Shown here piece after piece: positions 1 through 64,000 of a DNA stretch of 64,000 nucleotides (position 1 is its first letter; the number at the start of each line of letters is the position of its first letter). Below the pieces are notes generated by a model that did no database searches, was not told where the DNA came from, and saw only the letters and a list, made by a program, of their open reading frames with translations. This DNA comes from Ignavibacteria bacterium (lineage in GTDB: Bacteria > Bacteroidota > Ignavibacteria > Tepidaquicellales > Tepidaquicellaceae), in contig JAFGII010000114.1 in NCBI GenBank assembly GCA_016929695.1, forward strand, positions 1 through 64,000, in the 5' to 3' direction. The translations under genes and the position numbers were made by a program.

Positions 1-97
1 GCGATGCTTCCAAAGTAAAATTTTTTTAGTATTTAAAATATATTCAGAAATCAATATGTTTAATTTTTGATTTTCTGACAGAGATTTATAAAATAAT

Positions 98-1573
98 TTG
101 CAGAAAAATATTTTGGAAAAATATCAGCCGGTAATAGGTCTTGAACTTCATGTGCAAGTAAATTCAGAAAGTAAAATATTTTGCTCCTGCCCGTCAGAAT
201 TTGACGCTGAGCCGAACACATATGTATGTCCCGTATGTCTCGGACATCCGGGAACGCTGCCTGTTCTGAACAAATTACCAGTGGAATTATGCATAAAGAC
301 GGGACTTGCAATGGACTGTAAAATAAACACAAAAACTGCATTTGCCAGAAAAAATTATTTTTACCCCGACCTTCCGAAAGGTTATCAAATAACCCAGTAC
401 GAGTCCCCTCTTTGCAGTGACGGATACACAGAGATTTATTCGAAAGACATTCCGTTAAAAAAAATAAGAATTAAAAGAATTCATCTCGAGGAAGATGCGG
501 GAAAATCAATTCACGATCTTTCAGAAAGCGAGACATTTCTGGATTTCAACAGGTGCGGAATTCCGCTGATTGAGATTGTAACCGAACCTGATTTGAATTC
601 ACCGGAGGAAGTCAGTCTTTTCCTGCACAAAGTCAAACAAACACTGGAATATCTCGAAGTTTCAGACTGCAATATGGAACAAGGTTCGCTTAGATGCGAC
701 GTAAACATTTCAGTAAAATTGAAAAATGGAAATACAACAGGCACGAAAACAGAAATTAAAAACCTGAATTCATTTAAAAATATCAATGACGCAATTGATT
801 CCGAAATTAAAAGGCAAACCGGTATAATCGAAAACGGCGGAAAAATTTCTTTCAATACTCTAAATTACGATGTTAAGGAAAAAATTACCGTACCTCTTCG
901 CTCGAAAGAAGCGGAGAACGACTACAGGTATTTTTCCGAGCCTGACCTCGTTTATCTCAATATCAGCGATGCCCAAATAGAAGAATTAAAAAATTCACTT
1001 CCGGAATCGTCTGAAGAAAAAATTTTAAGATTTAAAAAAGAATATTCACTGAATGATTATGAATCGGAGATATTAACCGGTGATAAAAACATTGCTGAAT
1101 ATTTCGAAAGAACGGTTAATAATATAAAAATTAAAAATTACGCATCCTTTAAACTTGCAGGAAACTGGATTATAAACGAGGTTCTCGCAATACTGAATGA
1201 AAAAAATATATCCATAAGAAATTTTAAAATTAGTCCTGAATCTCTTGCTAAATTATTAAATCCTCTTATTGAAGAAAAAATCAGCAGAACAACGGCAAAA
1301 GAAATATTTTCCTCGATGCCGGCAGAACCCGGAAAATTTTCAGACATCGAGGCAATTATTTTGGAAAAAGATTTGTTACAAGTATCAGATAAAACAGAAA
1401 TTGAAGAGATAATTAAAAAAGTTTTGGATGAAAATCCCAATGAATTACTGCTTTTAAAATCAGGCAAAGTTAAAATTATGAACTTCTTAACAGGCGAGAT
1501 AATGAAGAAATTAAAAGGGAAAGCAAATCCGAAAATCGTAACCGAATTATTTAATAAATTTATAAAGAAATAG
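98..1573 (+). CDS. gatB: Asp-tRNA(Asn)/Glu-tRNA(Gln) amidotransferase subunit B
   Basis: GatB is the tRNA-binding kinase/transamidation subunit of the GatCAB complex, which turns mischarged Glu-tRNA(Gln) or Asp-tRNA(Asn) into the correct aminoacyl-tRNA in the cytoplasm. The N-terminus holds the signature YQPVIGLELHVQ (residues 9-20). A four-cysteine zinc knuckle follows (Cys29, Cys31, Cys44, Cys47), ending in CPVCLGHPG. The C-terminal third is the helical Yqey-like tRNA-binding tail, and 491 residues is normal for the family. The start must be TTG at 98: an in-frame stop lies at 89-91 and no ATG precedes the conserved N-terminus. A second TTG at 113 would also keep the domain intact. tpiA begins 4 bases after the stop, so co-transcription is likely. 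gatA and gatC are not in the window. Confidence 0.97.
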   Translation: MQKNILEKYQPVIGLELHVQVNSESKIFCSCPSEFDAEPNTYVCPVCLGHPGTLPVLNKLPVELCIKTGLAMDCKINTKTAFARKNYFYPDLPKGYQITQYESPLCSDGYTEIYSKDIPLKKIRIKRIHLEEDAGKSIHDLSESETFLDFNRCGIPLIEIVTEPDLNSPEEVSLFLHKVKQTLEYLEVSDCNMEQGSLRCDVNISVKLKNGNTTGTKTEIKNLNSFKNINDAIDSEIKRQTGIIENGGKISFNTLNYDVKEKITVPLRSKEAENDYRYFSEPDLVYLNISDAQIEELKNSLPESSEEKILRFKKEYSLNDYESEILTGDKNIAEYFERTVNNIKIKNYASFKLAGNWIINEVLAILNEKNISIRNFKISPESLAKLLNPLIEEKISRTTAKEIFSSMPAEPGKFSDIEAIILEKDLLQVSDKTEIEEIIKKVLDENPNELLLLKSGKVKIMNFLTGEIMKKLKGKANPKIVTELFNKFIKK

Positions 1574-1577
1574 ACTT

Positions 1578-2333
1578 ATGAAAAAACTTGTTGCAGGAAA
1601 CTGGAAAATGAACAAAACTAACGGGGAATCATATCTGCTATCCAGAGAAATTATTGCGGGTTTAACGGAAAAAGAATTTTTAAAATGCGACGTAGTATTG
1701 TGCCCGCCATTTACTTCACTTGCATCAGTGCACAGCGTGATTAAGGAATCGGAAGTCAGACTCGGAGCACAGAATATGCATTACAAAGAGGACGGTGCAT
1801 TTACGGGAGAAATATCGGGAAGAATGCTTGTGGCTTCGGGATGTGATTATGTCATACTCGGGCACAGTGAAAGAAGGCAGTTTTTTTACGAAACAGACCA
1901 CTTAATAAATCTGAAAATCAAAAAAGCAATTTCGGATAAATTAATACCTATTATCTGCGTAGGTGAGACACTCGAACAAAGGGAAAGCGGTGTCTATGAA
2001 AAAGTAGTTGACGAGCAGGTTACATTGTGCCTGAAAGAAATCACGAAAGATGATATTGAAAAAATCTTAATTGCTTATGAACCTGTCTGGGCAATAGGAA
2101 CCGGAAAGACCGCAACTCCCGAACAGGCGAACTCAATGCATAAGAAAATAAGGGAAGCGCTGGCAAATTTATTCGGCGAAGAAATTTCAAGTAAAATAAG
2201 GATTTTATACGGCGGCAGCGTTAACGATAAAAACGCCAAAGAGTTGTTCAGTCAATCCGACATTTACGGCGGGTTAATCGGCGGAGCAAGTTTAAAACCG
2301 GAATCTTTCATAAACATTATAAAAAATACATAA
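1578..2333 (+). CDS. tpiA: triose-phosphate isomerase
   Basis: This enzyme interconverts dihydroxyacetone phosphate and glyceraldehyde 3-phosphate in glycolysis and gluconeogenesis. It is a single TIM barrel of 251 residues, the usual length. Visible catalytic elements are GNWKMN with Lys10, the electrophilic His in VILGHSERR near residue 95, and the base Glu in AYEPVWAIGTGK near residue 167, which includes the flexible loop 6. The phosphate-binding LYGGSV and GLIGGASL motifs come near the end. The gene is packed tightly between gatB (4 bases) and the thiolase gene (3 bases), so it probably belongs to one long transcript. The ATG start is unambiguous because the family N-terminus begins there. 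Confidence 0.98.
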   Translation: MKKLVAGNWKMNKTNGESYLLSREIIAGLTEKEFLKCDVVLCPPFTSLASVHSVIKESEVRLGAQNMHYKEDGAFTGEISGRMLVASGCDYVILGHSERRQFFYETDHLINLKIKKAISDKLIPIICVGETLEQRESGVYEKVVDEQVTLCLKEITKDDIEKILIAYEPVWAIGTGKTATPEQANSMHKKIREALANLFGEEISSKIRILYGGSVNDKNAKELFSQSDIYGGLIGGASLKPESFINIIKNT

Positions 2334-2336
2334 AAA

Positions 2337-3512
2337 ATGCAGGAAGTATATATAGTATCGGCGGCAAGAACGCCCATAGGAAGTTTTCAGGGCAGTCTGT
2401 CATCAAAAAAAGCAACTGAGTTAGGTGCAATAGTCATAAAAGAAGCAGTTAAAAGGGCTAATATAAAACCGGAAGACATATCGGAAGTCATAATGGGATG
2501 TGTTTTACCGGCAGGTCTCGGGCAGGCACCTGCTCGTCAGGCAGCCATCAAAGCAGGATTACCCTTATCCGTTCCGTGTATGACAATTAATAAAGTATGC
2601 GGCTCGGGATTAAAATCCGTTATGCTTGCCGCACAGGCAATCAGAACAGGTGATGCGGATATCGTTGTAGCCGGCGGATTCGAGTCAATGAGCAACGTCC
2701 CCTACTATCTCGATAAAGCACGCACAGGTTACAGGATGGGAAATGCTAAAATGATTGACGGTATGATTAATGACGGTTTGTGGGATGTTTATAACAATTT
2801 CCACATGGGCAATGCGGCAGAACTATGTTCACGAGAATTGAAAATTTCCCGGAAAGAACAGGATGATTACGCAACACTGAGTTATAAAAGAGCTCTTGAA
2901 TCAACAGATAAAGGTATGTTCAGTGAAGAGATTATCCCTGTTGAAGTAAGGGTAAAAAGGGAAAGTATAATAATATCCGAGGATGAAGAGCCAAAAAAAA
3001 TTAACATCGAAAAAGGATTAAAATTAAGACCTGCATTCGAAGATAACGGTACCGTAACGGCATTTAATGCATCAAAAATTAATGACGGTGCATCGGCTTT
3101 GGTGCTTGTCGGTGAAAACAAGATGAAAGAACTCGGTCTGACTCCACTTGCTAAAGTCACTTTTCAGATTTCTTATGCGCAGCAGCCTGAATGGTTCACT
3201 ACAGCTCCCGCTTATGCAATTCAAAACGTCTGCAAGAAAGCAGGAATTACTCCCGATGAGATAGATTTATTCGAAATCAACGAAGCATTTGCAGTTCAGG
3301 CACTGTCAGTAATAAAAATTGCGGGTTTAGATGTCAATAAAATCAATGTTAACGGAGGTGCAGTCGCACTCGGACATCCTATTGGAGCAAGCGGGGCGAG
3401 AATATTAACAACATTGATTTACGCAATGAAGAACAGAAGTTTAAAAAGAGGACTTGCCACGCTCTGCATCGGAGGCGGTGAAGCAAGCGCACTAATAGTA
3501 GAAAGAATATAA
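2337..3512 (+). CDS. atoB: acetyl-CoA C-acetyltransferase (thiolase)
   Basis: This is a thiolase that condenses two acetyl-CoA molecules to acetoacetyl-CoA, or cleaves 3-ketoacyl-CoA in the reverse, degradative direction. The 391 residues show the full catalytic set: nucleophile Cys88 in NKVCGSG, the loop NEAFA, His347 in GHPIGASG, and the second active-site Cys377 in LCIGGGEA. The start is ATG, 3 bases after tpiA. A 3-hydroxyacyl-CoA dehydrogenase and an acyl-CoA dehydrogenase follow directly, which places it in a short-chain acyl-CoA (butyryl-CoA or beta-oxidation) pathway. The direction of flux cannot be read from the sequence. The family call is firm; the symbol is given by similarity to biosynthetic thiolases. 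Confidence 0.93.
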
Positions 3513-3540
3513 ATTATTTATAAATATTAAAATCAGCATT

Positions 3541-4395
3541 ATGGAAATAAAATGTATATCAGTTATCGGCGCAGGAACAATGGGCAACGGCATTGCTCAT
3601 ACATTTGCGCAATACGGTTACAAAGTAAAAATGATTGATGTCAAGCAGGAAATCATCGACAAAGGATTAGAAACAATAACTAACAATCTCGACAGACAGA
3701 TTAAAAAAGGCACAATCAAAGAGGAAGATAAGAAAAACATACTGAATAACATTTCGCACTCAAAATATTTACCGGATGCAGCAGGATGTGATTTCGTAGT
3801 GGAAGCGGCAACAGAAAATCCGGAGATAAAAAAGACCATTTTCAAAACTTTAGATGAAGTAACGAAACCCGAAGTAATACTTTCAACGAACACGTCTTCG
3901 ATATCAATAACAGAAATAGCGGCATCCACAAAAAGACCTGATAAGGTTATCGGGATGCATTTTATGAATCCCGTTCCGATAATGAAACTCGTGGAAATTA
4001 TCAGAGGTCTTGCAACTTCACAGGAAACGTACGATATTGTTAAAGCCCTGACTGAAAAAATCGAAAAAGCCCCCGTTGAAGTTCAGGACTATCCGGGATT
4101 TATTTCAAACAGAATTTTAATGCCGATGCTGAACGAAGCGATGTACTGCGTGATGGAAGGTGTTGCCGACCCGGAAGCAATTGATAACGTAATGAAACTC
4201 GGAATGAATCATCCGATGGGACCGCTTACACTTGCAGATTTCATCGGGCTTGACGTTTGCCTTTTCATTATGGAAGTTCTTTACAGAGGAATGGGTGATA
4301 CAAAATACCGTCCCTGTCCGCTTCTAAAGAAAATGGTTGCAGCAGGTCATCTCGGACGGAAAAGCGGGAAAGGATTCTTTGATTACAATAAATAA
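3541..4395 (+). CDS. hbd: 3-hydroxybutyryl-CoA dehydrogenase
   Basis: The enzyme reduces acetoacetyl-CoA to 3-hydroxybutyryl-CoA, or oxidises it in the reverse direction, using NAD(P). The N-terminal Rossmann fold has the dinucleotide loop [10 protein letters not shown] (residues 10-19). The catalytic His lies in [16 protein letters not shown], together with the conserved Glu of the His-Glu pair. The C-terminal helical dimerisation domain includes [10 protein letters not shown] and GLDVC. At 284 residues it is the stand-alone short form (Hbd-like), not the large FadB/FadJ fusion, so no hydratase domain is attached. It lies 28 bases after the thiolase and 17 bases before an acyl-CoA dehydrogenase. 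No crotonase gene is seen nearby. Confidence 0.95.
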
Positions 4396-4412
4396 TAATT
4401 AACTAACAGAAT

Positions 4413-5555
4413 ATGGAATTTACTTTAAACGAAGAACACAAATACATTCAGCAGACTGCAAGGGATTTTGCTCAAAATGAAATTGCTCCTTCTTCTGTTG
4501 AAAGAGATATAAATGCAGAATTCCCGACTGAAATTGTAAAGAAACTCGGTGAACTCGGATTTATGGGTATGATGGTTTCTCCCGAATGGGGCGGTTCAGG
4601 ACTTGATACTATAAGTTATGTAATCGCATTGGAAGAAATATCAAAAGTTGATGCGTCGGTAGGCGTTATTATGTCAGTAAACAATTCGCTTGTATGTTAC
4701 TGCCTGGAAAAATACGGGAATGATTTCCAGAAAGAAAAATACCTGAAACCGCTTGCTTCAGGTGAGAGACTCGGTGCGTTCTGTTTATCCGAGCCAGAGG
4801 CGGGCAGCGATGCAACGGAACAGAAAACCACTGCAGATTCAGACGGTGATTTCTATATTTTGAACGGGATAAAGAACTGGATTACAAACGGTACAAAAGC
4901 GGATTACTATATAATCCAGGCAATGACAGATAAGTCAAAAGGTTATAAAGGAATCAGTACTTTCATAGTGGAGAAAAGTTATAAAGGATTGGAGGTAGGA
5001 AAGAAAGAAGACAAACTCGGTATAAGAAGTTCAGATACGTGTTCAATCGGACTAAACAATGTAAAAGTTCCTAAAGAAAATCTTCTTAGCGAAGCGGGAA
5101 CGGGATTTAAAATTGCAATGGACGCATTGAACGGCGGCAGAATCGGAATTGCAGCACAGGCACTGGGAATTGCACAGGCATCTTTCGAAGCAGCGGTAAA
5201 ATATTCAAAGGAGAGAAAAGCATTTGATGTTTCGATATCAAATCATCAGGCAATTCAGTTCAAACTTGCGGAAATGGCAACTAACATTGAAGCGGCAAGA
5301 TTATTAATCCGGAAAGCCGCAAAACTAAAAGACGAAAAACAAAAATATATAAAGGAAGCGGCGCAGGCGAAATTATTTTCGAGCAGAGTAGCAGTACTAT
5401 CAGCGCTTGAAGCAATCCAGATACACGGCGGATACGGATACGTACGGGAATATCTTGTAGAGAGATTTTTACGTGATGCAAAGGTTACAGAAATATATGA
5501 AGGTACGAGCGAAATACAAAAATTAGTAATTGCACGAGAAGTACTGAAGCAGTGA
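4413..5555 (+). CDS. acyl-CoA dehydrogenase, short-chain (butyryl-CoA) type
   Basis: This is an FAD flavoprotein that interconverts acyl-CoA and trans-2-enoyl-CoA. The 380-residue length and layout (helical N-domain, beta middle domain with CLSEPEAGSDA, helical C-domain with QIHGGYGYVREY) match the family. The catalytic Glu lies in IYEGTSEIQ near residue 367, the position used by butyryl- and medium-chain enzymes. It is the last gene of the run gatB-tpiA-thiolase-hbd-acd, and a strong hairpin follows its stop. The electron partner (etfAB) is not in the window, so whether it works in fermentation-type synthesis or in oxidation is inference. Confidence 0.94.
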   Translation: MEFTLNEEHKYIQQTARDFAQNEIAPSSVERDINAEFPTEIVKKLGELGFMGMMVSPEWGGSGLDTISYVIALEEISKVDASVGVIMSVNNSLVCYCLEKYGNDFQKEKYLKPLASGERLGAFCLSEPEAGSDATEQKTTADSDGDFYILNGIKNWITNGTKADYYIIQAMTDKSKGYKGISTFIVEKSYKGLEVGKKEDKLGIRSSDTCSIGLNNVKVPKENLLSEAGTGFKIAMDALNGGRIGIAAQALGIAQASFEAAVKYSKERKAFDVSISNHQAIQFKLAEMATNIEAARLLIRKAAKLKDEKQKYIKEAAQAKLFSSRVAVLSALEAIQIHGGYGYVREYLVERFLRDAKVTEIYEGTSEIQKLVIAREVLKQ

Positions 5556-5575
5556 GAAGTAACAGGTAAAAGTAT

Positions 5576-5616
5576 AAAATCCTCATACGGTTTGCTTTTA
5601 ATCGTATGAGGATTTT
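5576..5616. terminator. bidirectional intrinsic terminator
   Basis: A perfect 14-bp inverted repeat (5576-5589 with 5603-5616) encloses a 13-base loop. The stem ends in AAAAT on one side and ATTTT on the other, so each strand gets a T-rich exit. It sits between the convergent acyl-CoA dehydrogenase gene (+) and the beta-barrel gene (-), as expected for a shared terminator. Confidence 0.88.
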
Positions 5617-5650
5617 CTGTTATGACTAAATTCCTTTACTGACTTTTAAA

Positions 5651-6367
5651 TCAGAATCCCAGTCCTCCTTTAATATTCAGATAAACATAATTCATATTCG
5701 GTGCGAATGCCGAAACGAGCGGTTCATCATTATCCAATTTTCCCGGTATGAATCTATATCCGAGTTCAAATCCCAGTCCAAGTTTAGACTGTAAATCCAA
5801 TCCTACAAATATCTGAGCATTAGGCTGCCAGATATTCTTTTTACTGTTATAATATCCGATATAAGAGAGAGAATTTTTATTTTCATAAACATAACTGTCA
5901 TAACTTTCGCCGATGAAAGTTATACCCGCTCCAAGACCTGTATAAAATCCGGATTTAAAAGAACTTCCGGCAGCATTTTTAGCAAGCGGGAAAAACTTAG
6001 CTTTCAGATTAATAGGTATAATCACAAGGGATACATTCTGCGGGACATACCAGTTCTTTATGTTATTCAGCGTGAAATAAAATCCGTCTTTACTATTTGA
6101 TTTATTTATTATAAATGCCGGTGAAAATTCAAGTGAAACGGTTTTATCTATTCTGTATCCCAGAAAAGGATTTATTTCATAAGTAAATGAAGTATTATTG
6201 ACATCAAGCACCGGATAAATATTCCACACATCTTCTTGCGTAAAGAATACCAAAGATACTCCTACTCCTGCATATAGTTCAGATGTTTCCCTTTCGTATG
6301 TCTGAGAAAAAGCTAATCCGGAAAAAAACATCAATGCCATAATTAATGACAAAATAAATTTTTTCAT
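5651..6367 (-). CDS. outer-membrane beta-barrel protein, function unknown
   Basis: A 238-residue exported protein. The N-terminus is a clear signal peptide (MKKF, then a hydrophobic run LSLIMALMFFSGLAF, cleaved near SQTYE). The rest is rich in alternating hydrophobic/aromatic strands (YAGVGVSLVFF, GLGFELGYRFIPG, MNYVYLNIKGGLGF) and ends in Phe, which is typical of small OmpX/OmpW-like porin-fold barrels. It starts 17 bases after hslU ends, so it may be the last gene of the rpoN-hslVU transcript. No substrate or enzymatic motif is visible, and I do not assign a specific role. Confidence 0.75.
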   Translation of the reverse strand: MKKFILSLIMALMFFSGLAFSQTYERETSELYAGVGVSLVFFTQEDVWNIYPVLDVNNTSFTYEINPFLGYRIDKTVSLEFSPAFIINKSNSKDGFYFTLNNIKNWYVPQNVSLVIIPINLKAKFFPLAKNAAGSSFKSGFYTGLGAGITFIGESYDSYVYENKNSLSYIGYYNSKKNIWQPNAQIFVGLDLQSKLGLGFELGYRFIPGKLDNDEPLVSAFAPNMNYVYLNIKGGLGF

Positions 6368-6384
6368 AATAATTATTAATTAAT

Positions 6385-7839
6385 TTATAAAATATATCTG
6401 CTTAAATCACGGTTCTTGACTATTTTACTTAATTTTTCAATTACAAGATTCCTGTCTATTTCAATTTTTTTAGTTTTTATTTTATCGGGAACATCAAATA
6501 AAATATCTTCCAGCAACGAGGTGAGAATTGTATGCAATCTTCTTGCACCTATATTTTCAACCTGTTCATTAACTTCAGTTGCGATTTTAGCAATTTCTTT
6601 CAGCGATTCCTCTTTGAAATTCACTTCAAATCCTTCAGTATCGAGCAATGCCTTATATTGTTTTACAAGTGCATTCTGAGGTTTCGTAAGTATCTGGTAG
6701 AAATCATCTTCCGATAAACTGTTCAGTTCAACTCTAATCGGGAATCTTCCCTGCAATTCAGGTATTAAATCACTCGGTTTAGCAATATGAAATGCACCTG
6801 AAGCCATAAATAAAATATGGTCTGTTTTCACCGGACCGTATTTAGTTATTACTGTTGAACCCTCAACAATCGGAAGTAAATCACGCTGGACGCCTTCACG
6901 CGATACATCGGGACCCGAGCCCTGCGAACTTTTTCCCGCGATTTTGTCTATCTCATCAACAAATACTATTCCCGCATCCTGAACCCTTGCAATTGCTTCT
7001 TTAGTTACCGTATCCATATCAATCAATTTCTGAGATTCCTCCTGTGTTAATACTTTTCTCGCTTCTGCTATAGTCAGTTTCCGCTTTTTGGTTTTCTTCG
7101 GCATCAGATTCCCGAACAGTTCATTTATATTCAAACCCATTTCCTCCATACCGATAGGTCCGAGCACCTGCAGCATAGGGAATGATTCAGCCGATACATC
7201 CATTTCTATAATCCTTTTATCAAGTTCCCCTTTCAGTATTTTCTCACGGATTTTATCGCGTGTCTTTTTGTTTTCTTCTTCAAGACTCTTCTGATATTCA
7301 TCTTCATTTACTTTTCCACCCGGAGGTATTAACATTCCCTGCCCCGTACTTTCAGGTCTTGCCTGCACGGGCGAATACGGTTTCTTTTTCAAAGGAGGTA
7401 TTAATATATCAAGTATTCTTTCAATAGCATTTTCCTCCGCTTTTTTCTGAACTGCTTCGGATCTTTCTTGCTTTACCATATTTACTGATAAATCTGTCAG
7501 TTCTCTTATCATAGATTCCACATCACGTCCTACATATCCAACTTCAGTAAATTTCGATGCTTCCACTTTTACAAACGGAGCATTTGCAAGTTTTGAAATA
7601 CGGCGGGCTATTTCGGTTTTTCCGACCCCGGTAGGTCCGATTAGTATAATATTGTTCGGCATTATTTCATCTTTCAATGCGCCGGTCACTTTTTGTCTCC
7701 GCCATCTGTTTCTCAATGCAATCGCAACAGATTTTTTTGCATTATCCTGACCAATAATGTATTTATCAAGTTCTTTCACGATTTGAGTCGGAGTTAACTG
7801 TTCTATTTTTTCTTTCTTTAATTCTTCTTTCTGAACCAT
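6385..7839 (-). CDS. hslU: HslU, ATPase subunit of the HslVU protease
   Basis: HslU is the AAA+ unfoldase that feeds substrates to the HslV peptidase in the cytoplasm. The 484-residue chain has Walker [10 protein letters not shown] (Lys74) after the conserved [10 protein letters not shown]-terminus. The variable I-domain follows (roughly residues 110-245, charged and lysine-rich). Next come Walker [10 protein letters not shown] and the sensor/arginine-finger region [12 protein letters not shown]. The C-terminal tail DLSRYIL inserts into HslV pockets to activate it. It lies 10 bases downstream of hslV. The I-domain linker is rather rich in Pro, Lys and Gly, but its length is within the family range. 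Confidence 0.98.
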
Positions 7840-7849
7840 AAATTATTTT

Positions 7850-8383
7850 TTATTCAATTTCTTCAATAGTTATATGTGCATTAGTATATATACAGATATC
7901 CGAAGCCTGTTTGAGGGATTCTTCAACAATTTCTCTTGCACTTAACTTAGTATATTTCAGTAAAACCCTTGCGGCAGCATAAGCATACGGACCGCCAGAC
8001 CCAATAGAAACAATTCCATCATCGGGTTCTATAACATCGCCCGTACCTGATATTACCAGTGTCTTTTCACTGCTCACTACGGCAAGCAGTGCTTCAAGTC
8101 TCCGCAGGAATTTATCGGTACGCCAGTCCTTTGCAAGTTCCGTTGCAGCACGGAGTAAATTTCCTTTGTACTGTTCGAGTTTGGATTCAAACCGTTCAAA
8201 TAAGGTAAAGGCATCTGAAGTAGCCCCGGCAAACCCTACAAGTATTTTACCGCCAAATATTTTTCTTATTTTTTTTGCACCGTGTTTCATTATGGTATTT
8301 TCCATTGTTACCTGACCGTCACTGCCAATTACTGCTTTTCCGTCCCTGATTAATCCTATTACTGTTGTTGACTTTGTCTTCAT
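7850..8383 (-). CDS. hslV: HslV, peptidase subunit of the HslVU protease
   Basis: HslV is a threonine peptidase that forms the double-ring core of HslVU. The mature N-terminus should be Thr6 of [10 protein letters not shown], which follows a 5-residue propeptide removed autocatalytically. Family landmarks include [33 protein letters not shown] and the glycine-rich [13 protein letters not shown] loop. The length (177 aa) is normal. The ATG follows immediately on the TAA of rpoN (8384), so translation of the two is probably coupled. hslU follows 10 bases later. Confidence 0.98.
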
Positions 8384-9847
8384 TTATATTTTTCTCCTTA
8401 ATCTTGCTTTGGGAATTTTCAATCCTTCCCTGTATTTTGTTATTGTCCGGCGTGAAATTTTATATCCTGATTTTCCAAGTTCCGTAACTAATTCCTCATC
8501 CGTGAAAGGATTTGACTTGTTTTCGTTTTCTATTATGTCAACGATTTTCAATTTTATTTCTTTGGATGATATATCGTTTCCGCTTTCTGTTTTCATAGCA
8601 TTGCTAAAAAAATGTTTCAGTTCAAAAATGCCAAAATCAGTCTGGACATATTTCCCCTTTACGGTTCTGCTGATAGTTGATATATCAACGCCAAGTTCTT
8701 CAGCCAGTTCACGTTCATACATCGGTTCCATACGCTTCCCGAAAGATTCAAAAAATGTTATCTGCTTTTTTAAAATGTAATTCATTACTCTAAGCATAGT
8801 ATCCTTTCTTGATTTAATTGCGTCTATGAACCACTTTGCCTTTTCATAATTTTCTTTTATAAATTCACTGGTCTCTTTGTTCTTATGTTTGTTCTTCTTC
8901 AGTAAATTTATGTAACCTGTATTTACTTTTAAAGAAGGGATATTCCTGTCGGTTAATTCAACTTTATACTCTCCTTCATTATTGTATATAACGAAATCCG
9001 GATAAATGTAATCCTGAGGAGTTGATTCCTGCGATAACCCGGGTTTGGGATTCAATTTTGAAATAAATTCAAAGATTTTATTTACTATTTCATTATCAAT
9101 ACCAAGATCTTTAATTAATTTCTCGTATCTTTTTAATCTAAGGTCTTCTATATAATCACTTATGACTTTTTCGCATAATTTCTTGAATTCATCATCCTGA
9201 TTCGAATCTCTTATCTGTGTTATAAGGCATTCCTGCAGATTAGCCGAGGCAATTCCGGGAGGGTCGAATGTTTTTATTAGATTTAGAATTTCCTTTACTT
9301 CTTCTTCTGTAATTTCTTCATCATTGAAATTAGAACCTTCTTTAAGATGATTTATTTCCATTGTCAGTTCAGTTAAACTCTCTCTGATATATCCCTCGTC
9401 GTCAATAAATTCAATTAATTCCGCTCCTATAAAATACTGCTTTTCCGTTAATGTATTTAAATACAATTGTGTTATCAGATTATCCCTTACGGTTACGTCT
9501 GTTGACCAAATGTTCTCGAATATCAGTCTTTTATCAGTTTCGTCATCACCTTTAGTTTTATAGCCATCATATTCATCCGTTACGAAATCGTCATACCCGT
9601 ATTCATCTTCGGTTGATATTTTTTCTTCCTGTGAATCTGACGGCAGAATCTCGTCACCAAAATCATCATCTCTTTCGTTTATATCAAGTTCAAAATTATC
9701 AGTTTCTTCAAGAAAGGGATTTATTTCAATTTCCTGTTTAATTATCTGTTCAAGGGCAAGATTCGGAAGCATCAGCAGATTCTGCTTCTGAACCATTATC
9801 GGCATTGCCTTTTGAACCATTCTCTGTGTTTGTATGTTCTTTAACAT
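8384..9847 (-). CDS. rpoN: RNA polymerase sigma-54 factor
   Basis: This is the alternative sigma factor that recognises -24/-12 promoters and needs an AAA+ enhancer-binding protein to open DNA. Region I (residues 1-50) is the Gln/Leu-rich activator contact segment (QKQNLLMLPNLALEQII). Region II is strongly acidic. The core-binding domain contains FDPPGIASANLQECL. A helix-turn-helix follows (AEELGVDISTISRTVKGKY). The RpoN box RRTITKYRE near residue 466 reads the -24 element. The length (487 aa) is normal. No bEBP is encoded in the window, so its regulon is not visible here. It lies 102 bases downstream of a glycosyltransferase gene and touches hslV. Confidence 0.97.
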   Translation of the reverse strand: MLKNIQTQRMVQKAMPIMVQKQNLLMLPNLALEQIIKQEIEINPFLEETDNFELDINERDDDFGDEILPSDSQEEKISTEDEYGYDDFVTDEYDGYKTKGDDETDKRLIFENIWSTDVTVRDNLITQLYLNTLTEKQYFIGAELIEFIDDEGYIRESLTELTMEINHLKEGSNFNDEEITEEEVKEILNLIKTFDPPGIASANLQECLITQIRDSNQDDEFKKLCEKVISDYIEDLRLKRYEKLIKDLGIDNEIVNKIFEFISKLNPKPGLSQESTPQDYIYPDFVIYNNEGEYKVELTDRNIPSLKVNTGYINLLKKNKHKNKETSEFIKENYEKAKWFIDAIKSRKDTMLRVMNYILKKQITFFESFGKRMEPMYERELAEELGVDISTISRTVKGKYVQTDFGIFELKHFFSNAMKTESGNDISSKEIKLKIVDIIENENKSNPFTDEELVTELGKSGYKISRRTITKYREGLKIPKARLRRKI

Positions 9848-9949
9848 AATTTCGTATAAATTTTGCCGTATTTCCGAATTATATATAAATTAATATTTTA
9901 TCTTGGTGATTTCAAGATTTTTCCTGTTATATAAAAATAATTCAATATT

Positions 9950-11086
9950 CTATTTTTTATATTGTTTTATAATTTCTGTTATCCTTTTCAGGTCAATCAT
10001 CTTAATACACTCCAGGTCGTAAGGGCATACTCTTTTCCAGCAGGGCGCGCATTCAAGACCTTCTGGAATCAATTTGATTCCTTTGCCGTACAGTTCAATT
10101 TCGGACCAGCAGGATAATCCGAACCAAACGATAATATATTTCCGTAAGGCAATTGCCAGATGCATCCCGAAACTGTCTCCGGATACGATGATATCGGCAA
10201 TATCCATAAAGCAGGCACCTTTTCTTATACCCATAGTCGTGGGTGTATTAATAACATTCTTTTTTTCCTTTTCCGTAAGTGCATCATATATCTGCACATT
10301 CCTTTCCGTGTCTTCTCTGCCTCCGAGTAATACTGCTATGCATTCTCCGTAATTCACAATATTTTTTATTATTTCAATATGCTGCTGAATCGTCATTTTT
10401 TTATTAGGAAACAATTCCGAACATCCGGTGTTGAAACCTACATATTTTTTATCCGGATTATATTTTATTTCCTTTTTATAATTTTTTATGAACTCTTTTT
10501 CTTCTTTCGTGAAATTATAAATGTACCCATCTTTTTTATAATCAAGTTCAAACACTTCGTGTATTATATCAACCCCCGTCCTCATGTTCTTCCTGAATTT
10601 CATTTCGTCATTCAGCCCGAGTTTATAACTGTACATTGCGGAATAATTTGAGGGAATGATTTTTCCGTCTTCGTTCAAAAGAAATCCTAGTTTTCTTTTT
10701 GCTTTAACTTCGATGGCGAATGCACAGGCATAAAGCGATTTATCACCGTTCATTAAAATATCAAATTCCATATTCCTGAGCATCATTCTGTTTTCATCGT
10801 TCCAAATAAAAATCTTATCTATACAATGATTGTTCTGCAATATTTTCTCGGCATTCGGCAACGTCAGCCAGTAAACGGTACTTACCGGATATTTCCTTTT
10901 TACAGAATGTAAAATTGAAGTATTCAGCAGAACGTTTCCGAGCGCATCAAGTGAGATAATAAGTATTTTCGTACCCATTCTCGTCTCATCACTTTCATCG
11001 GCACATCCGTCTTCAAAACAATTTTTATAAGGTTCACAGGGTTTATAACCGCTGAATTTCTTGCATTTCGGAATATTTAAATCCAT
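9950..11086 (-). CDS. glycosyltransferase family 9 protein with N-terminal Cys cluster
   Basis: A heptosyltransferase-like GT-B enzyme that probably acts on LPS core or another surface glycan at the inner membrane. The GT9 N-terminal nucleotide-sugar fold starts near residue 37 with KILIISLDALGNVL. The C-terminal donor-site motif is GDSFGMHLAIAL. Two features stand out. First, a 36-residue N-terminal extension has Cys8, Cys17, Cys23 and Cys28 before the usual start. Second, the conserved Asp of the GDV motif (the proposed catalytic base in WaaC) is Asn51 here, read directly as AAC. A second Cys set (346, 349, 354, 360) near the end resembles the CxxC...CP...C motif of WaaF-type enzymes. Two more GT9 genes lie upstream. 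Its acceptor and activity are unknown. Confidence 0.85.
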   Translation of the reverse strand: MDLNIPKCKKFSGYKPCEPYKNCFEDGCADESDETRMGTKILIISLDALGNVLLNTSILHSVKRKYPVSTVYWLTLPNAEKILQNNHCIDKIFIWNDENRMMLRNMEFDILMNGDKSLYACAFAIEVKAKRKLGFLLNEDGKIIPSNYSAMYSYKLGLNDEMKFRKNMRTGVDIIHEVFELDYKKDGYIYNFTKEEKEFIKNYKKEIKYNPDKKYVGFNTGCSELFPNKKMTIQQHIEIIKNIVNYGECIAVLLGGREDTERNVQIYDALTEKEKKNVINTPTTMGIRKGACFMDIADIIVSGDSFGMHLAIALRKYIIVWFGLSCWSEIELYGKGIKLIPEGLECAPCWKRVCPYDLECIKMIDLKRITEIIKQYKK

Positions 11087-11096
11087 ATAATTTAAT

Positions 11097-12122
11097 TTAT
11101 TTTATTTCAACATATTTTAATACCTCAGCAGGGGTAATCCCGTCTTCAATTTTACAGCCGGGTTTACCTTCTCCGCAGTGCGTTTCGCAGAATTCCTTTG
11201 AAACTTCCAGATTAACCGACTTTTTATTAAGAACGCCCCAGTATTTTGCGGAACACATTGGTAACCGACAGTATATTCCTATACATTTAACATCAAGAGC
11301 ATCTGCAAGATGAATCGGTCCGGTTGAAGAGCATATCATTAAATCCGCATTTGAAATTGAACATATAAACTTTCTTAATCCTTTCACCTTATCTGCAATA
11401 TTTACAATCCTTTTATCATTCATTTCCGTGACTTTATTGATAAATTCATGAGACATTTCCATTGCAGTCAGTACAATTCTGAAATCTTTTTCATTAAATT
11501 TTTTAATAATTTCCGTTAATAATTCGAAATATCGGTTTTCAGACCAGTTCGGAGAGGAATTTTTTGAACCTGTATGCAGAAAAATTTTAAATATGTCATT
11601 CGGGATATTGTTATCTTCAAGAAATTTTATGCTTTCACTTTTTTCTTCTTCAGATACAAATATTTCAGGTATAACGTTATTGGTTTTAACACCTATCCTT
11701 CTTGCCAGATCCATACAATAATCCGCTTCGTGTTTTAATTTAACATATTTCTCACGCGAGACACTTCTCGTGAAAGTAAAAAGGCTGTATAATCTGAAAC
11801 CCGTCATATATCTTTTTTTCACTCTGCCGAGGAACAACTGATATGCAGCCCTCTCAGTAGGAAATATAATTAATCCGTGTGTAAACTTATTTTCTTTTAT
11901 TTTACTTACTACTTTCCTGAATGACTCCTTTTTTAAATCATCTGTAATTATAAGGTCAACGTATGGATTGTTTAAAAAAATATCTGCGGTATTTGGTTGT
12001 GATAAAGTAGCGACAAACGAATCCGGAAATGCCTTTTTCAGTTCTCTAACCACAGGAGTAACCATTACAGTATCCCCAATCCTGTCCGTTCTTACAACCA
12101 GTATTCTCTTCTGCTTAGCCAT
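11097..12122 (-). CDS. glycosyltransferase family 9 (heptosyltransferase-like)
   Basis: A 341-residue GT-B enzyme that probably transfers a heptose or related sugar onto the LPS core. The N-terminus carries VVRTDRIGDTVMVTPVVREL with the catalytic Asp17 intact, unlike the next gene downstream. The C-terminal half holds the donor-binding region FLHTGSKNSSPNWSENRY and the GPIHLADAL motif. A C-terminal cysteine set (FCETHCGEGKPGC) differs in spacing from those of its two neighbours. The gene lies 2 bases after one GT9 and 10 bases before another, so the three are almost certainly one transcript. The exact linkage made is unknown. Confidence 0.9.
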   Translation of the reverse strand: MAKQKRILVVRTDRIGDTVMVTPVVRELKKAFPDSFVATLSQPNTADIFLNNPYVDLIITDDLKKESFRKVVSKIKENKFTHGLIIFPTERAAYQLFLGRVKKRYMTGFRLYSLFTFTRSVSREKYVKLKHEADYCMDLARRIGVKTNNVIPEIFVSEEEKSESIKFLEDNNIPNDIFKIFLHTGSKNSSPNWSENRYFELLTEIIKKFNEKDFRIVLTAMEMSHEFINKVTEMNDKRIVNIADKVKGLRKFICSISNADLMICSSTGPIHLADALDVKCIGIYCRLPMCSAKYWGVLNKKSVNLEVSKEFCETHCGEGKPGCKIEDGITPAEVLKYVEIK

Positions 12123-12124
12123 TA

Positions 12125-13153
12125 TTACTTATTCTTTTGAATTAATATTTTAAGCTTATTTACTATTGTATTTTTATCCAGTTCAGTCATACAAATATTT
12201 TCAATCGGGCATTTCAGAAGGGCGCAATTAAGGCAGGCAAGTTTATCATTTACGACTGTTAAATGCTTTTTGCCGTAGGGTCCCTGCAATAACGGACTTG
12301 TCGGACCGAAAATGCCGAGCACAGGGACTCCTGTCGCAGCCGCTACGTGCATAAGTCCCGAATCGTTTGAGATTACTGCTTTGCATTTCCGCATCAATGC
12401 CGCCGCATAACGAATTGACGTTTCGGGTGCAATGAATGTTAATTCGGGCAAATTCTTATTTATATACTCGCATTCTTTCTTCTCCGTTTCCGTTCCCCAT
12501 AATAATATATATTTAAAATTATTGCATTGATTTATAACATTTATCAGTTCAACAAAATCCTTTGCTTTATATTTCTTTGATTCCCATCCGCCTGAGATAG
12601 GTATACCTATTACATCAATTCCGTTTAGATTATGAGAATTGAAAAATTCATTCGCGAAATCTTTATGTCCGGTTAAAATAGAAATATATGTTTCCTCTTG
12701 TCTGAAGGGGATACCGAGTTTCTTCAGGGACAACATTCCAAAATCAGCGTGATGGAAATCCCCTACTTTATACTTCCCGTCAACAATTAAGTTATATGCA
12801 TATCCTCTCCTCGGGAAATTAAATCCTACTCTGTATTTAGCATTGCTATAAAAGGTCAGAAATGTTGTACGGGGATTACAGAATAGATCTATAATTAAAT
12901 CGTATTTCTTTTTTTTTACGGTTTTTAATAAACGCAACGAGTCATCCTTTTCTAAATCAAAAGTAAGAATCCTATTAATGTCAGGGTTATCCATAAGGAC
13001 ATCTCTACATTTCAGTTGCGTCAGATAATTTATTTCTTTATCCAAATAGTAATTACGGAGATTTTTCAGTAACGGAGTGGATAATATCACATCACCAATC
13101 CCACCGAATTTTATAACAAGTATCTTTCTGATTTTTTCGTGCTCAATTCTCAT
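12125..13153 (-). CDS. glycosyltransferase family 9 (heptosyltransferase-like)
   Basis: A 342-residue GT9 protein, first of three in tandem. It has the family N-terminus ILVIKFGGIGDVILSTPLL with Asp21 in the catalytic position. The donor-site region includes PISGGWESKKY. The sugar-nucleotide loop is VISNDSGLMHVAAATGVPVLGIFG, given here only as a landmark near residues 250-275. A CxxC-x4-C-x5-C set (CLNCALLKCPIENIC) lies near the C-terminus, as in many WaaF-like enzymes. Its ATG overlaps the TAA of nth by one base (TAATG), so translation is coupled. Together with waaA and gmhA elsewhere in the window it supports a heptose-containing LPS core. Substrate order is not deducible. Confidence 0.9.
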   Translation of the reverse strand: MRIEHEKIRKILVIKFGGIGDVILSTPLLKNLRNYYLDKEINYLTQLKCRDVLMDNPDINRILTFDLEKDDSLRLLKTVKKKKYDLIIDLFCNPRTTFLTFYSNAKYRVGFNFPRRGYAYNLIVDGKYKVGDFHHADFGMLSLKKLGIPFRQEETYISILTGHKDFANEFFNSHNLNGIDVIGIPISGGWESKKYKAKDFVELINVINQCNNFKYILLWGTETEKKECEYINKNLPELTFIAPETSIRYAAALMRKCKAVISNDSGLMHVAAATGVPVLGIFGPTSPLLQGPYGKKHLTVVNDKLACLNCALLKCPIENICMTELDKNTIVNKLKILIQKNK

Positions 13154-13863
13154 TAAATATTATCTAATATTAAAAAATTATTCTCTTTATTTGCCGCTTT
13201 CGAGTTATAAAAATCTTCTTTATCAATAAATTCGCAATAATCATATAAAACACATAATCCGCACAAAGGTCTGACTGCTTTACATATTTCTCTCCCGAAC
13301 TTAATTAAATTTCTGTGGAATGATATTTTTTTTCTGCCCGGAATTAATGCCTCGGATTTTTCAAATGTATCTTCAGGAGATTTTGTCTTTACTATTCCAA
13401 GTCGGTTCAATACCCTGTGAATATGAGTATCAACGGGAAACACTTTTCTTCCCATAGAAAATGCAAGCACGCAGGATACGGTTTTTACTCCAATTCCTTT
13501 ATATTGAAGCAGTTCATCATATATCTTTTCGGTTTTATACTTTTTCAAAAAATCAAGATTAAGCGTCCCGTAATTTTTCTTCATATTATTCAGCATATTT
13601 TTAATATCTTTCGATTTTGTATCAGCCATTCCGCATACTTTAATCTGTTCCTTTATTTCCCTTAATGATGCATTTGTGAGAGCACCCCAGTTTTTATATT
13701 TTTTCTTCAGATTTTTATATGCGATATATGATGTTTTATCTGTCGTGTTTTGCGACAGTTTTGTGGCAATAAGTGTATCAAGAATGCCGCCTTTTGAAGG
13801 TTTGTTATTACTCTTATATTTTTTTTCAAGTTCGGATACTATTTTCAGTATTTTGTCCTGCAT
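13153..13863 (-). CDS. nth: endonuclease III (DNA glycosylase/AP lyase)
   Basis: A base-excision repair enzyme that removes oxidised pyrimidines and nicks abasic sites. The helix-hairpin-helix LLQYKGIGVKTVS contains the catalytic Lys, and the catalytic Asp lies in FPVDTHIHRV. A [4Fe-4S] cluster motif C-x6-C-x2-C-x5-C (CKAVRPLCGLCVLYDYC) follows. I start it at ATG 13863 (236 aa). A longer reading from TTG 13881 adds only MVFCKY, which has no family counterpart. A C-terminal tail of about 25 residues beyond the cluster is longer than in E. coli Nth. The stop overlaps the start of the first GT9 gene by one base, so this repair gene leads the glycosyltransferase operon. Confidence 0.95.
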   Translation of the reverse strand: MQDKILKIVSELEKKYKSNNKPSKGGILDTLIATKLSQNTTDKTSYIAYKNLKKKYKNWGALTNASLREIKEQIKVCGMADTKSKDIKNMLNNMKKNYGTLNLDFLKKYKTEKIYDELLQYKGIGVKTVSCVLAFSMGRKVFPVDTHIHRVLNRLGIVKTKSPEDTFEKSEALIPGRKKISFHRNLIKFGREICKAVRPLCGLCVLYDYCEFIDKEDFYNSKAANKENNFLILDNI

Positions 13864-13890
13864 ATATTTACAAAATACCAAATCATTATA

Positions 13891-14005
13891 CTACTTTCAG
13901 CGTATTTTGTGATACAGTTTTACGTTCCCAAGCCGGAATTTGGAAATGGAACGATATGTGATGCTACTTTCAGGGTAATTTACTGTTTGTTTTCCAGTTT
14001 CCAAA
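13891..14005. repeat. intergenic region with direct and inverted repeats between nth and the OPT gene
   Basis: The 312-base divergent gap (13864-14175) has no coding potential that I can support. It contains a direct repeat, CTACTTTCAG at 13891 and again at 13964, each followed by a related GTA-TTT stretch. A degenerate palindrome opens with CGTTCCCAAGC at 13923 and closes with GGAACG at 13948-13953. A 13-14 base inverted pair, TTTGGAAATGGAA (13939-13951) and TTCCAGTTTCCAAA (13992-14005), also lies here. The rest, up to 14175, is AT-rich and should hold the OPT promoter. The repeats could be operators for the divergent genes or remnants of a dispersed repeat; neither is proven. Confidence 0.5.
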
Positions 14006-14175
14006 AATGAGTTTAACAACATTAATTGATAAACCCGTTGCAATAAATAAGAGTATTTATTACTTTTTTTGATACTTTATAATGACTAAATTGTTTAATT
14101 AAATTTGCATAATTTCATAAAAATACTGAAAAATATTATTTAACTCACCATATTTTAAATTTAAAAAGTTAGTCT

Positions 14176-16236
14176 ATGTCTGAAGAAAAAAAATTTGTTC
14201 CCTTCATCTCTCCCGAGACAAGTCTTACTGAATTCACTATAAGAGGGTTAATAATCGGATTAATTCTTGCAGTAATTCTTGGTGCAGCAAATGCATACTT
14301 GGGATTAAAAGCCGGAATGACAATTGCAGCGACATATCCCGCGGCTGTACTTGGTATGGCAATTTTAAAGACTATGAAAGGAAACATCCTTGAAGAGAAT
14401 TTTGTCAGAACAGTAGGTTCTATCGGGGAATCCGTTGCCGCAGGTGCAATTTTCACACTGCCGGCATTTTTTATAGCCGGTATATGGGACCCGCTAAATA
14501 TCTCCGCAGGTAATTATGCGACTGCAACAATAATATTAATATCGGGAGGTATTCTCGGAATTATGTTCGTTGCGCTACTCAGAAGAGTAATGGTAGAAGA
14601 TAAGGATTTATTATTCCCCGAATCAACTGCTGCAGCAGAAATACATAAATCAGGTCAGGGTGCAGGCGGTGGTTCCAAATTTCTTTTCGGAGCAATGGCA
14701 CTCGGTGCAATTATACAGTTTCTCGGTCAAATAAGATTTTTTGCAGCAAGCTGGGAAAAATTTTATGCATTCTTCTCAAAAGTCAAAATTCCCGGTACTG
14801 AAATCAATGCTCAGGGCGGAATGCTTATAAGTTCACCCGGTATAAGTCCGGCATATATGGGCGTAGGTTATATCATAGGTCCAAAATATGCATCTCTGAA
14901 CTTCAGCGGCGGTCTTATTGCATGGGGTCTTCTGGCTCCGATTATTTACTATTTCATTTACCCGTATATAAGTACACCGGAATTTCTTCAGAACTGGGCG
15001 ATGGTTTCCGGTAAAAGTATGGAAGCCGTTTCCGACCAGGGTTTTCAGATTAATCAGATATGGAGATATGTTGTAAGACCGATTGCAATCGGCGGTATGC
15101 TTATGGGTGCGATTTATACACTGTTCAAAATGAGAACTTCTTTATTCACAGGTTTGAAAAGGTCGATTGGCGATGTCAAGAAAGCAGCAACCGAAGGTCA
15201 TTCAAATGTATCAAGGACAGAAAAGGACCTTCCTTTTTCTTATATTCTTGCAGTAATTATAGGCGTTGCAATTATAACTTTTCTGATTACTTATTTTATT
15301 TTCAATACAGGAATTATCCCGGCAATCGTCTCCGCTACAATTTTACTAATTCTTGCATTCTTTTTTGCGGCAATTTCAGGTTACCTTGTTGGTATAATAG
15401 GTTCATCCAATAATCCAATCAGCGGATTAACACTAACGGCGCTAGTAACTACCGCATTAATTCTGGTGTTAATAGGAGTTGATGCCGAACACGGCGGGGT
15501 TGCTGCAGTACTTGGTGTTGCCGCTATTGTATGCGTAGCCGCTGCTGTTGCAGGTGAAATGCTTCAGGATTTAAAAGCAGGACATATTCTCGGCGGTACT
15601 CCCTGGAAAATGCAGGTCGGAGATATTATCGGCGTTGTTGTAGCCGGTCTTGTAATGTTCTATGTTCTTAACCTGTTAAATCAGGCAGATATAGCACAGG
15701 GTGTTCAGCAGGGTTATCAGGGCGGATTCGGCAGCAAAAATCTGTCTGCTCCTCAGGCGGGCTTAATGGCGATGTTATCAAAAGGAATTGTCGGGGGTGA
15801 AATGGCATGGCCGCTTATTATCATCGGTTTACTTATGGGTGTCGCATTTATAATGATGCAGATTAAGAGCCCTATGCTTGTTGCAGTTGGTATGTATCTG
15901 CCGCTTGAAACAACTTTTGCAATTTTCATCGGCGGTATTGTAAAAGGCATTCTCGATATGATGGTTAAGAAGAGAAAATTAAATGAAGCACAGAAAGTCA
16001 GAATTGAAAATATAGGAATTTTAATTGCTTCAGGGCTCATCGCCGGCGAAGCAATTACCGGACTCGGATTTGCTCCATTCAGAGTTGCTGAGGTTACAAT
16101 TCCCGAAATATTCAAAGAACCGCCTTTATTAATCGGATTCACTATACTTGCAATTATAGCGTTGGTTCTCATTTATATTCCGCTGAAAAATGCCGGAAAG
16201 GCAGATGAACCGGCACCACCAAGTGCAGGTGTGTAA
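14176..16236 (+). CDS. OPT family oligopeptide transporter
   Basis: A large inner-membrane transporter of 686 residues with about 14-16 hydrophobic segments and glycine-rich helices. The family signature appears early: NAYLGLKAGMTIAATYPAAV (residues 38-57), then FVRTVGSIGESVAAGAIFTLPA and LLFPESTAAAEIHKSG. Bacterial OPT proteins of this type are proton-coupled importers of small peptides or, in the YSL branch, metal chelates. The peptidase PepD two genes downstream favours peptide uptake (inference). The start ATG is preceded by an AT-rich promoter region. The C-terminus is a short, Pro-rich cytoplasmic tail. The stop is 11 bases before the PqqD-like gene. Confidence 0.92.
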   Translation: MSEEKKFVPFISPETSLTEFTIRGLIIGLILAVILGAANAYLGLKAGMTIAATYPAAVLGMAILKTMKGNILEENFVRTVGSIGESVAAGAIFTLPAFFIAGIWDPLNISAGNYATATIILISGGILGIMFVALLRRVMVEDKDLLFPESTAAAEIHKSGQGAGGGSKFLFGAMALGAIIQFLGQIRFFAASWEKFYAFFSKVKIPGTEINAQGGMLISSPGISPAYMGVGYIIGPKYASLNFSGGLIAWGLLAPIIYYFIYPYISTPEFLQNWAMVSGKSMEAVSDQGFQINQIWRYVVRPIAIGGMLMGAIYTLFKMRTSLFTGLKRSIGDVKKAATEGHSNVSRTEKDLPFSYILAVIIGVAIITFLITYFIFNTGIIPAIVSATILLILAFFFAAISGYLVGIIGSSNNPISGLTLTALVTTALILVLIGVDAEHGGVAAVLGVAAIVCVAAAVAGEMLQDLKAGHILGGTPWKMQVGDIIGVVVAGLVMFYVLNLLNQADIAQGVQQGYQGGFGSKNLSAPQAGLMAMLSKGIVGGEMAWPLIIIGLLMGVAFIMMQIKSPMLVAVGMYLPLETTFAIFIGGIVKGILDMMVKKRKLNEAQKVRIENIGILIASGLIAGEAITGLGFAPFRVAEVTIPEIFKEPPLLIGFTILAIIALVLIYIPLKNAGKADEPAPPSAGV

Positions 16237-16247
16237 AATTATCAGGA

Positions 16248-16613
16248 ATGAAATTGTATAAAAAGAAAATACAGCACAATTTACTGGAACTCACACCCGT
16301 AAGAGGAAAAGATTTTTTTCAGGATAAAGGGCGTGTGACCATTTATTTCCCGAAATTTAAAAATTCATTTATGCAAAGCCTTATTCCGAGAAATAAACCG
16401 AAAGACATCAACATACACTTAGATGAACTCGGCTCAGAAGTATGGCTGGCTATTGACGGGAATAAAAATGTGTCTTTCATAATAAAAGAACTCGATTCAA
16501 AAATAGGTGAAAATATTCAGCCCTCGCAGGACAGAATTTCAAAATTTATCACCAAGTTATATCATCATAAGTTTATATATTTTAAAGAATTCAGAAAGGA
16601 AAAAAAGAAATGA
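16248..16613 (+). CDS. PqqD-family small protein
   Basis: A 121-residue soluble protein whose second half matches the PqqD/RRE fold: LDELGSEVWLAIDGNKNV (residues 64-81), then an amphipathic helix pattern ISKFITKLYHHKFIYF. PqqD-type domains bind a peptide strand and present it to a modifying enzyme in RiPP pathways. The N-terminal half (basic, with RGKDFFQDKGRVTIYFPKF) is a family extension seen in free-standing PqqD proteins. No radical SAM maturase or precursor peptide adjoins it. Instead it is flanked by a peptide transporter and a dipeptidase, and its stop overlaps the pepD start by 4 bases (ATGA). The role here is unknown; chaperoning peptide to PepD or the transporter is speculation. Confidence 0.78.
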   Translation: MKLYKKKIQHNLLELTPVRGKDFFQDKGRVTIYFPKFKNSFMQSLIPRNKPKDINIHLDELGSEVWLAIDGNKNVSFIIKELDSKIGENIQPSQDRISKFITKLYHHKFIYFKEFRKEKKK

Positions 16614-18070
16614 GTAAAATCTTATCAAAACTCAATCCAAACAGACTATGGCAAATTTTTGAAGAGATGTGTGAAATTCCCCATCCGTCGAAATATGAAG
16701 ACGCAATGCGTGACTATGTAATTAACTTTGCAAAAAAGAATAATCTCGAATTTGAAGTTGATGAAACAGGAAATGTTGTAATAAGAAAACCTGCAACAAA
16801 AGGAATGGAAAACCGTAAAGGTGTAATCCTGCAGGGACATCTGGATATGGTCCCTCAGGCGAACAGTGACATTGAACACGATTTTACAAAAGACCCCATT
16901 AAACCCCGCATAGACGGAGAATGGGTAAAAGCAACCGGAACAACACTCGGTGCCGATAACGGAATCGGTGTATCAACGGCACTTGCAATCCTCGAGTCAA
17001 AAGACATTTCGCATGGTCCGCTGGAAGCATTATTTACGATTGACGAAGAGACTGGAATGACAGGAGCATTCGGGCTGAAACCGGGATTTCTTAAAGGCGA
17101 CATAATGATGAATCTTGATTCAGAAGATGAAGGAGAACTCTTTATCGGATGTGCGGGAGGAACGAACGGCAGTTTTACATTCACATATAAGGAAGTTGGA
17201 GTGCCAAAAAATGTTAAAGCATTTAAACTTAATATTACCGGACTCAAGGGCGGACACTCGGGATGTGATATTCATCTCTACAGAGGAAATGCGAACAAAA
17301 TTCTCTTCAGATATCTGAAGCATGCAGAGACAAAACACGGATTAAGACTCGCAAGTGTTGACGGCGGAACATTAAGGAATGCAATTCCGAGAGAAGCATT
17401 TGCTGTTTTTGTTGTACCTGCCAATAATGCAGGTGATATTCCGAAATGCGTTGCAGAAATGTATGAAATAATCAGAAAAGAATATGCTACGGTTGAACCC
17501 GATTTCAAAATAACGGTTGAAGAAACTTCATTACCCGAAAATTTAATTGATGAAGTAACACAAAAGAATTTCATTAATGCAATCGTTGCGTGTCCGAACG
17601 ATGTAATCAGAATGAGCAACGATATGCCGGGACTGGTTGAGACTTCGACAAACCTTGCAATCGTGAAATCGGAAAACGGAAAAATAGAAGTAAGATGTTT
17701 ACTAAGAAGTTCAGTTGACTCTGCAAAAGAATATCTTGAACAAACTTTTGCATGTCTGTTTGAACTTGCCGGTGCAGAAATAGTGTTTGACGGAAAATAT
17801 CCCGGCTGGAAACCCAATCCGCATTCCCCGATTCTGGAAGTAATGATAGAAGGATACGAAAAGCAGTTCGGCAATAAACCGAAAATCAGCGCAATACACG
17901 CAGGACTTGAATGCGGACTAATCGGCGGTGTTTATCCAAATCTCGATATGATTTCATTCGGACCTACCATACGCAATCCTCACTCCCCCGATGAAATGGT
18001 CAATATAGAAACAGTAAATAAATTCTGGGATTATATTCTCCAGACCCTCGCAAACGTTCCAACAAAATAA
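16610..18070 (+). CDS. pepD: aminoacyl-histidine dipeptidase (peptidase D, M20 family)
   Basis: A cytoplasmic di-zinc exopeptidase of the M20C group that splits Xaa-His and other dipeptides. The metal site is visible as LQGHLDMVPQ (His/Asp near residues 80-82), the bridging Asp in TLGADNGIGV, the Glu pair in DEETGMTGAFGL, the Asp in MNLDSEDEGELFIG, and a distal His in SFGPTIRNPHSPDE. The lid/dimerisation domain begins at GLKGGHSGCDIH. The length (486 aa) matches E. coli PepD. It is translationally coupled to the PqqD-like gene, and with the OPT transporter it forms a coherent peptide import and hydrolysis unit. A hairpin follows 9 bases after the stop. Confidence 0.96.
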   Translation: MSKILSKLNPNRLWQIFEEMCEIPHPSKYEDAMRDYVINFAKKNNLEFEVDETGNVVIRKPATKGMENRKGVILQGHLDMVPQANSDIEHDFTKDPIKPRIDGEWVKATGTTLGADNGIGVSTALAILESKDISHGPLEALFTIDEETGMTGAFGLKPGFLKGDIMMNLDSEDEGELFIGCAGGTNGSFTFTYKEVGVPKNVKAFKLNITGLKGGHSGCDIHLYRGNANKILFRYLKHAETKHGLRLASVDGGTLRNAIPREAFAVFVVPANNAGDIPKCVAEMYEIIRKEYATVEPDFKITVEETSLPENLIDEVTQKNFINAIVACPNDVIRMSNDMPGLVETSTNLAIVKSENGKIEVRCLLRSSVDSAKEYLEQTFACLFELAGAEIVFDGKYPGWKPNPHSPILEVMIEGYEKQFGNKPKISAIHAGLECGLIGGVYPNLDMISFGPTIRNPHSPDEMVNIETVNKFWDYILQTLANVPTK

Positions 18071-18079
18071 AATATTTTC

Positions 18080-18118
18080 ATTCGTTCCCGGGCACTGTTC
18101 CGGGAACGAATCCTTTTT
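18080..18118 (+). terminator. intrinsic terminator of the OPT-PqqD-pepD operon
   Basis: A perfect 12-bp stem (18080-18091 with 18100-18111) has an 8-base loop and is followed by CCTTTTTG. It lies 9 bases after pepD. Its CGTTCCC...GGGAACG arms recur in the hairpin at 34792 and, degenerately, at 13923. From 18120 to the regulator stop at 18308 I see no gene, only AT-rich sequence with fragments resembling short tandem phrases (ttcagtgtt, tagtgtttc). Confidence 0.75.
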
Positions 18119-18307
18119 GCTCTCTAAACGATACTGTATATTTCACGCAAAGCCGCCAAGAATTATAAGTCGCAAAGTATAAAATCACCCCAAAACCCAA
18201 AAATAAAAATTCATAATTGAGTAATATAAATTTCTTCCCTTTTCAGTGTTATTCCGTGATGTTCAGTGTTTTTAGTGTTTCTGATGCGTTCTGATTGTTT
18301 TCCGGAT

Positions 18308-19039
18308 TTATGCAATCAGGTTCAGGATTTTCAGTTTATCATAGAAATTATTCCTGTAAAAATCGCTGATGGGGATTTCCTTATCTGAAATCTTAACATG
18401 GCTTTTTTCGATGCAGGAAATATTTTTAAGTGAAATCATATATGACTTATGCACTCTGCAGAAATCTTCTTCCGGAAGTATTTCTTCCATACGTTTGAAA
18501 TTCTGCAGTGTCATAATTTTCCCCTGTTTTGTTATAATCCGCAAATAATCGCCCATTCCCTCTATATAAAGAATCTCGTCAAAATTAATTTTCTGCAGAC
18601 GGAATTCGGTTTTAACAAAGAAATACATCTGTTCACGGCGGAGAGATATTTCCCCTGAAACAGTTTTCGTATTGTTCGATTTGAAAATTCTGTCATATGC
18701 CCTATCGCACGCCATAATAAACCTATCGAACGAAATTGGTTTCAGCAGGTAATCGGTGATATCGAGTTCAAATCCCTGGACGGCATATTTATCATAAGCT
18801 GTAGTTAAAATTATCTGAGGCGGATTTTTCAGTGCGCTAATTAACTGCAGACCAGTAATGCCTTCCATCTGAACGTCAAGAAAAATTAAATCAACATTAT
18901 TTTTTTGTAAAAATCCTATCGAATCAACCGCTTTTGTAAATGTTTTTATAAGTTTAAGGAAAGACACTTTTCCCGAGTAGTCCATAATGATGTCGAGGGC
19001 GAGCGGCTCGTCGTCTATTGCGATGCAGTTTATTTTCAT
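18308..19039 (-). CDS. LytTR-family DNA-binding response regulator
   Basis: A two-domain regulator of 243 residues. The receiver domain (1-120) has the acidic pocket DDEP near residue 9, the phospho-acceptor Asp in LIFLDVQMEG and the conserved Lys in YLLKPISFD. The C-terminal LytTR domain (about 140-240) carries ILYIEGMGDYLRII and FCRVHKSYMISL, the ten-stranded fold that inserts into successive major grooves of DNA. It overlaps the histidine kinase gene by 4 bases and must be its partner. Targets usually contain spaced direct repeats; I could not find convincing ones close by. Confidence 0.95.
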   Translation of the reverse strand: MKINCIAIDDEPLALDIIMDYSGKVSFLKLIKTFTKAVDSIGFLQKNNVDLIFLDVQMEGITGLQLISALKNPPQIILTTAYDKYAVQGFELDITDYLLKPISFDRFIMACDRAYDRIFKSNNTKTVSGEISLRREQMYFFVKTEFRLQKINFDEILYIEGMGDYLRIITKQGKIMTLQNFKRMEEILPEEDFCRVHKSYMISLKNISCIEKSHVKISDKEIPISDFYRNNFYDKLKILNLIA

Positions 19040-20109
19040 ATATTTTTTAATTCAAGTTTTACGGAATATTTATTTTCAGATTCATTAATATCCAGTTTAT
19101 AATTTTCACTGTATATAAGGTCAAGACGGCGTTTTACATTAGCCAGTCCTATTCCCCTGTTTTTATCCCTGCATATCGTTTTTTCTTTCAGATAATAATT
19201 TTCTATACTGAACAGTATTTTTTCACCGCTGCATAATATGTCGAGATTAATCGGGGGCATCCCGTTCCCCTTGTCACTGTGCTTGAATGCATTCTCGATA
19301 AAAGGAATCAGGAGCATGGGAGAAATATATTTTTCATCGCTATCGCATTCAATATTCATTCTGATTATGTTTTTCTTCTGATACCTCAAAGACTGCAGTT
19401 CTATATAATTTCTTATATATGCGATTTCATCTTTAAGAGGAACCCTTTCAACATTAGCTTCATATAATGTGTATCTCATAATTTCAGATAGTTTAAGCAC
19501 GGCTGCAGGTGCTATATCAGATTTCTGATAAACGAGAGAATATATGTTATTTAGTGTATTAAATAAAAAATGCGGATTAATCTGAGATTTCAGGAGTGCG
19601 AGTTCGCTTGCTTGCTTTTCCATTTTCAATTCAGATTTTCTCTTCTGGTCTTTATACCACTGAACGGAAAATTTTATTAAAGTTGCATAAACACCTATTA
19701 TCAGTGTTGACCTTGTTTCATTATAATAATTTCCGAAATTATATTCCGAAAGATATACTTCCGGCGGAAGATTAAGTAAATATTTCTCAAATCCTACTAA
19801 TGAATAAATCCTTGATACAACGAATATAAATGCTGCCGCGAGTACAAAAATAATACCCAGCCATTTCTGCTTCATTTCAACAAACCATCTGAAAAGATAA
19901 AAATAAACAAAATAAAATTGTGCAAAATGAAAAAACAACATTACAGCAATTAAATAAGGAGAATACCACGGCACATCATACATAAAAAGGGCGTATAATT
20001 CCTGCGTGATTATGTAAAACCAGAAAAGTATATGAATAATAAATTCAAATTTTTTCACTGAAAAATTTTTCTTTAAACTTATTAAATCTATATCATATTT
20101 GTTATTCAT
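19036..20109 (-). CDS. LytS/YehU-type sensor histidine kinase
   Basis: A 357-residue membrane kinase. The N-terminal half has about four hydrophobic helices (for example FIIHILFWFYIITQELYALF and WLGIIFVLAAAFIFVV) with little periplasmic sequence, so it probably senses membrane or intramembrane cues. The His_kinase domain contains the phospho-acceptor His in LLKSQINPHFLFNTLNNI, and the ATPase G-box is GIGLANVKRRL. This arrangement defines the PF06580-type kinases that pair with LytTR regulators. Its stop overlaps the regulator start (ATGA). Signal and target genes are unknown. A 438-base gap separates it from the divergent T9SS-cargo gene. Confidence 0.94.
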   Translation of the reverse strand: MNNKYDIDLISLKKNFSVKKFEFIIHILFWFYIITQELYALFMYDVPWYSPYLIAVMLFFHFAQFYFVYFYLFRWFVEMKQKWLGIIFVLAAAFIFVVSRIYSLVGFEKYLLNLPPEVYLSEYNFGNYYNETRSTLIIGVYATLIKFSVQWYKDQKRKSELKMEKQASELALLKSQINPHFLFNTLNNIYSLVYQKSDIAPAAVLKLSEIMRYTLYEANVERVPLKDEIAYIRNYIELQSLRYQKKNIIRMNIECDSDEKYISPMLLIPFIENAFKHSDKGNGMPPINLDILCSGEKILFSIENYYLKEKTICRDKNRGIGLANVKRRLDLIYSENYKLDINESENKYSVKLELKNI

Positions 20110-20547
20110 AATCGGTAAACTGATGATTTCAGTCTGTGAATTAATAATATTTTAATTTATATACGGATTATTTCTCTTTTAGTTACCGTGGCGGGGGTTA
20201 TTATCCTCCTAATTTCATCAGGTAAAGAATGATTATGCTGTTTGTTTCATCTTTTTAAAATGCCACTTTGTAAGGAAATAATTCCTTTTCGTCGAATCAT
20301 ATATTTTTTCAAGAAACATACATAATTTTTTTTCGTTATTATAACCGAGCAGCAGGAGAAGTAAAGCCGGAATCTCCCTTAAAGCAAACAGAAGGGAAAC
20401 ACTCTCCTAAAAGGAGAATTTAAAAGGGCGGTTCCGGGCTTTTTTTTATATTTATTTTTTAATATCTTTATTTAAAAAAAAATTGTATCTTTTCTAAAAT
20501 TATTTCGTATTCATAAATATTAACAAAACTAAATAAGGAGCGTTCCA
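20110..20547. other. 438-base intergenic region with an orphan terminator
   Basis: No protein gene is supportable. The left part should carry the kinase promoter on the minus strand. On the plus strand an imperfect 17-bp stem (20364-20380 with 20424-20441) encloses a small hairpin (20403-20408 with 20412-20417) and is followed by eight T residues (20440-20447), the form of a plus-strand intrinsic terminator. No plus-strand gene precedes it. A ribosome-binding site AAGGAG precedes the next gene (ATG 20548). The terminator could end a small RNA transcribed across 20110-20440, or be a degenerate repeat. Confidence 0.55.
20364..20447 (+). terminator. terminator-like structure without an upstream gene
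   Basis: The left arm AAGCCGGAATCTCCCTT pairs imperfectly with AAGGGCGGTTCCGGGCTT, a nested TCTCCT/AGGAGA hairpin sits in the loop, and a T8 tract follows. The nearest plus-strand gene upstream is pepD, which already has its own terminator at 18080. Confidence 0.6.
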
Positions 20548-22332
20548 ATGAAAAAAGTACTTACTGCAGTTCTTATTCTGTTAGTGTCAGTTTCTTTTAC
20601 ATTTGCACAGGATAAGAAAATAGCAAATCCATCCATTGAAGATGGAAATGTAAAATCTCCATCAAAAGTTATTTACGGATATATTCCTGCAAATCTGCTG
20701 GAGACATATCCGGGTTCAATTCCAAATACATCCAATTTCTGCGATTATATGACAAACGGTTCCAGCCTGAACCAGTTATGGGTTCTCGGTGACACGATTA
20801 TCGTTGCATACTTCGCATCGGACTCAAATGATGCATTGGGTGCAACTACTCGTATTGCATATTATTTATATTCAGTAAATAATGGTGCAAACTGGAGCGA
20901 CCCGATTCAACTTCAGGCATTACCTGACAGAAGTGCCTATCCCGATTTGTATATATATCTTGCGAGTGGCGACAGGAATGTGGTTATTTCAGGAAGAAAA
21001 TATACAGGTTCCTCTTCAAGAGGCGGTGCCTGGGCTGAAACACTGCTTGGACTGGGTTCATTTTTATCCTCTAATGTACCTGAACCGGGAAGGGATTTCT
21101 TCGGCGCATTCCTGAACGGGAATATTTACGCGGGAATGTACAGTTCTCCCGATGCAGGTTCAAATGACAGTTTATTTTTTGTCAAATATGACGTTTCATC
21201 AAACAGTTACAGCAATAAGACACAAATTGCCGTTGCACCAACAAATATTTACCAAAATGTCCGCTACAGATTCACCGCTGACCAGACAGGCAATAACTTA
21301 TTCGGTATGTGGTGGGATAATACTACCGCTGCATATTCTGTGAGATATGTAACATCAACCAACGGTGGAACTTCATTCAGTTCTCCTCAGGCATTACAAA
21401 CTGCATTCACTCTGAACGGCGTGATTAACGGAGACACCTGCAGTCCGTGGTTCGGCTATGATGCATTATATAAACCCGGAACAACCCAATGGTTTGCCAC
21501 GTGGAGCACATTATTCCCAACCGCTACAGGTCAAACGGGCGGTTATGCACAGGGAGATAAAATATTAATTGCGTCACCCGGATTGAACGGAGGTGTTCCG
21601 GTTGAAGTTGCAGGAAAAATTAATATGGAAATATTATCAAATCCTACACTCTTCAATGGGTATTTTGGTGTATCAGTTGGAGTTACACCTGTTTCACATC
21701 CGACAATTGCATTTTCAAGTGACGGCTTGAGGCTCGTATGCGTTTTCTCAGCCTTCCAGCCTTATGATACTCTTGACACATATAATTTCAATGATATTTA
21801 TGTAACGTATTCCGACAACGGCGGATTGAACTGGGCGATACCGGTTAATATGACAAATACTCCGGACTGGGATGAATTATACCCGACATTATCTGAAACA
21901 GGAAATACACTTAACAGTTTTAAAGTTAAATTCATTGCAACCAGAGGTCCGGGATGTTCATTCTTTAGTAATAACGCACCTGTTTACAGAGTCTATCAGG
22001 TATTGAGAACATTCAATCCGGAAAACGTAGGAATTCAGAATATTTCAACTGAAATTCCCGAAGGAATAGCATTGTACCAGAACTACCCGAATCCTTTTAA
22101 TCCCGTAACAAAAATCAAATTTGCGATACCGCAGGGATTAAAGAATAATCTGGTTACATTGAAAGTTTACGATATACTCGGAAAAGAAATTTCGACAATA
22201 GTAAATCAGAATCTTACACCGGGAACATACGAAGCAGATTTTGACGGCGGTAAAATTTCATCAGGAGTATATTTCTACAAACTCACAGCCGGTAACTTCA
22301 CGGAAACAAAACGTATGATGCTGGTTAAATAA
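20548..22332 (+). CDS. secreted protein with T9SS type A sorting domain
   Basis: A 594-residue exported protein. A signal peptide opens it (MKKVLTAVLILLVSVSFTFAQ). The middle 450 residues are rich in Asx, Ser, Gly and Trp, with repeated phrases such as NNGANWSDPI, TNGGTSFSSP and DNGGLNWAIPV. These are BNR/Asp-box-like blades, which suggests a sialidase-like beta-propeller. The last 85 residues are the type IX secretion tail, with ALYQNYPNPFNPVTKI, VYDILGKEI, SSGVYFYKL and the terminal KRMMLVK. The tail directs export across the outer membrane and possible surface attachment. No hydrolase catalytic set was recognised, so binding or hydrolysis of surface glycans is inference. Strong AAGGAG site; strong terminator after the stop. 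Confidence 0.88.
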   Translation: MKKVLTAVLILLVSVSFTFAQDKKIANPSIEDGNVKSPSKVIYGYIPANLLETYPGSIPNTSNFCDYMTNGSSLNQLWVLGDTIIVAYFASDSNDALGATTRIAYYLYSVNNGANWSDPIQLQALPDRSAYPDLYIYLASGDRNVVISGRKYTGSSSRGGAWAETLLGLGSFLSSNVPEPGRDFFGAFLNGNIYAGMYSSPDAGSNDSLFFVKYDVSSNSYSNKTQIAVAPTNIYQNVRYRFTADQTGNNLFGMWWDNTTAAYSVRYVTSTNGGTSFSSPQALQTAFTLNGVINGDTCSPWFGYDALYKPGTTQWFATWSTLFPTATGQTGGYAQGDKILIASPGLNGGVPVEVAGKINMEILSNPTLFNGYFGVSVGVTPVSHPTIAFSSDGLRLVCVFSAFQPYDTLDTYNFNDIYVTYSDNGGLNWAIPVNMTNTPDWDELYPTLSETGNTLNSFKVKFIATRGPGCSFFSNNAPVYRVYQVLRTFNPENVGIQNISTEIPEGIALYQNYPNPFNPVTKIKFAIPQGLKNNLVTLKVYDILGKEISTIVNQNLTPGTYEADFDGGKISSGVYFYKLTAGNFTETKRMMLVK

Positions 22333-22360
22333 TTTTTTGTTATAAAAATTTCTCCTTGGA

Positions 22361-22390
22361 AAAAATCCCGCCCCTTAAAGCGGGATTTTT
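22361..22390 (+). terminator. intrinsic terminator
   Basis: An 11-bp perfect stem (22361-22371 with 22380-22390), core ATCCCGC/GCGGGAT, has an 8-base loop and a T-rich exit. It lies 28 bases after the T9SS-cargo gene and separates it from the phosphatase gene. Confidence 0.88.
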
Positions 22391-22535
22391 TTAATTACAC
22401 CCCATCAAGTTGGTTCTGATAATCTCTTTTATCATAAATTATACGGTTCCCGGAAACGCGAGCCGTTTTCACTTTACCCGCAATAATTTATATACCTTTT
22501 TTTGAAAAACTGAAATTTATACATTGAAAGAAAAA

Positions 22536-23825
22536 ATGAAAAAGTTCGGATTTATTTTAGTGCTTTTTGTTTTTTTCTGTAATGCAAATTCTCAAATTAC
22601 GGGCAACGTCATTTTCATTCATCCCGACGGAACGAGCATATCGCAGTATAATGCCGCAAGAATGCTTTATTACGGTCCGGACGGCAGATTGAACTGGGAT
22701 AAAATGACTAATCAAGCAGTTTATCTTGGGCATATGCTCGACGGCATTTCGGCTACTTCAAATTCGGGTGCAACGGTTCACGCATTCGGCGAAAAAGTGT
22801 TAAGGGCGTCTTACGGAAAAAACGGAAAGGAAATTCTGTTCTCCGCTTCGGGAAAACCTTTCAGCATTATGAAGGAAGCAATGATGAACGGAATTAAAAC
22901 GGGACTCGTAAATTCAGGCTCTATTATCGAACCCGGAACGGGATGCTTTGTCGCACAAACAGATTCGAGATATGTTTATGAGGAAATTACTAAACAGGTC
23001 GTTGAATCGGGTGCTGATGTGATTTTGTCGGGAGGCGAGGAATGGTTCCTGCCCGAAGGCGTCAGCGGCGTCCACACTAAAAGCGGCAGGCGGAAGGATA
23101 ATCTCAATCTCGTCGAAACGGCACGGCAACGCGGATACGCAATCGTTTATGATAAAGATGAACTTGCAGACCTGCACGATACGGTGACGAAAGTAATCGG
23201 AATATTTGCGGAGAAGCATACGTTCAATGATTTTTCCGAAGAGGAACTTGCAGGCATTGGATTACCCAATTATAAAAAATCTGCTCCGACCGTAAAAGAA
23301 ATGACGGAAGCGGCAATTAAAATTCTTTCGAAAAATAATTTTAAATTTTTCCTTGTCGTCGAGGAAGAAGGCACGGATAATTTTGCAAACAGAAATAATG
23401 CGAACGCAACTCTGGAAGCGATGAAAAGAGCAGATGATGCAATCGGATATGTGATGGATTTTATTAATCAAAATCCGAATACATTATTACTGACAACGGC
23501 TGACAGCGATGCGGGCGGGATGCAGGTGCTGGGAATTACGGATGACGTCTTTAAAAATTTTACGGGAACACTTCCGGAAAAATTTCAGAATCTTTTTGTG
23601 ATGGACGGAACGGAAGGAACAGGCACCAAGCCGTTTTACACCTCTCCTGATAAATTCGGGAGCAGACTGCCGTTTGCGGTACTGTGGGCTTCGGATGAAG
23701 ATATGCACGGCTCTATGCTCGCTAAGGCTTACGGACTCAATTCGGATAAGATGACGGGAACTATTGACAATACTTATATTTTCAGACTGATGTACCTGAC
23801 TTTATTCGGTATTGAATTAAACTAA
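22536..23825 (+). CDS. divergent alkaline phosphatase family protein (exported)
   Basis: A 429-residue protein with a signal peptide (MKKFGFILVLFVFFCNANSQ). I start it at ATG 22536; a TTG at 22524 would add four residues. The alkaline phosphatase fold is clear: metal Asp in IHPDGTSIS, nucleophile Ser in SNSGATVHAFG, Arg in AQTDSRYVY, Glu/Asp in EEEGTDNFAN, Asp in TADSDAGG and a late His in DEDMHGS. Aligned by eye with E. coli PhoA, the positions of Asp101, His331 and His370 are Asn, Asn and Ser, so the zinc sites look altered. It may use other metals or act on another ester. Its G+C is higher than that of neighbouring genes (60% in 23041-23100). Confidence 0.82.
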   Translation: MKKFGFILVLFVFFCNANSQITGNVIFIHPDGTSISQYNAARMLYYGPDGRLNWDKMTNQAVYLGHMLDGISATSNSGATVHAFGEKVLRASYGKNGKEILFSASGKPFSIMKEAMMNGIKTGLVNSGSIIEPGTGCFVAQTDSRYVYEEITKQVVESGADVILSGGEEWFLPEGVSGVHTKSGRRKDNLNLVETARQRGYAIVYDKDELADLHDTVTKVIGIFAEKHTFNDFSEEELAGIGLPNYKKSAPTVKEMTEAAIKILSKNNFKFFLVVEEEGTDNFANRNNANATLEAMKRADDAIGYVMDFINQNPNTLLLTTADSDAGGMQVLGITDDVFKNFTGTLPEKFQNLFVMDGTEGTGTKPFYTSPDKFGSRLPFAVLWASDEDMHGSMLAKAYGLNSDKMTGTIDNTYIFRLMYLTLFGIELN

Positions 23826-23870
23826 TTTTTCTATTCGTTTGTTAACATTATAAAATCAAATTAAAATAAT

Positions 23871-24899
23871 ATGAAATATAAATTACTCGGAAAAAGCGGA
23901 TTGAGAGTATCGGAAATCTGCCTCGGAACAATGACTTTCGGAACGGAATCAAAAATCGGAATTGGATATAACGACAGCAAAAAAGTTTTTAATGCCTTCG
24001 CGAATGCAGGAGGCAACTTTCTCGATACGGCTAACAGATACACTGAAGGCACGAGCGAAAAGTGGGTCGGGAAGTTGATTAAACCGGACCGCGACCATTT
24101 TGTGCTGGGTACAAAGTACGGTTTGTATGACAGAAGGGACAACCCGAATTTCAACGGCAGTCATAGAAAAAATCTTTTCAGGTCTGTTGAAGGAAGTCTC
24201 AAAAGACTTAATACGGAATATATTGATTTGCTCTGGCTTCATATGTGGGATTTTACTACGGGTATCGAGGAAGTGATGAGAGGTCTCGATGATTTAATCC
24301 ATTCGGGAAAAGTGCATTATATTGGCATTTCGGATACACCCGCGTGGATTGTTTCTATGGCGAATACTTATGCGGATTTGAAGGGATGGAACAGTTTCGC
24401 CGCACTGCAGATTGAATACAGTTTAATACAACGTACGCCCGAAAGAGACTTACTCCCGATGGCTAAGGAACTCGATATCGCGGTAACGCCCTGGGCACCG
24501 CTCGCAGGCGGAGCGCTGACGGGAAAATATCTCGGCAATCAGACGAAAAAAGGAAGAGTGCCCGAAAATTCTAAAAGAAGAAACGAGAAAGCAGTTCAGA
24601 TTACGAATGAAGTTATGAAGGTTGCAAAGGAACTCGGCGTTACTCCCGGACAGGTTGCGATTAACTGGACGAGGCAAAGAGAGCAGGTTGTAATTCCGAT
24701 TGTAGGTGCAAAATATGAATCCCAGATTAAAGATTCGCTCGGTGCGGTTAATTTCGTTATTCCCGAAGAAATGATGAACAGATTAAATGAAGTCAGCAAT
24801 ATTGACCTCGGCTTCCCGCACGAATTTCTGAAGGAGCCGAACATAGTTGATGTAATTTACGGCGGGACGTATGATAAAATTATAAATCATAAAATTTAA
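23871..24899 (+). CDS. aldo/keto reductase
   Basis: A 342-residue NADPH-dependent oxidoreductase of the AKR superfamily (YajO/Tas-like group), a cytoplasmic (beta/alpha)8 barrel. It starts with the family phrase LLGKSGLRVSEICLGTMTFG. The catalytic tetrad is visible as Asp in NFLDTANRYTEG with Tyr next to it, Lys in FVLGTKYGLY and His in LLWLHMWD. The cofactor site includes APLAGGALTGKYL and IPIVGAKYESQIKDSL. It lies 45 bases after the phosphatase gene and shares its raised G+C (65% in 24481-24540). The substrate is unknown. The pair ends at a strong bidirectional terminator. Confidence 0.95.
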   Translation: MKYKLLGKSGLRVSEICLGTMTFGTESKIGIGYNDSKKVFNAFANAGGNFLDTANRYTEGTSEKWVGKLIKPDRDHFVLGTKYGLYDRRDNPNFNGSHRKNLFRSVEGSLKRLNTEYIDLLWLHMWDFTTGIEEVMRGLDDLIHSGKVHYIGISDTPAWIVSMANTYADLKGWNSFAALQIEYSLIQRTPERDLLPMAKELDIAVTPWAPLAGGALTGKYLGNQTKKGRVPENSKRRNEKAVQITNEVMKVAKELGVTPGQVAINWTRQREQVVIPIVGAKYESQIKDSLGAVNFVIPEEMMNRLNEVSNIDLGFPHEFLKEPNIVDVIYGGTYDKIINHKI

Positions 24900-24944
24900 T
24901 TATACGGTATTACTCTACCCTGTTCGCTTTGCTTTTGAAATTAG

Positions 24945-24980
24945 AAAAGGCGTCGCAGTAAAAACTGCGGCGCCTTTTTT
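24945..24980. terminator. bidirectional intrinsic terminator
   Basis: A 15-bp stem with one G-T pair (24945-24959 with 24964-24978), loop AAAA, is followed by a T run on the plus strand; the A-rich 5' arm gives a short U-rich exit on the minus strand. It separates the convergent aldo/keto reductase (+) and FadL-like (-) genes. Confidence 0.9.
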
Positions 24981-25001
24981 TAGTAAGATTACGAAAGAAA
25001 A

Positions 25002-26570
25002 TTATTTGAATACATACGAAACAGAAATATGTCCGAGGAAATTCTGCAATCCTAAATCCGCATTGTTATATTCAAATGCAACGTGACTCGGGTCTGAAGC
25101 AGTCATGGAGTTTTTCAGTCCGTATTCCAGTGCCATATTTATAATCCAGTTATTCGCCAGACTGTAACTCATTCCTGCAAACAAGTGATGCTGAATAATT
25201 GCAGGCAAAATTGAGATAACGGTTTCTTCGGGAATCGGATTAGTATTGTATGCATATCCTGCCCTTAAAATTAAACACGGAGATACGTCATATTCGCCTC
25301 CGATTTTAAATGCATAAGCATCTTTCCATGCTAAAGGGAAATCTACCGTCAAAGGTTGCTGCCCGTTACCACCCGCATTCAGCATTTTATTTATATTCGC
25401 ATTGTCCCCTTCTGTTAGTGTCAGTTCCATTTTATCGAATGCCTTGTACCAGTTTATAAACTCAAAATCAAAACCTAATCTGACTTTGCAGGTCGGTGAA
25501 TACATCAACCCGAATCCGAAAGACTGCGGTGTGCTGAATTTATTATCAATCTTGTATTCGCCTGCGAAACCTTCTGTGATGTTAATGCCCATCTGCGAAA
25601 ATGTCTGATGAACCATTGTCTCGGCTTGCTGCTGTGATACACCAAAAACAATCATATAATTTCTTACTGCCCTTGCACTTGCATTTTTGAACTGTGCGGT
25701 CATATCGAGGTTTGCCGTCCCTCCTTCAAAATTCAGACTAATTGGTAAACAATAGTTAAATCCAATACTGAAAGATTCACTGAATTTATATGCCAGTCCG
25801 AATTTTCCGCCAAATGAATAAGATTTCAGATATTTCATATCAGCCGAAGATGTTAGTTCCTTATACCCGAGACCTCCTACGATTGTATCACCGGGTTGAT
25901 TCTGAGGAGCAGCAAACATTTGTCCAAATGTCATATTGGACGTTGCCATCCCTCTCAGAACTGACGGAGGCATACTGAAAGGATTCTTGAATTCAATCTG
26001 CGTGTAAATAAATTCACCGGTTGCTCCTATCGAAAGTTTAGGAGTTATTGCATAAGCGATGGACAGCCCGCTTTCGATAATTGAAAATCTGGAACGGTAC
26101 ACTTGCGGAAAATAATTCGTAGAACCCGTTGGTTCAGCATATAGTTGGTGGTTGAGTTCATAATCCGTACCCATTCCTCCCGTTAAGAATGCACCTGCGG
26201 CAATCGTAAATTTGCTGTCCTTGAATTTACGGATGTACGAGATACTCGGTAATGCATATAATGTCGCTTCTCCGTCTTTATCATTCAGTACGGTTGACGT
26301 AGTAACTCCATTATTGTTCGTGTAATTTTTAAAACTTGGCGGCGGAACCATAAAAATTACGTTTGCATTAATCTGGGACTCTTTTATGAACGTTAATCCC
26401 GCGGGATTGGACAGCATCAAAGAAGGACTGTCAAAGAAACCTATTCCCGTTGCTCCTCGACCAACAGACCTCGTATTGTAATCCAATGAACGCACTCCGA
26501 CCTGTGCATCACATTCAGATGCAAATACTACAAACATTAAAAGAATAATCGGTAGAATTTTCTTTTGCAT
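25002..26570 (-). CDS. OmpP1/FadL/TodX family outer-membrane channel
   Basis: A 522-residue outer-membrane protein that forms a 14-stranded barrel plugged by its N-terminus and lets hydrophobic molecules such as fatty acids pass. A signal peptide (MQKKILPIILLMFVVFASECDA) precedes the family N-terminal hatch: VGRGATGIGFFDSPSLMLSNPAGL (described only as a landmark near residues 37-60). Later landmarks are IAAGAFLTGGMG, KLSIGATGEFIYT and PTCKVRLGFDFEFINWYKA, with a C-terminal HISVSYVFK ending suited to barrel insertion. It stands alone between a terminator and a 410-base divergent promoter region. Its cargo is unknown; the acyl-CoA genes at 2.3-5.6 kb make lipid uptake plausible but are not adjacent. 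Confidence 0.9.
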   Translation of the reverse strand: MQKKILPIILLMFVVFASECDAQVGVRSLDYNTRSVGRGATGIGFFDSPSLMLSNPAGLTFIKESQINANVIFMVPPPSFKNYTNNNGVTTSTVLNDKDGEATLYALPSISYIRKFKDSKFTIAAGAFLTGGMGTDYELNHQLYAEPTGSTNYFPQVYRSRFSIIESGLSIAYAITPKLSIGATGEFIYTQIEFKNPFSMPPSVLRGMATSNMTFGQMFAAPQNQPGDTIVGGLGYKELTSSADMKYLKSYSFGGKFGLAYKFSESFSIGFNYCLPISLNFEGGTANLDMTAQFKNASARAVRNYMIVFGVSQQQAETMVHQTFSQMGINITEGFAGEYKIDNKFSTPQSFGFGLMYSPTCKVRLGFDFEFINWYKAFDKMELTLTEGDNANINKMLNAGGNGQQPLTVDFPLAWKDAYAFKIGGEYDVSPCLILRAGYAYNTNPIPEETVISILPAIIQHHLFAGMSYSLANNWIINMALEYGLKNSMTASDPSHVAFEYNNADLGLQNFLGHISVSYVFK

Positions 26571-26980
26571 AACGGTTATATTTTAGTTTATAAATAGTAG
26601 TGAATGTGCTAATTTATATAAAATAAAATTAAATTTAAAACCTTATTTCGTTTCTTATTTTCACTTTCCGCCTCTGAAAAATTTTATCAATTTACGGATT
26701 TGCTTATTCATACTCATTTATATAGAAGTTTGTTTTATTATCCGCACTGCAAAAATTAAATCATAATAATTTACGATAAATTTAATTAAATTTATAATAT
26801 TAACTTACAAACAAAATATGAGTTTAAAAATCAGAATAAAATCATAAGACCCCTGAGACAATTACACAAATATACATATTATAAAGTAAAAACCGCTTAA
26901 AAATAAAAAAATAAAATAAAATTTTAATCAATAACTATATTTCTAAATACTTAAAACAGAACATATTAAAGGAGTTAATT
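26571..26980. promoter_or_regulatory. 410-base AT-rich divergent promoter region
   Basis: No gene is supportable here. The sequence is extremely AT-rich with long A and T runs and must contain the divergent promoters of the FadL-like gene (-) and the M49 peptidase gene (+). An AAAGGAG ribosome-binding site lies just before ATG 26981. I could not pick out unambiguous -35/-10 pairs, inverted repeats or a known riboswitch fold. Confidence 0.5.
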
Positions 26981-28600
26981 ATGAAACAGAAGAATCTGTT
27001 CTTATTACTTTTCATTATTTTTTTTACAGCAAATCTAACTTATTCTCAAACTATGACAATTAAAGAAAAAGTCAAGAGATATAAACCCGTAACCCTATCT
27101 GCAGATTTATCGTGGATGACCGACAATGAAAAAAAGATTATTCCGATATTAGTTGAAATATCAAATATAATGGATGACCTTTTCTGGATGCAGAATTACG
27201 GTGATAAGGAATCTCTTCTTTCCGGTATAACCGACGAGTACGAGAAACAGTTCATTCTTATAAATTACGGTCCTTGGGACCAGTTAGACGGGAATAAACC
27301 TTTCATAGCCGGATTTGGAGATAAACCAAAAGGTGCTAACTTATATCCCTCCGATATGTCCGTCGAGGAATTTGAAAAACTGGATGACCCGCTGAAAACG
27401 AGTTTATACACAATAATAAGAAGAGATGAATACGGCAAACTAAAGGTAATTCCTTACTCAGTTGCATATGAGAAGGAATTAAAGAAAGCGTCCGAACTCC
27501 TCTCAGAAGCATCGAAACTTGCAGAAAATCCCGGGTTGAAAAATTATCTGAAATTAAGAGCAGAAGCACTACTTACGGACAATTATCAGCCGAGCGATTT
27601 TGAATGGATGGATATGAAAACTTCCAATATTGATTTTGTTGTTGGTCCGATTGAAAATTACACCGACGGATTATTCGGATACAAAACCGCATTTGAAGCA
27701 TTCCTTTTGATAAAAGACAGGGAATGGAGTGAAAAACTGACAAAATTCGTCGCAGTACTTCCGGAAATTCAGTCGGGTTTACCTGTCAATGAAATATATA
27801 AAACAGAAAGACCCGCTTCAGGTTCGGATTTGAATGTATACGATGCAATTTATTATGCGGGAGACTGTAATGCAGGAAGCAAAACAATCGCAATTAATCT
27901 TCCGAATGATGAAGAAGTTCAACTGAAAAAAGGAGCGAGAAGACTGCAATTGAAGAATATTATGAAAGCAAAATTTGATAATATTGTGATTCCAATCGCT
28001 GACCTTCTGATTACCCCGGAACAAAGGAAATATGTAAAATTCAATGCTTTCTTCGAAAACACTATGTTCCATGAAGTAGCACACGGACTTGGAATAAAAA
28101 ATACGGTTACAGGTACCGGTACCGTGAGAGAAGCACTGAAAGAACAATATTCTGCACTTGAAGAAGGAAAAGCAGATATTCTCGGGCTTTATATTGTAAC
28201 AAAGTTATATGAAATGGATATGCTCTCCGAAGGAGAAATTATGGATAATTACACAACATTTCTTGCGGGAATATTCCGTTCCTGCAGATTCGGGGCAGCA
28301 AGTGCGCACGGGAAAGCAAATATGATGCGATTCTACTACTTTCAGGATAAAGGAGCATTTTCAAGATACAATAATGGTACATACAGTGTTAATTTCGAAA
28401 AAATGAAAGATGCAGTAATTTCATCCGTACAGCAAATACTCAGAATTCAAGGCGACGGAGATTATGATGCCGCAAAATATATGATAGAAAAAGACGGATA
28501 TATAAAAGAAGAACTACAAGCAGACCTGAACAGAATTAATGCATCAGGTATCCCGGTTGACATAGTATTCAATATGGGACCGGAATATATTAAATTTTAA
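26981..28600 (+). CDS. exported M49-family (dipeptidyl-peptidase III-like) metallopeptidase
   Basis: A 539-residue zinc peptidase with a signal peptide (MKQKNLFLLLFIIFFTANLTYSQ). The zinc site is HEVAH (His364-His368) followed by a Glu-containing helix LEEGKADILGLY (residues 393-404), the pair of motifs that defines family M49. Classical DPP III has a six-residue HExxGH; here it is a five-residue HExxH, as described for the Caldithrix abyssi enzyme. Around the site lie FENTMFHEVAHGLGIK and AASAHGKANMMRFYYFQ, conserved in this subgroup. It probably removes dipeptides from peptides in the periplasm or outside the cell. It has its own strong ribosome-binding site and no partner gene. Some databases call this group Zn-dependent hydrolase. 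Confidence 0.87.
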   Translation: MKQKNLFLLLFIIFFTANLTYSQTMTIKEKVKRYKPVTLSADLSWMTDNEKKIIPILVEISNIMDDLFWMQNYGDKESLLSGITDEYEKQFILINYGPWDQLDGNKPFIAGFGDKPKGANLYPSDMSVEEFEKLDDPLKTSLYTIIRRDEYGKLKVIPYSVAYEKELKKASELLSEASKLAENPGLKNYLKLRAEALLTDNYQPSDFEWMDMKTSNIDFVVGPIENYTDGLFGYKTAFEAFLLIKDREWSEKLTKFVAVLPEIQSGLPVNEIYKTERPASGSDLNVYDAIYYAGDCNAGSKTIAINLPNDEEVQLKKGARRLQLKNIMKAKFDNIVIPIADLLITPEQRKYVKFNAFFENTMFHEVAHGLGIKNTVTGTGTVREALKEQYSALEEGKADILGLYIVTKLYEMDMLSEGEIMDNYTTFLAGIFRSCRFGAASAHGKANMMRFYYFQDKGAFSRYNNGTYSVNFEKMKDAVISSVQQILRIQGDGDYDAAKYMIEKDGYIKEELQADLNRINASGIPVDIVFNMGPEYIKF

Positions 28601-28702
28601 ATTTTTTTTTCATCCCTGCCCCGTTTATAATCGGAGCGGAGTCGGCAAATACAATGCTTACAGTTAAAGGTAATTACTAAACTAATTTAACACGAGAAAA
28701 AA

Positions 28703-28750
28703 TTGTCACTTAGGGGAAGAAGTTGTCATTGATTATTTATCTGATATATC
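28703..28750 (+). promoter_or_regulatory. possible promoter of the rplM operon with duplicated TTGTCA
   Basis: TTGTCA occurs at 28703-28708 and again at 28723-28728. The second is 16 bases from TATATC (28745-28750), a fair housekeeping-type spacing, which would give a start near 28757, about 26 bases before rplM. A TATAAT at 28766-28771 is too close to the ATG to be the -10 of a leadered message. Weak, since promoter consensus in this lineage is not certain. Confidence 0.35.
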
Positions 28751-28782
28751 ATATTTTTAAGGTTTTATAATAACAGGTTTTT

Positions 28783-29238
28783 ATGAAGAAAGCAATAAGA
28801 CAGTCAATACGAACAACGAAATTTGCGACAAGAAAAGACAATCCCGAGAGATGGGTTGTCGTTGATGCCGACGGTAAAGTACTGGGCAGATTCGCAAGCG
28901 AAGTTGCTAAGTTAATTAGAGGTAAAAACAACCCTCGATATACACCAAATTCCGATATGGGCGACTGGGTAATAGTATTAAACGCCGAAAAAATCAAAGT
29001 TACCGGCAAAAGGGCAGAATTAAAAGAATACTTAACCCATTCGAGATATCCCGGCGGGCAAAAAGTCAGAACTTTTTCGGAACTAATGAAAACAAAACCC
29101 GAAAGAGTCATTGAATTAGCTGTAAAGCGTATGCTTCCGAAAACAAAGCTCGGGAACAAGTTAATACACAAATTGAAAGTTTACAGAGGTTCAGAACATC
29201 CGCATTCTGCGCAAAAACCCGCACAAATTAATATATAA
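28783..29238 (+). CDS. rplM: 50S ribosomal protein L13
   Basis: Large-subunit protein that binds 23S rRNA early in assembly. The 151 residues carry the family phrases RWVVVDADGKVLGRFASEVA, DWVIVLNAEKIKVTGKR, HSRYPGGQKV and AVKRMLPKTKLGNK. The ORF encodes a basic N-terminal extension (MKKAIRQSIRTTKFATRKDN) before the usual start of L13. rpsI follows after 14 bases, the standard L13-S9 pair. Confidence 0.97.
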   Translation: MKKAIRQSIRTTKFATRKDNPERWVVVDADGKVLGRFASEVAKLIRGKNNPRYTPNSDMGDWVIVLNAEKIKVTGKRAELKEYLTHSRYPGGQKVRTFSELMKTKPERVIELAVKRMLPKTKLGNKLIHKLKVYRGSEHPHSAQKPAQINI

Positions 29239-29252
29239 AATCAGGAGAATTA

Positions 29253-29648
29253 ATGGTAACAAGTCAAAATAATATTAAATTAGGAAGAAGAAAGACAGCC
29301 GTTGCAAGGGTAAGACTAATAAACGGAACCGGAAAAGTGGTTGTAAACCGAAAAGAAGCGATTAATTATTTCAAATCCGAACATTTTACAGCACAAATTA
29401 TTGAACCGTTAAAATTAACAAACACAGAAACTTTATATGACGTATATGTAGTTGTCAACGGCGGCGGCGTAAAAGGACAAATAGGAGCGATAAAACTCGG
29501 AATTTCAAGAGCACTTGTAGAAATAAATGAAGATTTCAGGAAAATTTTAAGAAGCAAAGACCTTTTGACAAGAGACCCGAGAATGGTGGAAAGGAAGAAA
29601 TACGGAAGACCAAAAGCAAGAAAAAGATTTCAATTTTCAAAGAGATAA
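29253..29648 (+). CDS. rpsI: 30S ribosomal protein S9
   Basis: Small-subunit protein whose C-terminal tail reaches the P-site tRNA. The 131 residues include LGRRKTAVARVRLINGTGK, VNGGGVKGQIGAIKLGISRAL, and the basic C-terminal tail ending RKRFQFSKR, with the invariant KYGRPKARKR. An AGGAG site (tcaggagaatta) precedes the ATG. It is co-transcribed with rplM, and the message probably continues through a structured gap into rpsB. Confidence 0.97.
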   Translation: MVTSQNNIKLGRRKTAVARVRLINGTGKVVVNRKEAINYFKSEHFTAQIIEPLKLTNTETLYDVYVVVNGGGVKGQIGAIKLGISRALVEINEDFRKILRSKDLLTRDPRMVERKKYGRPKARKRFQFSKR

Positions 29649-29670
29649 TTTTTTATTAACTATAATACAT

Positions 29671-29794
29671 ACTTTCCGATTTAGATTTACGTGTGTCCCG
29701 ACCAGTTGGGATGTAAATCTGAAAGAGACGGAAGTAGAAGAATAACAAAAGCCCATCATACCTGAAAACATATCCAATGGTAGAGCCGGCTTTT
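29671..29794 (+). ncRNA. structured mRNA leader upstream of rpsB (two hairpins)
   Basis: The 167-base gap between rpsI and rpsB folds into two hairpins. The first has a perfect AGATTTAC/GTAAATCT stem (29683-29690 with 29713-29720), extended outward by ACTTTCCG/CGGAAGT (29671-29678 with 29729-29735, one bulge) and inward by TCCC/GGGA (29696-29699 with 29708-29711). The second has AAAAGCC/GGCTTTT (29747-29753 with 29788-29794) with an inner CCAT/ATGG, and is followed by AAGGAG and the rpsB ATG. Placement and structure resemble autoregulatory ribosomal-protein leaders; binding by S2 is inference. A TATAAT at 29661-29666 could be an internal promoter -10. Confidence 0.6.
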
Positions 29795-29815
29795 AAATAA
29801 AAGAAGGAGAACCTA

Positions 29816-30556
29816 ATGTCCAAAGTACAAATTGAAGATCTTCTGCTTGCAGGTTCACATTTCGGACACCTGACAAGAAGATGGAATCCAAAAATGAAGA
29901 AATACATTTTTATGGAGAGAAACGGAATTCACATTATTGACCTAAAGAAAACCTCGCAGTTAATTGATGACGCATTCAATGCCGTAGCCAAATTAGTATT
30001 CGAAGGAAAGAAAATTCTGTTCGTCGGAACCAAGAAGCAGGCAAAAGCAATTATCAAGGAACAGGCAGAACGGTGCGATTCATTTTATGTTTGCGAAAGA
30101 TGGCTCGGCGGTATGTTAACAAATTTTAATACGGTAAGAAAGAGTATCAAAAAATTAACCGACCTCCAGAAAGACGAAGAGACAGGCAACATTGATAAAT
30201 ATGTCAAAAAAGAAAGACTCATTATGATGCGCGAAAAAGAGAAACTTGAAAAGGTATTGAACGGAATTTCCAAAATGACAAAATTACCGGGAGCGATTTT
30301 TATTGTTGATATTAAAAAAGAGCACATTGCAATCGACGAAGCAAGAAAACTTAATATTCCGACTATTGCAATCGTAGATACAAACTGTGACCCCGATTTA
30401 GTTGATTATATTATTCCCGCAAACGATGATGCGGTAAAATCAATCGAAATCATAACGAAAACGATATCCGATGCAATTTTAGAAGGCAATGAAATGATAA
30501 AGACACATAAGATGGATGAATCTGAAGAGATGAAGGAAAAATCCGAACAAAGTTAA
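29816..30556 (+). CDS. rpsB: 30S ribosomal protein S2
   Basis: Small-subunit protein needed to dock S1. The 246 residues show [22 protein letters not shown] at the N-terminus (landmark only), the coiled-coil insertion, [30 protein letters not shown] and the Rossmann-like [24 protein letters not shown]. The ribosome-binding site AAGGAG is strong (gaaggagaaccta). tsf follows after 15 bases, the universal S2-EF-Ts pair. The acidic C-terminal tail ([12 protein letters not shown]) is lineage-variable. A structured leader precedes it. Confidence 0.98.
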
Positions 30557-30571
30557 AAAAAATTTAAAATT

Positions 30572-31426
30572 ATGGAAATTACAATAAAATTAATAAAAGA
30601 ATTACGCGATAAAACCGGCGCCGGTATGACCGACTGCAAGACCGCACTACACGAAACAAACGGCGATATAGACAAGGCAATAGAATTTTTAAGAAAAAAG
30701 GGTGCCGCTACTGCTGCGAAGCGTGCGGATAAAGCAGCCAATGAAGGTGCCGTTAAAATAGCAACAAGCAGCGATAAAAAATCAGCCTCCGTTATTGAAC
30801 TCAACTGTGAAACAGATTTCGTTTCAAAAGGCGATAACTTCCAGAATTTTTCACTCGAACTTGCAGAAGCAGCCCTGAAAAACAAGACAAACTCAGTTGA
30901 GGAACTGCTTAATGTAAAAAACGATAAAGGACTTACATACAGAGAAAACATTGACAGCATGATGGCAAGCATCGGCGAAAAAATTGAACTGAGAAGAGTA
31001 AAATTTATTGAAATAAAAGACGGTTTCATTTCTTCTTATCTTCATTTTGGAAGCAAACTCGGCGGTCTCGTTGCCATCAAAGGTGAACATACCGATGATG
31101 CTTATGAACTCGGAAACAAAATTTCAATGCAGTTAGTCGCAATGAATCCCATATCAATTGACAGGGACGGTATATCGAAGGAAATTATCGAGAAAGAGAA
31201 AGATATTTATTTCTCTGTGGCAAAGAATGAAAATAAGCCTGATGGCATAGCCGAAAAAATTGTCCAGAACAAACTTGAAAAATTCTATCAGGAAAATTGC
31301 CTGCTGGAACAGGAATATATAAATGATTCGAATATTAACATAAATGAACTGATAAAAAATTTCACAAAAGAATCAGGGACAGAATTTGAAATTACCGAAA
31401 TCGTAAGATTTCAACTCGGATTATAA
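30572..31426 (+). CDS. tsf: elongation factor Ts
   Basis: Guanine-nucleotide exchange factor for EF-Tu. The N-terminal UBA-like module has the signature [16 protein letters not shown] and EFLRKKGAA. The core has the EF-Tu-contacting TDFV motif ([10 protein letters not shown]) and a second core subdomain ([17 protein letters not shown]). The length, 284 residues, is normal. It follows rpsB by 15 bases and precedes pyrH by 56 bases, where a hairpin lies. The C-terminal part is unusually charged, with KNENKPDG and a poly-Asn stretch, but the frame is clean. Confidence 0.97.
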
Positions 31427-31436
31427 GAAAATATTA

Positions 31437-31464
31437 TGCAGTCTGTTATTTTTCACAGACTGCA
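31437..31464 (+). other. hairpin without U-tract between tsf and pyrH
   Basis: A perfect 10-bp stem TGCAGTCTGT/ACAGACTGCA (31437-31446 with 31455-31464) has an 8-base loop. A-rich sequence follows rather than T, so it is not a classical terminator on either strand. It lies 10 bases after the tsf stop and 18 bases before pyrH. It could be a processing or stability element that sets different levels for the two messages. Confidence 0.6.
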
Positions 31465-31482
31465 AAACAAAAAATAATCAAT

Positions 31483-32196
31483 ATGGGTAAAATAAAATAC
31501 CGCAGAGTTTTACTCAAATTAAGCGGTGAATCCCTGATGGGAAATCAAAGTTTTGGAATTGATTCCAAAGTTTTGAATTATATTGCCGATGAACTGGTAA
31601 AAACCGTAAAGGCAGGTGTCGAATTGGGGATTGTCATTGGAGGAGGAAATATATACAGGGGGCTCTCAGCGACACAGCAGGGAGTCGATAGGTTCACGGG
31701 TGACCTGATGGGTATGCTCGCAACTACTATAAATTCACTCGCATTGCAGAATGCTCTGGAGAAAAGAGGGCATTTTACGAGAGTCCAGTCTGCAATCAGA
31801 ATGGAGGAAGTTGCAGAACCGCTTATCATCAGAAGGGCTGTCAGACATCTTGAAAAGAAAAGGATTGTGATATTTGCAGCGGGAACAGGCGAGCCTTATT
31901 TCACAACCGATACTGCCGCCGCATTAAGAGCAATTGAAATAAATGCCGATGTAATTATAAAAGGAACAAGAGTTAACGGAGTATATGACTCGGACCCCGA
32001 AAAGAACCGAAATTCAAAATTATTCAGGAAATTAAGTTATCTTGATGTTTTGGAGAAAAATTTAAGAGTAATGGACATGACCGCAATTACTTTATGCAAG
32101 GAAAACAAACTTCCTATCATCGTGTTTAATATGAACAAAAAGGATAACTTAATCAAAATCATTTACGGTAAAAGCATAGGTACTATTGTAAGTTAA
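31483..32196 (+). CDS. pyrH: uridylate kinase (UMP kinase)
   Basis: Phosphorylates UMP to UDP in pyrimidine synthesis; a hexameric, amino-acid-kinase-fold enzyme of 237 residues. Landmarks are [15 protein letters not shown] (ATP site), [28 protein letters not shown] and the DPEKN region of the UMP/ATP site. It stands in the conserved rpsB-tsf-pyrH-frr order found across bacteria. A stem-loop precedes it, and frr follows after 22 bases. Confidence 0.97.
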
Positions 32197-32218
32197 AAAA
32201 ATAAATTTATAAAAGACT

Positions 32219-32776
32219 ATGGTTAAAGACATTTTAAAACAAACCGCCGAGAGAATGTCAAAAGCAGTTGAACACGTTTCTCTCGAATTCAATAAGGTAC
32301 GTACAGGCAAAGCGTCTGTTGCTCTGCTGGAAGGAATAAAAATTGATTATTACGGTAATCCCACCCCCCTGAATCAGGTAGCAACTTTAAATACGCCTGA
32401 CTTTCACACGATTACAATTCAACCGTGGGATAAAACGATTATCGGAATAATAGATAAAACAATCTTAAATGCAAATTTAGGATTAAATCCCATCAGTGAC
32501 GGAAATATTATCAGAGTTCCAATCCCTCCGTTGAATGAGGAACGGAGAAAAGAACTTGTAAAACTTGTGAAAAAATTATCAGAAGACGGAAGAATATCAG
32601 TTCGAAATATCAGAAGGGATGAAATCGATAAATTGAAGAAAACCGAAAAAGAAGAACATATTTCCGAAGATGAAAGAAAAAACGGCGAGCAGGAAATACA
32701 GAAACTCACGGATAAATTCATAAAAGAAATTGATAATCTTCTCGCGAAGAAGGAAAAAGAGATAATGGAAGTCTAA
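32219..32776 (+). CDS. frr: ribosome recycling factor
   Basis: Works with EF-G to split post-termination ribosomes. The 185-residue, two-domain, tRNA-mimicking protein shows FNKVRTGKASVALLEGIKIDYYG, LNQVATLNTPDFHTI (both landmarks), PPLNEERRKELVKL and the charged helix bundle with ISVRNIRRDEIDKLKK. It ends the conserved rpsB-tsf-pyrH-frr run. The waaA gene begins only 6 bases after its stop, so an LPS gene is co-transcribed with the translation genes. Confidence 0.97.
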   Translation: MVKDILKQTAERMSKAVEHVSLEFNKVRTGKASVALLEGIKIDYYGNPTPLNQVATLNTPDFHTITIQPWDKTIIGIIDKTILNANLGLNPISDGNIIRVPIPPLNEERRKELVKLVKKLSEDGRISVRNIRRDEIDKLKKTEKEEHISEDERKNGEQEIQKLTDKFIKEIDNLLAKKEKEIMEV

Positions 32777-32782
32777 CAACCG

Positions 32783-34075
32783 ATGACTAAATTCTGGTTC
32801 TGTATATACAATACACTTCTCCTCCCTATATTGTGGACCGGATTCAGACTCGCATATCCTTTCAGTTCAAAAATCCGCAACGGTCTGAAAGAACGCAAAC
32901 TAATTAGGGAAAAACTTGAAAAAGCGGGATATCCGAGAAACAAGGATGGCTCAAAAAAAAATGTTATCATTCACTCATCTTCGCTTGGGGAATTTCAGCA
33001 AGCCATACCATTGATAGAGCAGTTAAGGAAAAGAAACTTTAATATCATATGTACTTTTTTTTCCCCTTCAGGATATAATCATGCAAAGATACCCTACTGC
33101 GATATATTAAAAATATATCTGCCGTTCGATTCACACAGACGAGTAAAAGAATTTCTGAATCTTATAGAGCCCGATTTAATTATTCTGATGAGATATGACC
33201 TCTGGTTTAATTTTCTTTATGAAGCAAAAAGGCGCAATATCACAATCACTGTTGCCAATGCGAGATTTGACGAGAAAGATAAAATCTGGTCAATGCTGAT
33301 AGCAGGTTCATTCAAAAAAACCATGTACAGAATGATTGACAAATTATTTGTAATTGATAAAGACGATGAATTGAATTACAAAAATAAACTGAAAGGTTTT
33401 AAAGGGGAAATAGTAATGGTTGGAGATTCCAAATATGAAAGAGTCTATAATAGTGTCAGGGATTTGAAAGATTATAGTGTTCTGCCTAAAGATATACATA
33501 AAAATAAAAAAGTTTTTGTAATAGGTAGTTCTTGGAAAGACGATGAGGATGTATTACTCCCCGTATTAGACAGGATTGAAGGTAAACAGGGAGGCATTCT
33601 GACGATACTCGTTCCCCACGAGCCCAAAGAAACAAAAATTTCGGCAATAGAAAAGACAATTTCTGTTAAATACAAAAATTTCAGGACAATACGCTACACG
33701 GGCATCAAAAATTATAAAAATGAAAATCTGATAATTGTTAATACAGTCGGCATACTGGCAAAATTATATTCCATAGCATATCTTAGTTATGTAGGAGGCG
33801 GATTCAGAACGGGTCTTCACAATATACTTGAACCTGTTATTTTTAATGTACCGGTTTTTTTTGCTAATCAGGCAAAAAATTCCGACGAAGATGAACTTTT
33901 ATTAAAATCCGGGTGCGGTATTCCAATTAAAAATAAGAAAAATTTTTTCAGAGAAGTATATCCTCTGCTAAATGACAAAGGATACAGAGACGAACTTGCA
34001 GCAAATTGTTCAAAAGTATTTGAACATACACTCGGTACTGCAGAAAAAATTATAAAAAATCTGTTTATAAATTAA
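32783..34075 (+). CDS. waaA: 3-deoxy-D-manno-octulosonic acid (Kdo) transferase
   Basis: Adds Kdo to lipid A precursor at the inner membrane, a key step of LPS synthesis. A hydrophobic N-terminal anchor (YNTLLLPILWTGFRLAYPF) leads into the GT-B fold. The catalytic-base Glu is in HSSSLGEFQQ near residue 70. The CMP-Kdo region has GGGFRTGLHNILEPVIFNVPV (landmark only) near residues 345-365. The phrase RYDLWFN replaces the proteobacterial ExELWPN, a variation seen in Bacteroidota-like lineages. 430 residues is normal. It lies 6 bases after frr and 12 before gmhA. Confidence 0.93.
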   Translation: MTKFWFCIYNTLLLPILWTGFRLAYPFSSKIRNGLKERKLIREKLEKAGYPRNKDGSKKNVIIHSSSLGEFQQAIPLIEQLRKRNFNIICTFFSPSGYNHAKIPYCDILKIYLPFDSHRRVKEFLNLIEPDLIILMRYDLWFNFLYEAKRRNITITVANARFDEKDKIWSMLIAGSFKKTMYRMIDKLFVIDKDDELNYKNKLKGFKGEIVMVGDSKYERVYNSVRDLKDYSVLPKDIHKNKKVFVIGSSWKDDEDVLLPVLDRIEGKQGGILTILVPHEPKETKISAIEKTISVKYKNFRTIRYTGIKNYKNENLIIVNTVGILAKLYSIAYLSYVGGGFRTGLHNILEPVIFNVPVFFANQAKNSDEDELLLKSGCGIPIKNKKNFFREVYPLLNDKGYRDELAANCSKVFEHTLGTAEKIIKNLFIN

Positions 34076-34087
34076 AAACACATAAAA

Positions 34088-34663
34088 GTGGATAAAAAAA
34101 AGTTTATTAATGATTCCTTAAAAGAAAGTTCGGAAATAAAATTATTGGTTCTTGAAAAATGTACTGAAGATATACTGAAAGTTACCGACCTGCTTATTGA
34201 GCGCGTAAAAAGCGGGAATAAAATAATGCTTTGCGGAAACGGCGGAAGTGCAGCAGATGCACAACATATTGCCACGGAATTCATGGTAAGACTTTCACAT
34301 GACATTAAAAGACCTGCCATCCCTGCTCTCGCACTGAATACAGATACTTCCAATTTAACCGCAGGCGGCAATGATATCGGTTTCGTAAATATATTCGCAA
34401 GAAGTGTTGAAGGGCTCGGGAAAAAAGGCGATGTACTTGTATGCATTTCTACCAGCGGAAATTCCGTTAATATTATAAATGCAGTACACAAAGCAAAAGA
34501 AATCGGGATTATCTCCGTAGGTTTACTCGGCATGGGAGGAGGAAAACTTGCAAAGCTTTGTGATAATAATATAATCGTCCCCTCCGATAACATCCAACGT
34601 ATTCAGGAATCACATATAACAATCGGACATATTCTTTGTGAATTAACAGAAAGAAACATTTAA
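34088..34663 (+). CDS. gmhA: D-sedoheptulose 7-phosphate isomerase
   Basis: First step of ADP-heptose synthesis for the LPS core: converts sedoheptulose 7-phosphate to D-glycero-D-manno-heptose 7-phosphate. It has a single SIS domain of 191 residues with LCGNGGSAADAQHIATEF (substrate and zinc-like site), STSGNSVNIINA and the late QESHITIGHILCELTE. The start is GTG at 34088; no ATG is available before the domain. It follows waaA by 12 bases. Its presence explains the need for the three GT9 transferases at 10-13 kb. The partner genes gmhB and hldE are not in the window. Confidence 0.95.
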   Translation: MDKKKFINDSLKESSEIKLLVLEKCTEDILKVTDLLIERVKSGNKIMLCGNGGSAADAQHIATEFMVRLSHDIKRPAIPALALNTDTSNLTAGGNDIGFVNIFARSVEGLGKKGDVLVCISTSGNSVNIINAVHKAKEIGIISVGLLGMGGGKLAKLCDNNIIVPSDNIQRIQESHITIGHILCELTERNI

Positions 34664-34785
34664 CCAGAATACAGAAAACAGAAAGGGGAAGCAGGAATAC
34701 CTTTTTTATACACAGATAATTGTTCGATTCATCATAGATTCCCACATAAGAAGGATTTACAAAAATGATTCTCAAGGTTTATAAT

Positions 34786-34817
34786 AAAAAACGTTCCCAA
34801 GCAGAAGCCCGGGAACG
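34786..34817. terminator. terminator for the S8 protease gene, possibly bidirectional
   Basis: CGTTCCC (34792-34798) pairs with GGGAACG (34811-34817). On the minus strand the stem is followed directly by six U (A-run 34786-34791), a good exit for the leftward protease gene. On the plus strand it may also close the gmhA transcript. The arms match those at 18080-18111. Confidence 0.75.
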
Positions 34818-34864
34818 AATATCTTTTTCATTTCCACCTTACCAATTCAGAAAAATTCAAAAAA

Positions 34865-36658
34865 TCACTTCACTGCTTTGAACGGTTCCTTCACCGGATA
34901 ATACCGGTCTTCACCCGCTTCATCTCTGTAAGAAAAGAAAAATTCAAGATTGCTTAAATCAGTAACATCATCAAGGAACACGGAATATTTCCCCGAATTA
35001 TAACCGTCATTAAGAGATTCGGATAATTCCATAACTTTGGGTATTAAATTTTCTTCTCCGCTTGTAGTATAGTATATTTTCACGAATCCCGGCTCGATTA
35101 AATATTTCGAAGCCAGCGAAATTGAAATTTTAACTCCATTATCCGTAGTCATATCAACCTCCGGTTCATTGCTCCATACTGCCCCCCAGTATAGAGCAGC
35201 ATAGTATGCATTAACTAGTCCCCATCCGTACACATTGTCTGGATTATTTGACCTGTCGGCGGTATTTCTTAACGCTTCACGTACCTGCATCGGAGTTAAT
35301 TCGGGATGTGCAGAAAGAATCAATGCACAAACACCTGCAGTCAACGGACAGGAGAAAGATGTCCCGTTCATCATTCCATAAGTTGAATCATTACCTGTAA
35401 TATTTTTTCCGATTGTACAGAAATTTTTATAACCCAGGGCAACTACATCAGGTTTGATTCTTCCGTCGGATGTAGGACCGTTAGAACTGAAAGAAGTAAT
35501 AATACCTTTCTGGTCAACCGCCCCAACGGCAATAATCGAATCACCATCAGCAGGTGAACCGATAGAAGGGGGGTCTATCTGATGATTATTTCCAACCGAA
35601 GTCACTACGACGACACCGTAATATGCTGCTTTATTTCCAGCCAGTGTTGTTATTGCTGTCTTCCCGTCGTAATTTTCATATTTATAAGAATTCTTTACAA
35701 ACGGCTCATCAAATTCCCTGTATCCGAGTGAACTTGTAATAATATCTGCTCCCATTAACTCAGCCCATTCTGCCGCTTCAAGATAAAAGTCTTCTTCCAT
35801 AGGAGTCTCTGTAACTGTGTATTCTGTCTTTGCAAGAATTATATCCGAACCATATGCCGTTCCGATAATTTTTCCGGGTTTATATCCCGCTAAATTAGAA
35901 AGTGTTGCCGTGCCGTGCATACTCTGGTCGTTTCTGTCGGTATATAACTGTCCGCTAATTTCATTAAATGTTTTATCGTCCTTATTAATAAAATCATACT
36001 CTGCAATTACATTCAAATCTCTTAATGCTTCATGGTTGCGCCATTCGAATCCGCTGTCGAAACTTGCTATCATAACACCCTTACCGTTTATACCTAAATT
36101 ATGAAGTTTAGGGACATTAATCTGATTTACCTGGTCATAAGATTTTCCGTAATTTAATCTCTCTGTGTTTAATATACTGCTGTTATCTTCAATATCCGTT
36201 AATTCAATTATTTTTACCGGTCCGCTATTATCTATGGAATTATTATGATATTTCCCCATTAAAAATAATCCTGACACACAATCAAGTTTCTTTACTGTTT
36301 CCATTTCCTGAAGATTTAAATACGCACTAACACCGTTAAACCATCTCGATTTTGCAATTATATTTATTCCTTTAGATTCAATCACTTCTATATATCCTTC
36401 ATTTAGAGGAAGGTCATCATAGGATATTAAATTTTCCTCATTTAACACTTTCAGTCTTCTCTTAATTGCACGTTCCGTTAAAAGTGATTTACCCAGTTCA
36501 TAGGCTTCGGAGCCGGGTGTTATTACTTCATTTGTTTTAAATACTCCTTTGTCTTTGAAGATAATCCAGTATTTTGCGTCGGGTTTCTCCTGTGCATTAA
36601 GACTTAATACTGCAACAAAAATAATAAGTAAAACAAAAAATTTCCTGATTTCTCGCAT
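34865..36658 (-). CDS. exported subtilisin-like serine protease (S8 family)
   Basis: A 597-residue secreted protease. A signal peptide (KFFVLLIIFVAVLSLNA) is followed by an inhibitor-like propeptide (YWIIFKDKG ... GVSAYLNLQEMETVK). The catalytic triad is complete: Asp in IASFDSGFEWRNHE, His in SMHGTATLSNLAG, Ser in MNGTSFSCPLTAG, and the oxyanion Asn in TSVGNNHQ. The catalytic domain spans about residues 190-490. About 100 further residues form a beta-rich tail, but this lacks the YPNPFNP sorting signature, so export beyond the periplasm by T9SS is not shown. Family members with this layout are common in Bacteroidota. Its terminator lies at 34792-34817. Confidence 0.92.
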   Translation of the reverse strand: MREIRKFFVLLIIFVAVLSLNAQEKPDAKYWIIFKDKGVFKTNEVITPGSEAYELGKSLLTERAIKRRLKVLNEENLISYDDLPLNEGYIEVIESKGINIIAKSRWFNGVSAYLNLQEMETVKKLDCVSGLFLMGKYHNNSIDNSGPVKIIELTDIEDNSSILNTERLNYGKSYDQVNQINVPKLHNLGINGKGVMIASFDSGFEWRNHEALRDLNVIAEYDFINKDDKTFNEISGQLYTDRNDQSMHGTATLSNLAGYKPGKIIGTAYGSDIILAKTEYTVTETPMEEDFYLEAAEWAELMGADIITSSLGYREFDEPFVKNSYKYENYDGKTAITTLAGNKAAYYGVVVVTSVGNNHQIDPPSIGSPADGDSIIAVGAVDQKGIITSFSSNGPTSDGRIKPDVVALGYKNFCTIGKNITGNDSTYGMMNGTSFSCPLTAGVCALILSAHPELTPMQVREALRNTADRSNNPDNVYGWGLVNAYYAALYWGAVWSNEPEVDMTTDNGVKISISLASKYLIEPGFVKIYYTTSGEENLIPKVMELSESLNDGYNSGKYSVFLDDVTDLSNLEFFFSYRDEAGEDRYYPVKEPFKAVK

Positions 36659-36675
36659 TGTTATTATTTATTTAA

Positions 36676-38004
36676 TTAAAAAGTATAGTTTTCAAGATAA
36701 TGAACTACTTTCATTATAAACTTTCCACCAAGTGCGCCATCAACCAAACGATGGTCAAATGACAATGTTAAATATACAATCGGTTTGATTGTTACAAAAT
36801 CTCCTTCGGAGGTTTCGGTTACTGACGGACGTTTTTTTACCGCACCTACTCCGAGTATTGCTACCTGCGGCTGGTTGATTATCATAGTCCCGATAATATT
36901 CCCGAACACTCCGTAATTTGAAATTGTAATTGTTCCACCCTGTATTTCATCGAGTGTCAGTTTTTTTACTCTTGCACGTTGTCCTAAATCGTTTATTTCC
37001 CTTGCCAGACCAACTAAATTTTTGCCATCAGCTTCTTTTATAACAGGAACGATTAATCCTCCATTGTCCATCGCAACGGCTATTCCAAGATTAACTCTGC
37101 TTCTCATTATTGCTTTGAACGGAACCGATGAATCGTCAATTACGGAATTGACAAGCGGAAAATCTTTTAGTGCTTTCACTAAAGCATCCGCGATAAAAGG
37201 CATATAGGTTAATTTAAATCCTTCTTTCTCTTCAAATTCTTTTGCCATTTCTTTTCTGATTTTATCAATCCTTGATAAATCACATTCCGCAATTGCATTT
37301 ACGTGAGGTGATACAGAAGAAGACTGAACCATATGTTCCGCCATCTTCTGACGTATGTTATCAAACTCAATTACACTTAATCCTTCTTCATTGTAATCAA
37401 TTTTTTGTTTAGGAGGTTCTGCCGGTTTCGCAACTGCCCTTGGAATTGTATCCGTCTGAGGTGCTGCGGCAACCTGTTGTTGAACTGAAGATTTACCTTT
37501 TCCCTTTATATATTCCAGTATGTCTTTCTTTGTAACTCTGCCTTCAAGACCTGTACCTTTCACCGTTTCGAGTTCTGACATTGGAATACCCTCTTCCTTT
37601 GCAATATTCATTACCAGAGGTGAATAAAATCTCGATGCGGTTACTTTTTCGGTTTCGGGCTCAGTTTTTTCAGCAGGTTTCACTTCTGTTCTCGGTTTTT
37701 CATCAGTTTTTTCTTTCTCTGGCTCTTTCGGTTCACCGGCTGCAGAAGTTGTGACTGCGGTTCTTGCTTCTGTTTCGAGTCTTGCAATTACTTTCCCGAC
37801 TTCTACAACATCATTTTCTTTAAATAATTTCTCAACAAGTATTCCCGATTCAGGACTTGGAACTTCAGTATCAACTTTATCGGTCGAAATTTCGAGCAGA
37901 TTCTCGTCCCTTTCGATTTTGTCACCGACATTTTTCAACCATTTCAATATCGTTCCCTCCATTATAGATTCGCCCATCTTCGGCATTACAATATCTACTA
38001 TCAT
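36676..38004 (-). CDS. 2-oxoacid dehydrogenase E2 (dihydrolipoyl acyltransferase)
   Basis: Core acyltransferase of a pyruvate, 2-oxoglutarate or branched-chain 2-oxoacid dehydrogenase complex. One lipoyl domain (residues 1-75) has the lipoylated Lys in EISTDKVDTEVPS. A long Glu/Lys/Thr/Pro-rich linker follows. The E1/E3-binding domain is at about 130-165 (FYSPLVMNIAKEEGIPM). The catalytic domain ends with SFDHRLVDGALGGKF, which bears the active His and Asp. Which acyl group it carries cannot be told from sequence alone. No E1 or E3 gene is nearby, so the complex is assembled from dispersed genes. The gene lies 17 bases upstream of the S8 protease and may share its transcript. Confidence 0.93.
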   Translation of the reverse strand: MIVDIVMPKMGESIMEGTILKWLKNVGDKIERDENLLEISTDKVDTEVPSPESGILVEKLFKENDVVEVGKVIARLETEARTAVTTSAAGEPKEPEKEKTDEKPRTEVKPAEKTEPETEKVTASRFYSPLVMNIAKEEGIPMSELETVKGTGLEGRVTKKDILEYIKGKGKSSVQQQVAAAPQTDTIPRAVAKPAEPPKQKIDYNEEGLSVIEFDNIRQKMAEHMVQSSSVSPHVNAIAECDLSRIDKIRKEMAKEFEEKEGFKLTYMPFIADALVKALKDFPLVNSVIDDSSVPFKAIMRSRVNLGIAVAMDNGGLIVPVIKEADGKNLVGLAREINDLGQRARVKKLTLDEIQGGTITISNYGVFGNIIGTMIINQPQVAILGVGAVKKRPSVTETSEGDFVTIKPIVYLTLSFDHRLVDGALGGKFIMKVVHYLENYTF

Positions 38005-38117
38005 TTTATTTTCCTCTTGATTATATTTTAATTTTTTTTAAATATTTTTACATTAAATAAATTCCGCATTGTAACCTTTTATTTACTTCAATTACAACAA
38101 CAATTAACTCAAAAATG

Positions 38118-39050
38118 TTACACTACTTCAAACAGTGAAGTTATTGACTGATTTTTATTTGTTCGTTTAATTGCCTCGGCAAAAATATTGGCAACGGTCA
38201 TAATTTCAATTTTTGGCGAATTATGTTTTAATTGTACGGTATCGGTTATAAATAATTTTTTCAGCGGAAGCTTACAGATTTTTTGCCATGCATTTCCGGA
38301 AAGGACAGGATGAGTACAGGCACCGTAAATTTCCTTTGCTCCCTGTCTTTCGATTTCCAAGACGGCATTTGAAAATGTTCCTCCGGTATCAATCAAATCA
38401 TCAACAACTAAAACATTTTTCCCTTCAACTTCACCGATTACATTCATTATTTCGGCTAAATTGGGTTTTGGTCTTCTTTTATCAATCACAATTAAATCAG
38501 AATGAAGTCTTTTCGCATAAGCCCTTGCCATTTTAATACCTCCTACATCCGGGGACGCAACGGCAAGATTTCTGATTTTCATATCAACAAACTTTTTTAG
38601 AAAAATCGCCGAGCCGAATAAGTGGTCAACCGGTATATCAAAAAAACCCTGCAATTGTGGGGCGTGCAGGTCCATCGTTATTATTCGGTCTGCACCCGCT
38701 TTCTGTAAAAGATTTGCAATAAGTTTTGCGGTAATCGAGACTCTCGGCTGATCTTTTCTGTCCTGTCTTGCATAACCAAAATAAGGAATTACGGCATTAA
38801 CTCTTAATGCAGAAGACCTTTTTGCGGCATCTATCATTATCAATAACTCCAGCAAATTTTCAGCCGGGGGATTCGTGGACTGTACAATAAATACGTCATT
38901 CCCTCTAATATTCTCTGAATATTTCATCCATATTTCACCGTCTGAAAAAGTCTTAAACTTAACATGACCAAGTTCTTTTCCTAAACTCTTTGCAATTTTT
39001 ACACCTAAATAATTTGAACTTCTTCCTGAAAAAATTTTTAACTGTGACAT
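38118..39050 (-). CDS. prs: ribose-phosphate pyrophosphokinase (PRPP synthetase)
   Basis: Makes PRPP from ribose 5-phosphate and ATP for nucleotide, His and Trp synthesis. The 310 residues show class I features: FSDGEIWMKYSENIRG, the flexible loop region YARQDRKDQPRVSITAKL, MDLHAPQLQGFFDIPVDHL (landmarks) and the PRPP loop VLVVDDLIDTGGT near residue 220. It sits alone, with 113 bases to the E2 gene downstream and 137 to DUF3109 upstream. Confidence 0.97.
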   Translation of the reverse strand: MSQLKIFSGRSSNYLGVKIAKSLGKELGHVKFKTFSDGEIWMKYSENIRGNDVFIVQSTNPPAENLLELLIMIDAAKRSSALRVNAVIPYFGYARQDRKDQPRVSITAKLIANLLQKAGADRIITMDLHAPQLQGFFDIPVDHLFGSAIFLKKFVDMKIRNLAVASPDVGGIKMARAYAKRLHSDLIVIDKRRPKPNLAEIMNVIGEVEGKNVLVVDDLIDTGGTFSNAVLEIERQGAKEIYGACTHPVLSGNAWQKICKLPLKKLFITDTVQLKHNSPKIEIMTVANIFAEAIKRTNKNQSITSLFEVV

Positions 39051-39187
39051 TAATGTTTTTTTTTATAACTTAAAATTATAAAAATCAATTTATTATTTCA
39101 ATTGCGTAAAAAATATAAAATGTCTGCATATAGATGCATTTTACCCTGATTGTGCGCAAAATCCTGAAATCAATTATTTTTTATTAT

Positions 39188-39754
39188 TTACTGTTTATTA
39201 TTTGTTCCGTTTTTCCACAATTTAATTATCTTATAATAGAACTCTTTTCCGAATTTCCTCTTAATTGCATTTCCGGCAAACTCCGCTACTGTAATACCCT
39301 TCAACTTACCTTTTTCCAGCGCACTTTCGCATTCAGTAATTTTTTCATATTTTAAATAATTTGTTCCTCTGTTATATCTTATCGGGAATAACTCGCATGA
39401 AACAGGTTTTCTGAATTCGATCTTCCCTTCCAGAAAGGCTTTTTCAATCGCACATTTAGCGATCCCATTTTCCTTAAATACAAAAATGCAGTCATTGCCG
39501 TTCAGTGTATTCAGGTAATATTTATTATTGTAATTTTCATAGAACCCCTTTGACATTATTTCATTGATTTTTTCAGTTTCCATATAAACTCTGATTTCGG
39601 GAATCAATTTTTCAATAATACATATTTCTTCCATATCTGTCGGTGCACCTAGAGTTCCGCTTATAGTGCAGCAGGCGCCCCTGCATTTATTAATGTCACA
39701 GCAGAATTCAGTTGTGAATATAGTTTCATCTATTTCGATATTATCAACTTTCAT
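39188..39754 (-). CDS. DUF3109 family cysteine-rich protein
   Basis: A 188-residue protein rich in cysteine: CC-x4-C-x3-CC in FCCDINKCRGACC (residues 17-29) plus Cys in EEICIIEK, GNDCIFVF, AKCAIEKAF, VSCELFP and TECESAL. The pattern fits DUF3109, a Bacteroidota-wide relative of the YkgJ-type CxxCxxCC proteins, probably a metal or Fe-S site. The function is unknown. The ATG overlaps the dprA stop by 4 bases (ATGA), so the two are translated together, and a link to DNA uptake or processing is a reasonable but unproven idea. No signal peptide is visible. Confidence 0.85.
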   Translation of the reverse strand: MKVDNIEIDETIFTTEFCCDINKCRGACCTISGTLGAPTDMEEICIIEKLIPEIRVYMETEKINEIMSKGFYENYNNKYYLNTLNGNDCIFVFKENGIAKCAIEKAFLEGKIEFRKPVSCELFPIRYNRGTNYLKYEKITECESALEKGKLKGITVAEFAGNAIKRKFGKEFYYKIIKLWKNGTNNKQ

Positions 39755-40863
39755 TTTAATCTTATAAATTTTTTCCCGGGTAACTGCCGTATTAATCCCT
39801 TAAATTCGAGCGACAAAAGATTCACCAGACAGTCAGATATATTCAGTTCCGTATTCTCACTCAGGGAATCAATATGCACGGGTTCATCCTTAATCTCTTC
39901 AAATAATTTTCTTTCGAACAAATTCAGTTCGATATCCTTAACGGCAGTTTTTTTAACATCTTTTTTGATATAACTGTTTAATTTATATTCAAGTTCGTTT
40001 ATCACATCTTCAGAACCGGTAATCAGTTTTGCCATACCCTGTTTGATTAAGAAATTTGCACCCTCAGAACGCTTCGAAAAAACCGGACCCGGTACTGCAA
40101 ATATTTCTTTGTTCTGGTCGATTGCAAGTTCCGCAGTTATCATAGAACCCCCTCTGATTCCCGTTTCTATTATTATAGTACCAAGACTTATTCCGCTTAT
40201 TATCCTGTTTCTCCTCGGAAAATTGACTTTATCGGGTTTTGCTCCCGGTTCATATTCGGAAATTACAACTCCCCTCTCGCAAATTTCCTGATATAATTTC
40301 CTGTTCTCCGCAGGATATACCACATCTACACCACTGCCCAGAATTGCATAAGTAAGATTATCATTCGATAGTGCCGCGAGATGTGATACAGAATCAATTC
40401 CTTTAGCCATTCCGCTGATTATGGGTATCTTCAGTTCGGAAAGTTCTTTTACTAAATTCAGGCAAACGTTCCTTCCGTATTCGGTCGGATACCTCGTCCC
40501 AATAACGCTTATGGAGAATTCATCTGTTTTGTTTAACTTCCCTTTATAATACAATAATACAGGAGGGTCATATATATTTTTCAAATTGGCGGGATATTCA
40601 TCATCGAATATAGTAACAGTTTTAATGTTCTTTTTCTCCAGTGTATCGTATAATAAATCATAAGATTTTTTAAAATCATCCGATTTATTCAACATAGAAA
40701 TTATAGAATTTGCAGTTGATTCGCTGATACCTTCAATCTTAGTTAAAATTCTTTTATCGGCAGACTTTAATTCTTTAAGCGTATTAAATTTCTTTAGAAT
40801 ATTCAATATTCTGATATTCCCGATATTCTCAATTTTTGTGAGAAAATATATTAACTCTAACAT
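39751..40863 (-). CDS. dprA: DNA-processing protein DprA
   Basis: Cytoplasmic protein that loads RecA on incoming single-stranded DNA in natural transformation. It has an N-terminal helix-hairpin-helix/SAM-like part (NIRILNILKKFNTLKEL), then the Rossmann-like DprA domain with GTRYPTEYGRNVC, ISGMAKGIDSVSHLAAL, YAILGSGVDVVYPAENRKLY and the ssDNA-contacting NFPRRNRIISGIS. A C-terminal winged helix is also present (residues 310-370). The length (370) matches three-domain DprA. It overlaps DUF3109 downstream. Whether the organism is naturally competent cannot be judged here. Confidence 0.95.
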   Translation of the reverse strand: MLELIYFLTKIENIGNIRILNILKKFNTLKELKSADKRILTKIEGISESTANSIISMLNKSDDFKKSYDLLYDTLEKKNIKTVTIFDDEYPANLKNIYDPPVLLYYKGKLNKTDEFSISVIGTRYPTEYGRNVCLNLVKELSELKIPIISGMAKGIDSVSHLAALSNDNLTYAILGSGVDVVYPAENRKLYQEICERGVVISEYEPGAKPDKVNFPRRNRIISGISLGTIIIETGIRGGSMITAELAIDQNKEIFAVPGPVFSKRSEGANFLIKQGMAKLITGSEDVINELEYKLNSYIKKDVKKTAVKDIELNLFERKLFEEIKDEPVHIDSLSENTELNISDCLVNLLSLEFKGLIRQLPGKKFIRLK

Positions 40864-40939
40864 AAAGCAATTTTATTGATAACAAATTACTTAAATTCCA
40901 TCAACTTTTTTAGTTAATAAAATCCCCCCTTTATTAATT

Positions 40940-40972
40940 CCTCATCCAACGAGCTTCGCTCATCGGATGAGG
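40940..40972. repeat. long hairpin between the VWA gene and dprA
   Basis: CCTCATCC (40940-40947) pairs with GGATGAGG (40965-40972), and inside it GAGC/GCTC (40951-40954 with 40958-40961) forms a second stem around a TTC loop. No clear U-tract follows on either strand, so termination of the leftward VWA gene is possible but not strongly supported. It may be a copy of a dispersed palindromic repeat. Confidence 0.55.
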
Positions 40973-40984
40973 GCGATATAATTC

Positions 40985-42397
40985 TTATTTCTTCCTTGTC
41001 TCGTAATTCTGATACTTTCCGGCTTTCTGCATTTCTTTTCTTTCTTCTTCGGATTTATTTTCCGCATTTTCAAGTTGCTTATCATATTTATCCATATTAT
41101 CATACTGCTCGGTCATTTCAGGCGAAGAAGGTATAGAACTCATCTCGCTGCTCATATAATCTTTACCCTTTTTAATTTTCTCTCTTGCTTCATCATATCT
41201 GCCGTTATCAGCATCATTTAATGCCTGTTCCATTAAATCATTTGCTTCCTGCCTGACCACATTCTGCTTGACGGAAATATTAACTCCGCTTTCATAATCA
41301 TTTATTGTATATGCAGGTTCGATAAAGGTTATCAGACGTTCTTCAATTTTTCTTAAATCATCTCTCGCATCATCATAAGATAAAATGCTTTCAAATTCCT
41401 GCCTGCTGTCAATTCTCCTGCTGACATAAAACTTTATCAGCACAGTTTTCTTCTGACCCGCGAAAACATCTTTCAGGTCAATGTACAAGTTATCCCCTGT
41501 TACCTCATAATGATAACCAAAAACATTTCTTACGGACAGATAATGCGAAGGAAAATTCACCTTTATTTTTGTATTCTGCGCAGCGAGAATACGGACTCCT
41601 TTAAGTTCATTTGCAAATATCTCTGGTATATCGAATGAATTCTTAATATAATAATAATTCCCTTTACCATACGTCGCTATATCAGCCATCAGGTTTTCAT
41701 TAAAATCATTTCCGACTCCGAACGTTGAAATTGTAATTCCTTCATAGCTGCTTTTATTTTTCACTATATTAGCAAGTTCACTTCTGTCTGTAATTCCCCT
41801 GTTTGCAAGTCCGTCCGATAAAAGCAGAACTCTGTTGACATATCCCCTTCTTACTGTTTTCTCTACCTGAGTATATCCTTCATTCATACCACCACTCAAA
41901 TTTGTAAATCCTCCTGACATAATTTTCCGTACTTCGCTTTTAAGACGGGTTTTATCTTCCACCATACTCGAAGCATATACTACTCTAACATCATCATCGT
42001 AAGTAACTATCGAAATGTAATCGTTGTACCCCAGTTTATCAATTATATACTCGACCGCCTTTTTAACAAAGTCGAGTTTGTTCTTGCTCGACATAGAACC
42101 GCTCTTATCAATAACTACAGATATATTTAGCGGAGTTCTTTCGGAATAACCCTTAACTTCATCCGCTTTTACTTCAAGATTCAGATAAATATCCTTATTA
42201 TTGTAATAGTATCTGTTATCAAGATTGGCTGAGAATTTTAATGATTTCAGGTAATTTAACTGCTTAACAGCATTGCCTTTATCTAATATATTTGAATTAT
42301 CTGTGGACTTACCTGCAAACGCTAATAATGTAAAAACGACAAGTGCAGAGATAATTGCCATTATCGGAGGCAATACTTTTTTTACGGGATGTTTCAT
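40985..42397 (-). CDS. von Willebrand factor A domain protein, membrane-anchored
   Basis: A 470-residue protein with an N-terminal membrane anchor (VLPPIMAIISALVVFTLLAFAG) and a VWA domain (about residues 90-270). The metal-ion-dependent adhesion site is complete: DKSGSMS (DxSxS), the Thr in GGFTNLSGGM and the Asp in LLSDGLANRG. A beta-sandwich region follows, and the last 90 residues are a highly charged helix (EQALNDADNGRYDEARE, KQLENAENKSEEERKEM). The layout matches YfbK-like proteins with a VWA domain facing the periplasm. A protein-binding or assembly role is likely, the partner unknown. No MoxR ATPase, the usual partner, is adjacent. Confidence 0.85.
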   Translation of the reverse strand: MKHPVKKVLPPIMAIISALVVFTLLAFAGKSTDNSNILDKGNAVKQLNYLKSLKFSANLDNRYYYNNKDIYLNLEVKADEVKGYSERTPLNISVVIDKSGSMSSKNKLDFVKKAVEYIIDKLGYNDYISIVTYDDDVRVVYASSMVEDKTRLKSEVRKIMSGGFTNLSGGMNEGYTQVEKTVRRGYVNRVLLLSDGLANRGITDRSELANIVKNKSSYEGITISTFGVGNDFNENLMADIATYGKGNYYYIKNSFDIPEIFANELKGVRILAAQNTKIKVNFPSHYLSVRNVFGYHYEVTGDNLYIDLKDVFAGQKKTVLIKFYVSRRIDSRQEFESILSYDDARDDLRKIEERLITFIEPAYTINDYESGVNISVKQNVVRQEANDLMEQALNDADNGRYDEAREKIKKGKDYMSSEMSSIPSSPEMTEQYDNMDKYDKQLENAENKSEEERKEMQKAGKYQNYETRKK

Positions 42398-42733
42398 TGT
42401 TTTAATATTTATTTTATTAATTCTTTACACTTTATACTACAGAGTCCTGATTTTGTTTCCTGTCAATATTTATTTCACTTATAGACGCTTTACAAATAAC
42501 AAAGAACAAATAATATACAGTAAGAACAAAAAAATTGCAATATGACCGAAATATTTCACGCAAATATTTAAAGTATTATTAAATAAAATACTATTCAATA
42601 ATATTCCGCAGAATTTTCATTGAATTTTGAAGCCGAAGAATTAAATCCTGATTAATAAATGAACAGCATTTTATTTCATTGTAAAAAAAAGTAATATTAT
42701 ATAGTTTGCACAATATTAAATAATAATCCCCTG
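42398..42733. promoter_or_regulatory. 336-base divergent intergenic region
   Basis: An AT-rich gap between the divergent VWA (-) and membrane-protein (+) genes; it must hold both promoters. The only structure seen is a weak AGTATT/AATACT inverted pair (42572-42577 with 42587-42592). No coding sequence, riboswitch or operator can be supported. Confidence 0.45.
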
Positions 42734-43207
42734 ATGATAGAGACAAATGATTCATACATTCATTCCGCTAAACCATTTTATTTACTCCCTGAAGCAATCA
42801 TTTCAATAATTACCGGCGGACTGATTTACATTTTATTCCGTACCGATTCACTCGTAATGTTCGGCTGGTTTGAACAGCTTCGGGTTTCAGAATTTATTTA
42901 CCATATTCGCGATGCAGACTTATTTCCACAGATTAATTCTTTTAAGACATTAATAAACACTGTGCCAGGCGGATTATGGACATTTTCATTCACGTCATTC
43001 CTTCTATTCATCTGGAACCTGGAAATTACAAACCGCAACATTATATATTTCATTTCAGTACTTTCAGCTGCCGTTGCTTCCGAAATTTTACAACTTACGG
43101 GATTAATACCCGGAACTTTCAATTATTTTGATATCATTTCTTATATCGCAGGAACAATTTTACCTTTACTAATTCATCTCCGCAAAATTAAAAACAAAAT
43201 AATATGA
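42734..43207 (+). CDS. small polytopic membrane protein (VanZ-like)
   Basis: A 157-residue protein with about four hydrophobic helices: LPEAIISIITGGLIYILF, LWTFSFTSFLLFIW, IIYFISVLSAAVASEIL and FDIISYIAGTILPLLIHL. The phrase ASEILQLTGLIPGTFNYFDI resembles the C-terminal core of VanZ-type proteins (EilQ, then D and a Gly-rich helix). The match is partial and I do not claim teicoplanin-related function. The stop overlaps the start of the next gene by 4 bases (ATGA), so the two form an operon. Confidence 0.65.
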   Translation: MIETNDSYIHSAKPFYLLPEAIISIITGGLIYILFRTDSLVMFGWFEQLRVSEFIYHIRDADLFPQINSFKTLINTVPGGLWTFSFTSFLLFIWNLEITNRNIIYFISVLSAAVASEILQLTGLIPGTFNYFDIISYIAGTILPLLIHLRKIKNKII

Positions 43208-43629
43208 AAATTTTAAAACACGTTTCGTCCGTATTACTTATTGCACTTTTTATTGCACTTGCTTTTGGAAGTTTATTTGAAGACAAAGACAAAGAAAAAG
43301 AGTATAAACCTGAAGACGACGGCAGTATAAGAATAAGTGCCGATAATCTTTACAAAGAATACTCCGACAATCCAGTCGCCGCAGACGAAAAATTCAAAGG
43401 AAAAACACTGAAAGTCACCGGTAACATCTCGTTAATTAATCAGGAAAAAGACGGAAGAATATTAATAATGTATGACACAAAAGCCATAAATGGATATATA
43501 TTCTGTTATTTCGATGAGACCGAGTCTAAGAAAATAGCAAAATTAAAACCCGGCGATTACAGAACGATAAAGGGAAGATGCACCGGTATGCTGGTAGGTG
43601 TAACACTCGAAGATTGTGAAGTATATTAG
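43204..43629 (+). CDS. OB-fold (tRNA_anti-like) exported or anchored protein
   Basis: A 141-residue protein with one N-terminal hydrophobic segment (VSSVLLIALFIALAFGSLF) that is either a signal anchor or an uncleaved signal peptide, followed by an acidic linker (EDKDKEKEYKPEDDG). The rest, ISADNLYKEYSDNPVAADE then FKGKTLKVTGNI and RTIKGRCTGMLVGVTLEDC, matches the tRNA_anti-like OB fold found in many Bacteroidota exported proteins. The ligand is unknown. It is translationally coupled to the membrane protein upstream, so the two probably act together. Confidence 0.75.
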   Translation: MKILKHVSSVLLIALFIALAFGSLFEDKDKEKEYKPEDDGSIRISADNLYKEYSDNPVAADEKFKGKTLKVTGNISLINQEKDGRILIMYDTKAINGYIFCYFDETESKKIAKLKPGDYRTIKGRCTGMLVGVTLEDCEVY

Positions 43630-43739
43630 TATGTTATTTTCATTTCATAAATAACTTAATAAAATTCTTTCTCCCGGTTACGATAATCCGCTTTTAAAAA
43701 AACATCAGCAATAATTAAATGATTATCATAACAAAGAGG

Positions 43740-44642
43740 TTATTTGAAAATATAATCCGGTCTCCGGAATCCCTTCTTCCTTGCATAGTCAACAAAATAA
43801 TTATATTCCTCAAACGAAATACGGTTATTAATAAGCGGATATTCATCAGCCTTGTAACACGGATGATATTGTTCCATCAGATTCAGATATGTATTTGTTC
43901 CAAGTTCCTCCGCAATGAAATTGATTATTTCTTCAGTATCAGACTGATTTTCAGGTAAAATGAGATGACGTATTAACAATCCCCTTTTCGAAACACCATT
44001 TCTAATAATCAAATCACCCACCTGCCTGTGCATTTCAGTCACTGCTCTTGAGGCATAAGAGAAATAATCTTCCGCTTCAGTATAAAGGTTACTTTTATCC
44101 TCACGGACAAATTTCAAATCAGGCATATAAATATCTACAATTCCTTCAAGCATTTTTATTGTTTCCGTTTTTTCATAACCGCCTGTGTTCCATACAACCG
44201 GAATATTAAGTCCCTTTGTCTTTGCCGATTTTACAGCCTGTATTATCTGCAGAGTGAAATGTGTAGGTGTCACAAAATTAATGTTACTGCACCCACGTTC
44301 CTGAAGCAGGAGCATAATTTCGGAAAGTCTTCTTTCATCAACTCCGTATCCTTCACGTAAATGGCTGATATCATAATTCTGGCAGAATACACACAGAAGA
44401 TTGCATCCGGTAAAAAAAATTGTACCCGAGCCAAAACGCCCAGTAAGTTCCGGCTCCTCTCCGAAATGCGGTCCGAAAGAATATATAACAAGGTTTGTGC
44501 CCATCCCGCAAACTCCGTTCGGACTCACAGTTCTATCCACTCCGCAATTATGCGGACAAATATTGCAGGATTTCAAAATGTCTATTTCGTTTTTCAATTT
44601 CGGATTATTTATACACAAAAATATTTCTCCGCCAAATCCCAA
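43740..44642 (-). CDS. PflX-type radical SAM protein
   Basis: A 300-residue cytoplasmic radical SAM enzyme of the PflX/COG1313 group, related to pyruvate-formate-lyase activases. The radical SAM cluster is CNLLCVFC (C-x3-C-x2-C) within FFTGCNLLCVFCQNYDIS. Upstream is the family-specific cysteine set CNICPHNCGVDR, then GVCG. Conserved later parts are NINFVTPTHF, PVVWNTGGYE and IVDIYMPDLKFV. The target protein or metabolite of this group is unproven. No glycyl-radical enzyme lies nearby. The short gaps (65 bases upstream, convergent partner downstream) suggest a single-gene unit or a tail of the slipin transcript. Confidence 0.92.
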   Translation of the reverse strand: MGFGGEIFLCINNPKLKNEIDILKSCNICPHNCGVDRTVSPNGVCGMGTNLVIYSFGPHFGEEPELTGRFGSGTIFFTGCNLLCVFCQNYDISHLREGYGVDERRLSEIMLLLQERGCSNINFVTPTHFTLQIIQAVKSAKTKGLNIPVVWNTGGYEKTETIKMLEGIVDIYMPDLKFVREDKSNLYTEAEDYFSYASRAVTEMHRQVGDLIIRNGVSKRGLLIRHLILPENQSDTEEIINFIAEELGTNTYLNLMEQYHPCYKADEYPLINNRISFEEYNYFVDYARKKGFRRPDYIFK

Positions 44643-44706
44643 TTAATAATTTTCTGCTGTTTAAATTACTTCAGTACGATATTTTTGATATTACAGAAAT
44701 AGTGAC

Positions 44707-45615
44707 TCAGGATTTCTTTCTCCTTTTAACTGTATTTTTTTTTACATTCATCGCAAGTCCGGTAACTCCGGCAAGAGAACCAAGATTCATTGTATCAATT
44801 GCGGTACTGGGTACAATTACGATTGTAGAGTTGTCTTTCAAACCTTCATACAGCATATTCATAGCTCTTAAATGGAAAGCAGTGGGGTCGTTAGTGTAAG
44901 TTTTAGCTGCGTCACCAAATTTTTCCGCAATCTGACGTTCAGAGTCCCCAAGAATCACTCTTGCCTGTCTTTCTCTTTCCGCCTGCGCCTGCATAGACAT
45001 TGCATCTTCTAATGCCTGGGGTATCAGAACATCTTTAACTTCAACGGAAATCACATTAATCCCCCACGGTTCAGTACGCTCATCAATTATCTTTTGAAGT
45101 TCATTACTGATTTTATCTCTGCCTTCAAGCATATCGGAAAGCATTGTCTTACCTATCACATCACGTAATGCCGTTTGGGAAGCCCAGCTTATACCGCTCT
45201 GATAGTCGGCTATATCTAAAGCCGCCTTCTGAGGGTCAATAACTTTCCAGAATAATACTGCATTTACATCTACAGGTACCGTGTCTTTTGTTAATGTTTT
45301 TTCAGCCTGGAAAGCCGTTGTTATAACGCGGATATCAATCCAGTAAGGGATAGTATCTATAATCGGAATAATAAAAAATAATCCGGGACCTTTCAGCGAA
45401 CGGAAATGTCCTAATCTCAATACTACTGCTCTTTCCCACTGATTTGCAACTTTTAATGAACTGGAAACTGTAACCGCAACTATGAACGAAACGACAATAA
45501 TAATCCATGGATTTTCATTTTTAGCTGAGAAATCATAAGATATGAATGCAAATATTACTCCGACAATAAGAATCAAAAAGAATACTAATGCCGGGAAAAA
45601 ACTTCCTTTTCTCAT
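44707..45615 (-). CDS. slipin/stomatin (SPFH-domain) membrane protein
   Basis: A 302-residue band-7 protein that scaffolds membrane microdomains. Two N-terminal hydrophobic segments (FFPALVFFLILIVGVIFAFI and WIIIVVSFIVAVTVSS) anchor it. The SPFH domain follows with VVLRLGHFRSLKGPGLFFII, QTALRDVIGKTMLSDML and WGINVISVEVKDVLIPQAL (landmarks). The C-terminus ends in a basic tail KKNTVKRRKKS. Slipins usually sit beside an NfeD protease partner, but none is seen here. AGGAG precedes the ATG. Role here unknown. Confidence 0.93.
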   Translation of the reverse strand: MRKGSFFPALVFFLILIVGVIFAFISYDFSAKNENPWIIIVVSFIVAVTVSSSLKVANQWERAVVLRLGHFRSLKGPGLFFIIPIIDTIPYWIDIRVITTAFQAEKTLTKDTVPVDVNAVLFWKVIDPQKAALDIADYQSGISWASQTALRDVIGKTMLSDMLEGRDKISNELQKIIDERTEPWGINVISVEVKDVLIPQALEDAMSMQAQAERERQARVILGDSERQIAEKFGDAAKTYTNDPTAFHLRAMNMLYEGLKDNSTIVIVPSTAIDTMNLGSLAGVTGLAMNVKKNTVKRRKKS

Positions 45616-45725
45616 ATTAAATTTCTCCTAATAAATAATTAATAAAAATAATTTAAAAGTTGTGTTTCAGGTGAATAAATTCCAAGTTTATTTACTTCGA
45701 ACCTTTCAGAAACTCAGAAATATTC

Positions 45726-46301
45726 TTAATTTCTCTTATATCGTCCCATTAGCTGCGACTCCGCGAGAATATGTCCTTCAATCGCAGCAAGCAATTCCTT
45801 TTTTGAAATGCCCGCATCTTTATCGAGATACACATCGAGTGCAAACAGTTTGAAATAATATCTGTGCGTACCGCCGGGCGGACACGGACCGCCGTAACCT
45901 ATTTTTCCGAAATCACTTGTTCCCTGTTTTGTACCGTTATCGAGAATTTTATCGGCAGAAATATTTTCTGCGAGTTTCGTCACTGAACCGGGAATATTAA
46001 AAATAACCCAATGCACCCAGTCACCGGAGGGAGCATCAGGGTCATCGTTAATTAAAGCAAAACTTTTCGTATTTTCCGGTACACCTGACCAGGATAACTG
46101 CGGTGAAATATCCTCTCCGTCACAAGTATATTTTGAAGGTATCAATTCACCTTCCTTGAATGCCGAACTTGTAATAACCATTTCGGTTTTCCTCCTTTCA
46201 TGATTTTGTTTTTCTGATGTTGAATCAGTATTTTTTTTCGTGCAGGAGACAAAGAATATTGTGATTGCAAGAATTAATGAAAGATAATTATTCATAACCA
46301 T
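45726..46301 (-). CDS. YbhB/YbcL (PEBP) family lipoprotein
   Basis: A 191-residue phosphatidylethanolamine-binding-like protein. The N-terminus is a lipoprotein signal (LSLILAITIFFVSC), with the lipobox Cys followed by a polar Ser/Thr/Lys linker, so it should be anchored in the envelope. The PEBP fold shows SKYTCDGEDISPQLSW, DDPDAPSGDWVHWVIFNIPG (landmark) and GPCPPGGTHRYYFKLFALD, the anion-binding pocket residues. Bacterial YbhB proteins have no settled function. The gene stands alone, with 110 bases to slipin. Confidence 0.92.
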   Translation of the reverse strand: MVMNNYLSLILAITIFFVSCTKKNTDSTSEKQNHERRKTEMVITSSAFKEGELIPSKYTCDGEDISPQLSWSGVPENTKSFALINDDPDAPSGDWVHWVIFNIPGSVTKLAENISADKILDNGTKQGTSDFGKIGYGGPCPPGGTHRYYFKLFALDVYLDKDAGISKKELLAAIEGHILAESQLMGRYKRN

Positions 46302-46532
46302 TCCTGTTTGATTTAGTACAGTTTAATAAAAATTTTATTAAAATGTAATAAAAAAAAATATACTGAAAACAGGAACGAACCGGAAGCATATTCGTTACTG
46401 CGCCGGAGAATTGCAAAGAGAAGTAAAAAGAAAGGTTTCAACGCTAAAGAGACTGTGTGAGACATGTTAATGTGGAACTTGAAATTCCAGAATTCACGGA
46501 AATTTATTTTAAAAACTAAACAAACAATTGAA

Positions 46533-49500
46533 TCAGAGTTTTTCCAGTTCCGAATCCCGCTCCATTTCTTTCCTCATGTGAAATTTTTCTTCGAACAGAA
46601 TATAAAGAGCAGGAACAAAAATCAGCGTAAGGAATGTAGAAGCGGAAAGACCTCCGATAACCGCTATCGCAAGCGGAGCCTGCGTAGATTCACCTCCGAT
46701 TCCCGCTGCCAAAGGAATTAATCCGATAACAGTTGTCAGCGTCGTCATCAAAATAGGACGAAGCCTCGTCTTTCCACCTTTGATAACTGCTTCGTGAAGT
46801 TCAACTCCTCTTTTCCTCAGACGGTTCATATAATCGATTAATAGAATTCCGTTTGAAACAACTATTCCTACCATTACGATTATTCCTTCAAAAGACGTGA
46901 CCGAAAGTGTCGTATTAGTAATGAACAACATCCATACAACTCCTACCATACCGAGCGGAACTGAAAACATAATGATAAGCGGGTCTATCAGAGACTGAAA
47001 CTGCGATGCCATCACCATATAAACCAGCAAAATCGCCAGTCCAAATGCAAGAAAAAGCGAACTAAAAGTTTTTTCCTGCTGTTCTATATTTCCGCTCATA
47101 AGAATTTCAAATCCTGCCGGTTTCTCAAGTTCAGAAAGTTTTGTTTTTATATCTTCGGCTACACTCCCCAGATCCCTTCCGGAAACATTTGCCGTCACAC
47201 TCACAAGCCGCTGCTGATATCTCCTGTCAATCTGAACGGGTGACTTTGTCATTTTAATTTCAACAAAACTTTCAATCGGGACAGTTTCTCCCGAAGGCGT
47301 AACTACCGTAAGTCTCCTGATATCGTCAATGTTGTTCCTGTAATCTTCGGACATTCTTACAAGAATATTGTACTGATTACCTGTCCGCGGGTCACTGAAT
47401 AGTGAAGCCACACTTCCGCTCATACCCGTCGAAATTGTATTTGCTATCTGAGAAACGCTGATCCCCATTGTTCCGGCTTTTACTCTGTCGATTATTATTC
47501 TCGCTTCGGGCATATTATTATCGCGGCTTATATAAACATCCGTGGCACCGGGAGTTGATTCGATAATATCGGAAACTTTCTTTGCAAGCATATCAGAAGT
47601 TTCAAAATCATACCCGAGAATCGAGACATCAATCGGTGCCGAAGAACCGAAGTTCAAAAGAAACTTCAGGAATCCCCCGGCATTCATATTTATCTGCGCT
47701 CCAGGTAGCGAAGACATTTTTGATCTTAGTGCTTTTATAATTTCAAAAACATCCCTTTCCCGTTCATAACCGGGCACAAGCGATACCTGCACGTTTCCGC
47801 TGTGACCGCCCGAGTTCCTTCCGAAAAACCCTCCGCTTCTTGCACTCGGAACACCCATATCGGAAATTATATTGTTTACTTCCGGCACATTTTCATTAAT
47901 AATATTTTCAACTTTCTCAATAAATTTTTCGGTTATTTCGACTCTCGTTCCAACGGGCATTCTGACATTAACAGTAAACTGGTTTTCGTCCGCATCGGGA
48001 AAAAATTCTGTTCCTATAAACTTAAAAAGAATAAATGATAAAACTGAAAAAATGACTATACCTGATATAACTTTAATCTTGTGCTTAATTGAGTATCGTA
48101 AAACATTTTCATAAAAATCATCGATTTTCTTCAGAATATCCTTTGTCTTAATCTGAATCCTGTCAATCAGTTTTTTTGAATTCCTGTTGACAACTTTTTC
48201 ACCCGAAAGTACCTTATAGCAAAGCAGAGGAGTAACGGTTCGCGAAACGAAGAATGAACCGAACAGAGCAACTGCGATTGTTATCACAAGCGGAATAAAT
48301 AAAAGTTTTGCAATGCCGGTTAAAAATACCACCGGTAAAAATACAATCACTGTGGTAAGAGTGGATACAAAAATCGGTGCGGCAACTTCCTGAGCCGCAT
48401 TCAGCGTTGCCTGAAGTTTGCTTACATTGTCACGTTTGATATTCGTATAATGCCGCGTGATATTTTCCAGTTCGACAATGGAATCATCAACGAGTCTTCC
48501 TATACCGAGCGCCAGTCCGCCAAGTGTCATTATATTAAGTGAAGTATCCGTAAATCTGAAAAATATAAAAGTAATAAGTATTGAAAGCGGTATTGCAACG
48601 AATATTATCATTACGCTTTTTGAATTCCTCAAAAAAAGAATTATAACAACCATTGCAAGTATAGCTCCAAAACCGCCTTCACGCAAAAGACCCTCAATTG
48701 AATTCCTGATATACTCGCTCTGGTCGAATGAAGTTGATAGTTTTACCGATTCCGGTATATCATGCAGCTCCGGTAATGCTTTCTTGATTTTGTCAACTAC
48801 ATCTACAGTATTTGCACCCGGAGTTTTCTGGACTCGCAGAACCACGCCGTGCTTTCCGTTTGTTCTTATTAACCTTGTCTGTTCCTGATATGTATCTTCA
48901 ATTCTCGCTATATCCCCTATTCTGATCGGAATGTTGTTAACTGTCTTTATAATAATATCCCCTATCGGTTCAACTACATTGAACTGGCTTTCTGTTTTAA
49001 GTGAATAATCATACACGCCTGATTTTAATTCCCCGGAAGGAAGAATCAGGTTTGAGCTCTGAATTGCCTGAACAACCTGGTATGAAGAAAGATTTGCTGC
49101 TTCAATTCTGTTACGATCGAGAGTTACCTGTATTTCTCTTATTTTTCCGCCGCTCACCTGTGCAGATGCGACTCCCGATATGTGTTCAAGTTGCGGCTCT
49201 ATAATATTATATGCAAGGTCGTACAATTCACGTTCATCTATATCACTGCTTAATGCAACCGAAATAACGGGAGTATTTGTAACGTCGAATTTCAAAACCT
49301 GTGGCTGCGTGATTCCTTCGGGCAATTGATTCAGGACACGGTTAATTTTCTGGGTAACATCAATAAAACTTTCCGATAAATCCGCTTCCCAGTTGAAATA
49401 CAACCTAACCTGAGCCACACCTTCACGTGTGGACGACTGAATATAATCCACGTCGGTTGTTGAACTTACTGCGCGTTCAATCGGAACTGTAATACTCTGC

Positions 49501-49679
49501 TCCATGTCCATAGGACTTGCACCCGAGTAAAAAGTAACCGTTGTTACACTCGGCAGCTGAATATCCGGAAGCATATCAATGGGTAACTGAAAAAAGGAAA
49601 CCATACCAAGCACAAAAACTGCAATAGAAGCCATCAGTGTACTAATCGGGTATTTAAGTGCAAGGCGTGTCAGCCACAT
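46533..49679 (-). CDS. RND-family multidrug/efflux pump permease (HAE1 type)
   Basis: A 1048-residue inner-membrane proton antiporter with the 12-TM, two-periplasmic-loop plan of AcrB. Family landmarks include RLALKYPISTLMASIAVFVLG at the N-terminus (landmark), TLGGLALGIGRLVDDSIVELENI with the TM4 Asp proton relay, and GIIVMVGIVVSNGILLIDYMN in TM10. The adaptor gene lies 3 bases upstream. No outer-membrane factor (TolC-like) gene adjoins, so the pump must use one encoded elsewhere. The Gly-rich loop GFFGRNSGGHSGNVQ is unusual but the frame is open. Drug, metal or lipid specificity is not predictable. Confidence 0.95.
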   Translation of the reverse strand: MWLTRLALKYPISTLMASIAVFVLGMVSFFQLPIDMLPDIQLPSVTTVTFYSGASPMDMEQSITVPIERAVSSTTDVDYIQSSTREGVAQVRLYFNWEADLSESFIDVTQKINRVLNQLPEGITQPQVLKFDVTNTPVISVALSSDIDERELYDLAYNIIEPQLEHISGVASAQVSGGKIREIQVTLDRNRIEAANLSSYQVVQAIQSSNLILPSGELKSGVYDYSLKTESQFNVVEPIGDIIIKTVNNIPIRIGDIARIEDTYQEQTRLIRTNGKHGVVLRVQKTPGANTVDVVDKIKKALPELHDIPESVKLSTSFDQSEYIRNSIEGLLREGGFGAILAMVVIILFLRNSKSVMIIFVAIPLSILITFIFFRFTDTSLNIMTLGGLALGIGRLVDDSIVELENITRHYTNIKRDNVSKLQATLNAAQEVAAPIFVSTLTTVIVFLPVVFLTGIAKLLFIPLVITIAVALFGSFFVSRTVTPLLCYKVLSGEKVVNRNSKKLIDRIQIKTKDILKKIDDFYENVLRYSIKHKIKVISGIVIFSVLSFILFKFIGTEFFPDADENQFTVNVRMPVGTRVEITEKFIEKVENIINENVPEVNNIISDMGVPSARSGGFFGRNSGGHSGNVQVSLVPGYERERDVFEIIKALRSKMSSLPGAQINMNAGGFLKFLLNFGSSAPIDVSILGYDFETSDMLAKKVSDIIESTPGATDVYISRDNNMPEARIIIDRVKAGTMGISVSQIANTISTGMSGSVASLFSDPRTGNQYNILVRMSEDYRNNIDDIRRLTVVTPSGETVPIESFVEIKMTKSPVQIDRRYQQRLVSVTANVSGRDLGSVAEDIKTKLSELEKPAGFEILMSGNIEQQEKTFSSLFLAFGLAILLVYMVMASQFQSLIDPLIIMFSVPLGMVGVVWMLFITNTTLSVTSFEGIIVMVGIVVSNGILLIDYMNRLRKRGVELHEAVIKGGKTRLRPILMTTLTTVIGLIPLAAGIGGESTQAPLAIAVIGGLSASTFLTLIFVPALYILFEEKFHMRKEMERDSELEKL

Positions 49680-49682
49680 AGT

Positions 49683-50789
49683 CTAATTCGAAATTTTTAC
49701 TTTAGAATTTTCCTGTAAGAGTTCCTGTCCTGTTGAAATTATCCTGTCTGTTTCACTAACACCGGATATTATTTCAGTTTTGTTTTCTGATTTTAATCCT
49801 GCCTGAACATATTTTTTTAATGCACTATTATCATCACTTACAGAAAATACATATTCTCCCTTTTCATCTTTCATTATGCATTGTTCCGGTACGATAAGTG
49901 TTCCGGTATGAGTCCGATAAAGAAATTCAACTTTTGCGAACATACCCGGTTTTAAAATCCGCATCGGATTATCGATATCAATCTGCACGGGCATTGTCCT
50001 CGTATTCAAATCAAGAGCCTGCGCCATCTTGCGGAATCTCGCAGTGAAAACCTCCTCGGGATATGCATCGGTTATAACCATTACTTCTTTCACATAATCA
50101 AGTTTTGGAATATCCTTTTCAAGAACACTGACAATAATTTTCAGTCTACTTATATCCGATAAAACAAAAATTGAATTCGCTGTCCCCTGTGACACGAGTG
50201 AACCCTCATCAAGGAATCTTTTTGTAATGTAACCCCCGAAAGGTGCTCTTATATTACAGTAATTAACCTGCAGTAATGCATTGTTGTAATTTGCTTTAGC
50301 GGTTTCTACCTGTGCTTCGGATACTTTTACAAGTGTCAGGGCATTATCGAGTTCGTTTTGCGAAATCAGACCTTTATCGAAAAGTGCCTGAACCCTTTCG
50401 AGATTCACACGGTTATTTTCAAGATTTGCCGATGCCTGATTCAGTATCCCTTCAGTCTGACGGACGGTCTGGTACAATGTACTTTTGTCAATTACGGCAA
50501 GAAGTTTTCCACCTTGAACATAATCCCCGATATCAGCATATATTTTCTGGATATTGCCTGTAACTCTTGCATAAATGTTCGTCTGCTGATATGCAAGTAT
50601 GTCGCCGGAAAAAATCAGTTTTTCAGAAATATCCCCGCGTTCCGGCTGAATTACCTTAACTGCCTGAGGAGGTTTTTGCGGTTTGATTGACGATTTGATA
50701 TTTTCGTTTATCCTGTAATAAATAAGTGAACCTGCCGCTATGAAAAATACTCCAATAAATACAATAATATAAATTTTCTTTTTACTCAT
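49683..50789 (-). CDS. RND efflux periplasmic adaptor subunit (MFP)
   Basis: The membrane-fusion partner of the pump encoded next. The N-terminus is a membrane anchor (IYIIVFIGVFFIAAGSLIYY). The barrel-sandwich/lipoyl and alpha-hairpin parts follow (ARVTGNIQKIYADIGDYVQGGK, a landmark, then the coiled coil LNQASANLENNRVNLERVQ and a second helix SEAQVETAKANYNNALL). The beta-barrel half contains RAPFGGYITKRFLDEGSLV. 368 residues is usual for AcrA-type proteins. The 3-base gap to the permease gene shows one operon. Confidence 0.95.
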   Translation of the reverse strand: MSKKKIYIIVFIGVFFIAAGSLIYYRINENIKSSIKPQKPPQAVKVIQPERGDISEKLIFSGDILAYQQTNIYARVTGNIQKIYADIGDYVQGGKLLAVIDKSTLYQTVRQTEGILNQASANLENNRVNLERVQALFDKGLISQNELDNALTLVKVSEAQVETAKANYNNALLQVNYCNIRAPFGGYITKRFLDEGSLVSQGTANSIFVLSDISRLKIIVSVLEKDIPKLDYVKEVMVITDAYPEEVFTARFRKMAQALDLNTRTMPVQIDIDNPMRILKPGMFAKVEFLYRTHTGTLIVPEQCIMKDEKGEYVFSVSDDNSALKKYVQAGLKSENKTEIISGVSETDRIISTGQELLQENSKVKISN

Positions 50790-51095
50790 TAACTACAAAT
50801 ATACCATTCCTTAATTTTTATTCAATTCAAAACGCTTATATTCGACTCTAAATATAATCCCTTATTTAAATCTTTAAATCCGATATTTTTGAACTCCTGA
50901 AGCCAGTATCCTAAAACTATACTAAACATCTTAAAACAAACTTAATTTTTTTTCATAGTGAATTCGTTTCATAATTTCATTTTAAATCCCAAATAGATTT
51001 ATCCCATATCACCACGGGCAATGCTCATTTAAAATTGAGCAAAAAAAATCCCGAACTTGAGGTTCGGGATTTTTTTCTTTCAAAATCAGAAAGTA
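50790..51095. other. 306-base intergenic region with terminator
   Basis: The left part is AT-rich and should hold the promoter of the efflux operon. It contains GCTCA/TGAGC near 51023-51040, and a strong terminator lies at 51042-51076. No gene is supportable. Confidence 0.5.
51042..51076. terminator. strong intrinsic terminator after the NlpC gene
   Basis: A perfect 15-bp stem (51042-51056 with 51062-51076), core TCCCGAAC/GTTCGGGA, loop TTGAG, with A7 on one side and T7 on the other. On the minus strand it ends the NlpC/P60 gene (stop 51096); it also works in the opposite direction. Confidence 0.9.
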
Positions 51096-51746
51096 CTAAT
51101 ATAAAATACGCTTTGCTTTTAAGAATTTGCTCGTGTAATAATCAGACCTTAAATCTGCTATTGCAACACCGGTTCTTGAACCTGAATGTGCAAAGTATCC
51201 GTCTCTCAGATATATTCCTACGTGAGAAACTCTGCCCTTGCTCATTGTATCAAAGAACAGTAAATCGCCGAATTGCAAATCTTCCGGATCTACATCTTCG
51301 CCGACTGTCGACTGCTCAAGTGATGTTCTCGGCAGTGCTATACCAAATGCCTGATATATTACTGATTGTACAAAAGCGGAACAGTCTATTCCTGATTTTG
51401 AAGTACCGCCGTATAAATACGGGGTGTTAATGTACTCGATAATTTTAGTCATCAATTCGTCATTGATGTAACTGTAATTCAAATCTGATGATGCTAATGA
51501 TCCAGCAAGTGAACTCGTAAGAGACTCGAGATTACCTTCTGTAAGATTGGTCTTTATTTCGGAGGTGTTAGTGGCTACTAACTCAGATGAATTTGTGTAA
51601 ACATCAACACCTGTTTTCTTACCCGCAAGGCTTTCCTTGATCCCTTCGTCGGAGAGTTCTCTTGAACTGGAGCATCCGGTTATCATTACGGCTACTACAA
51701 TCACTACAGCAACTGCAAGCAACCTTAATGCACCTTTGAAATGCAT
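51096..51746 (-). CDS. NlpC/P60 (C40) cell-wall peptidase, lipoprotein
   Basis: A 216-residue envelope lipoprotein. The signal (LAVAVVIVVAVMITGC) has a lipobox ending in Cys, followed by a Ser/Thr-rich linker of about 75 residues. The C40 domain (about 105-216) has the catalytic Cys in SGIDCSAFVQ, His in GRVSHVGIYL and the third polar residue in FAHSGSRTG. Such enzymes cut D-Glu-(gamma)-diaminopimelate links in peptidoglycan. Its position a few genes from the mre/mrd cell-elongation run suits a wall-remodelling role. AGGAG precedes the ATG; a strong terminator follows. Confidence 0.93.
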   Translation of the reverse strand: MHFKGALRLLAVAVVIVVAVMITGCSSSRELSDEGIKESLAGKKTGVDVYTNSSELVATNTSEIKTNLTEGNLESLTSSLAGSLASSDLNYSYINDELMTKIIEYINTPYLYGGTSKSGIDCSAFVQSVIYQAFGIALPRTSLEQSTVGEDVDPEDLQFGDLLFFDTMSKGRVSHVGIYLRDGYFAHSGSRTGVAIADLRSDYYTSKFLKAKRILY

Positions 51747-52043
51747 TTTCTCTCCTATTTTGTTTAAAAATATTATAAAGAACTAAGCTATAAAAATATG
51801 AAAATTAGTGTTTTATGTCAAGTTATTTTTAATTTTTTTTTACTAAATTACAAAGGATTGAATAATCGTCACAGGGACTAACTTGAAGCATATCTGCTGC
51901 AGCAAAACCTCTAAATCCTAAGGCAAACTTATATTAAAATTATCATTAAAGAACAAAACTGTAAATTATTTCATTTTTTGAGACAAAAATTGTATCAAGG
52001 AATATCTATCGCAGCATAAAAGTACAGCAAATATAATATATTA

Positions 52044-52853
52044 TTATTTTTTCAATGATTTAATAGAATCGTTCAATTTTTTACACTCTGAACGGACTTT
52101 TTCAGCATAAATTTTTAAATTGTCAGTCGGTTTACCTGCATAAAGGATTTTTCTGCTGGAATTAATCAAAAAGTACTCATTTTTAAGGTTTTTCAACAGC
52201 TGCGGAAGGTCGCCGCCCTGTGTTCCAACACCGGGTATTAAGAGCGGAATTTCTCTTCTGTATGATGTAATTTTCTTTATTCTCTTTGCATAATCTGCCC
52301 CCATCACAAATCCGATATTGTAATACCCGGAGTTCAAAAATTTTTCTATGACAATTTCGAATAAATGTTTCTTCCCTGACAATAATTTCTGGAAATCTTT
52401 TGAACCTTTATTAGAAGTCAAAGCAAGAACGTAAATGAATTTATTCTTTCTTTTCAAGAATGGTTCAATTGAATCTACTCCCATATACGGACTGACAGTA
52501 ATTGCATCGAATCCCATTTTATCAAAATATGCCCTTGCATATTGCTCACTGGTGTTTCCTATATCTCCTCTCTTTGCATCACAAATATAAATAAAATCTT
52601 TCTTCTTTTCCTCAAGCAATTGTTCCAGCGTCTCAATTCCTTTATATCCTTCTGCTTCGAAAAATGCAACGTTAAATTTATATCCTGTGACAAAGTCTGA
52701 AGTTATGTTTATAACAAATTTGCAGAATTCATATAAAGGATTCTTTTTCTTTTTTATGAATTCCGGAAATTTCGTTTTATCAGGGTCTATTCCCACAATT
52801 AAATGCGAACCCTTTTTAATGATTGTTTTTTCTAATTTATTTATATATTTCAT
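52044..52853 (-). CDS. pyrF: orotidine 5'-phosphate decarboxylase (type 2)
   Basis: Converts OMP to UMP, the last step of de novo pyrimidine synthesis. The 269 residues follow the longer subfamily-2 plan. The substrate/catalytic segment is CDAKRGDIGNTSEQYARAY (Lys and Asp pair). Further phrases are IVGIDPDKTKFP, TVSPYMGVDSIEPF and LIPGVGTQGGD. It begins 2 bases after rodA, making it the last gene of the purN-to-pyrF run. The C-terminus (KLNDSIKSLKK) is charged and variable. Confidence 0.95.
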   Translation of the reverse strand: MKYINKLEKTIIKKGSHLIVGIDPDKTKFPEFIKKKKNPLYEFCKFVINITSDFVTGYKFNVAFFEAEGYKGIETLEQLLEEKKKDFIYICDAKRGDIGNTSEQYARAYFDKMGFDAITVSPYMGVDSIEPFLKRKNKFIYVLALTSNKGSKDFQKLLSGKKHLFEIVIEKFLNSGYYNIGFVMGADYAKRIKKITSYRREIPLLIPGVGTQGGDLPQLLKNLKNEYFLINSSRKILYAGKPTDNLKIYAEKVRSECKKLNDSIKSLKK

Positions 52854-52855
52854 TT

Positions 52856-54094
52856 TTATAATACTTTTGTTCTGAATCTATAGTTGTTCATTACAAGCCC
52901 AAGCATTAACAGAAATGTAAGTAACGATGATACACCGTAACTTACAAGCGGAAGCGGTATTCCAATAACCGGCATAATACCGATTGTCATTCCGACATTA
53001 ATAAGTAAATGTATAAGGAATAATCCTCCGATGCTGACTGTTATAAGAGACAGATAACTGTTGGCAGATGTCACGCCAGCATACAGTATTCTTATTATTA
53101 GGACAGTATAAAGCAATATAAGAAGAACCGCACCGATAAAACCAAATTCCTCACCTATCATACAGAATATAAAATCAGTCCATTGTTCCGGAATAAATCT
53201 TAACTGAGTCTGTGTCCCCTGTAAAAATCCTTTCCCGAACAATCCGCCTGAACCGATTGCTACTTTCGACTGGATAACATTATACCCACTTGCAAGGGGA
53301 TCTGTTGCAGGGTCAATTACCGCCAGTATCCTTTTCTGCTGGTATATTTCAAGTCTGGAAAATAGGAAATTAACTGAAAACCCAGCGATTATATTTACCG
53401 CAAGCACTATGAGCGAGGCAAAAAGATTCCTCTTGAAAAAAAATAATGATACCGCTACTAATACCAGTGCTATATAGGATAAAAAGGGATTAAAAAATGC
53501 AAGTACCGCAACAATTATTGGAGTGATTAATGAGAAAAGCATAAATGGAGACAAACCTGCACCCCAATATATCGGTAGCAGCATTGCAAGAAAAATGATT
53601 GCAGTCCCCGTATCATTCTGAAGTTTTATCAGTAATGTCGGCAGTATTACGAAAGCGGACGCTTTCATTAAAACAGGCAACTCGTTTATGTCTTTTCTTT
53701 CATTGCCTTTATTCAGATAAAATGATACTGCGAGTATTGTTGCCATTTTTGCGAATTCTGATGGCTGTATGCCGTATCCGGCAATGTAAAACCAGCTCTT
53801 GTTACCGTTTATTGTTTTCCCGACAAGTAATACAAGAACAAGTAGTATTATAGCAAATCCGTATATGTAATATGATGTTAATGCAATATATCTCGGCTGA
53901 ATATAACTTACAGTAATAACAATTATGAATCCGGCTATCGCAAAGATTAACTGTTTTGTAAAGAAATCTATATCGGATGTATTGCCGTGAGTTGCACTAT
54001 ATATAGAGATTATGCCGAGCGCCGTTATTAATAATGCCAAAATCAGCGTCAGGATATCAAATTTTTCGAATATTTTAAATTTCTTATTTTTCAA
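52856..54094 (-). CDS. rodA: rod shape-determining protein RodA (SEDS glycosyltransferase)
   Basis: Inner-membrane peptidoglycan polymerase of the elongasome. About ten hydrophobic helices are visible over 412 residues, with SEDS signatures such as FYIAGYGIQPSEFAKMATIL, FIPEQWTDFIFCMIGEEFGF and GIPLPLVSYGVSSLLTFLLM (landmarks). It pairs with PBP2 (mrdA), whose stop overlaps its start by 4 bases. pyrF follows after 2 bases. The first 25 residues (KNKKFKIFEKFDIL) precede the first helix. Confidence 0.96.
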   Translation of the reverse strand: MKNKKFKIFEKFDILTLILALLITALGIISIYSATHGNTSDIDFFTKQLIFAIAGFIIVITVSYIQPRYIALTSYYIYGFAIILLVLVLLVGKTINGNKSWFYIAGYGIQPSEFAKMATILAVSFYLNKGNERKDINELPVLMKASAFVILPTLLIKLQNDTGTAIIFLAMLLPIYWGAGLSPFMLFSLITPIIVAVLAFFNPFLSYIALVLVAVSLFFFKRNLFASLIVLAVNIIAGFSVNFLFSRLEIYQQKRILAVIDPATDPLASGYNVIQSKVAIGSGGLFGKGFLQGTQTQLRFIPEQWTDFIFCMIGEEFGFIGAVLLILLYTVLIIRILYAGVTSANSYLSLITVSIGGLFLIHLLINVGMTIGIMPVIGIPLPLVSYGVSSLLTFLLMLGLVMNNYRFRTKVL

Positions 54095-55884
54095 TCTCTT
54101 ATTTCGGGTGATTCATTTAATTCTGAATAAACGTCTTCACTGTAATTGCTTAAATATCTGACCATAATTGCCGCAGCTAACGGAGCCGCGAATTCATTTC
54201 CCCAGCCTTGATTCTCTCCCAGCACACATACAGCTATTTGCGGATTGTCGAAAGGAGCAAAACCCACAAACCAGGAGTGATTATTCCCTTTTGTGTTCTG
54301 CGCTGTTCCCGTTTTGCCTGCAAGTGAGTATCCGCCTGACTTTACATTTCGCGCAGTCCCGCTACCACCGTTGACTACAAGGTACATTCCCCTTTTGACT
54401 GCCTGAAAATATGAGGCGGGTAATTCAATTTTCCGCTGTTTAATCTCAACTATTTCGTCTTTACCCGTATTGAGATTTTTTATCTGTCGGACTAGATGAG
54501 GATTCGAATATATCCCGTTCATACAAATAGCAGATGTATATGCCACCATCTGAACAGGTGACACTCCGAGTTCGCCCTGCCCGATTCCTAAACTTACAAG
54601 CAGTCCCTTTCCCCATTTGCCTTCGCCATAAACTTTATCGAAATATTCCGTCGAAGGTACCAGTCCGCTTGTTTCTCCCGGCAGATCTATACCCGTCTTT
54701 GTACCAAAACCGAACATTTTAGAATATTTATTGTAATTGTCAAGTCCTATCATCAATGCCAATTTATAAAAGAAAACATTTGCCGATACTTCAAGCGCCT
54801 TTACAACACTGATAGGACCATACGAACCGTGGTCACTCCAAGTTCTGCCGCCGTAGGTAAATGAACCACCGCAGGAAATGGTTGAGCCCGGAGTTATTTT
54901 GCCCGAACCCATTCCAGCCATTGCCATCATCATTTTCCAGGTAGAGCCCGGGGGATATCTGGTTTGAATTACACGGTTGAACATCGGAAAATTGGGATTA
55001 CTGAATAATGCCGCTATTGTCTCGTTGTCTTTCTCACCTGAAAATATTGTCAAATCAAAATCCGGTTTTGATACAAGAGCTAATATTTCCCCGTTGTTCG
55101 GATTCATAACAACTATTGCACCTCTCCTCCCGCCAAGCAGTCGCTCGCAGTAATTCTGCAGTTCTGAGTCTATCGTCAGATATAAATCAGACCCGTTCAG
55201 GGATTTTATATCGTCCCTACCTTCATTGTAACTGCCGAGAATTTTTCCGTTTACGTCGGCTGTAACCAACTTCACGCCTTTCTCACCTCTTAATTGCAGT
55301 TCGTAATATTTTTCCAGCCCTGTTATTCCTACTAAATCACCCTGTCTGTAGTAGTCGCCTTCCTGTTTTTCCAGCATCGCATCGCTTATTTCACCGATAT
55401 ATCCAAAAATGTGCGAGCCCCGATAATTTATCGGGTAATTCCTGATTGATTCAATTTTGTAATCCACACCGGGAAATATTTCCCTGTTCTCTTCTAAATA
55501 TGATATTGCTCTGAATTCTATTCTCCGTTTTATTATTATCGGATTAAATCTGTTTGTTCCCTGCGGTTTGTCAATTAATTCACCTATTCGTATTGTATCT
55601 TCGTCTATTAGTTTCCCTACCTCGGATATTTTGTTCCTGTCAAATTTTTTCGGTATTATTGTCAAAGCATATGACGGAAGGTTGTCAACAACAATTTTAT
55701 TTTTATTGTCCAACATTAATCCTCTCGGCGGAGTAACTTCGATTTTCCTAATGGAATTCTTTCTGGATTCGAGTCCGTATTCCATCTGGTCAATAATTTG
55801 CAGTTTATATAACCTTCCAGCCAGAAGGAAAAAAACTGAAAGACAGATTATTATTATAGTATATTTTTTTCCCTTGCCGTCCAT
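54091..55884 (-). CDS. mrdA: penicillin-binding protein 2 (peptidoglycan transpeptidase)
   Basis: The transpeptidase that cross-links peptidoglycan made by RodA during side-wall growth. A short cytoplasmic tail and TM anchor (YTIIIICLSVFFLLAGRLY) lead to the N-terminal pedestal/dimerisation domain. The transpeptidase domain has the active Ser in YPPGSTWKMM (SxxK), the SxN motif in ALEVSANVFFY and LAGKTGTAQN (KTG). 597 residues is normal. The gene order mreB-mreC-mreD-mrdA-rodA is the standard shape operon. It ends overlapping rodA by 4 bases. Confidence 0.96.
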   Translation of the reverse strand: MDGKGKKYTIIIICLSVFFLLAGRLYKLQIIDQMEYGLESRKNSIRKIEVTPPRGLMLDNKNKIVVDNLPSYALTIIPKKFDRNKISEVGKLIDEDTIRIGELIDKPQGTNRFNPIIIKRRIEFRAISYLEENREIFPGVDYKIESIRNYPINYRGSHIFGYIGEISDAMLEKQEGDYYRQGDLVGITGLEKYYELQLRGEKGVKLVTADVNGKILGSYNEGRDDIKSLNGSDLYLTIDSELQNYCERLLGGRRGAIVVMNPNNGEILALVSKPDFDLTIFSGEKDNETIAALFSNPNFPMFNRVIQTRYPPGSTWKMMMAMAGMGSGKITPGSTISCGGSFTYGGRTWSDHGSYGPISVVKALEVSANVFFYKLALMIGLDNYNKYSKMFGFGTKTGIDLPGETSGLVPSTEYFDKVYGEGKWGKGLLVSLGIGQGELGVSPVQMVAYTSAICMNGIYSNPHLVRQIKNLNTGKDEIVEIKQRKIELPASYFQAVKRGMYLVVNGGSGTARNVKSGGYSLAGKTGTAQNTKGNNHSWFVGFAPFDNPQIAVCVLGENQGWGNEFAAPLAAAIMVRYLSNYSEDVYSELNESPEIRD

Positions 55885-55886
55885 AA

Positions 55887-56393
55887 TTAATAAGAACTCC
55901 TTAACTGCATTCTATTCGGTATGAGTATGTATATAGTACTAACCAGTAACGTGTATGCTGCAGTAGGCAAAACATATATATACATAATTTCTGAGATATT
56001 ATGTATTGAAGATGCAGTTAAAAAATAAATTTGAAAATAAATAAAACTAGAAATAATGCTTATTACAGTAATCAGAATGATAAAATGTTTTTTGGGCAGG
56101 ACTTTTTCTTTATCTTTCTGTTCCCTAAAAAATCCCGATGCAAATCCCATTATTGTATATATAAGGGCAAGCAATCCGAGGAATGACCCCGCCATAATAT
56201 CCAGTATTAAACCTGCAAAAAAGCCTGATAACATTGCTTCTATTTTACCCCTTTTGATTCCCATCAGAACAATCCCTATCAAAACAAGGTCGGGAACTAT
56301 GTTGTATTCTGATATAGCTATCAGCCAGATAAATGTATTCTGAATAATTATAAGCATTATAAGCAATATGTAATATTTCAGTATCCTGAACAA
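55887..56393 (-). CDS. mreD: rod shape-determining protein MreD
   Basis: A 168-residue inner-membrane protein with about five hydrophobic helices (ILKYYILLIMLIIIQNTFIWL, IVPDLVLIGIVLMGIKRG, FFAGLILDIMAGSFLGLLAL, FIILITVISIISSFIYF and others), which link MreC to the other elongasome parts. The identity rests on size, topology, the Asp-rich PDLVLIG phrase and the position between mreC and mrdA, with 2-base gaps on each side. Sequence conservation in MreD is low, so the context is important evidence. Confidence 0.9.
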   Translation of the reverse strand: MFRILKYYILLIMLIIIQNTFIWLIAISEYNIVPDLVLIGIVLMGIKRGKIEAMLSGFFAGLILDIMAGSFLGLLALIYTIMGFASGFFREQKDKEKVLPKKHFIILITVISIISSFIYFQIYFLTASSIHNISEIMYIYVLPTAAYTLLVSTIYILIPNRMQLRSSY

Positions 56394-56395
56394 AT

Positions 56396-57220
56396 TTATT
56401 TTTTGTATGTATTCTCAAGTTCAAGTTTTTCCTGCACCGGCTGATATTTTAATACGAACGCCTCTTCAATTGATTCAAAGTTTACAGATGGTGTAAGAAC
56501 GATTTTTTTAAATAAATTATCCAGATTTCCTACTTCAGCCGTGATTCCAACCGGAATACCCGAAGGGAAATAACTGCTGTATTCTGATGTTATGAATATA
56601 TCACCGGGATTCACATCAGCATTCTTCAGTATATTTTTCACCATAAGATTTCCCATACCGTCATAGTATAATATTCCGTCTATTCTTGTCCTCTGATTCT
56701 TTACTGTTATTTTTAAATCGTCATTCAGCAGTATCTGCACGATTGAAAATTTTCCCGATGTTAATACTACACGCCCTACGAGTCCTTCATCAGTGATAAC
56801 AGGCATATTAGGAGTTATTCCGTCTGATTCTCCGGCATCTATTGTGATTGTATTTCGGGTTTGAATTAAAGATTTATTGATTATTCTTGCACTTACAAGC
56901 GGAAGGCTTACTCTGTTTTTAAAATCAAGCATACTTATCAATCTCAGATTTTCCGATTTCATTTCTTTCAGCGAAGCAATTTCATTTGAAAGTTTTATGT
57001 TTGCTTCTCTCAAAAATTTATTTTCGTTTTCTATTTCAAAAACATTCGGTATGAGAGATATTCCGCTCTGAAATGTACCCAGAGTTGTAACAGCAACAGC
57101 CCTGAGAAATCTAACCTGTGAGTTGTCGTTGCGAAACAATAGATACAATGATATACAAACCAAAAGAGCCAGTAAGATATACTCTTTTATTTCTAATAAA
57201 AAAATCCCGAATTTCTTCAT
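56396..57220 (-). CDS. mreC: rod shape-determining protein MreC
   Basis: A 274-residue periplasmic protein anchored by one N-terminal helix (YILLALLVCISLYLLF). A coiled coil follows (ENENKFLREANIKLSNEIASLKEMKSEN, residues about 60-90, landmark). The double beta-barrel domain has phrases ITIDAGESDGITPNMPVITDEGLVG and the GIPVGITAEVGN loop. MreC forms filaments that regulate PBP2. Ends 2 bases before mreD; starts 10 bases after mreB. Confidence 0.94.
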   Translation of the reverse strand: MKKFGIFLLEIKEYILLALLVCISLYLLFRNDNSQVRFLRAVAVTTLGTFQSGISLIPNVFEIENENKFLREANIKLSNEIASLKEMKSENLRLISMLDFKNRVSLPLVSARIINKSLIQTRNTITIDAGESDGITPNMPVITDEGLVGRVVLTSGKFSIVQILLNDDLKITVKNQRTRIDGILYYDGMGNLMVKNILKNADVNPGDIFITSEYSSYFPSGIPVGITAEVGNLDNLFKKIVLTPSVNFESIEEAFVLKYQPVQEKLELENTYKK

Positions 57221-57230
57221 TTAATCAAAA

Positions 57231-58247
57231 TTACCGTTTCAGCATACATTTCTTATAATAATTAAGGTCCTCCAGTACTTTACCTGTTCCTCTTACAACA
57301 GCAGTAAGCGGGTCTTCGGCAATATGAACAGGTACACCGGTTTCTACTTTAATTCTTTCGTCAAGTCCCTGAAGCAGTGCGCCACCGCCCGTGAGGAATA
57401 TTCCTCTGCTGAGTATGTCGGATGAAAGTTCAGGTGCGGTTTTTTCCAGCGCGACTTTAATGGATTCAATCATCTGGGTCACAGTCGGATTTAATGATTC
57501 CCTTATTTCGATTGAACTGACCTCTGTTAATTTAGGAACTCCCGCAACCAAATCCCGACCTTTGACCTCGATTATGACTTCCTCCTCTAAAGGCATCACC
57601 GAACCTGCCTGATGCTTTATATCTTCAGCGGTTCTTTCACCAATCAGCATGTTCTGATTCGACCTGAAGAATCTTATGATTGCATCTGTCAATTCATCAC
57701 CTGCTGTTTTTATAGAAACTACATTTGTAATTCCTGATAATGCTATTACGGCAATTTCGGTTGTACCTCCGCCTATATCTACTATCATATTTCCGTAAGG
57801 TGCGTGTACGTCGAGTCCTATCCCGATTGCAGCCGCCATCGGTTCGGATATTAAATGAACCTCTTTTGCTCCTACGTGCTCAGCTGTATCTCTTACTGCA
57901 CGTTTCTCAACTTCGGTTATTCCGCTTGGAACACATACTACTATCTTTCGAGCGGGAAATATTCCCGGTGTTATTTTCTTTATGAATTCTTTAATCATTA
58001 TTTCCGCCATCTCGAAATCGGCAATCACTCCGTCGCGCATCGGTCTGATTGTGTTCAACTCTTTGTGTACTTTTCCTACCATCTTTTTCGCTTCGGCTCC
58101 TAATGCAATTATCTTTCTCGAATTTACGTCATAAGTTACAATAGAGGGCTCGTCTAAAACGATTCCTTTTCCCCTCATATATATAAGGGTGTTCGCTGTT
58201 CCAAGATCAATTGCTATATCATTTGATAACAATCCAAATAACGGCAT
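57231..58247 (-). CDS. mreB: rod shape-determining protein MreB
   Basis: Actin-like ATPase that guides side-wall synthesis under the inner membrane. The 338 residues have the actin-fold signatures: IAIDLGTANTLIYMRGKGIV (phosphate 1), IVDIGGGTTEIAVIALSG (phosphate 2), FLTGGGALLQGLDE (adenosine) and the catalytic-loop VVCVPSGITEVEKRAVRDTAE. The N-terminus MPLFGLLSNDIAIDLG is short, as in typical MreB. It lies 31 bases after purH and 10 before mreC. Its presence predicts rod or curved cells. Confidence 0.97.
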   Translation of the reverse strand: MPLFGLLSNDIAIDLGTANTLIYMRGKGIVLDEPSIVTYDVNSRKIIALGAEAKKMVGKVHKELNTIRPMRDGVIADFEMAEIMIKEFIKKITPGIFPARKIVVCVPSGITEVEKRAVRDTAEHVGAKEVHLISEPMAAAIGIGLDVHAPYGNMIVDIGGGTTEIAVIALSGITNVVSIKTAGDELTDAIIRFFRSNQNMLIGERTAEDIKHQAGSVMPLEEEVIIEVKGRDLVAGVPKLTEVSSIEIRESLNPTVTQMIESIKVALEKTAPELSSDILSRGIFLTGGGALLQGLDERIKVETGVPVHIAEDPLTAVVRGTGKVLEDLNYYKKCMLKR

Positions 58248-58278
58248 AATTTATTATATTATATTTCTAAAAATTTTT

Positions 58279-59796
58279 TCAATGTTTAAAATGTCTGATT
58301 CCGGTGAATATCATTACAAGATTATGTTTGTCCGCTGCTTTGATTACTTCATCGTCTCTTACCGAGCCGCCCGGCTGAATTACGCACTCAGCTCCTGTTT
58401 CCGACAGTACCTCTATTGAATCGGCAAACGGGAAAAAGGCATCGGAAGCAACTATACTTCCTTTTAAATTCAGTCCGAACTGAACGGATTTCATTATTGC
58501 AATTTTTGTCGAGTCAACCCGTGAAGGCTGTCCGCCGCCTATTCCCAGCGTTCTGCCGTCTTTAACAAACACTACGGCATTTGACTTAGTATGTTTTACT
58601 ACTTTAAATGCGAATAATGCATCTTTCAGCATCGCTTCATCGGGTTTCCTAACTGTAACAAATTTCAGTTCTTTCTCATTGAATACAATATTGTCTTTTT
58701 TCTGATACAAGTACCCGCCAGTAATTCTTTTTAAATCAAATTTATTTTCAAAGAACCTGAATTCTATTAATCTTCTGTTTTTCTTTTTACTTAACAGCTC
58801 AAATGCATCTTTTTCAAATTCCGGAGCCAGTATTATTTCAGTAAACAATTTATCAACTTCCTGAGAAGTTTTAAAGTCTAAATTTCTGTTGAAAATTATT
58901 ATTCCGCCGAAGGGAGATTCTGTATCGGTTTCAAATGCTGTTGTATATGAATCGGTTAAGTTCTCCCTGACCGCTATTCCGCAAGGATTTCCGTGCTTTA
59001 CTATTACTGTTGCGGGTAAATCGTATCTGAATTCGTTTATTATTGACAATGCGGCTTCTATGTCCAGCAAGTTGTTGTATGATATTTCCTTGCCGTGCAG
59101 CACTTTGAATATTTCGTCAAAATTTTCTTTGTATAATAATGCATACTGATGGGGATTCTCACCGTATCTTAAATGTCTTGTCTCTTTCAAGTGTATGAAT
59201 TCGGGTTGTGAGTCGCCTTTCAACAATTTGAAATAATTTGATATTGCAATGTCGTATTCAGCAGCAATTCTGAATGCTTCAGATGAATATCTCATAAGTG
59301 CTGCACCGGATATGTTATTGTCATTATCATATTCTTTCAGATAATCACTGTACTGCTCAGGATTCGTAAGGATTGCAACATATTTATGATTCTTTGCTGC
59401 GGCTCTGATTAAGCTTACTCCGCCGATGTCTATCTTTTCAATTGCTTCGGTATGAGTAACTCCGGGTTTTGATATTGTTTCCTGAAACGGATAGAGATTT
59501 ACAACAACGAGGTCAATACAGGGCAGATTGTTCGCCGACATATCTTTTGCGTGTGAATTATTTTCCCTGTCGGCAAGTATCCCACCGAATATTATCGGAT
59601 TGAGTGTCTTTACCCTGCCGCCGAGTATCTCGGGAAACCCGGTAAGTTCATCAACCTTATTTACTTCGACTCCGTTTTCCTTCAAATGCTTATAAGTACC
59701 GCCTGTTGATATTATATTGAAATTTCTTTTTACAAGTTCTTTTGTAAAATCAAGAATTCCGTCCTTTTTATATACGCTTATTAATGCTGTTTTCAT
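58279..59796 (-). CDS. purH: bifunctional AICAR transformylase / IMP cyclohydrolase
   Basis: Carries out the last two steps of purine synthesis, from AICAR to IMP. The N-terminal MGS-like cyclohydrolase domain has ALISVYKKDGILDFTKEL and STGGTYKHLKENG, and NLYPFQ lies near residue 105. The C-terminal transformylase domain includes the active-site VKHGNPCGIAV and DTESPFGGIIIFN. Length (505) is normal. purN precedes it by 3 bases, and mreB follows after 31 bases, so the purine genes open a transcript that leads into the shape genes. Confidence 0.97.
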   Translation of the reverse strand: MKTALISVYKKDGILDFTKELVKRNFNIISTGGTYKHLKENGVEVNKVDELTGFPEILGGRVKTLNPIIFGGILADRENNSHAKDMSANNLPCIDLVVVNLYPFQETISKPGVTHTEAIEKIDIGGVSLIRAAAKNHKYVAILTNPEQYSDYLKEYDNDNNISGAALMRYSSEAFRIAAEYDIAISNYFKLLKGDSQPEFIHLKETRHLRYGENPHQYALLYKENFDEIFKVLHGKEISYNNLLDIEAALSIINEFRYDLPATVIVKHGNPCGIAVRENLTDSYTTAFETDTESPFGGIIIFNRNLDFKTSQEVDKLFTEIILAPEFEKDAFELLSKKKNRRLIEFRFFENKFDLKRITGGYLYQKKDNIVFNEKELKFVTVRKPDEAMLKDALFAFKVVKHTKSNAVVFVKDGRTLGIGGGQPSRVDSTKIAIMKSVQFGLNLKGSIVASDAFFPFADSIEVLSETGAECVIQPGGSVRDDEVIKAADKHNLVMIFTGIRHFKH

Positions 59797-59799
59797 TAT

Positions 59800-60393
59800 T
59801 TATCTATTAAATTCCTTTTCCAATTTCGATATTATTAAAGGATAATATTTATGTTCATATCTCAAAACCTTTTTTTGTAAACTGTATTCATCATCATTTT
59901 CATCAACTTCAATGCATTTCTGAAATATGATTTTACCTCTATCATACTCTGCATTAACATAATGCACGGTTATTCCGGTTACTTTCACGCCTGCTTCTAT
60001 TACCGCTTTGTGGACATTTATTCCGTACATTCCCTTTCCACCAAATAAGGGAAGCAGGGCAGGATGTATATTTACAATACGGTTATAATAATGCCTTACA
60101 ACTTCTTCAGGCAGCATTTTCATATATCCTGCAAGCGCTATAAAATCAATTTCATTCTCTTTTAGTATCTGCAGAAATTTTGTGGCGTATTCTCTTTCAT
60201 TCAATTCCGGATATACTTTTCTGCTTATGTGCATCACATTCACTCCGTATCTGCGTGCAATTTTAACTGCACCACATCCGGAATTATTTGTAATTAATAA
60301 TTTTATTCTCGACTCTATCTGTCCTTTGCCGCAGGCTTTCAGAATAGCTTCGAAATTACTTCCTGTTCCTGAAGCAAATACCGAAATATCCAA
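59800..60393 (-). CDS. purN: phosphoribosylglycinamide formyltransferase
   Basis: Transfers formyl from 10-formyl-THF to GAR in purine synthesis. Landmarks are FASGTGSNFEAIL, LAGYMKMLPEEVV, the catalytic NIHPALLPLF with GGKGMYGINVH, and the Asp in VNAEYDRGKIIF. The GGKGMYG loop is the Bacteroidota-style variant. I place the start at TTG 60393 (197 aa, MDISVFASG), because the longer reading from TTG 60417 only adds a hydrophobic MLNILFLI with no family match. No ATG exists in between. purH begins 3 bases after its stop. Confidence 0.92.
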   Translation of the reverse strand: MDISVFASGTGSNFEAILKACGKGQIESRIKLLITNNSGCGAVKIARRYGVNVMHISRKVYPELNEREYATKFLQILKENEIDFIALAGYMKMLPEEVVRHYYNRIVNIHPALLPLFGGKGMYGINVHKAVIEAGVKVTGITVHYVNAEYDRGKIIFQKCIEVDENDDEYSLQKKVLRYEHKYYPLIISKLEKEFNR

Positions 60394-60582
60394 TATTAAA
60401 AATAATATATTTAACAAAAATAACTAATTAGGCAGGTATATTCAATTAAGAAGTATGAATTAAGAATTTAGAACAAAAGCAGAAAAAATCGAATAATTTA
60501 TTAATAATGCGTAAATATTAGATGTAATGTATGAAGAAATACTTCTGAGCATTTATGTATAAAATTTCATATCCCAGCACTT

Positions 60583-63129
60583 TCAGAATCTCGCTGTAAC
60601 ACCTATTGTTGGTAAAATCGGTATCATCCCCGTCGTTTTCCTCGTAATTGAAAGGTCGTTATTAAGATTGTAATCATAACTCAATACATTCTTTCGGTTG
60701 TAAATATTTATTACGTCGAGATAAAAAGACCAGTCAGCATCCCAGAATTTTGTAACGGCTGTAAATCTTAAGTCAAGCCTGTGATAAGCCGGTTTCCTTA
60801 CGCTAAACCTGTTTTCATCATCTCCGTAATCAAAATTAAAAATTACCTGATTCGTGAAAGGATTTACTACTATAGAATCATTTATTGTTCTCGGAGAAAT
60901 CCCAACAGGAGGAGTATAGGGGAAATTCGATGCATAAGACCATCGTGCACCGATTTCAAACCACGTCAGAAGCCTGTAATTCAAAACAATATTTAATGTA
61001 TGAGTCTGGTCGAATCTGAACGGTTTTATTATCCCGTATCTTTCACGAGTAGATTTCGAATAAGAATAATTTATCCAGCCGTATAATTTTGTACTCCTGT
61101 CAATATATTTTTTTTCAAGCATAATTTCAAATCCGTATGAATTGCCTGTTCCCTGATTTATCGGAACAGTTGTCAACGAGTCATAAGGAAGTTTTTCTTC
61201 AGAATGGTACCAATTCAGAGGATTCTTTATGTAATTCGGGTCTGTGTTGTTAGGGTCATACAAATAATATTTGTATTTATAAGCTGACTCACGCTGCTGA
61301 ATTATGAGATTATCAAATATTTTATAATATCCTTCGACTTTCAAATGCCATTTATTGGTCAGCCACCTGTCAATTCCTGCAACAAAATGATATGCCTTTT
61401 CGGCTGTAAGCGATTCATTATAATTTTCAGACAAATCATAAAAAGTCTGCCCGTCTATTAATTTTTCATAACCCGGCGACTGAAAATAAATACCGAATGC
61501 CGTACGAACAGTTGTAAGATTATTTATTGCATATCCAAAATTTATTCTTGGTGAAAAATATATTTTGTTCAGATAAGAATAATAATCGAATCTGACTGAA
61601 GGTTGATAATAAAAATTATTTCCGACAAGTGATTTCAAACTAATATACGCATTCCCCCTGTAATTTGATTTTCCTTCTATATTAAAATCTTCAAGCAAAG
61701 AACCAGCATTAGTAAACTGCCTAATGAACGCTTTAAACTGATCGTCCAGTATTAATGTATATTTAATGTCATTATTAATAATATCCAGTCCGCCTCCGAA
61801 CTCGAATGTATATTTTTCTCGAATATATGTTGACCTATTACCGAGTGAATATTTATTAAAACTATATCTGGAATCGAAATTAAAACCAAGTAAGGCACCG
61901 ATTGCTTTAAGACTGTCTCTTTGCCCGGGAGTAAATTGCTCCCTGTCAAGCAGAGGGTCGAGTATATCACCCTCGAATTCATTATCGCCGCTGTTGCCAT
62001 ATAGTGATAATGTCGTTTTTGAAATAAAATTGGGATTCGGGATATAATGCCACGAAAGTGATAATACATCGTTATATGTAACATCTTTAGCATTTATACT
62101 GTCTGCCATTTGTCTTTCGGAACCCGAAATTATATTAACCCCGTCTCTTGAAAAAATTCCGTTTATAATAAATTTATTTTTTCTGAACAGACCTAATGCC
62201 AGTTTGAATTGTACATCCTCAAATGACGGAAATGCAGAATCCTCTGTTACCAATCCCGCTTTTTTAGCAAAAGGACCTATAATAAGATCATAATACGTTC
62301 GTCTTGACGATACTATCCAGGAACCCGGTATACTCAAAGGATTCCTTCCCTGAATTATCAGATTCGCATTTGCAATATTGATGTTTGTCATCAAGGAAAA
62401 ATTCTTGTCCCTCGTTCCCTCACGGTTCGTAACGTCCAGTACAGCCGATAATCTGTCTCCGTATTTTGCAGGAAATCCGCCTGTAATTAAAGATATATCG
62501 CTGAGAGTTTCAGGATTGAACATACTGACGAGTCCATATAATCTGTAAGGATTGAATATTTCAACATCATCCATGATAATCAGATTCTGGTCGGGACCAG
62601 AACCCCTTATAACTAATTGCGAAGTAAAATCATTCGGAGAAGTTACTCCCGGAAGCGATTTCAATGACCTGAGTACGTCCTCTATTCCGCCGGGGAGTGT
62701 CTTAATGCTGAAAGGATTCACATTGAATAAGCTTGTTCGCAGGTCACTCTGACTCTGACGCTTGTAATCCTCAACTGTTATTATATCAGTCACGTACTGA
62801 GTTTCTTCGATAGTAACATTCAGTACTTTCCTGCCTGAAGTTAACTTGTAATTATCAATATAATAAGGTGCATAATTTTCTTTTGTATATTCCAAATTAT
62901 ATGTACCGGAAATAATATTTATGCTGTAATATCCTAATGAATCTGTATAATATTCCTGACTAATCGAATCATTCTGAATTATTATCAGCACTTTGTTAAC
63001 AGGCTCCTCTCTTATATCCCTGACGTAGCCCTGTATGATACTTTTTTCCTGTGCACAGACATCGAACAACATTAACTGGCTGATTAATATTATAAATATA
63101 TATTTCAAAATTATTAATAAAAATTTCAA
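60583..63129 (-). CDS. TonB-dependent outer-membrane receptor with carboxypeptidase-like N-domain
   Basis: An 848-residue energised outer-membrane transporter. A signal peptide (FIILISQLMLFDVCAQ) precedes a carboxypeptidase-regulatory-like domain (about 30-110; IQGYVRDIREEPVN, YYTDSLGYYSINIISGTY). The plug follows (about 130-235: GIEDVLRSLKSLPGVTSPND, VIRGSGPDQNLIIMDDVEIF and a long segment to LDVTNREGTRD). A 22-strand barrel makes up the rest, rich in aromatic strands and ending IPTIGVTARF. It lacks an adjacent SusD-like lipoprotein, so it resembles stand-alone FecA/CirA-like receptors more than a glycan SusCD pair. The ligand is unknown. The 165-base gap from purN is AT-rich with no clear terminator. 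Confidence 0.92.
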   Translation of the reverse strand: MKFLLIILKYIFIILISQLMLFDVCAQEKSIIQGYVRDIREEPVNKVLIIIQNDSISQEYYTDSLGYYSINIISGTYNLEYTKENYAPYYIDNYKLTSGRKVLNVTIEETQYVTDIITVEDYKRQSQSDLRTSLFNVNPFSIKTLPGGIEDVLRSLKSLPGVTSPNDFTSQLVIRGSGPDQNLIIMDDVEIFNPYRLYGLVSMFNPETLSDISLITGGFPAKYGDRLSAVLDVTNREGTRDKNFSLMTNINIANANLIIQGRNPLSIPGSWIVSSRRTYYDLIIGPFAKKAGLVTEDSAFPSFEDVQFKLALGLFRKNKFIINGIFSRDGVNIISGSERQMADSINAKDVTYNDVLSLSWHYIPNPNFISKTTLSLYGNSGDNEFEGDILDPLLDREQFTPGQRDSLKAIGALLGFNFDSRYSFNKYSLGNRSTYIREKYTFEFGGGLDIINNDIKYTLILDDQFKAFIRQFTNAGSLLEDFNIEGKSNYRGNAYISLKSLVGNNFYYQPSVRFDYYSYLNKIYFSPRINFGYAINNLTTVRTAFGIYFQSPGYEKLIDGQTFYDLSENYNESLTAEKAYHFVAGIDRWLTNKWHLKVEGYYKIFDNLIIQQRESAYKYKYYLYDPNNTDPNYIKNPLNWYHSEEKLPYDSLTTVPINQGTGNSYGFEIMLEKKYIDRSTKLYGWINYSYSKSTRERYGIIKPFRFDQTHTLNIVLNYRLLTWFEIGARWSYASNFPYTPPVGISPRTINDSIVVNPFTNQVIFNFDYGDDENRFSVRKPAYHRLDLRFTAVTKFWDADWSFYLDVINIYNRKNVLSYDYNLNNDLSITRKTTGMIPILPTIGVTARF

Positions 63130-63284
63130 ATATTTAAACTACTCTGAATTTTATAAAGTTCAGCATAATTATATTAAATATTTTTTTATGATATAAGGCA
63201 GGAATTTATATCGGTTTTACTTGAATATTTTGCTTTTATAGGAAAGGATTAGAGTTGTTTATATTTAAACGGATTAATGAAATA

Positions 63285-63315
63285 AATTAACCCGGAAAAA
63301 ATTTCCGGGTTAATT
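63285..63315 (-). terminator. terminator overlapping the stop of the CheY-like gene
   Basis: A perfect 14-bp stem (63285-63298 with 63302-63315), loop AAA, core ACCCGGAAA/TTTCCGGGT. Its outer arm overlaps the minus-strand stop codon (63314-63316). The exit sequence TATTTCATT is only moderately U-rich. Confidence 0.75.
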
Positions 63316-63682
63316 AATTTACGATTTTTCTGACCTTTTCGATTAACTCGTGATTTGTAAATGGTTTTTGAATTATATCCTTTACTCCAAAACCAACCGT
63401 TGTTTTTGTAACATCACTCTTATCGAATGCCGAAACTATAATAACCGGTTTGTTTATCATATTGGTCTTCATAATTTCAAGAAGGTCTAATGCAGTCATT
63501 CCACCAAGATTATAATCCATCAGTATTACATCCACATCTTCATCTTTAATGGTCTGTAATCCCTGGTCTCCGTTCTCGGCAAATATAACTTCAAAACCTT
63601 CCATCTGTAATAACTTGGTCAGTAAAAGTCTGATTATTTTATCGTCGTCTATTACCAATACCCTTTTCATCTTTAGACTCAT
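63314..63682 (-). CDS. CheY-like response regulator (receiver only)
   Basis: A single receiver domain of 122 residues (118 if the ATG at 63670 is used, which gives MKRVLVIDDDK). The acidic triad DDD (12-14) and the phospho-acceptor Asp56 in ILMDYNLGG are present, as are the Thr/Ser switch in VSAFDKS and Lys in IIQKPFTNHEL. With no output domain, it should act by protein-protein contact, as CheY or an adaptor does. The gene is preceded, with only 6 bases between, by a 36-residue membrane peptide gene. No kinase or chemotaxis gene lies in the window. Confidence 0.95.
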   Translation of the reverse strand: MSLKMKRVLVIDDDKIIRLLLTKLLQMEGFEVIFAENGDQGLQTIKDEDVDVILMDYNLGGMTALDLLEIMKTNMINKPVIIVSAFDKSDVTKTTVGFGVKDIIQKPFTNHELIEKVRKIVN

Positions 63683-63688
63683 TTTAGT

Positions 63689-63799
63689 TTATGATAATAC
63701 TACACCCAGAATTAAAAGTAGTGCCGTGAATACTAAAAGAAATTTTAAGCCTTTGTCACCTGTCCCTAAATCTTTGGCTTGTAATTTTGTAGTTTTCAT
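63689..63799 (-). CDS. 36-residue single-TM peptide upstream of the CheY-like gene
   Basis: A short open frame starting at ATG 63799 encodes MKTTKLQAKDLGTGDKG, then a hydrophobic helix LKFLLVFTALLLILGVVLS ending directly at the stop. The layout (polar, Lys-rich cytoplasmic head and a 17-residue membrane segment) is typical of small regulatory membrane peptides. It is too short for most gene callers. Its stop is 6 bases before the CheY-like start, so the two are probably co-translated. An A-rich stretch (GAGAAAAATTA) lies just before the ATG. Expression is not proven. Confidence 0.55.
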   Translation of the reverse strand: MKTTKLQAKDLGTGDKGLKFLLVFTALLLILGVVLS

Positions 63800-64000
63800 T
63801 AATTTTTCTCTTTTTTATTTTTAAAAAAATAGTATATTATTTTATTACAATTCCTATGCCATACTTTTTATGTGATTATCATTAAATATGCTTATATTTC
63901 TTTATTCCCGTCTCAAAATGAGAAAAAATATTATAATTTGAGAAATAAGCTTATTTAAATAAGTTTCAGAACAATTATCTGATTTTGCATTTAATAAATT

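What the first reader, a model, noticed from the sequence alone, without database searches (positions are those of the whole stretch)
9950..13153. GT9 trio in which the last member has lost the catalytic Asp and gained an N-terminal Cys cluster
Asp is conserved in the GDV/GDT motif of the two upstream GT9 proteins (Asp17, Asp21), but the third has Asn51, coded by AAC. The same protein carries an added Cys8/17/23/28 segment and a second C-terminal Cys set. In WaaC the Asp is the proposed catalytic base, so this member may be inactive, use a different mechanism, or act as a regulatory partner. The Cys cluster could bind zinc or an Fe-S cluster.
Basis: partly seen in the sequence, partly recalled or inferred. 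Interest (0 to 1): 0.55.

Follow-up and report, generated by a model that had tools for sequence, protein, structure and literature searches.

The report
Sugar transferase missing its usual base
A well-conserved group of bacterial surface-sugar enzymes has repeatedly lost the acidic residue thought to be essential for this enzyme family while keeping its sugar-donor residues, which suggests that the reaction is done in a different way here, and the cysteine cluster beside it turns out to be older and unrelated.

Summary
The third GT9 protein of the operon (window 9950-11086, minus strand) has Asn51 (AAC) at the HepI/WaaC Asp13 position, plus Cys8/17/23/28 and four C-terminal Cys. It is not a sequencing error: Asp was lost about four times in the subfamily (of 111 distinct members: Asp 52, Asn 45, Ala 9, Thr 4, Ser 1). 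The two features are not linked. The N-terminal Cys are in all 111, Asp-bearing or not, and in 33 of 33 more distant N-Cys GT9s that all keep Asp; the C-terminal Cys set is common in ordinary GT9s. The protein does not look dead: HepI Lys192 and Asp261 equivalents are 111 of 111, and dN/dS is roughly 0.03-0.06. In this subfamily acid is fixed at residue 47 (111 of 111) and free at 51; in the other GT9s examined it is fixed at 51 and free at 47. Lys45, Arg54, Trp231 and Phe290, fixed in the other N-Cys GT9s, are gone. Best reading: a surface-glycan (probably LPS-core) transferase of Ignavibacteria with a rewired active site, Asp47 being the likeliest replacement carboxylate. Activity, donor, base identity and metal are untested.

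The parts
9950..11086 (-). P0001, 378 aa, N-Cys GT9 protein lacking the GT9 base Asp (Asn51)
   Evidence: PF01075 E 3.6e-14; AlphaFold2 mean pLDDT 90.2; Z 25-31 to solved GT9 proteins
10934..10936 (-). codon 51, AAC = Asn, at the HepI Asp13 position
10946..10948 (-). codon 47, GAT = Asp, the acid that is fixed in this subfamily (111 of 111 Asp/Glu); HepI Ser9 position
11003..11065 (-). N-terminal Cys segment (Cys8, Cys17, Cys23, Cys28), the mark of the N-Cys GT9 subfamily
10007..10051 (-). C-terminal Cys set (Cys346, 349, 354, 360), of a kind common in GT9
11097..12122 (-). P0002, GT9 protein with Asp17 but Ser in place of the HepI Asp261 residue (STGPIH, the WahF-type signature)
   Evidence: relatives
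12125..13153 (-). P0003, GT9 protein with intact GDV and DSGLMH; best curated model LPS heptosyltransferase II (below its cut-off)
13153..13881 (-). endonuclease III-like gene (HhH-GPD plus EndIII Fe-S motif), first gene of the row, one-base overlap with P0003
32783..34075 (+). KdtA-type Kdo transferase, shows that the genome makes Kdo/LPS
34088..34663 (+). GmhA-like SIS-domain protein (heptose pathway candidate, below the gmhA equivalog cut-off)

Best explanation
P0001 belongs to an Ignavibacteria subfamily of N-Cys GT9 proteins that most likely still transfers sugar, in the same surface-glycan (probably LPS core) pathway as its GT9 neighbours, but with a rewired active site. The donor side of the cleft (HepI Lys192 and Asp261 equivalents) is kept. 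On the other side, Lys45 was replaced by Asn/Ser and an acid became fixed at residue 47, one helical turn before the classical base. After that, Asp51 was no longer needed and was lost repeatedly (to Asn, Ala, Thr, Ser). Most likely Asp/Glu47 now deprotonates the acceptor or holds it so that the donor phosphate can take the proton. Shown: the residue patterns, the losses, the purifying selection, the predicted fold. Inferred: that the protein is active, which residue is the base, the donor, the acceptor, the pathway and any bound metal.
For: Position 51 in 111 distinct subfamily members: Asp 52, Asn 45, Ala 9, Thr 4, Ser 1; position 47 Asp 104, Glu 7; Lys229 111, Asp304 111, His309 108. In 33 of 33 other N-Cys GT9s position 51 is Asp and 45 is Lys, while 47 varies (Asp, Glu, Gly, Ala); in other GT9s of the same loci position 51 is acid in 136 of 136 readable and 47 is Arg, Asp, Asn, Gly, Ala and others. 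Tree: four Asp/non-Asp changes by parsimony; all 59 Asp-less members have acid 47 and no Lys/Arg45, and all 52 Asp-bearing members of the subfamily already have Asn45 and acid 47. Purifying selection alike in Asp-less pairs (16 pairs, dN/dS 0.026-0.064) and Asp-bearing subfamily pairs (8 pairs, 0.022-0.061). No compensating new acid or His elsewhere in the Asp-less clades. Fold: Z 30.7 (rmsd 2.8) to 3tov, 27.5 (3.6) to 1psw, about 25 (3.0) to WaaC. In published docking/MD, HepI residues 9-11 touch docked streptomycin and residue 13 touches docked tobramycin in the cleft (PMC9068772, passages). Linked to other GT9s; heptose-pathway and Kdo-transferase genes are in the genome.
Against: No activity data for any member. 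Acid 47 is also common in ordinary GT9s that keep Asp51 (all 27 readable P0002-type proteins), so it is not by itself a sign of a moved base. HepI Asp13Ala loses about 4,700-fold activity (PMC5713226, passages), so simple loss without replacement should be crippling. Asp115 is another nearly fixed acid (110 Asp, 1 Glu) and could be the base instead. Starred branches alone force only two or three changes, not four, and both trees warn that the long outgroup branch makes the root unsure.
Confidence: 0.5

Rival explanations
1. Pseudoenzyme or partner subunit: the Asp-less proteins bind nucleotide sugar or glycan but do not catalyse, and regulate or scaffold the adjacent GT9 enzymes (P0003 and P0002).
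For: The residue whose loss costs HepI most activity of the three quoted is gone; gene is often directly beside one or two other GT9s; Lys45, Arg54, Trp226, Trp231 and Phe290, fixed in 33 of 33 other N-Cys GT9s, are also gone; a fold of this kind seems to have been recruited as a structural subunit in plant NDH complexes (chains 7wff_a, 9grx_1 and 7f9o_6 at Z about 21; that these are PnsB1-type subunits is recalled).
Against: Donor-site Lys229 and Asp304 are 111 of 111, so equally fixed in Asp-less and Asp-bearing members; dN/dS does not differ visibly; Asp-bearing members share Asn45 and the other remodelled positions, so the remodelling came before the loss.
Confidence: 0.25
2. POFUT1-like chemistry: Asn51 itself relays the acceptor proton to the donor phosphate, or the phosphate is the base outright.
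For: CePOFUT1, an inverting GT-B enzyme without a catalytic-base residue, has Gly42-Asn43 whose backbones bind the donor phosphate and whose Asn side chain binds the fucose and is proposed to place the acceptor; Asn43 mutants, even to Asp, are inactive, and QM/MM supports an Asn tautomer relay (PMC3180450 and PMC8631701, passages). The sequence context Gly50-Asn51 is similar.
Against: Ala, Thr or Ser stands at 51 in 14 of 59 Asp-less members, which cannot relay a proton as an amide does; Asp is kept in 52 close relatives. Whether the two motifs occupy the same place in the fold was not tested.
Confidence: 0.15
3. Complementary half-enzymes: P0001 (no Asp13 equivalent) and P0002 (no Asp261 equivalent) make one composite active site.
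For: Next to Asp-less clade-1 proteins the neighbour is usually a fam-4 GT9 with Ser at the Asp261 position (28 of 28 fam-4 members), while next to Asp-bearing ones it is usually a fam-5 GT9, in which the Asp261-type Asp was read in 23 of 25 (one gave no match and one another stretch). In a second, independent Asp-less clade three of eight loci (L163, L167, L170; most others are too short to tell) also hold a P0002-type GT9 with STGxxH one gene away.
Against: P0002-type proteins go with neither state: at E 1e-40 or better they are in 13 of 17 genomes whose protein was read as Asp-bearing and in 6 of 10 read as Asp-less (five further genomes, state not read, all have one); two near-complete genomes of the window's family (G008, G020) have the Asn51 protein but no P0002-type protein. 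WahF heptosyltransferases with Ser261 are active (PMC3559599, passages).
Confidence: 0.03
4. Sequencing or assembly error at codon 51.
For: A single G-to-A change would make Asn from Asp.
Against: Asn in 45 distinct proteins from many assemblies, including a complete chromosome (L083).
Confidence: 0.01

Closest known systems
E. coli HepI/WaaC and WaaF (CAZy GT9; PDB 2h1h, 1psw)
   Same: fold match within the same Pfam family (Z 25-27); Lys192, Asp261 and His266 equivalents present
   Different: Asp13 equivalent lost; Lys7 and Trp194 equivalents replaced by Ser and Met; Phe inside the D(T/S)(G/A)xxH signature; extra N-terminal four-Cys segment
Veillonella parvula GT9 protein of PDB 3tov (function not known to me)
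   Same: closest solved structure (Z 30.7, rmsd 2.8, 319 residues; profile E 7.6e-26)
   Different: keeps the GDV Asp; no Cys in the stretch aligned to the C-terminal Cys set
TibC / bacterial autotransporter heptosyltransferases (PMC4358343, passages)
   Same: GT-B transferase with four Cys near its C terminus, which bind Fe(III) in TibC; fold match Z 18.7 but rmsd 8.4
   Different: TibC needs Asp110 as base; Cys spacing differs; TibC has a 97-residue beta-barrel in front, P0001 only 38 residues before its GT9 domain; TibC has no N-terminal Cys segment that I know of
POFUT1 (GT65; PMC3180450, PMC8631701, passages)
   Same: inverting GT-B enzyme that works with Asn instead of an acidic base
   Different: different family; its Asn is conserved and essential, whereas residue 51 here varies to Ala, Thr and Ser
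WahF heptosyltransferases (PMC3559599, passages)
   Same: a heptosyltransferase group that dropped one otherwise conserved residue (Asp261 to Ser) and stayed active; P0002 resembles this
   Different: WahF keeps Asp13, the residue that P0001 lacks

Membership tests
GT9 (PF01075 Glyco_transf_9) | match above Pfam's curated cut-off | tested here: met
   53.1 bits against 22
GT9 (PF01075 Glyco_transf_9) | GT-B fold like solved GT9 members | tested here: met
   AlphaFold2 model, Z 25-31 to WaaC, WaaF and 3tov
LPS heptosyltransferase I/II/III (curated equivalogs) | score above TIGR02193/02195/02201 cut-offs | tested here: not met
   43.4, 51.8 and 39.3 bits against 185.3, 134.6 and 170.2
LPS heptosyltransferase I/II/III (curated equivalogs) | Asp13 catalytic base | tested here: not met
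   Asn51
LPS heptosyltransferase I/II/III (curated equivalogs) | Lys192 and Asp261 donor-site residues | tested here: met
   Lys229 and Asp304, 111 of 111
LPS heptosyltransferase I/II/III (curated equivalogs) | signature D(T/S)(G/A)xxH | tested here: not met
   DSFGMH here; DSFGMH in 94 of 111, and Phe, Tyr, Leu or Met at the third place in all 111
LPS heptosyltransferase I/II/III (curated equivalogs) | transfer of heptose from ADP-heptose | not testable with these tools
   needs an assay; ADP-heptose pathway genes are present in the genome
TibC-type autotransporter heptosyltransferase | Asp110 base | tested here: not met
   equivalent residue is Asn51, through the WaaC superposition reported in PMC4358343 (passages); not aligned directly
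TibC-type autotransporter heptosyltransferase | four-Cys iron finger | tested here: inconclusive
   four C-terminal Cys are present with other spacing; residues 341-360 of the model have pLDDT 56-57; metal not testable
N-Cys GT9 subfamily (named here) | four N-terminal Cys, the first two as C-x(8)-C, before the GT9 domain | tested here: met
   111 of 111 close members, counting the fourth Cys shifted by one residue in three, and 33 of 33 distant ones

The most novel reading that the evidence does not exclude
A natural base relocation inside one glycosyltransferase family: loss of Lys45 and fixation of an acid at residue 47 moved the catalytic carboxylate by one helical turn, after which the textbook GT9 base was free to drift to Asn, Ala, Thr or Ser in about four lineages without loss of activity.
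Probability: 0.35. Interest if true: 0.65.

Novelty: new variant of a known kind. Interest (0 to 1): 0.45.

Why it matters
Asp13 was one of only two residues conserved in all heptosyltransferases compared in one study (PMC3559599, passages) and is taken as the base of the family. A conserved subfamily in which that position is free, while the donor-site Lys and Asp are not, gives natural mutants for asking which residue really does the chemistry in GT9 enzymes. It also warns against calling GT9 proteins dead or alive by the GDV motif alone, and it sets apart an N-Cys GT9 subfamily in Ignavibacteria for which I saw no description.

Tried and rejected
Cys cluster coupled to Asn: rejected, the Cys are in all Asp-bearing N-Cys relatives examined. 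Sequencing error: rejected. Compensating acid or His gained in the Asp-less clades: none found under the thresholds used. Complementary half-enzymes P0001 and P0002: the pattern was striking in the window's clade and recurs in three loci of a second clade, but genome-wide P0002-type proteins do not follow the loss of Asp51. Direct literature on Asp-less or N-Cys GT9s: none seen in the listings (open-licence PubMed Central only; some searches listed 20 of 51, 10 of 75, 15 of 22 and 10 of 41 papers). NCBIfam scan up to E 0.1 listed no autotransporter-heptosyltransferase model for P0001; this is no proof of absence. PMC8124905 (one passage) gave nothing on the base. Two automatic gene readings (L041, L058) look like wrong-strand ORFs in G+C-rich DNA and were not used for neighbour counts.
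Full report
WHAT IS THERE. Window 9950-13153 (minus strand) holds three GT9 proteins in a row, transcribed P0003, P0002, P0001, behind an endonuclease III-like gene that overlaps P0003 by one base. The gaps are 2 bases (P0003 to P0002) and 10 bases (P0002 to P0001). A 487-aa ORF follows 102 bases after P0001; I take it for RpoN from memory of its sequence, not from a search. All three match PF01075 above its cut-off. P0001 has Asn51 (AAC, window 10936-10934), Cys8/17/23/28 and Cys346/349/354/360.

MAPPING. A profile of 21 relatives aligned with solved heptosyltransferases places residue 51 on HepI Asp13, 47 on Ser9, 45 on Lys7, 229 on Lys192, 304 on Asp261 and 309 on His266. An AlphaFold2 model (78 sequences, mean pLDDT 90.2, pTM 0.88) matches 3tov (Z 30.7, rmsd 2.8), WaaF (27.5, 3.6), WaaC (about 25, 3.0) and, more weakly, TibC (18.7, 8.4). 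HepI Asp13Ala, Asp261Ala and Lys192Ala lose about 4,700-, 2,000- and 930-fold activity (review PMC5713226, passages). In one comparison of characterised heptosyltransferases only Asp13 and His266 were conserved in all (PMC3559599, passages).

POSITION 51 IS FREE IN THE SUBFAMILY. The window's own protein and the 24 best full-length matches in 59 related genomes all have Asn. Named relatives (80 loci kept of 226 confirmed) carry titles such as Ignavibacteria, Melioribacteraceae, Stygiobacter, Candidatus Kryptonia or Bacteroidetes bacterium; some at 67-68% identity have Ala (L086, L109). After adding more distant ones, I took ORFs of at least 300 aa, dropped identical or contained sequences and fragments, and kept 146 with a profile score of at least 100. 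The close group (score at least 400) has 111: position 51 is Asp 52, Asn 45, Ala 9, Thr 4, Ser 1. One of these is a degenerate-looking paralogue (L081) and one is cut at its 3' end (L119). Of the other 35, two (L131, L150) are ordinary GT9s without the N-terminal Cys; the remaining 33 all have Asp51.

CONTROL. Other GT9 proteins in the same loci: 143 distinct, motif readable by pattern in 136, acid at position 51 in 136 of 136 (134 Asp, 2 Glu). Of the seven unread, six have Asp by eye and one is cut. So, within what I sampled, the loss is specific to this subfamily. Among 35 columns that are fixed in at least 32 of the 33 other N-Cys GT9s, position 51 is one of nine kept in under 90% of the close group. 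The others are 45, 54, 226, 231, 290 (all fully replaced), 34, 21 and 55; 24 of the remaining 26 are kept in at least 96%. The site was therefore remodelled at several places: Lys45 to Asn/Ser/Ala/Cys, Arg54 to other residues, Trp226 to Phe/Tyr, Trp231 to Met/Leu/Ile, Phe290 to Gly.

HISTORY. On trees built without columns 45-52 (109 rows; 144 rows) Asp/non-Asp needs four changes. In one search the Asp-less clades hold 47, 8, 3 and 1 rows. Starred branches alone force three or two, and both trees carry a warning about long branches at the root. With the Asp-bearing distant N-Cys GT9s as outgroup the changes read as losses, with no return to Asp. In 59 of 59 Asp-less members residue 47 is Asp or Glu and residue 45 is not Lys/Arg; the 52 Asp-bearing members of the subfamily also have Asn45 and acid 47. 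None of the 33 Lys45-bearing N-Cys GT9s has lost Asp51.

NOT DECAYING. Lys229 and Asp304 are 111 of 111, His309 108 of 111. Nei-Gojobori dN/dS for pairs over 84% identical: 33 pairs, 25 computable (8 saturated). The 16 Asp-less pairs give 0.026-0.064; the 8 Asp-bearing pairs of the same subfamily give 0.022-0.061 (three of them include the fused domain of L154, L161 and L180); one further pair is from the other N-Cys GT9s. Most dS values exceed 1, so these are orders of magnitude only.

CYSTEINES. The four N-terminal Cys are in 111 of 111 close members (the fourth is shifted by one residue in L037, L168 and L171, read by eye) and in 33 of 33 distant ones, whatever residue 51 is. Of 140 other GT9s in which the region could be read, 126 have no Cys before the motif. 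So the Cys segment marks an older N-Cys GT9 subfamily and is not coupled to the Asn. The C-terminal Cys set is ordinary: 103 of 143 other GT9s have at least four Cys in their last 75 residues, and 68 of 143 match a C-x2-C...C...C spacing. L081 has lost its C-terminal Cys but keeps the N-terminal ones, which hints at two separate sites. TibC binds Fe(III) through four Cys near its C terminus, and mutants lose iron, assembly and activity (PMC4358343, passages). A structural metal site is thus plausible here but untested.

CONTEXT. In 28 of the 42 loci that belong to the window's clade a P0002-type GT9 lies directly upstream (two of the other 14 are cut at the contig end), and in 22 of 42 a DegT/DnrJ aminotransferase follows, though not in the window. 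In 23 of the 35 loci L125-L161 (without L127 and L135) the order is P0003-type GT9, another GT9, N-Cys GT9. A P0003-type GT9 also lies beside the protein in the second Asp-less clade. The genome has heptose and Kdo genes: an rfaE domain II match above cut-off in 30 of 30 genomes searched, heptose epimerase above cut-off in 27 of 30, Kdo transferase in 29 of 30 (in the window at 32783-34075), and gmhA-like matches in 30 of 30, only 3 above cut-off and the window's own below it. A role in LPS core assembly is the natural guess, not a result.

MECHANISM. HepI-type chemistry needs an acceptor base. In the loop and first helix turn (residues 45-52) the only acid always present in this subfamily is residue 47 (Asp 104, Glu 7 of 111). 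In published docking and simulation HepI residues 9-11 touch streptomycin and residue 13 touches tobramycin between donor and acceptor (computational; PMC9068772, passages), so residue 47 (HepI 9) is in the right region. I therefore favour Asp/Glu47 as replacement base or acceptor clamp. Asp115 (110 Asp, 1 Glu) is the second candidate. Against: P0002-type proteins carry both acids (27 readable of 28), and no distance could be measured. A POFUT1-like Asn or phosphate mechanism is a real precedent for base-less inversion (PMC3180450, PMC8631701, passages), but natural Ala51, Thr51 and Ser51 members speak against a general Asn relay. A pseudoenzyme remains possible.

A HALF-ENZYME IDEA THAT FAILED. 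P0001 lacks the Asp13 equivalent and its neighbour P0002 lacks the Asp261 equivalent. The pairing is regular in the window's clade (28 of 28 fam-4 members have STGPxH) and shows up in three loci of a second Asp-less clade (L163, L167, L170). But P0002-type proteins occur in 13 of 17 genomes read as Asp-bearing and 6 of 10 read as Asp-less (five more genomes, state unread, all positive), and G008 and G020 have the Asn51 protein without any P0002-type protein at E 1e-40. So the two losses do not go together.

FILING. P0001 is a GT9 protein by profile and predicted fold. It fails three features of characterised LPS heptosyltransferases (equivalog cut-offs, Asp13, the D(T/S)(G/A)xxH signature) and meets two (Lys192, Asp261). 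I do not file it as a heptosyltransferase; it may work like one.

Noticed in passing
window 11097-12122 (P0002) and 28 fam-4 relatives: P0002-type proteins keep the Asp13 equivalent but have Ser in place of Asp261 (STGPxH), the signature published as unique to WahF heptosyltransferases; similar STGxxH proteins are in L163, L167 and L170.
   Followed up: partly
L154:8974-10998, L161:4178-6208, L180:1244-3268: In three genomes the N-Cys GT9 ORF runs on to 674-676 aa; in L154 the extra part is a homocysteine S-methyltransferase domain (PF02574). In most other Asp-bearing loci that gene follows directly, often overlapping.
   Followed up: partly
L081:3257-4417 (genome G016): A second, degenerate-looking copy: SLDGLSNV motif (Gly50 also lost) and the whole C-terminal Cys set gone, N-terminal Cys kept.
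   Followed up: no
L070, L072-L080: A more distant N-Cys GT9 branch keeps Asp51 but has Val in place of the Asp261 equivalent and Arg for Lys192 (ten rows each): the opposite loss.
   Followed up: partly
fold search of P0001: Plant chloroplast NDH-PSI supercomplex chains (7wff_a, 9grx_1, 7f9o_6) match at Z about 21, so a GT9-like fold seems to sit in that complex as a subunit.
   Followed up: no
L172, L173, L174 (same phylum, another family): Three far members have His309 replaced by Phe or Tyr with Glu47 and Asp51 kept, yet another rearrangement of the same site.
   Followed up: no
window 34865-39050 against L082: Genes that follow the GT9 row in relatives (PRPP synthetase-like, lipoyl-domain acyltransferase-like, a 597-aa protease-like protein; names recalled from sequence) lie over 20 kb away on the other side of kdtA/gmhA in the window, so the region has been rearranged.
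   Followed up: no
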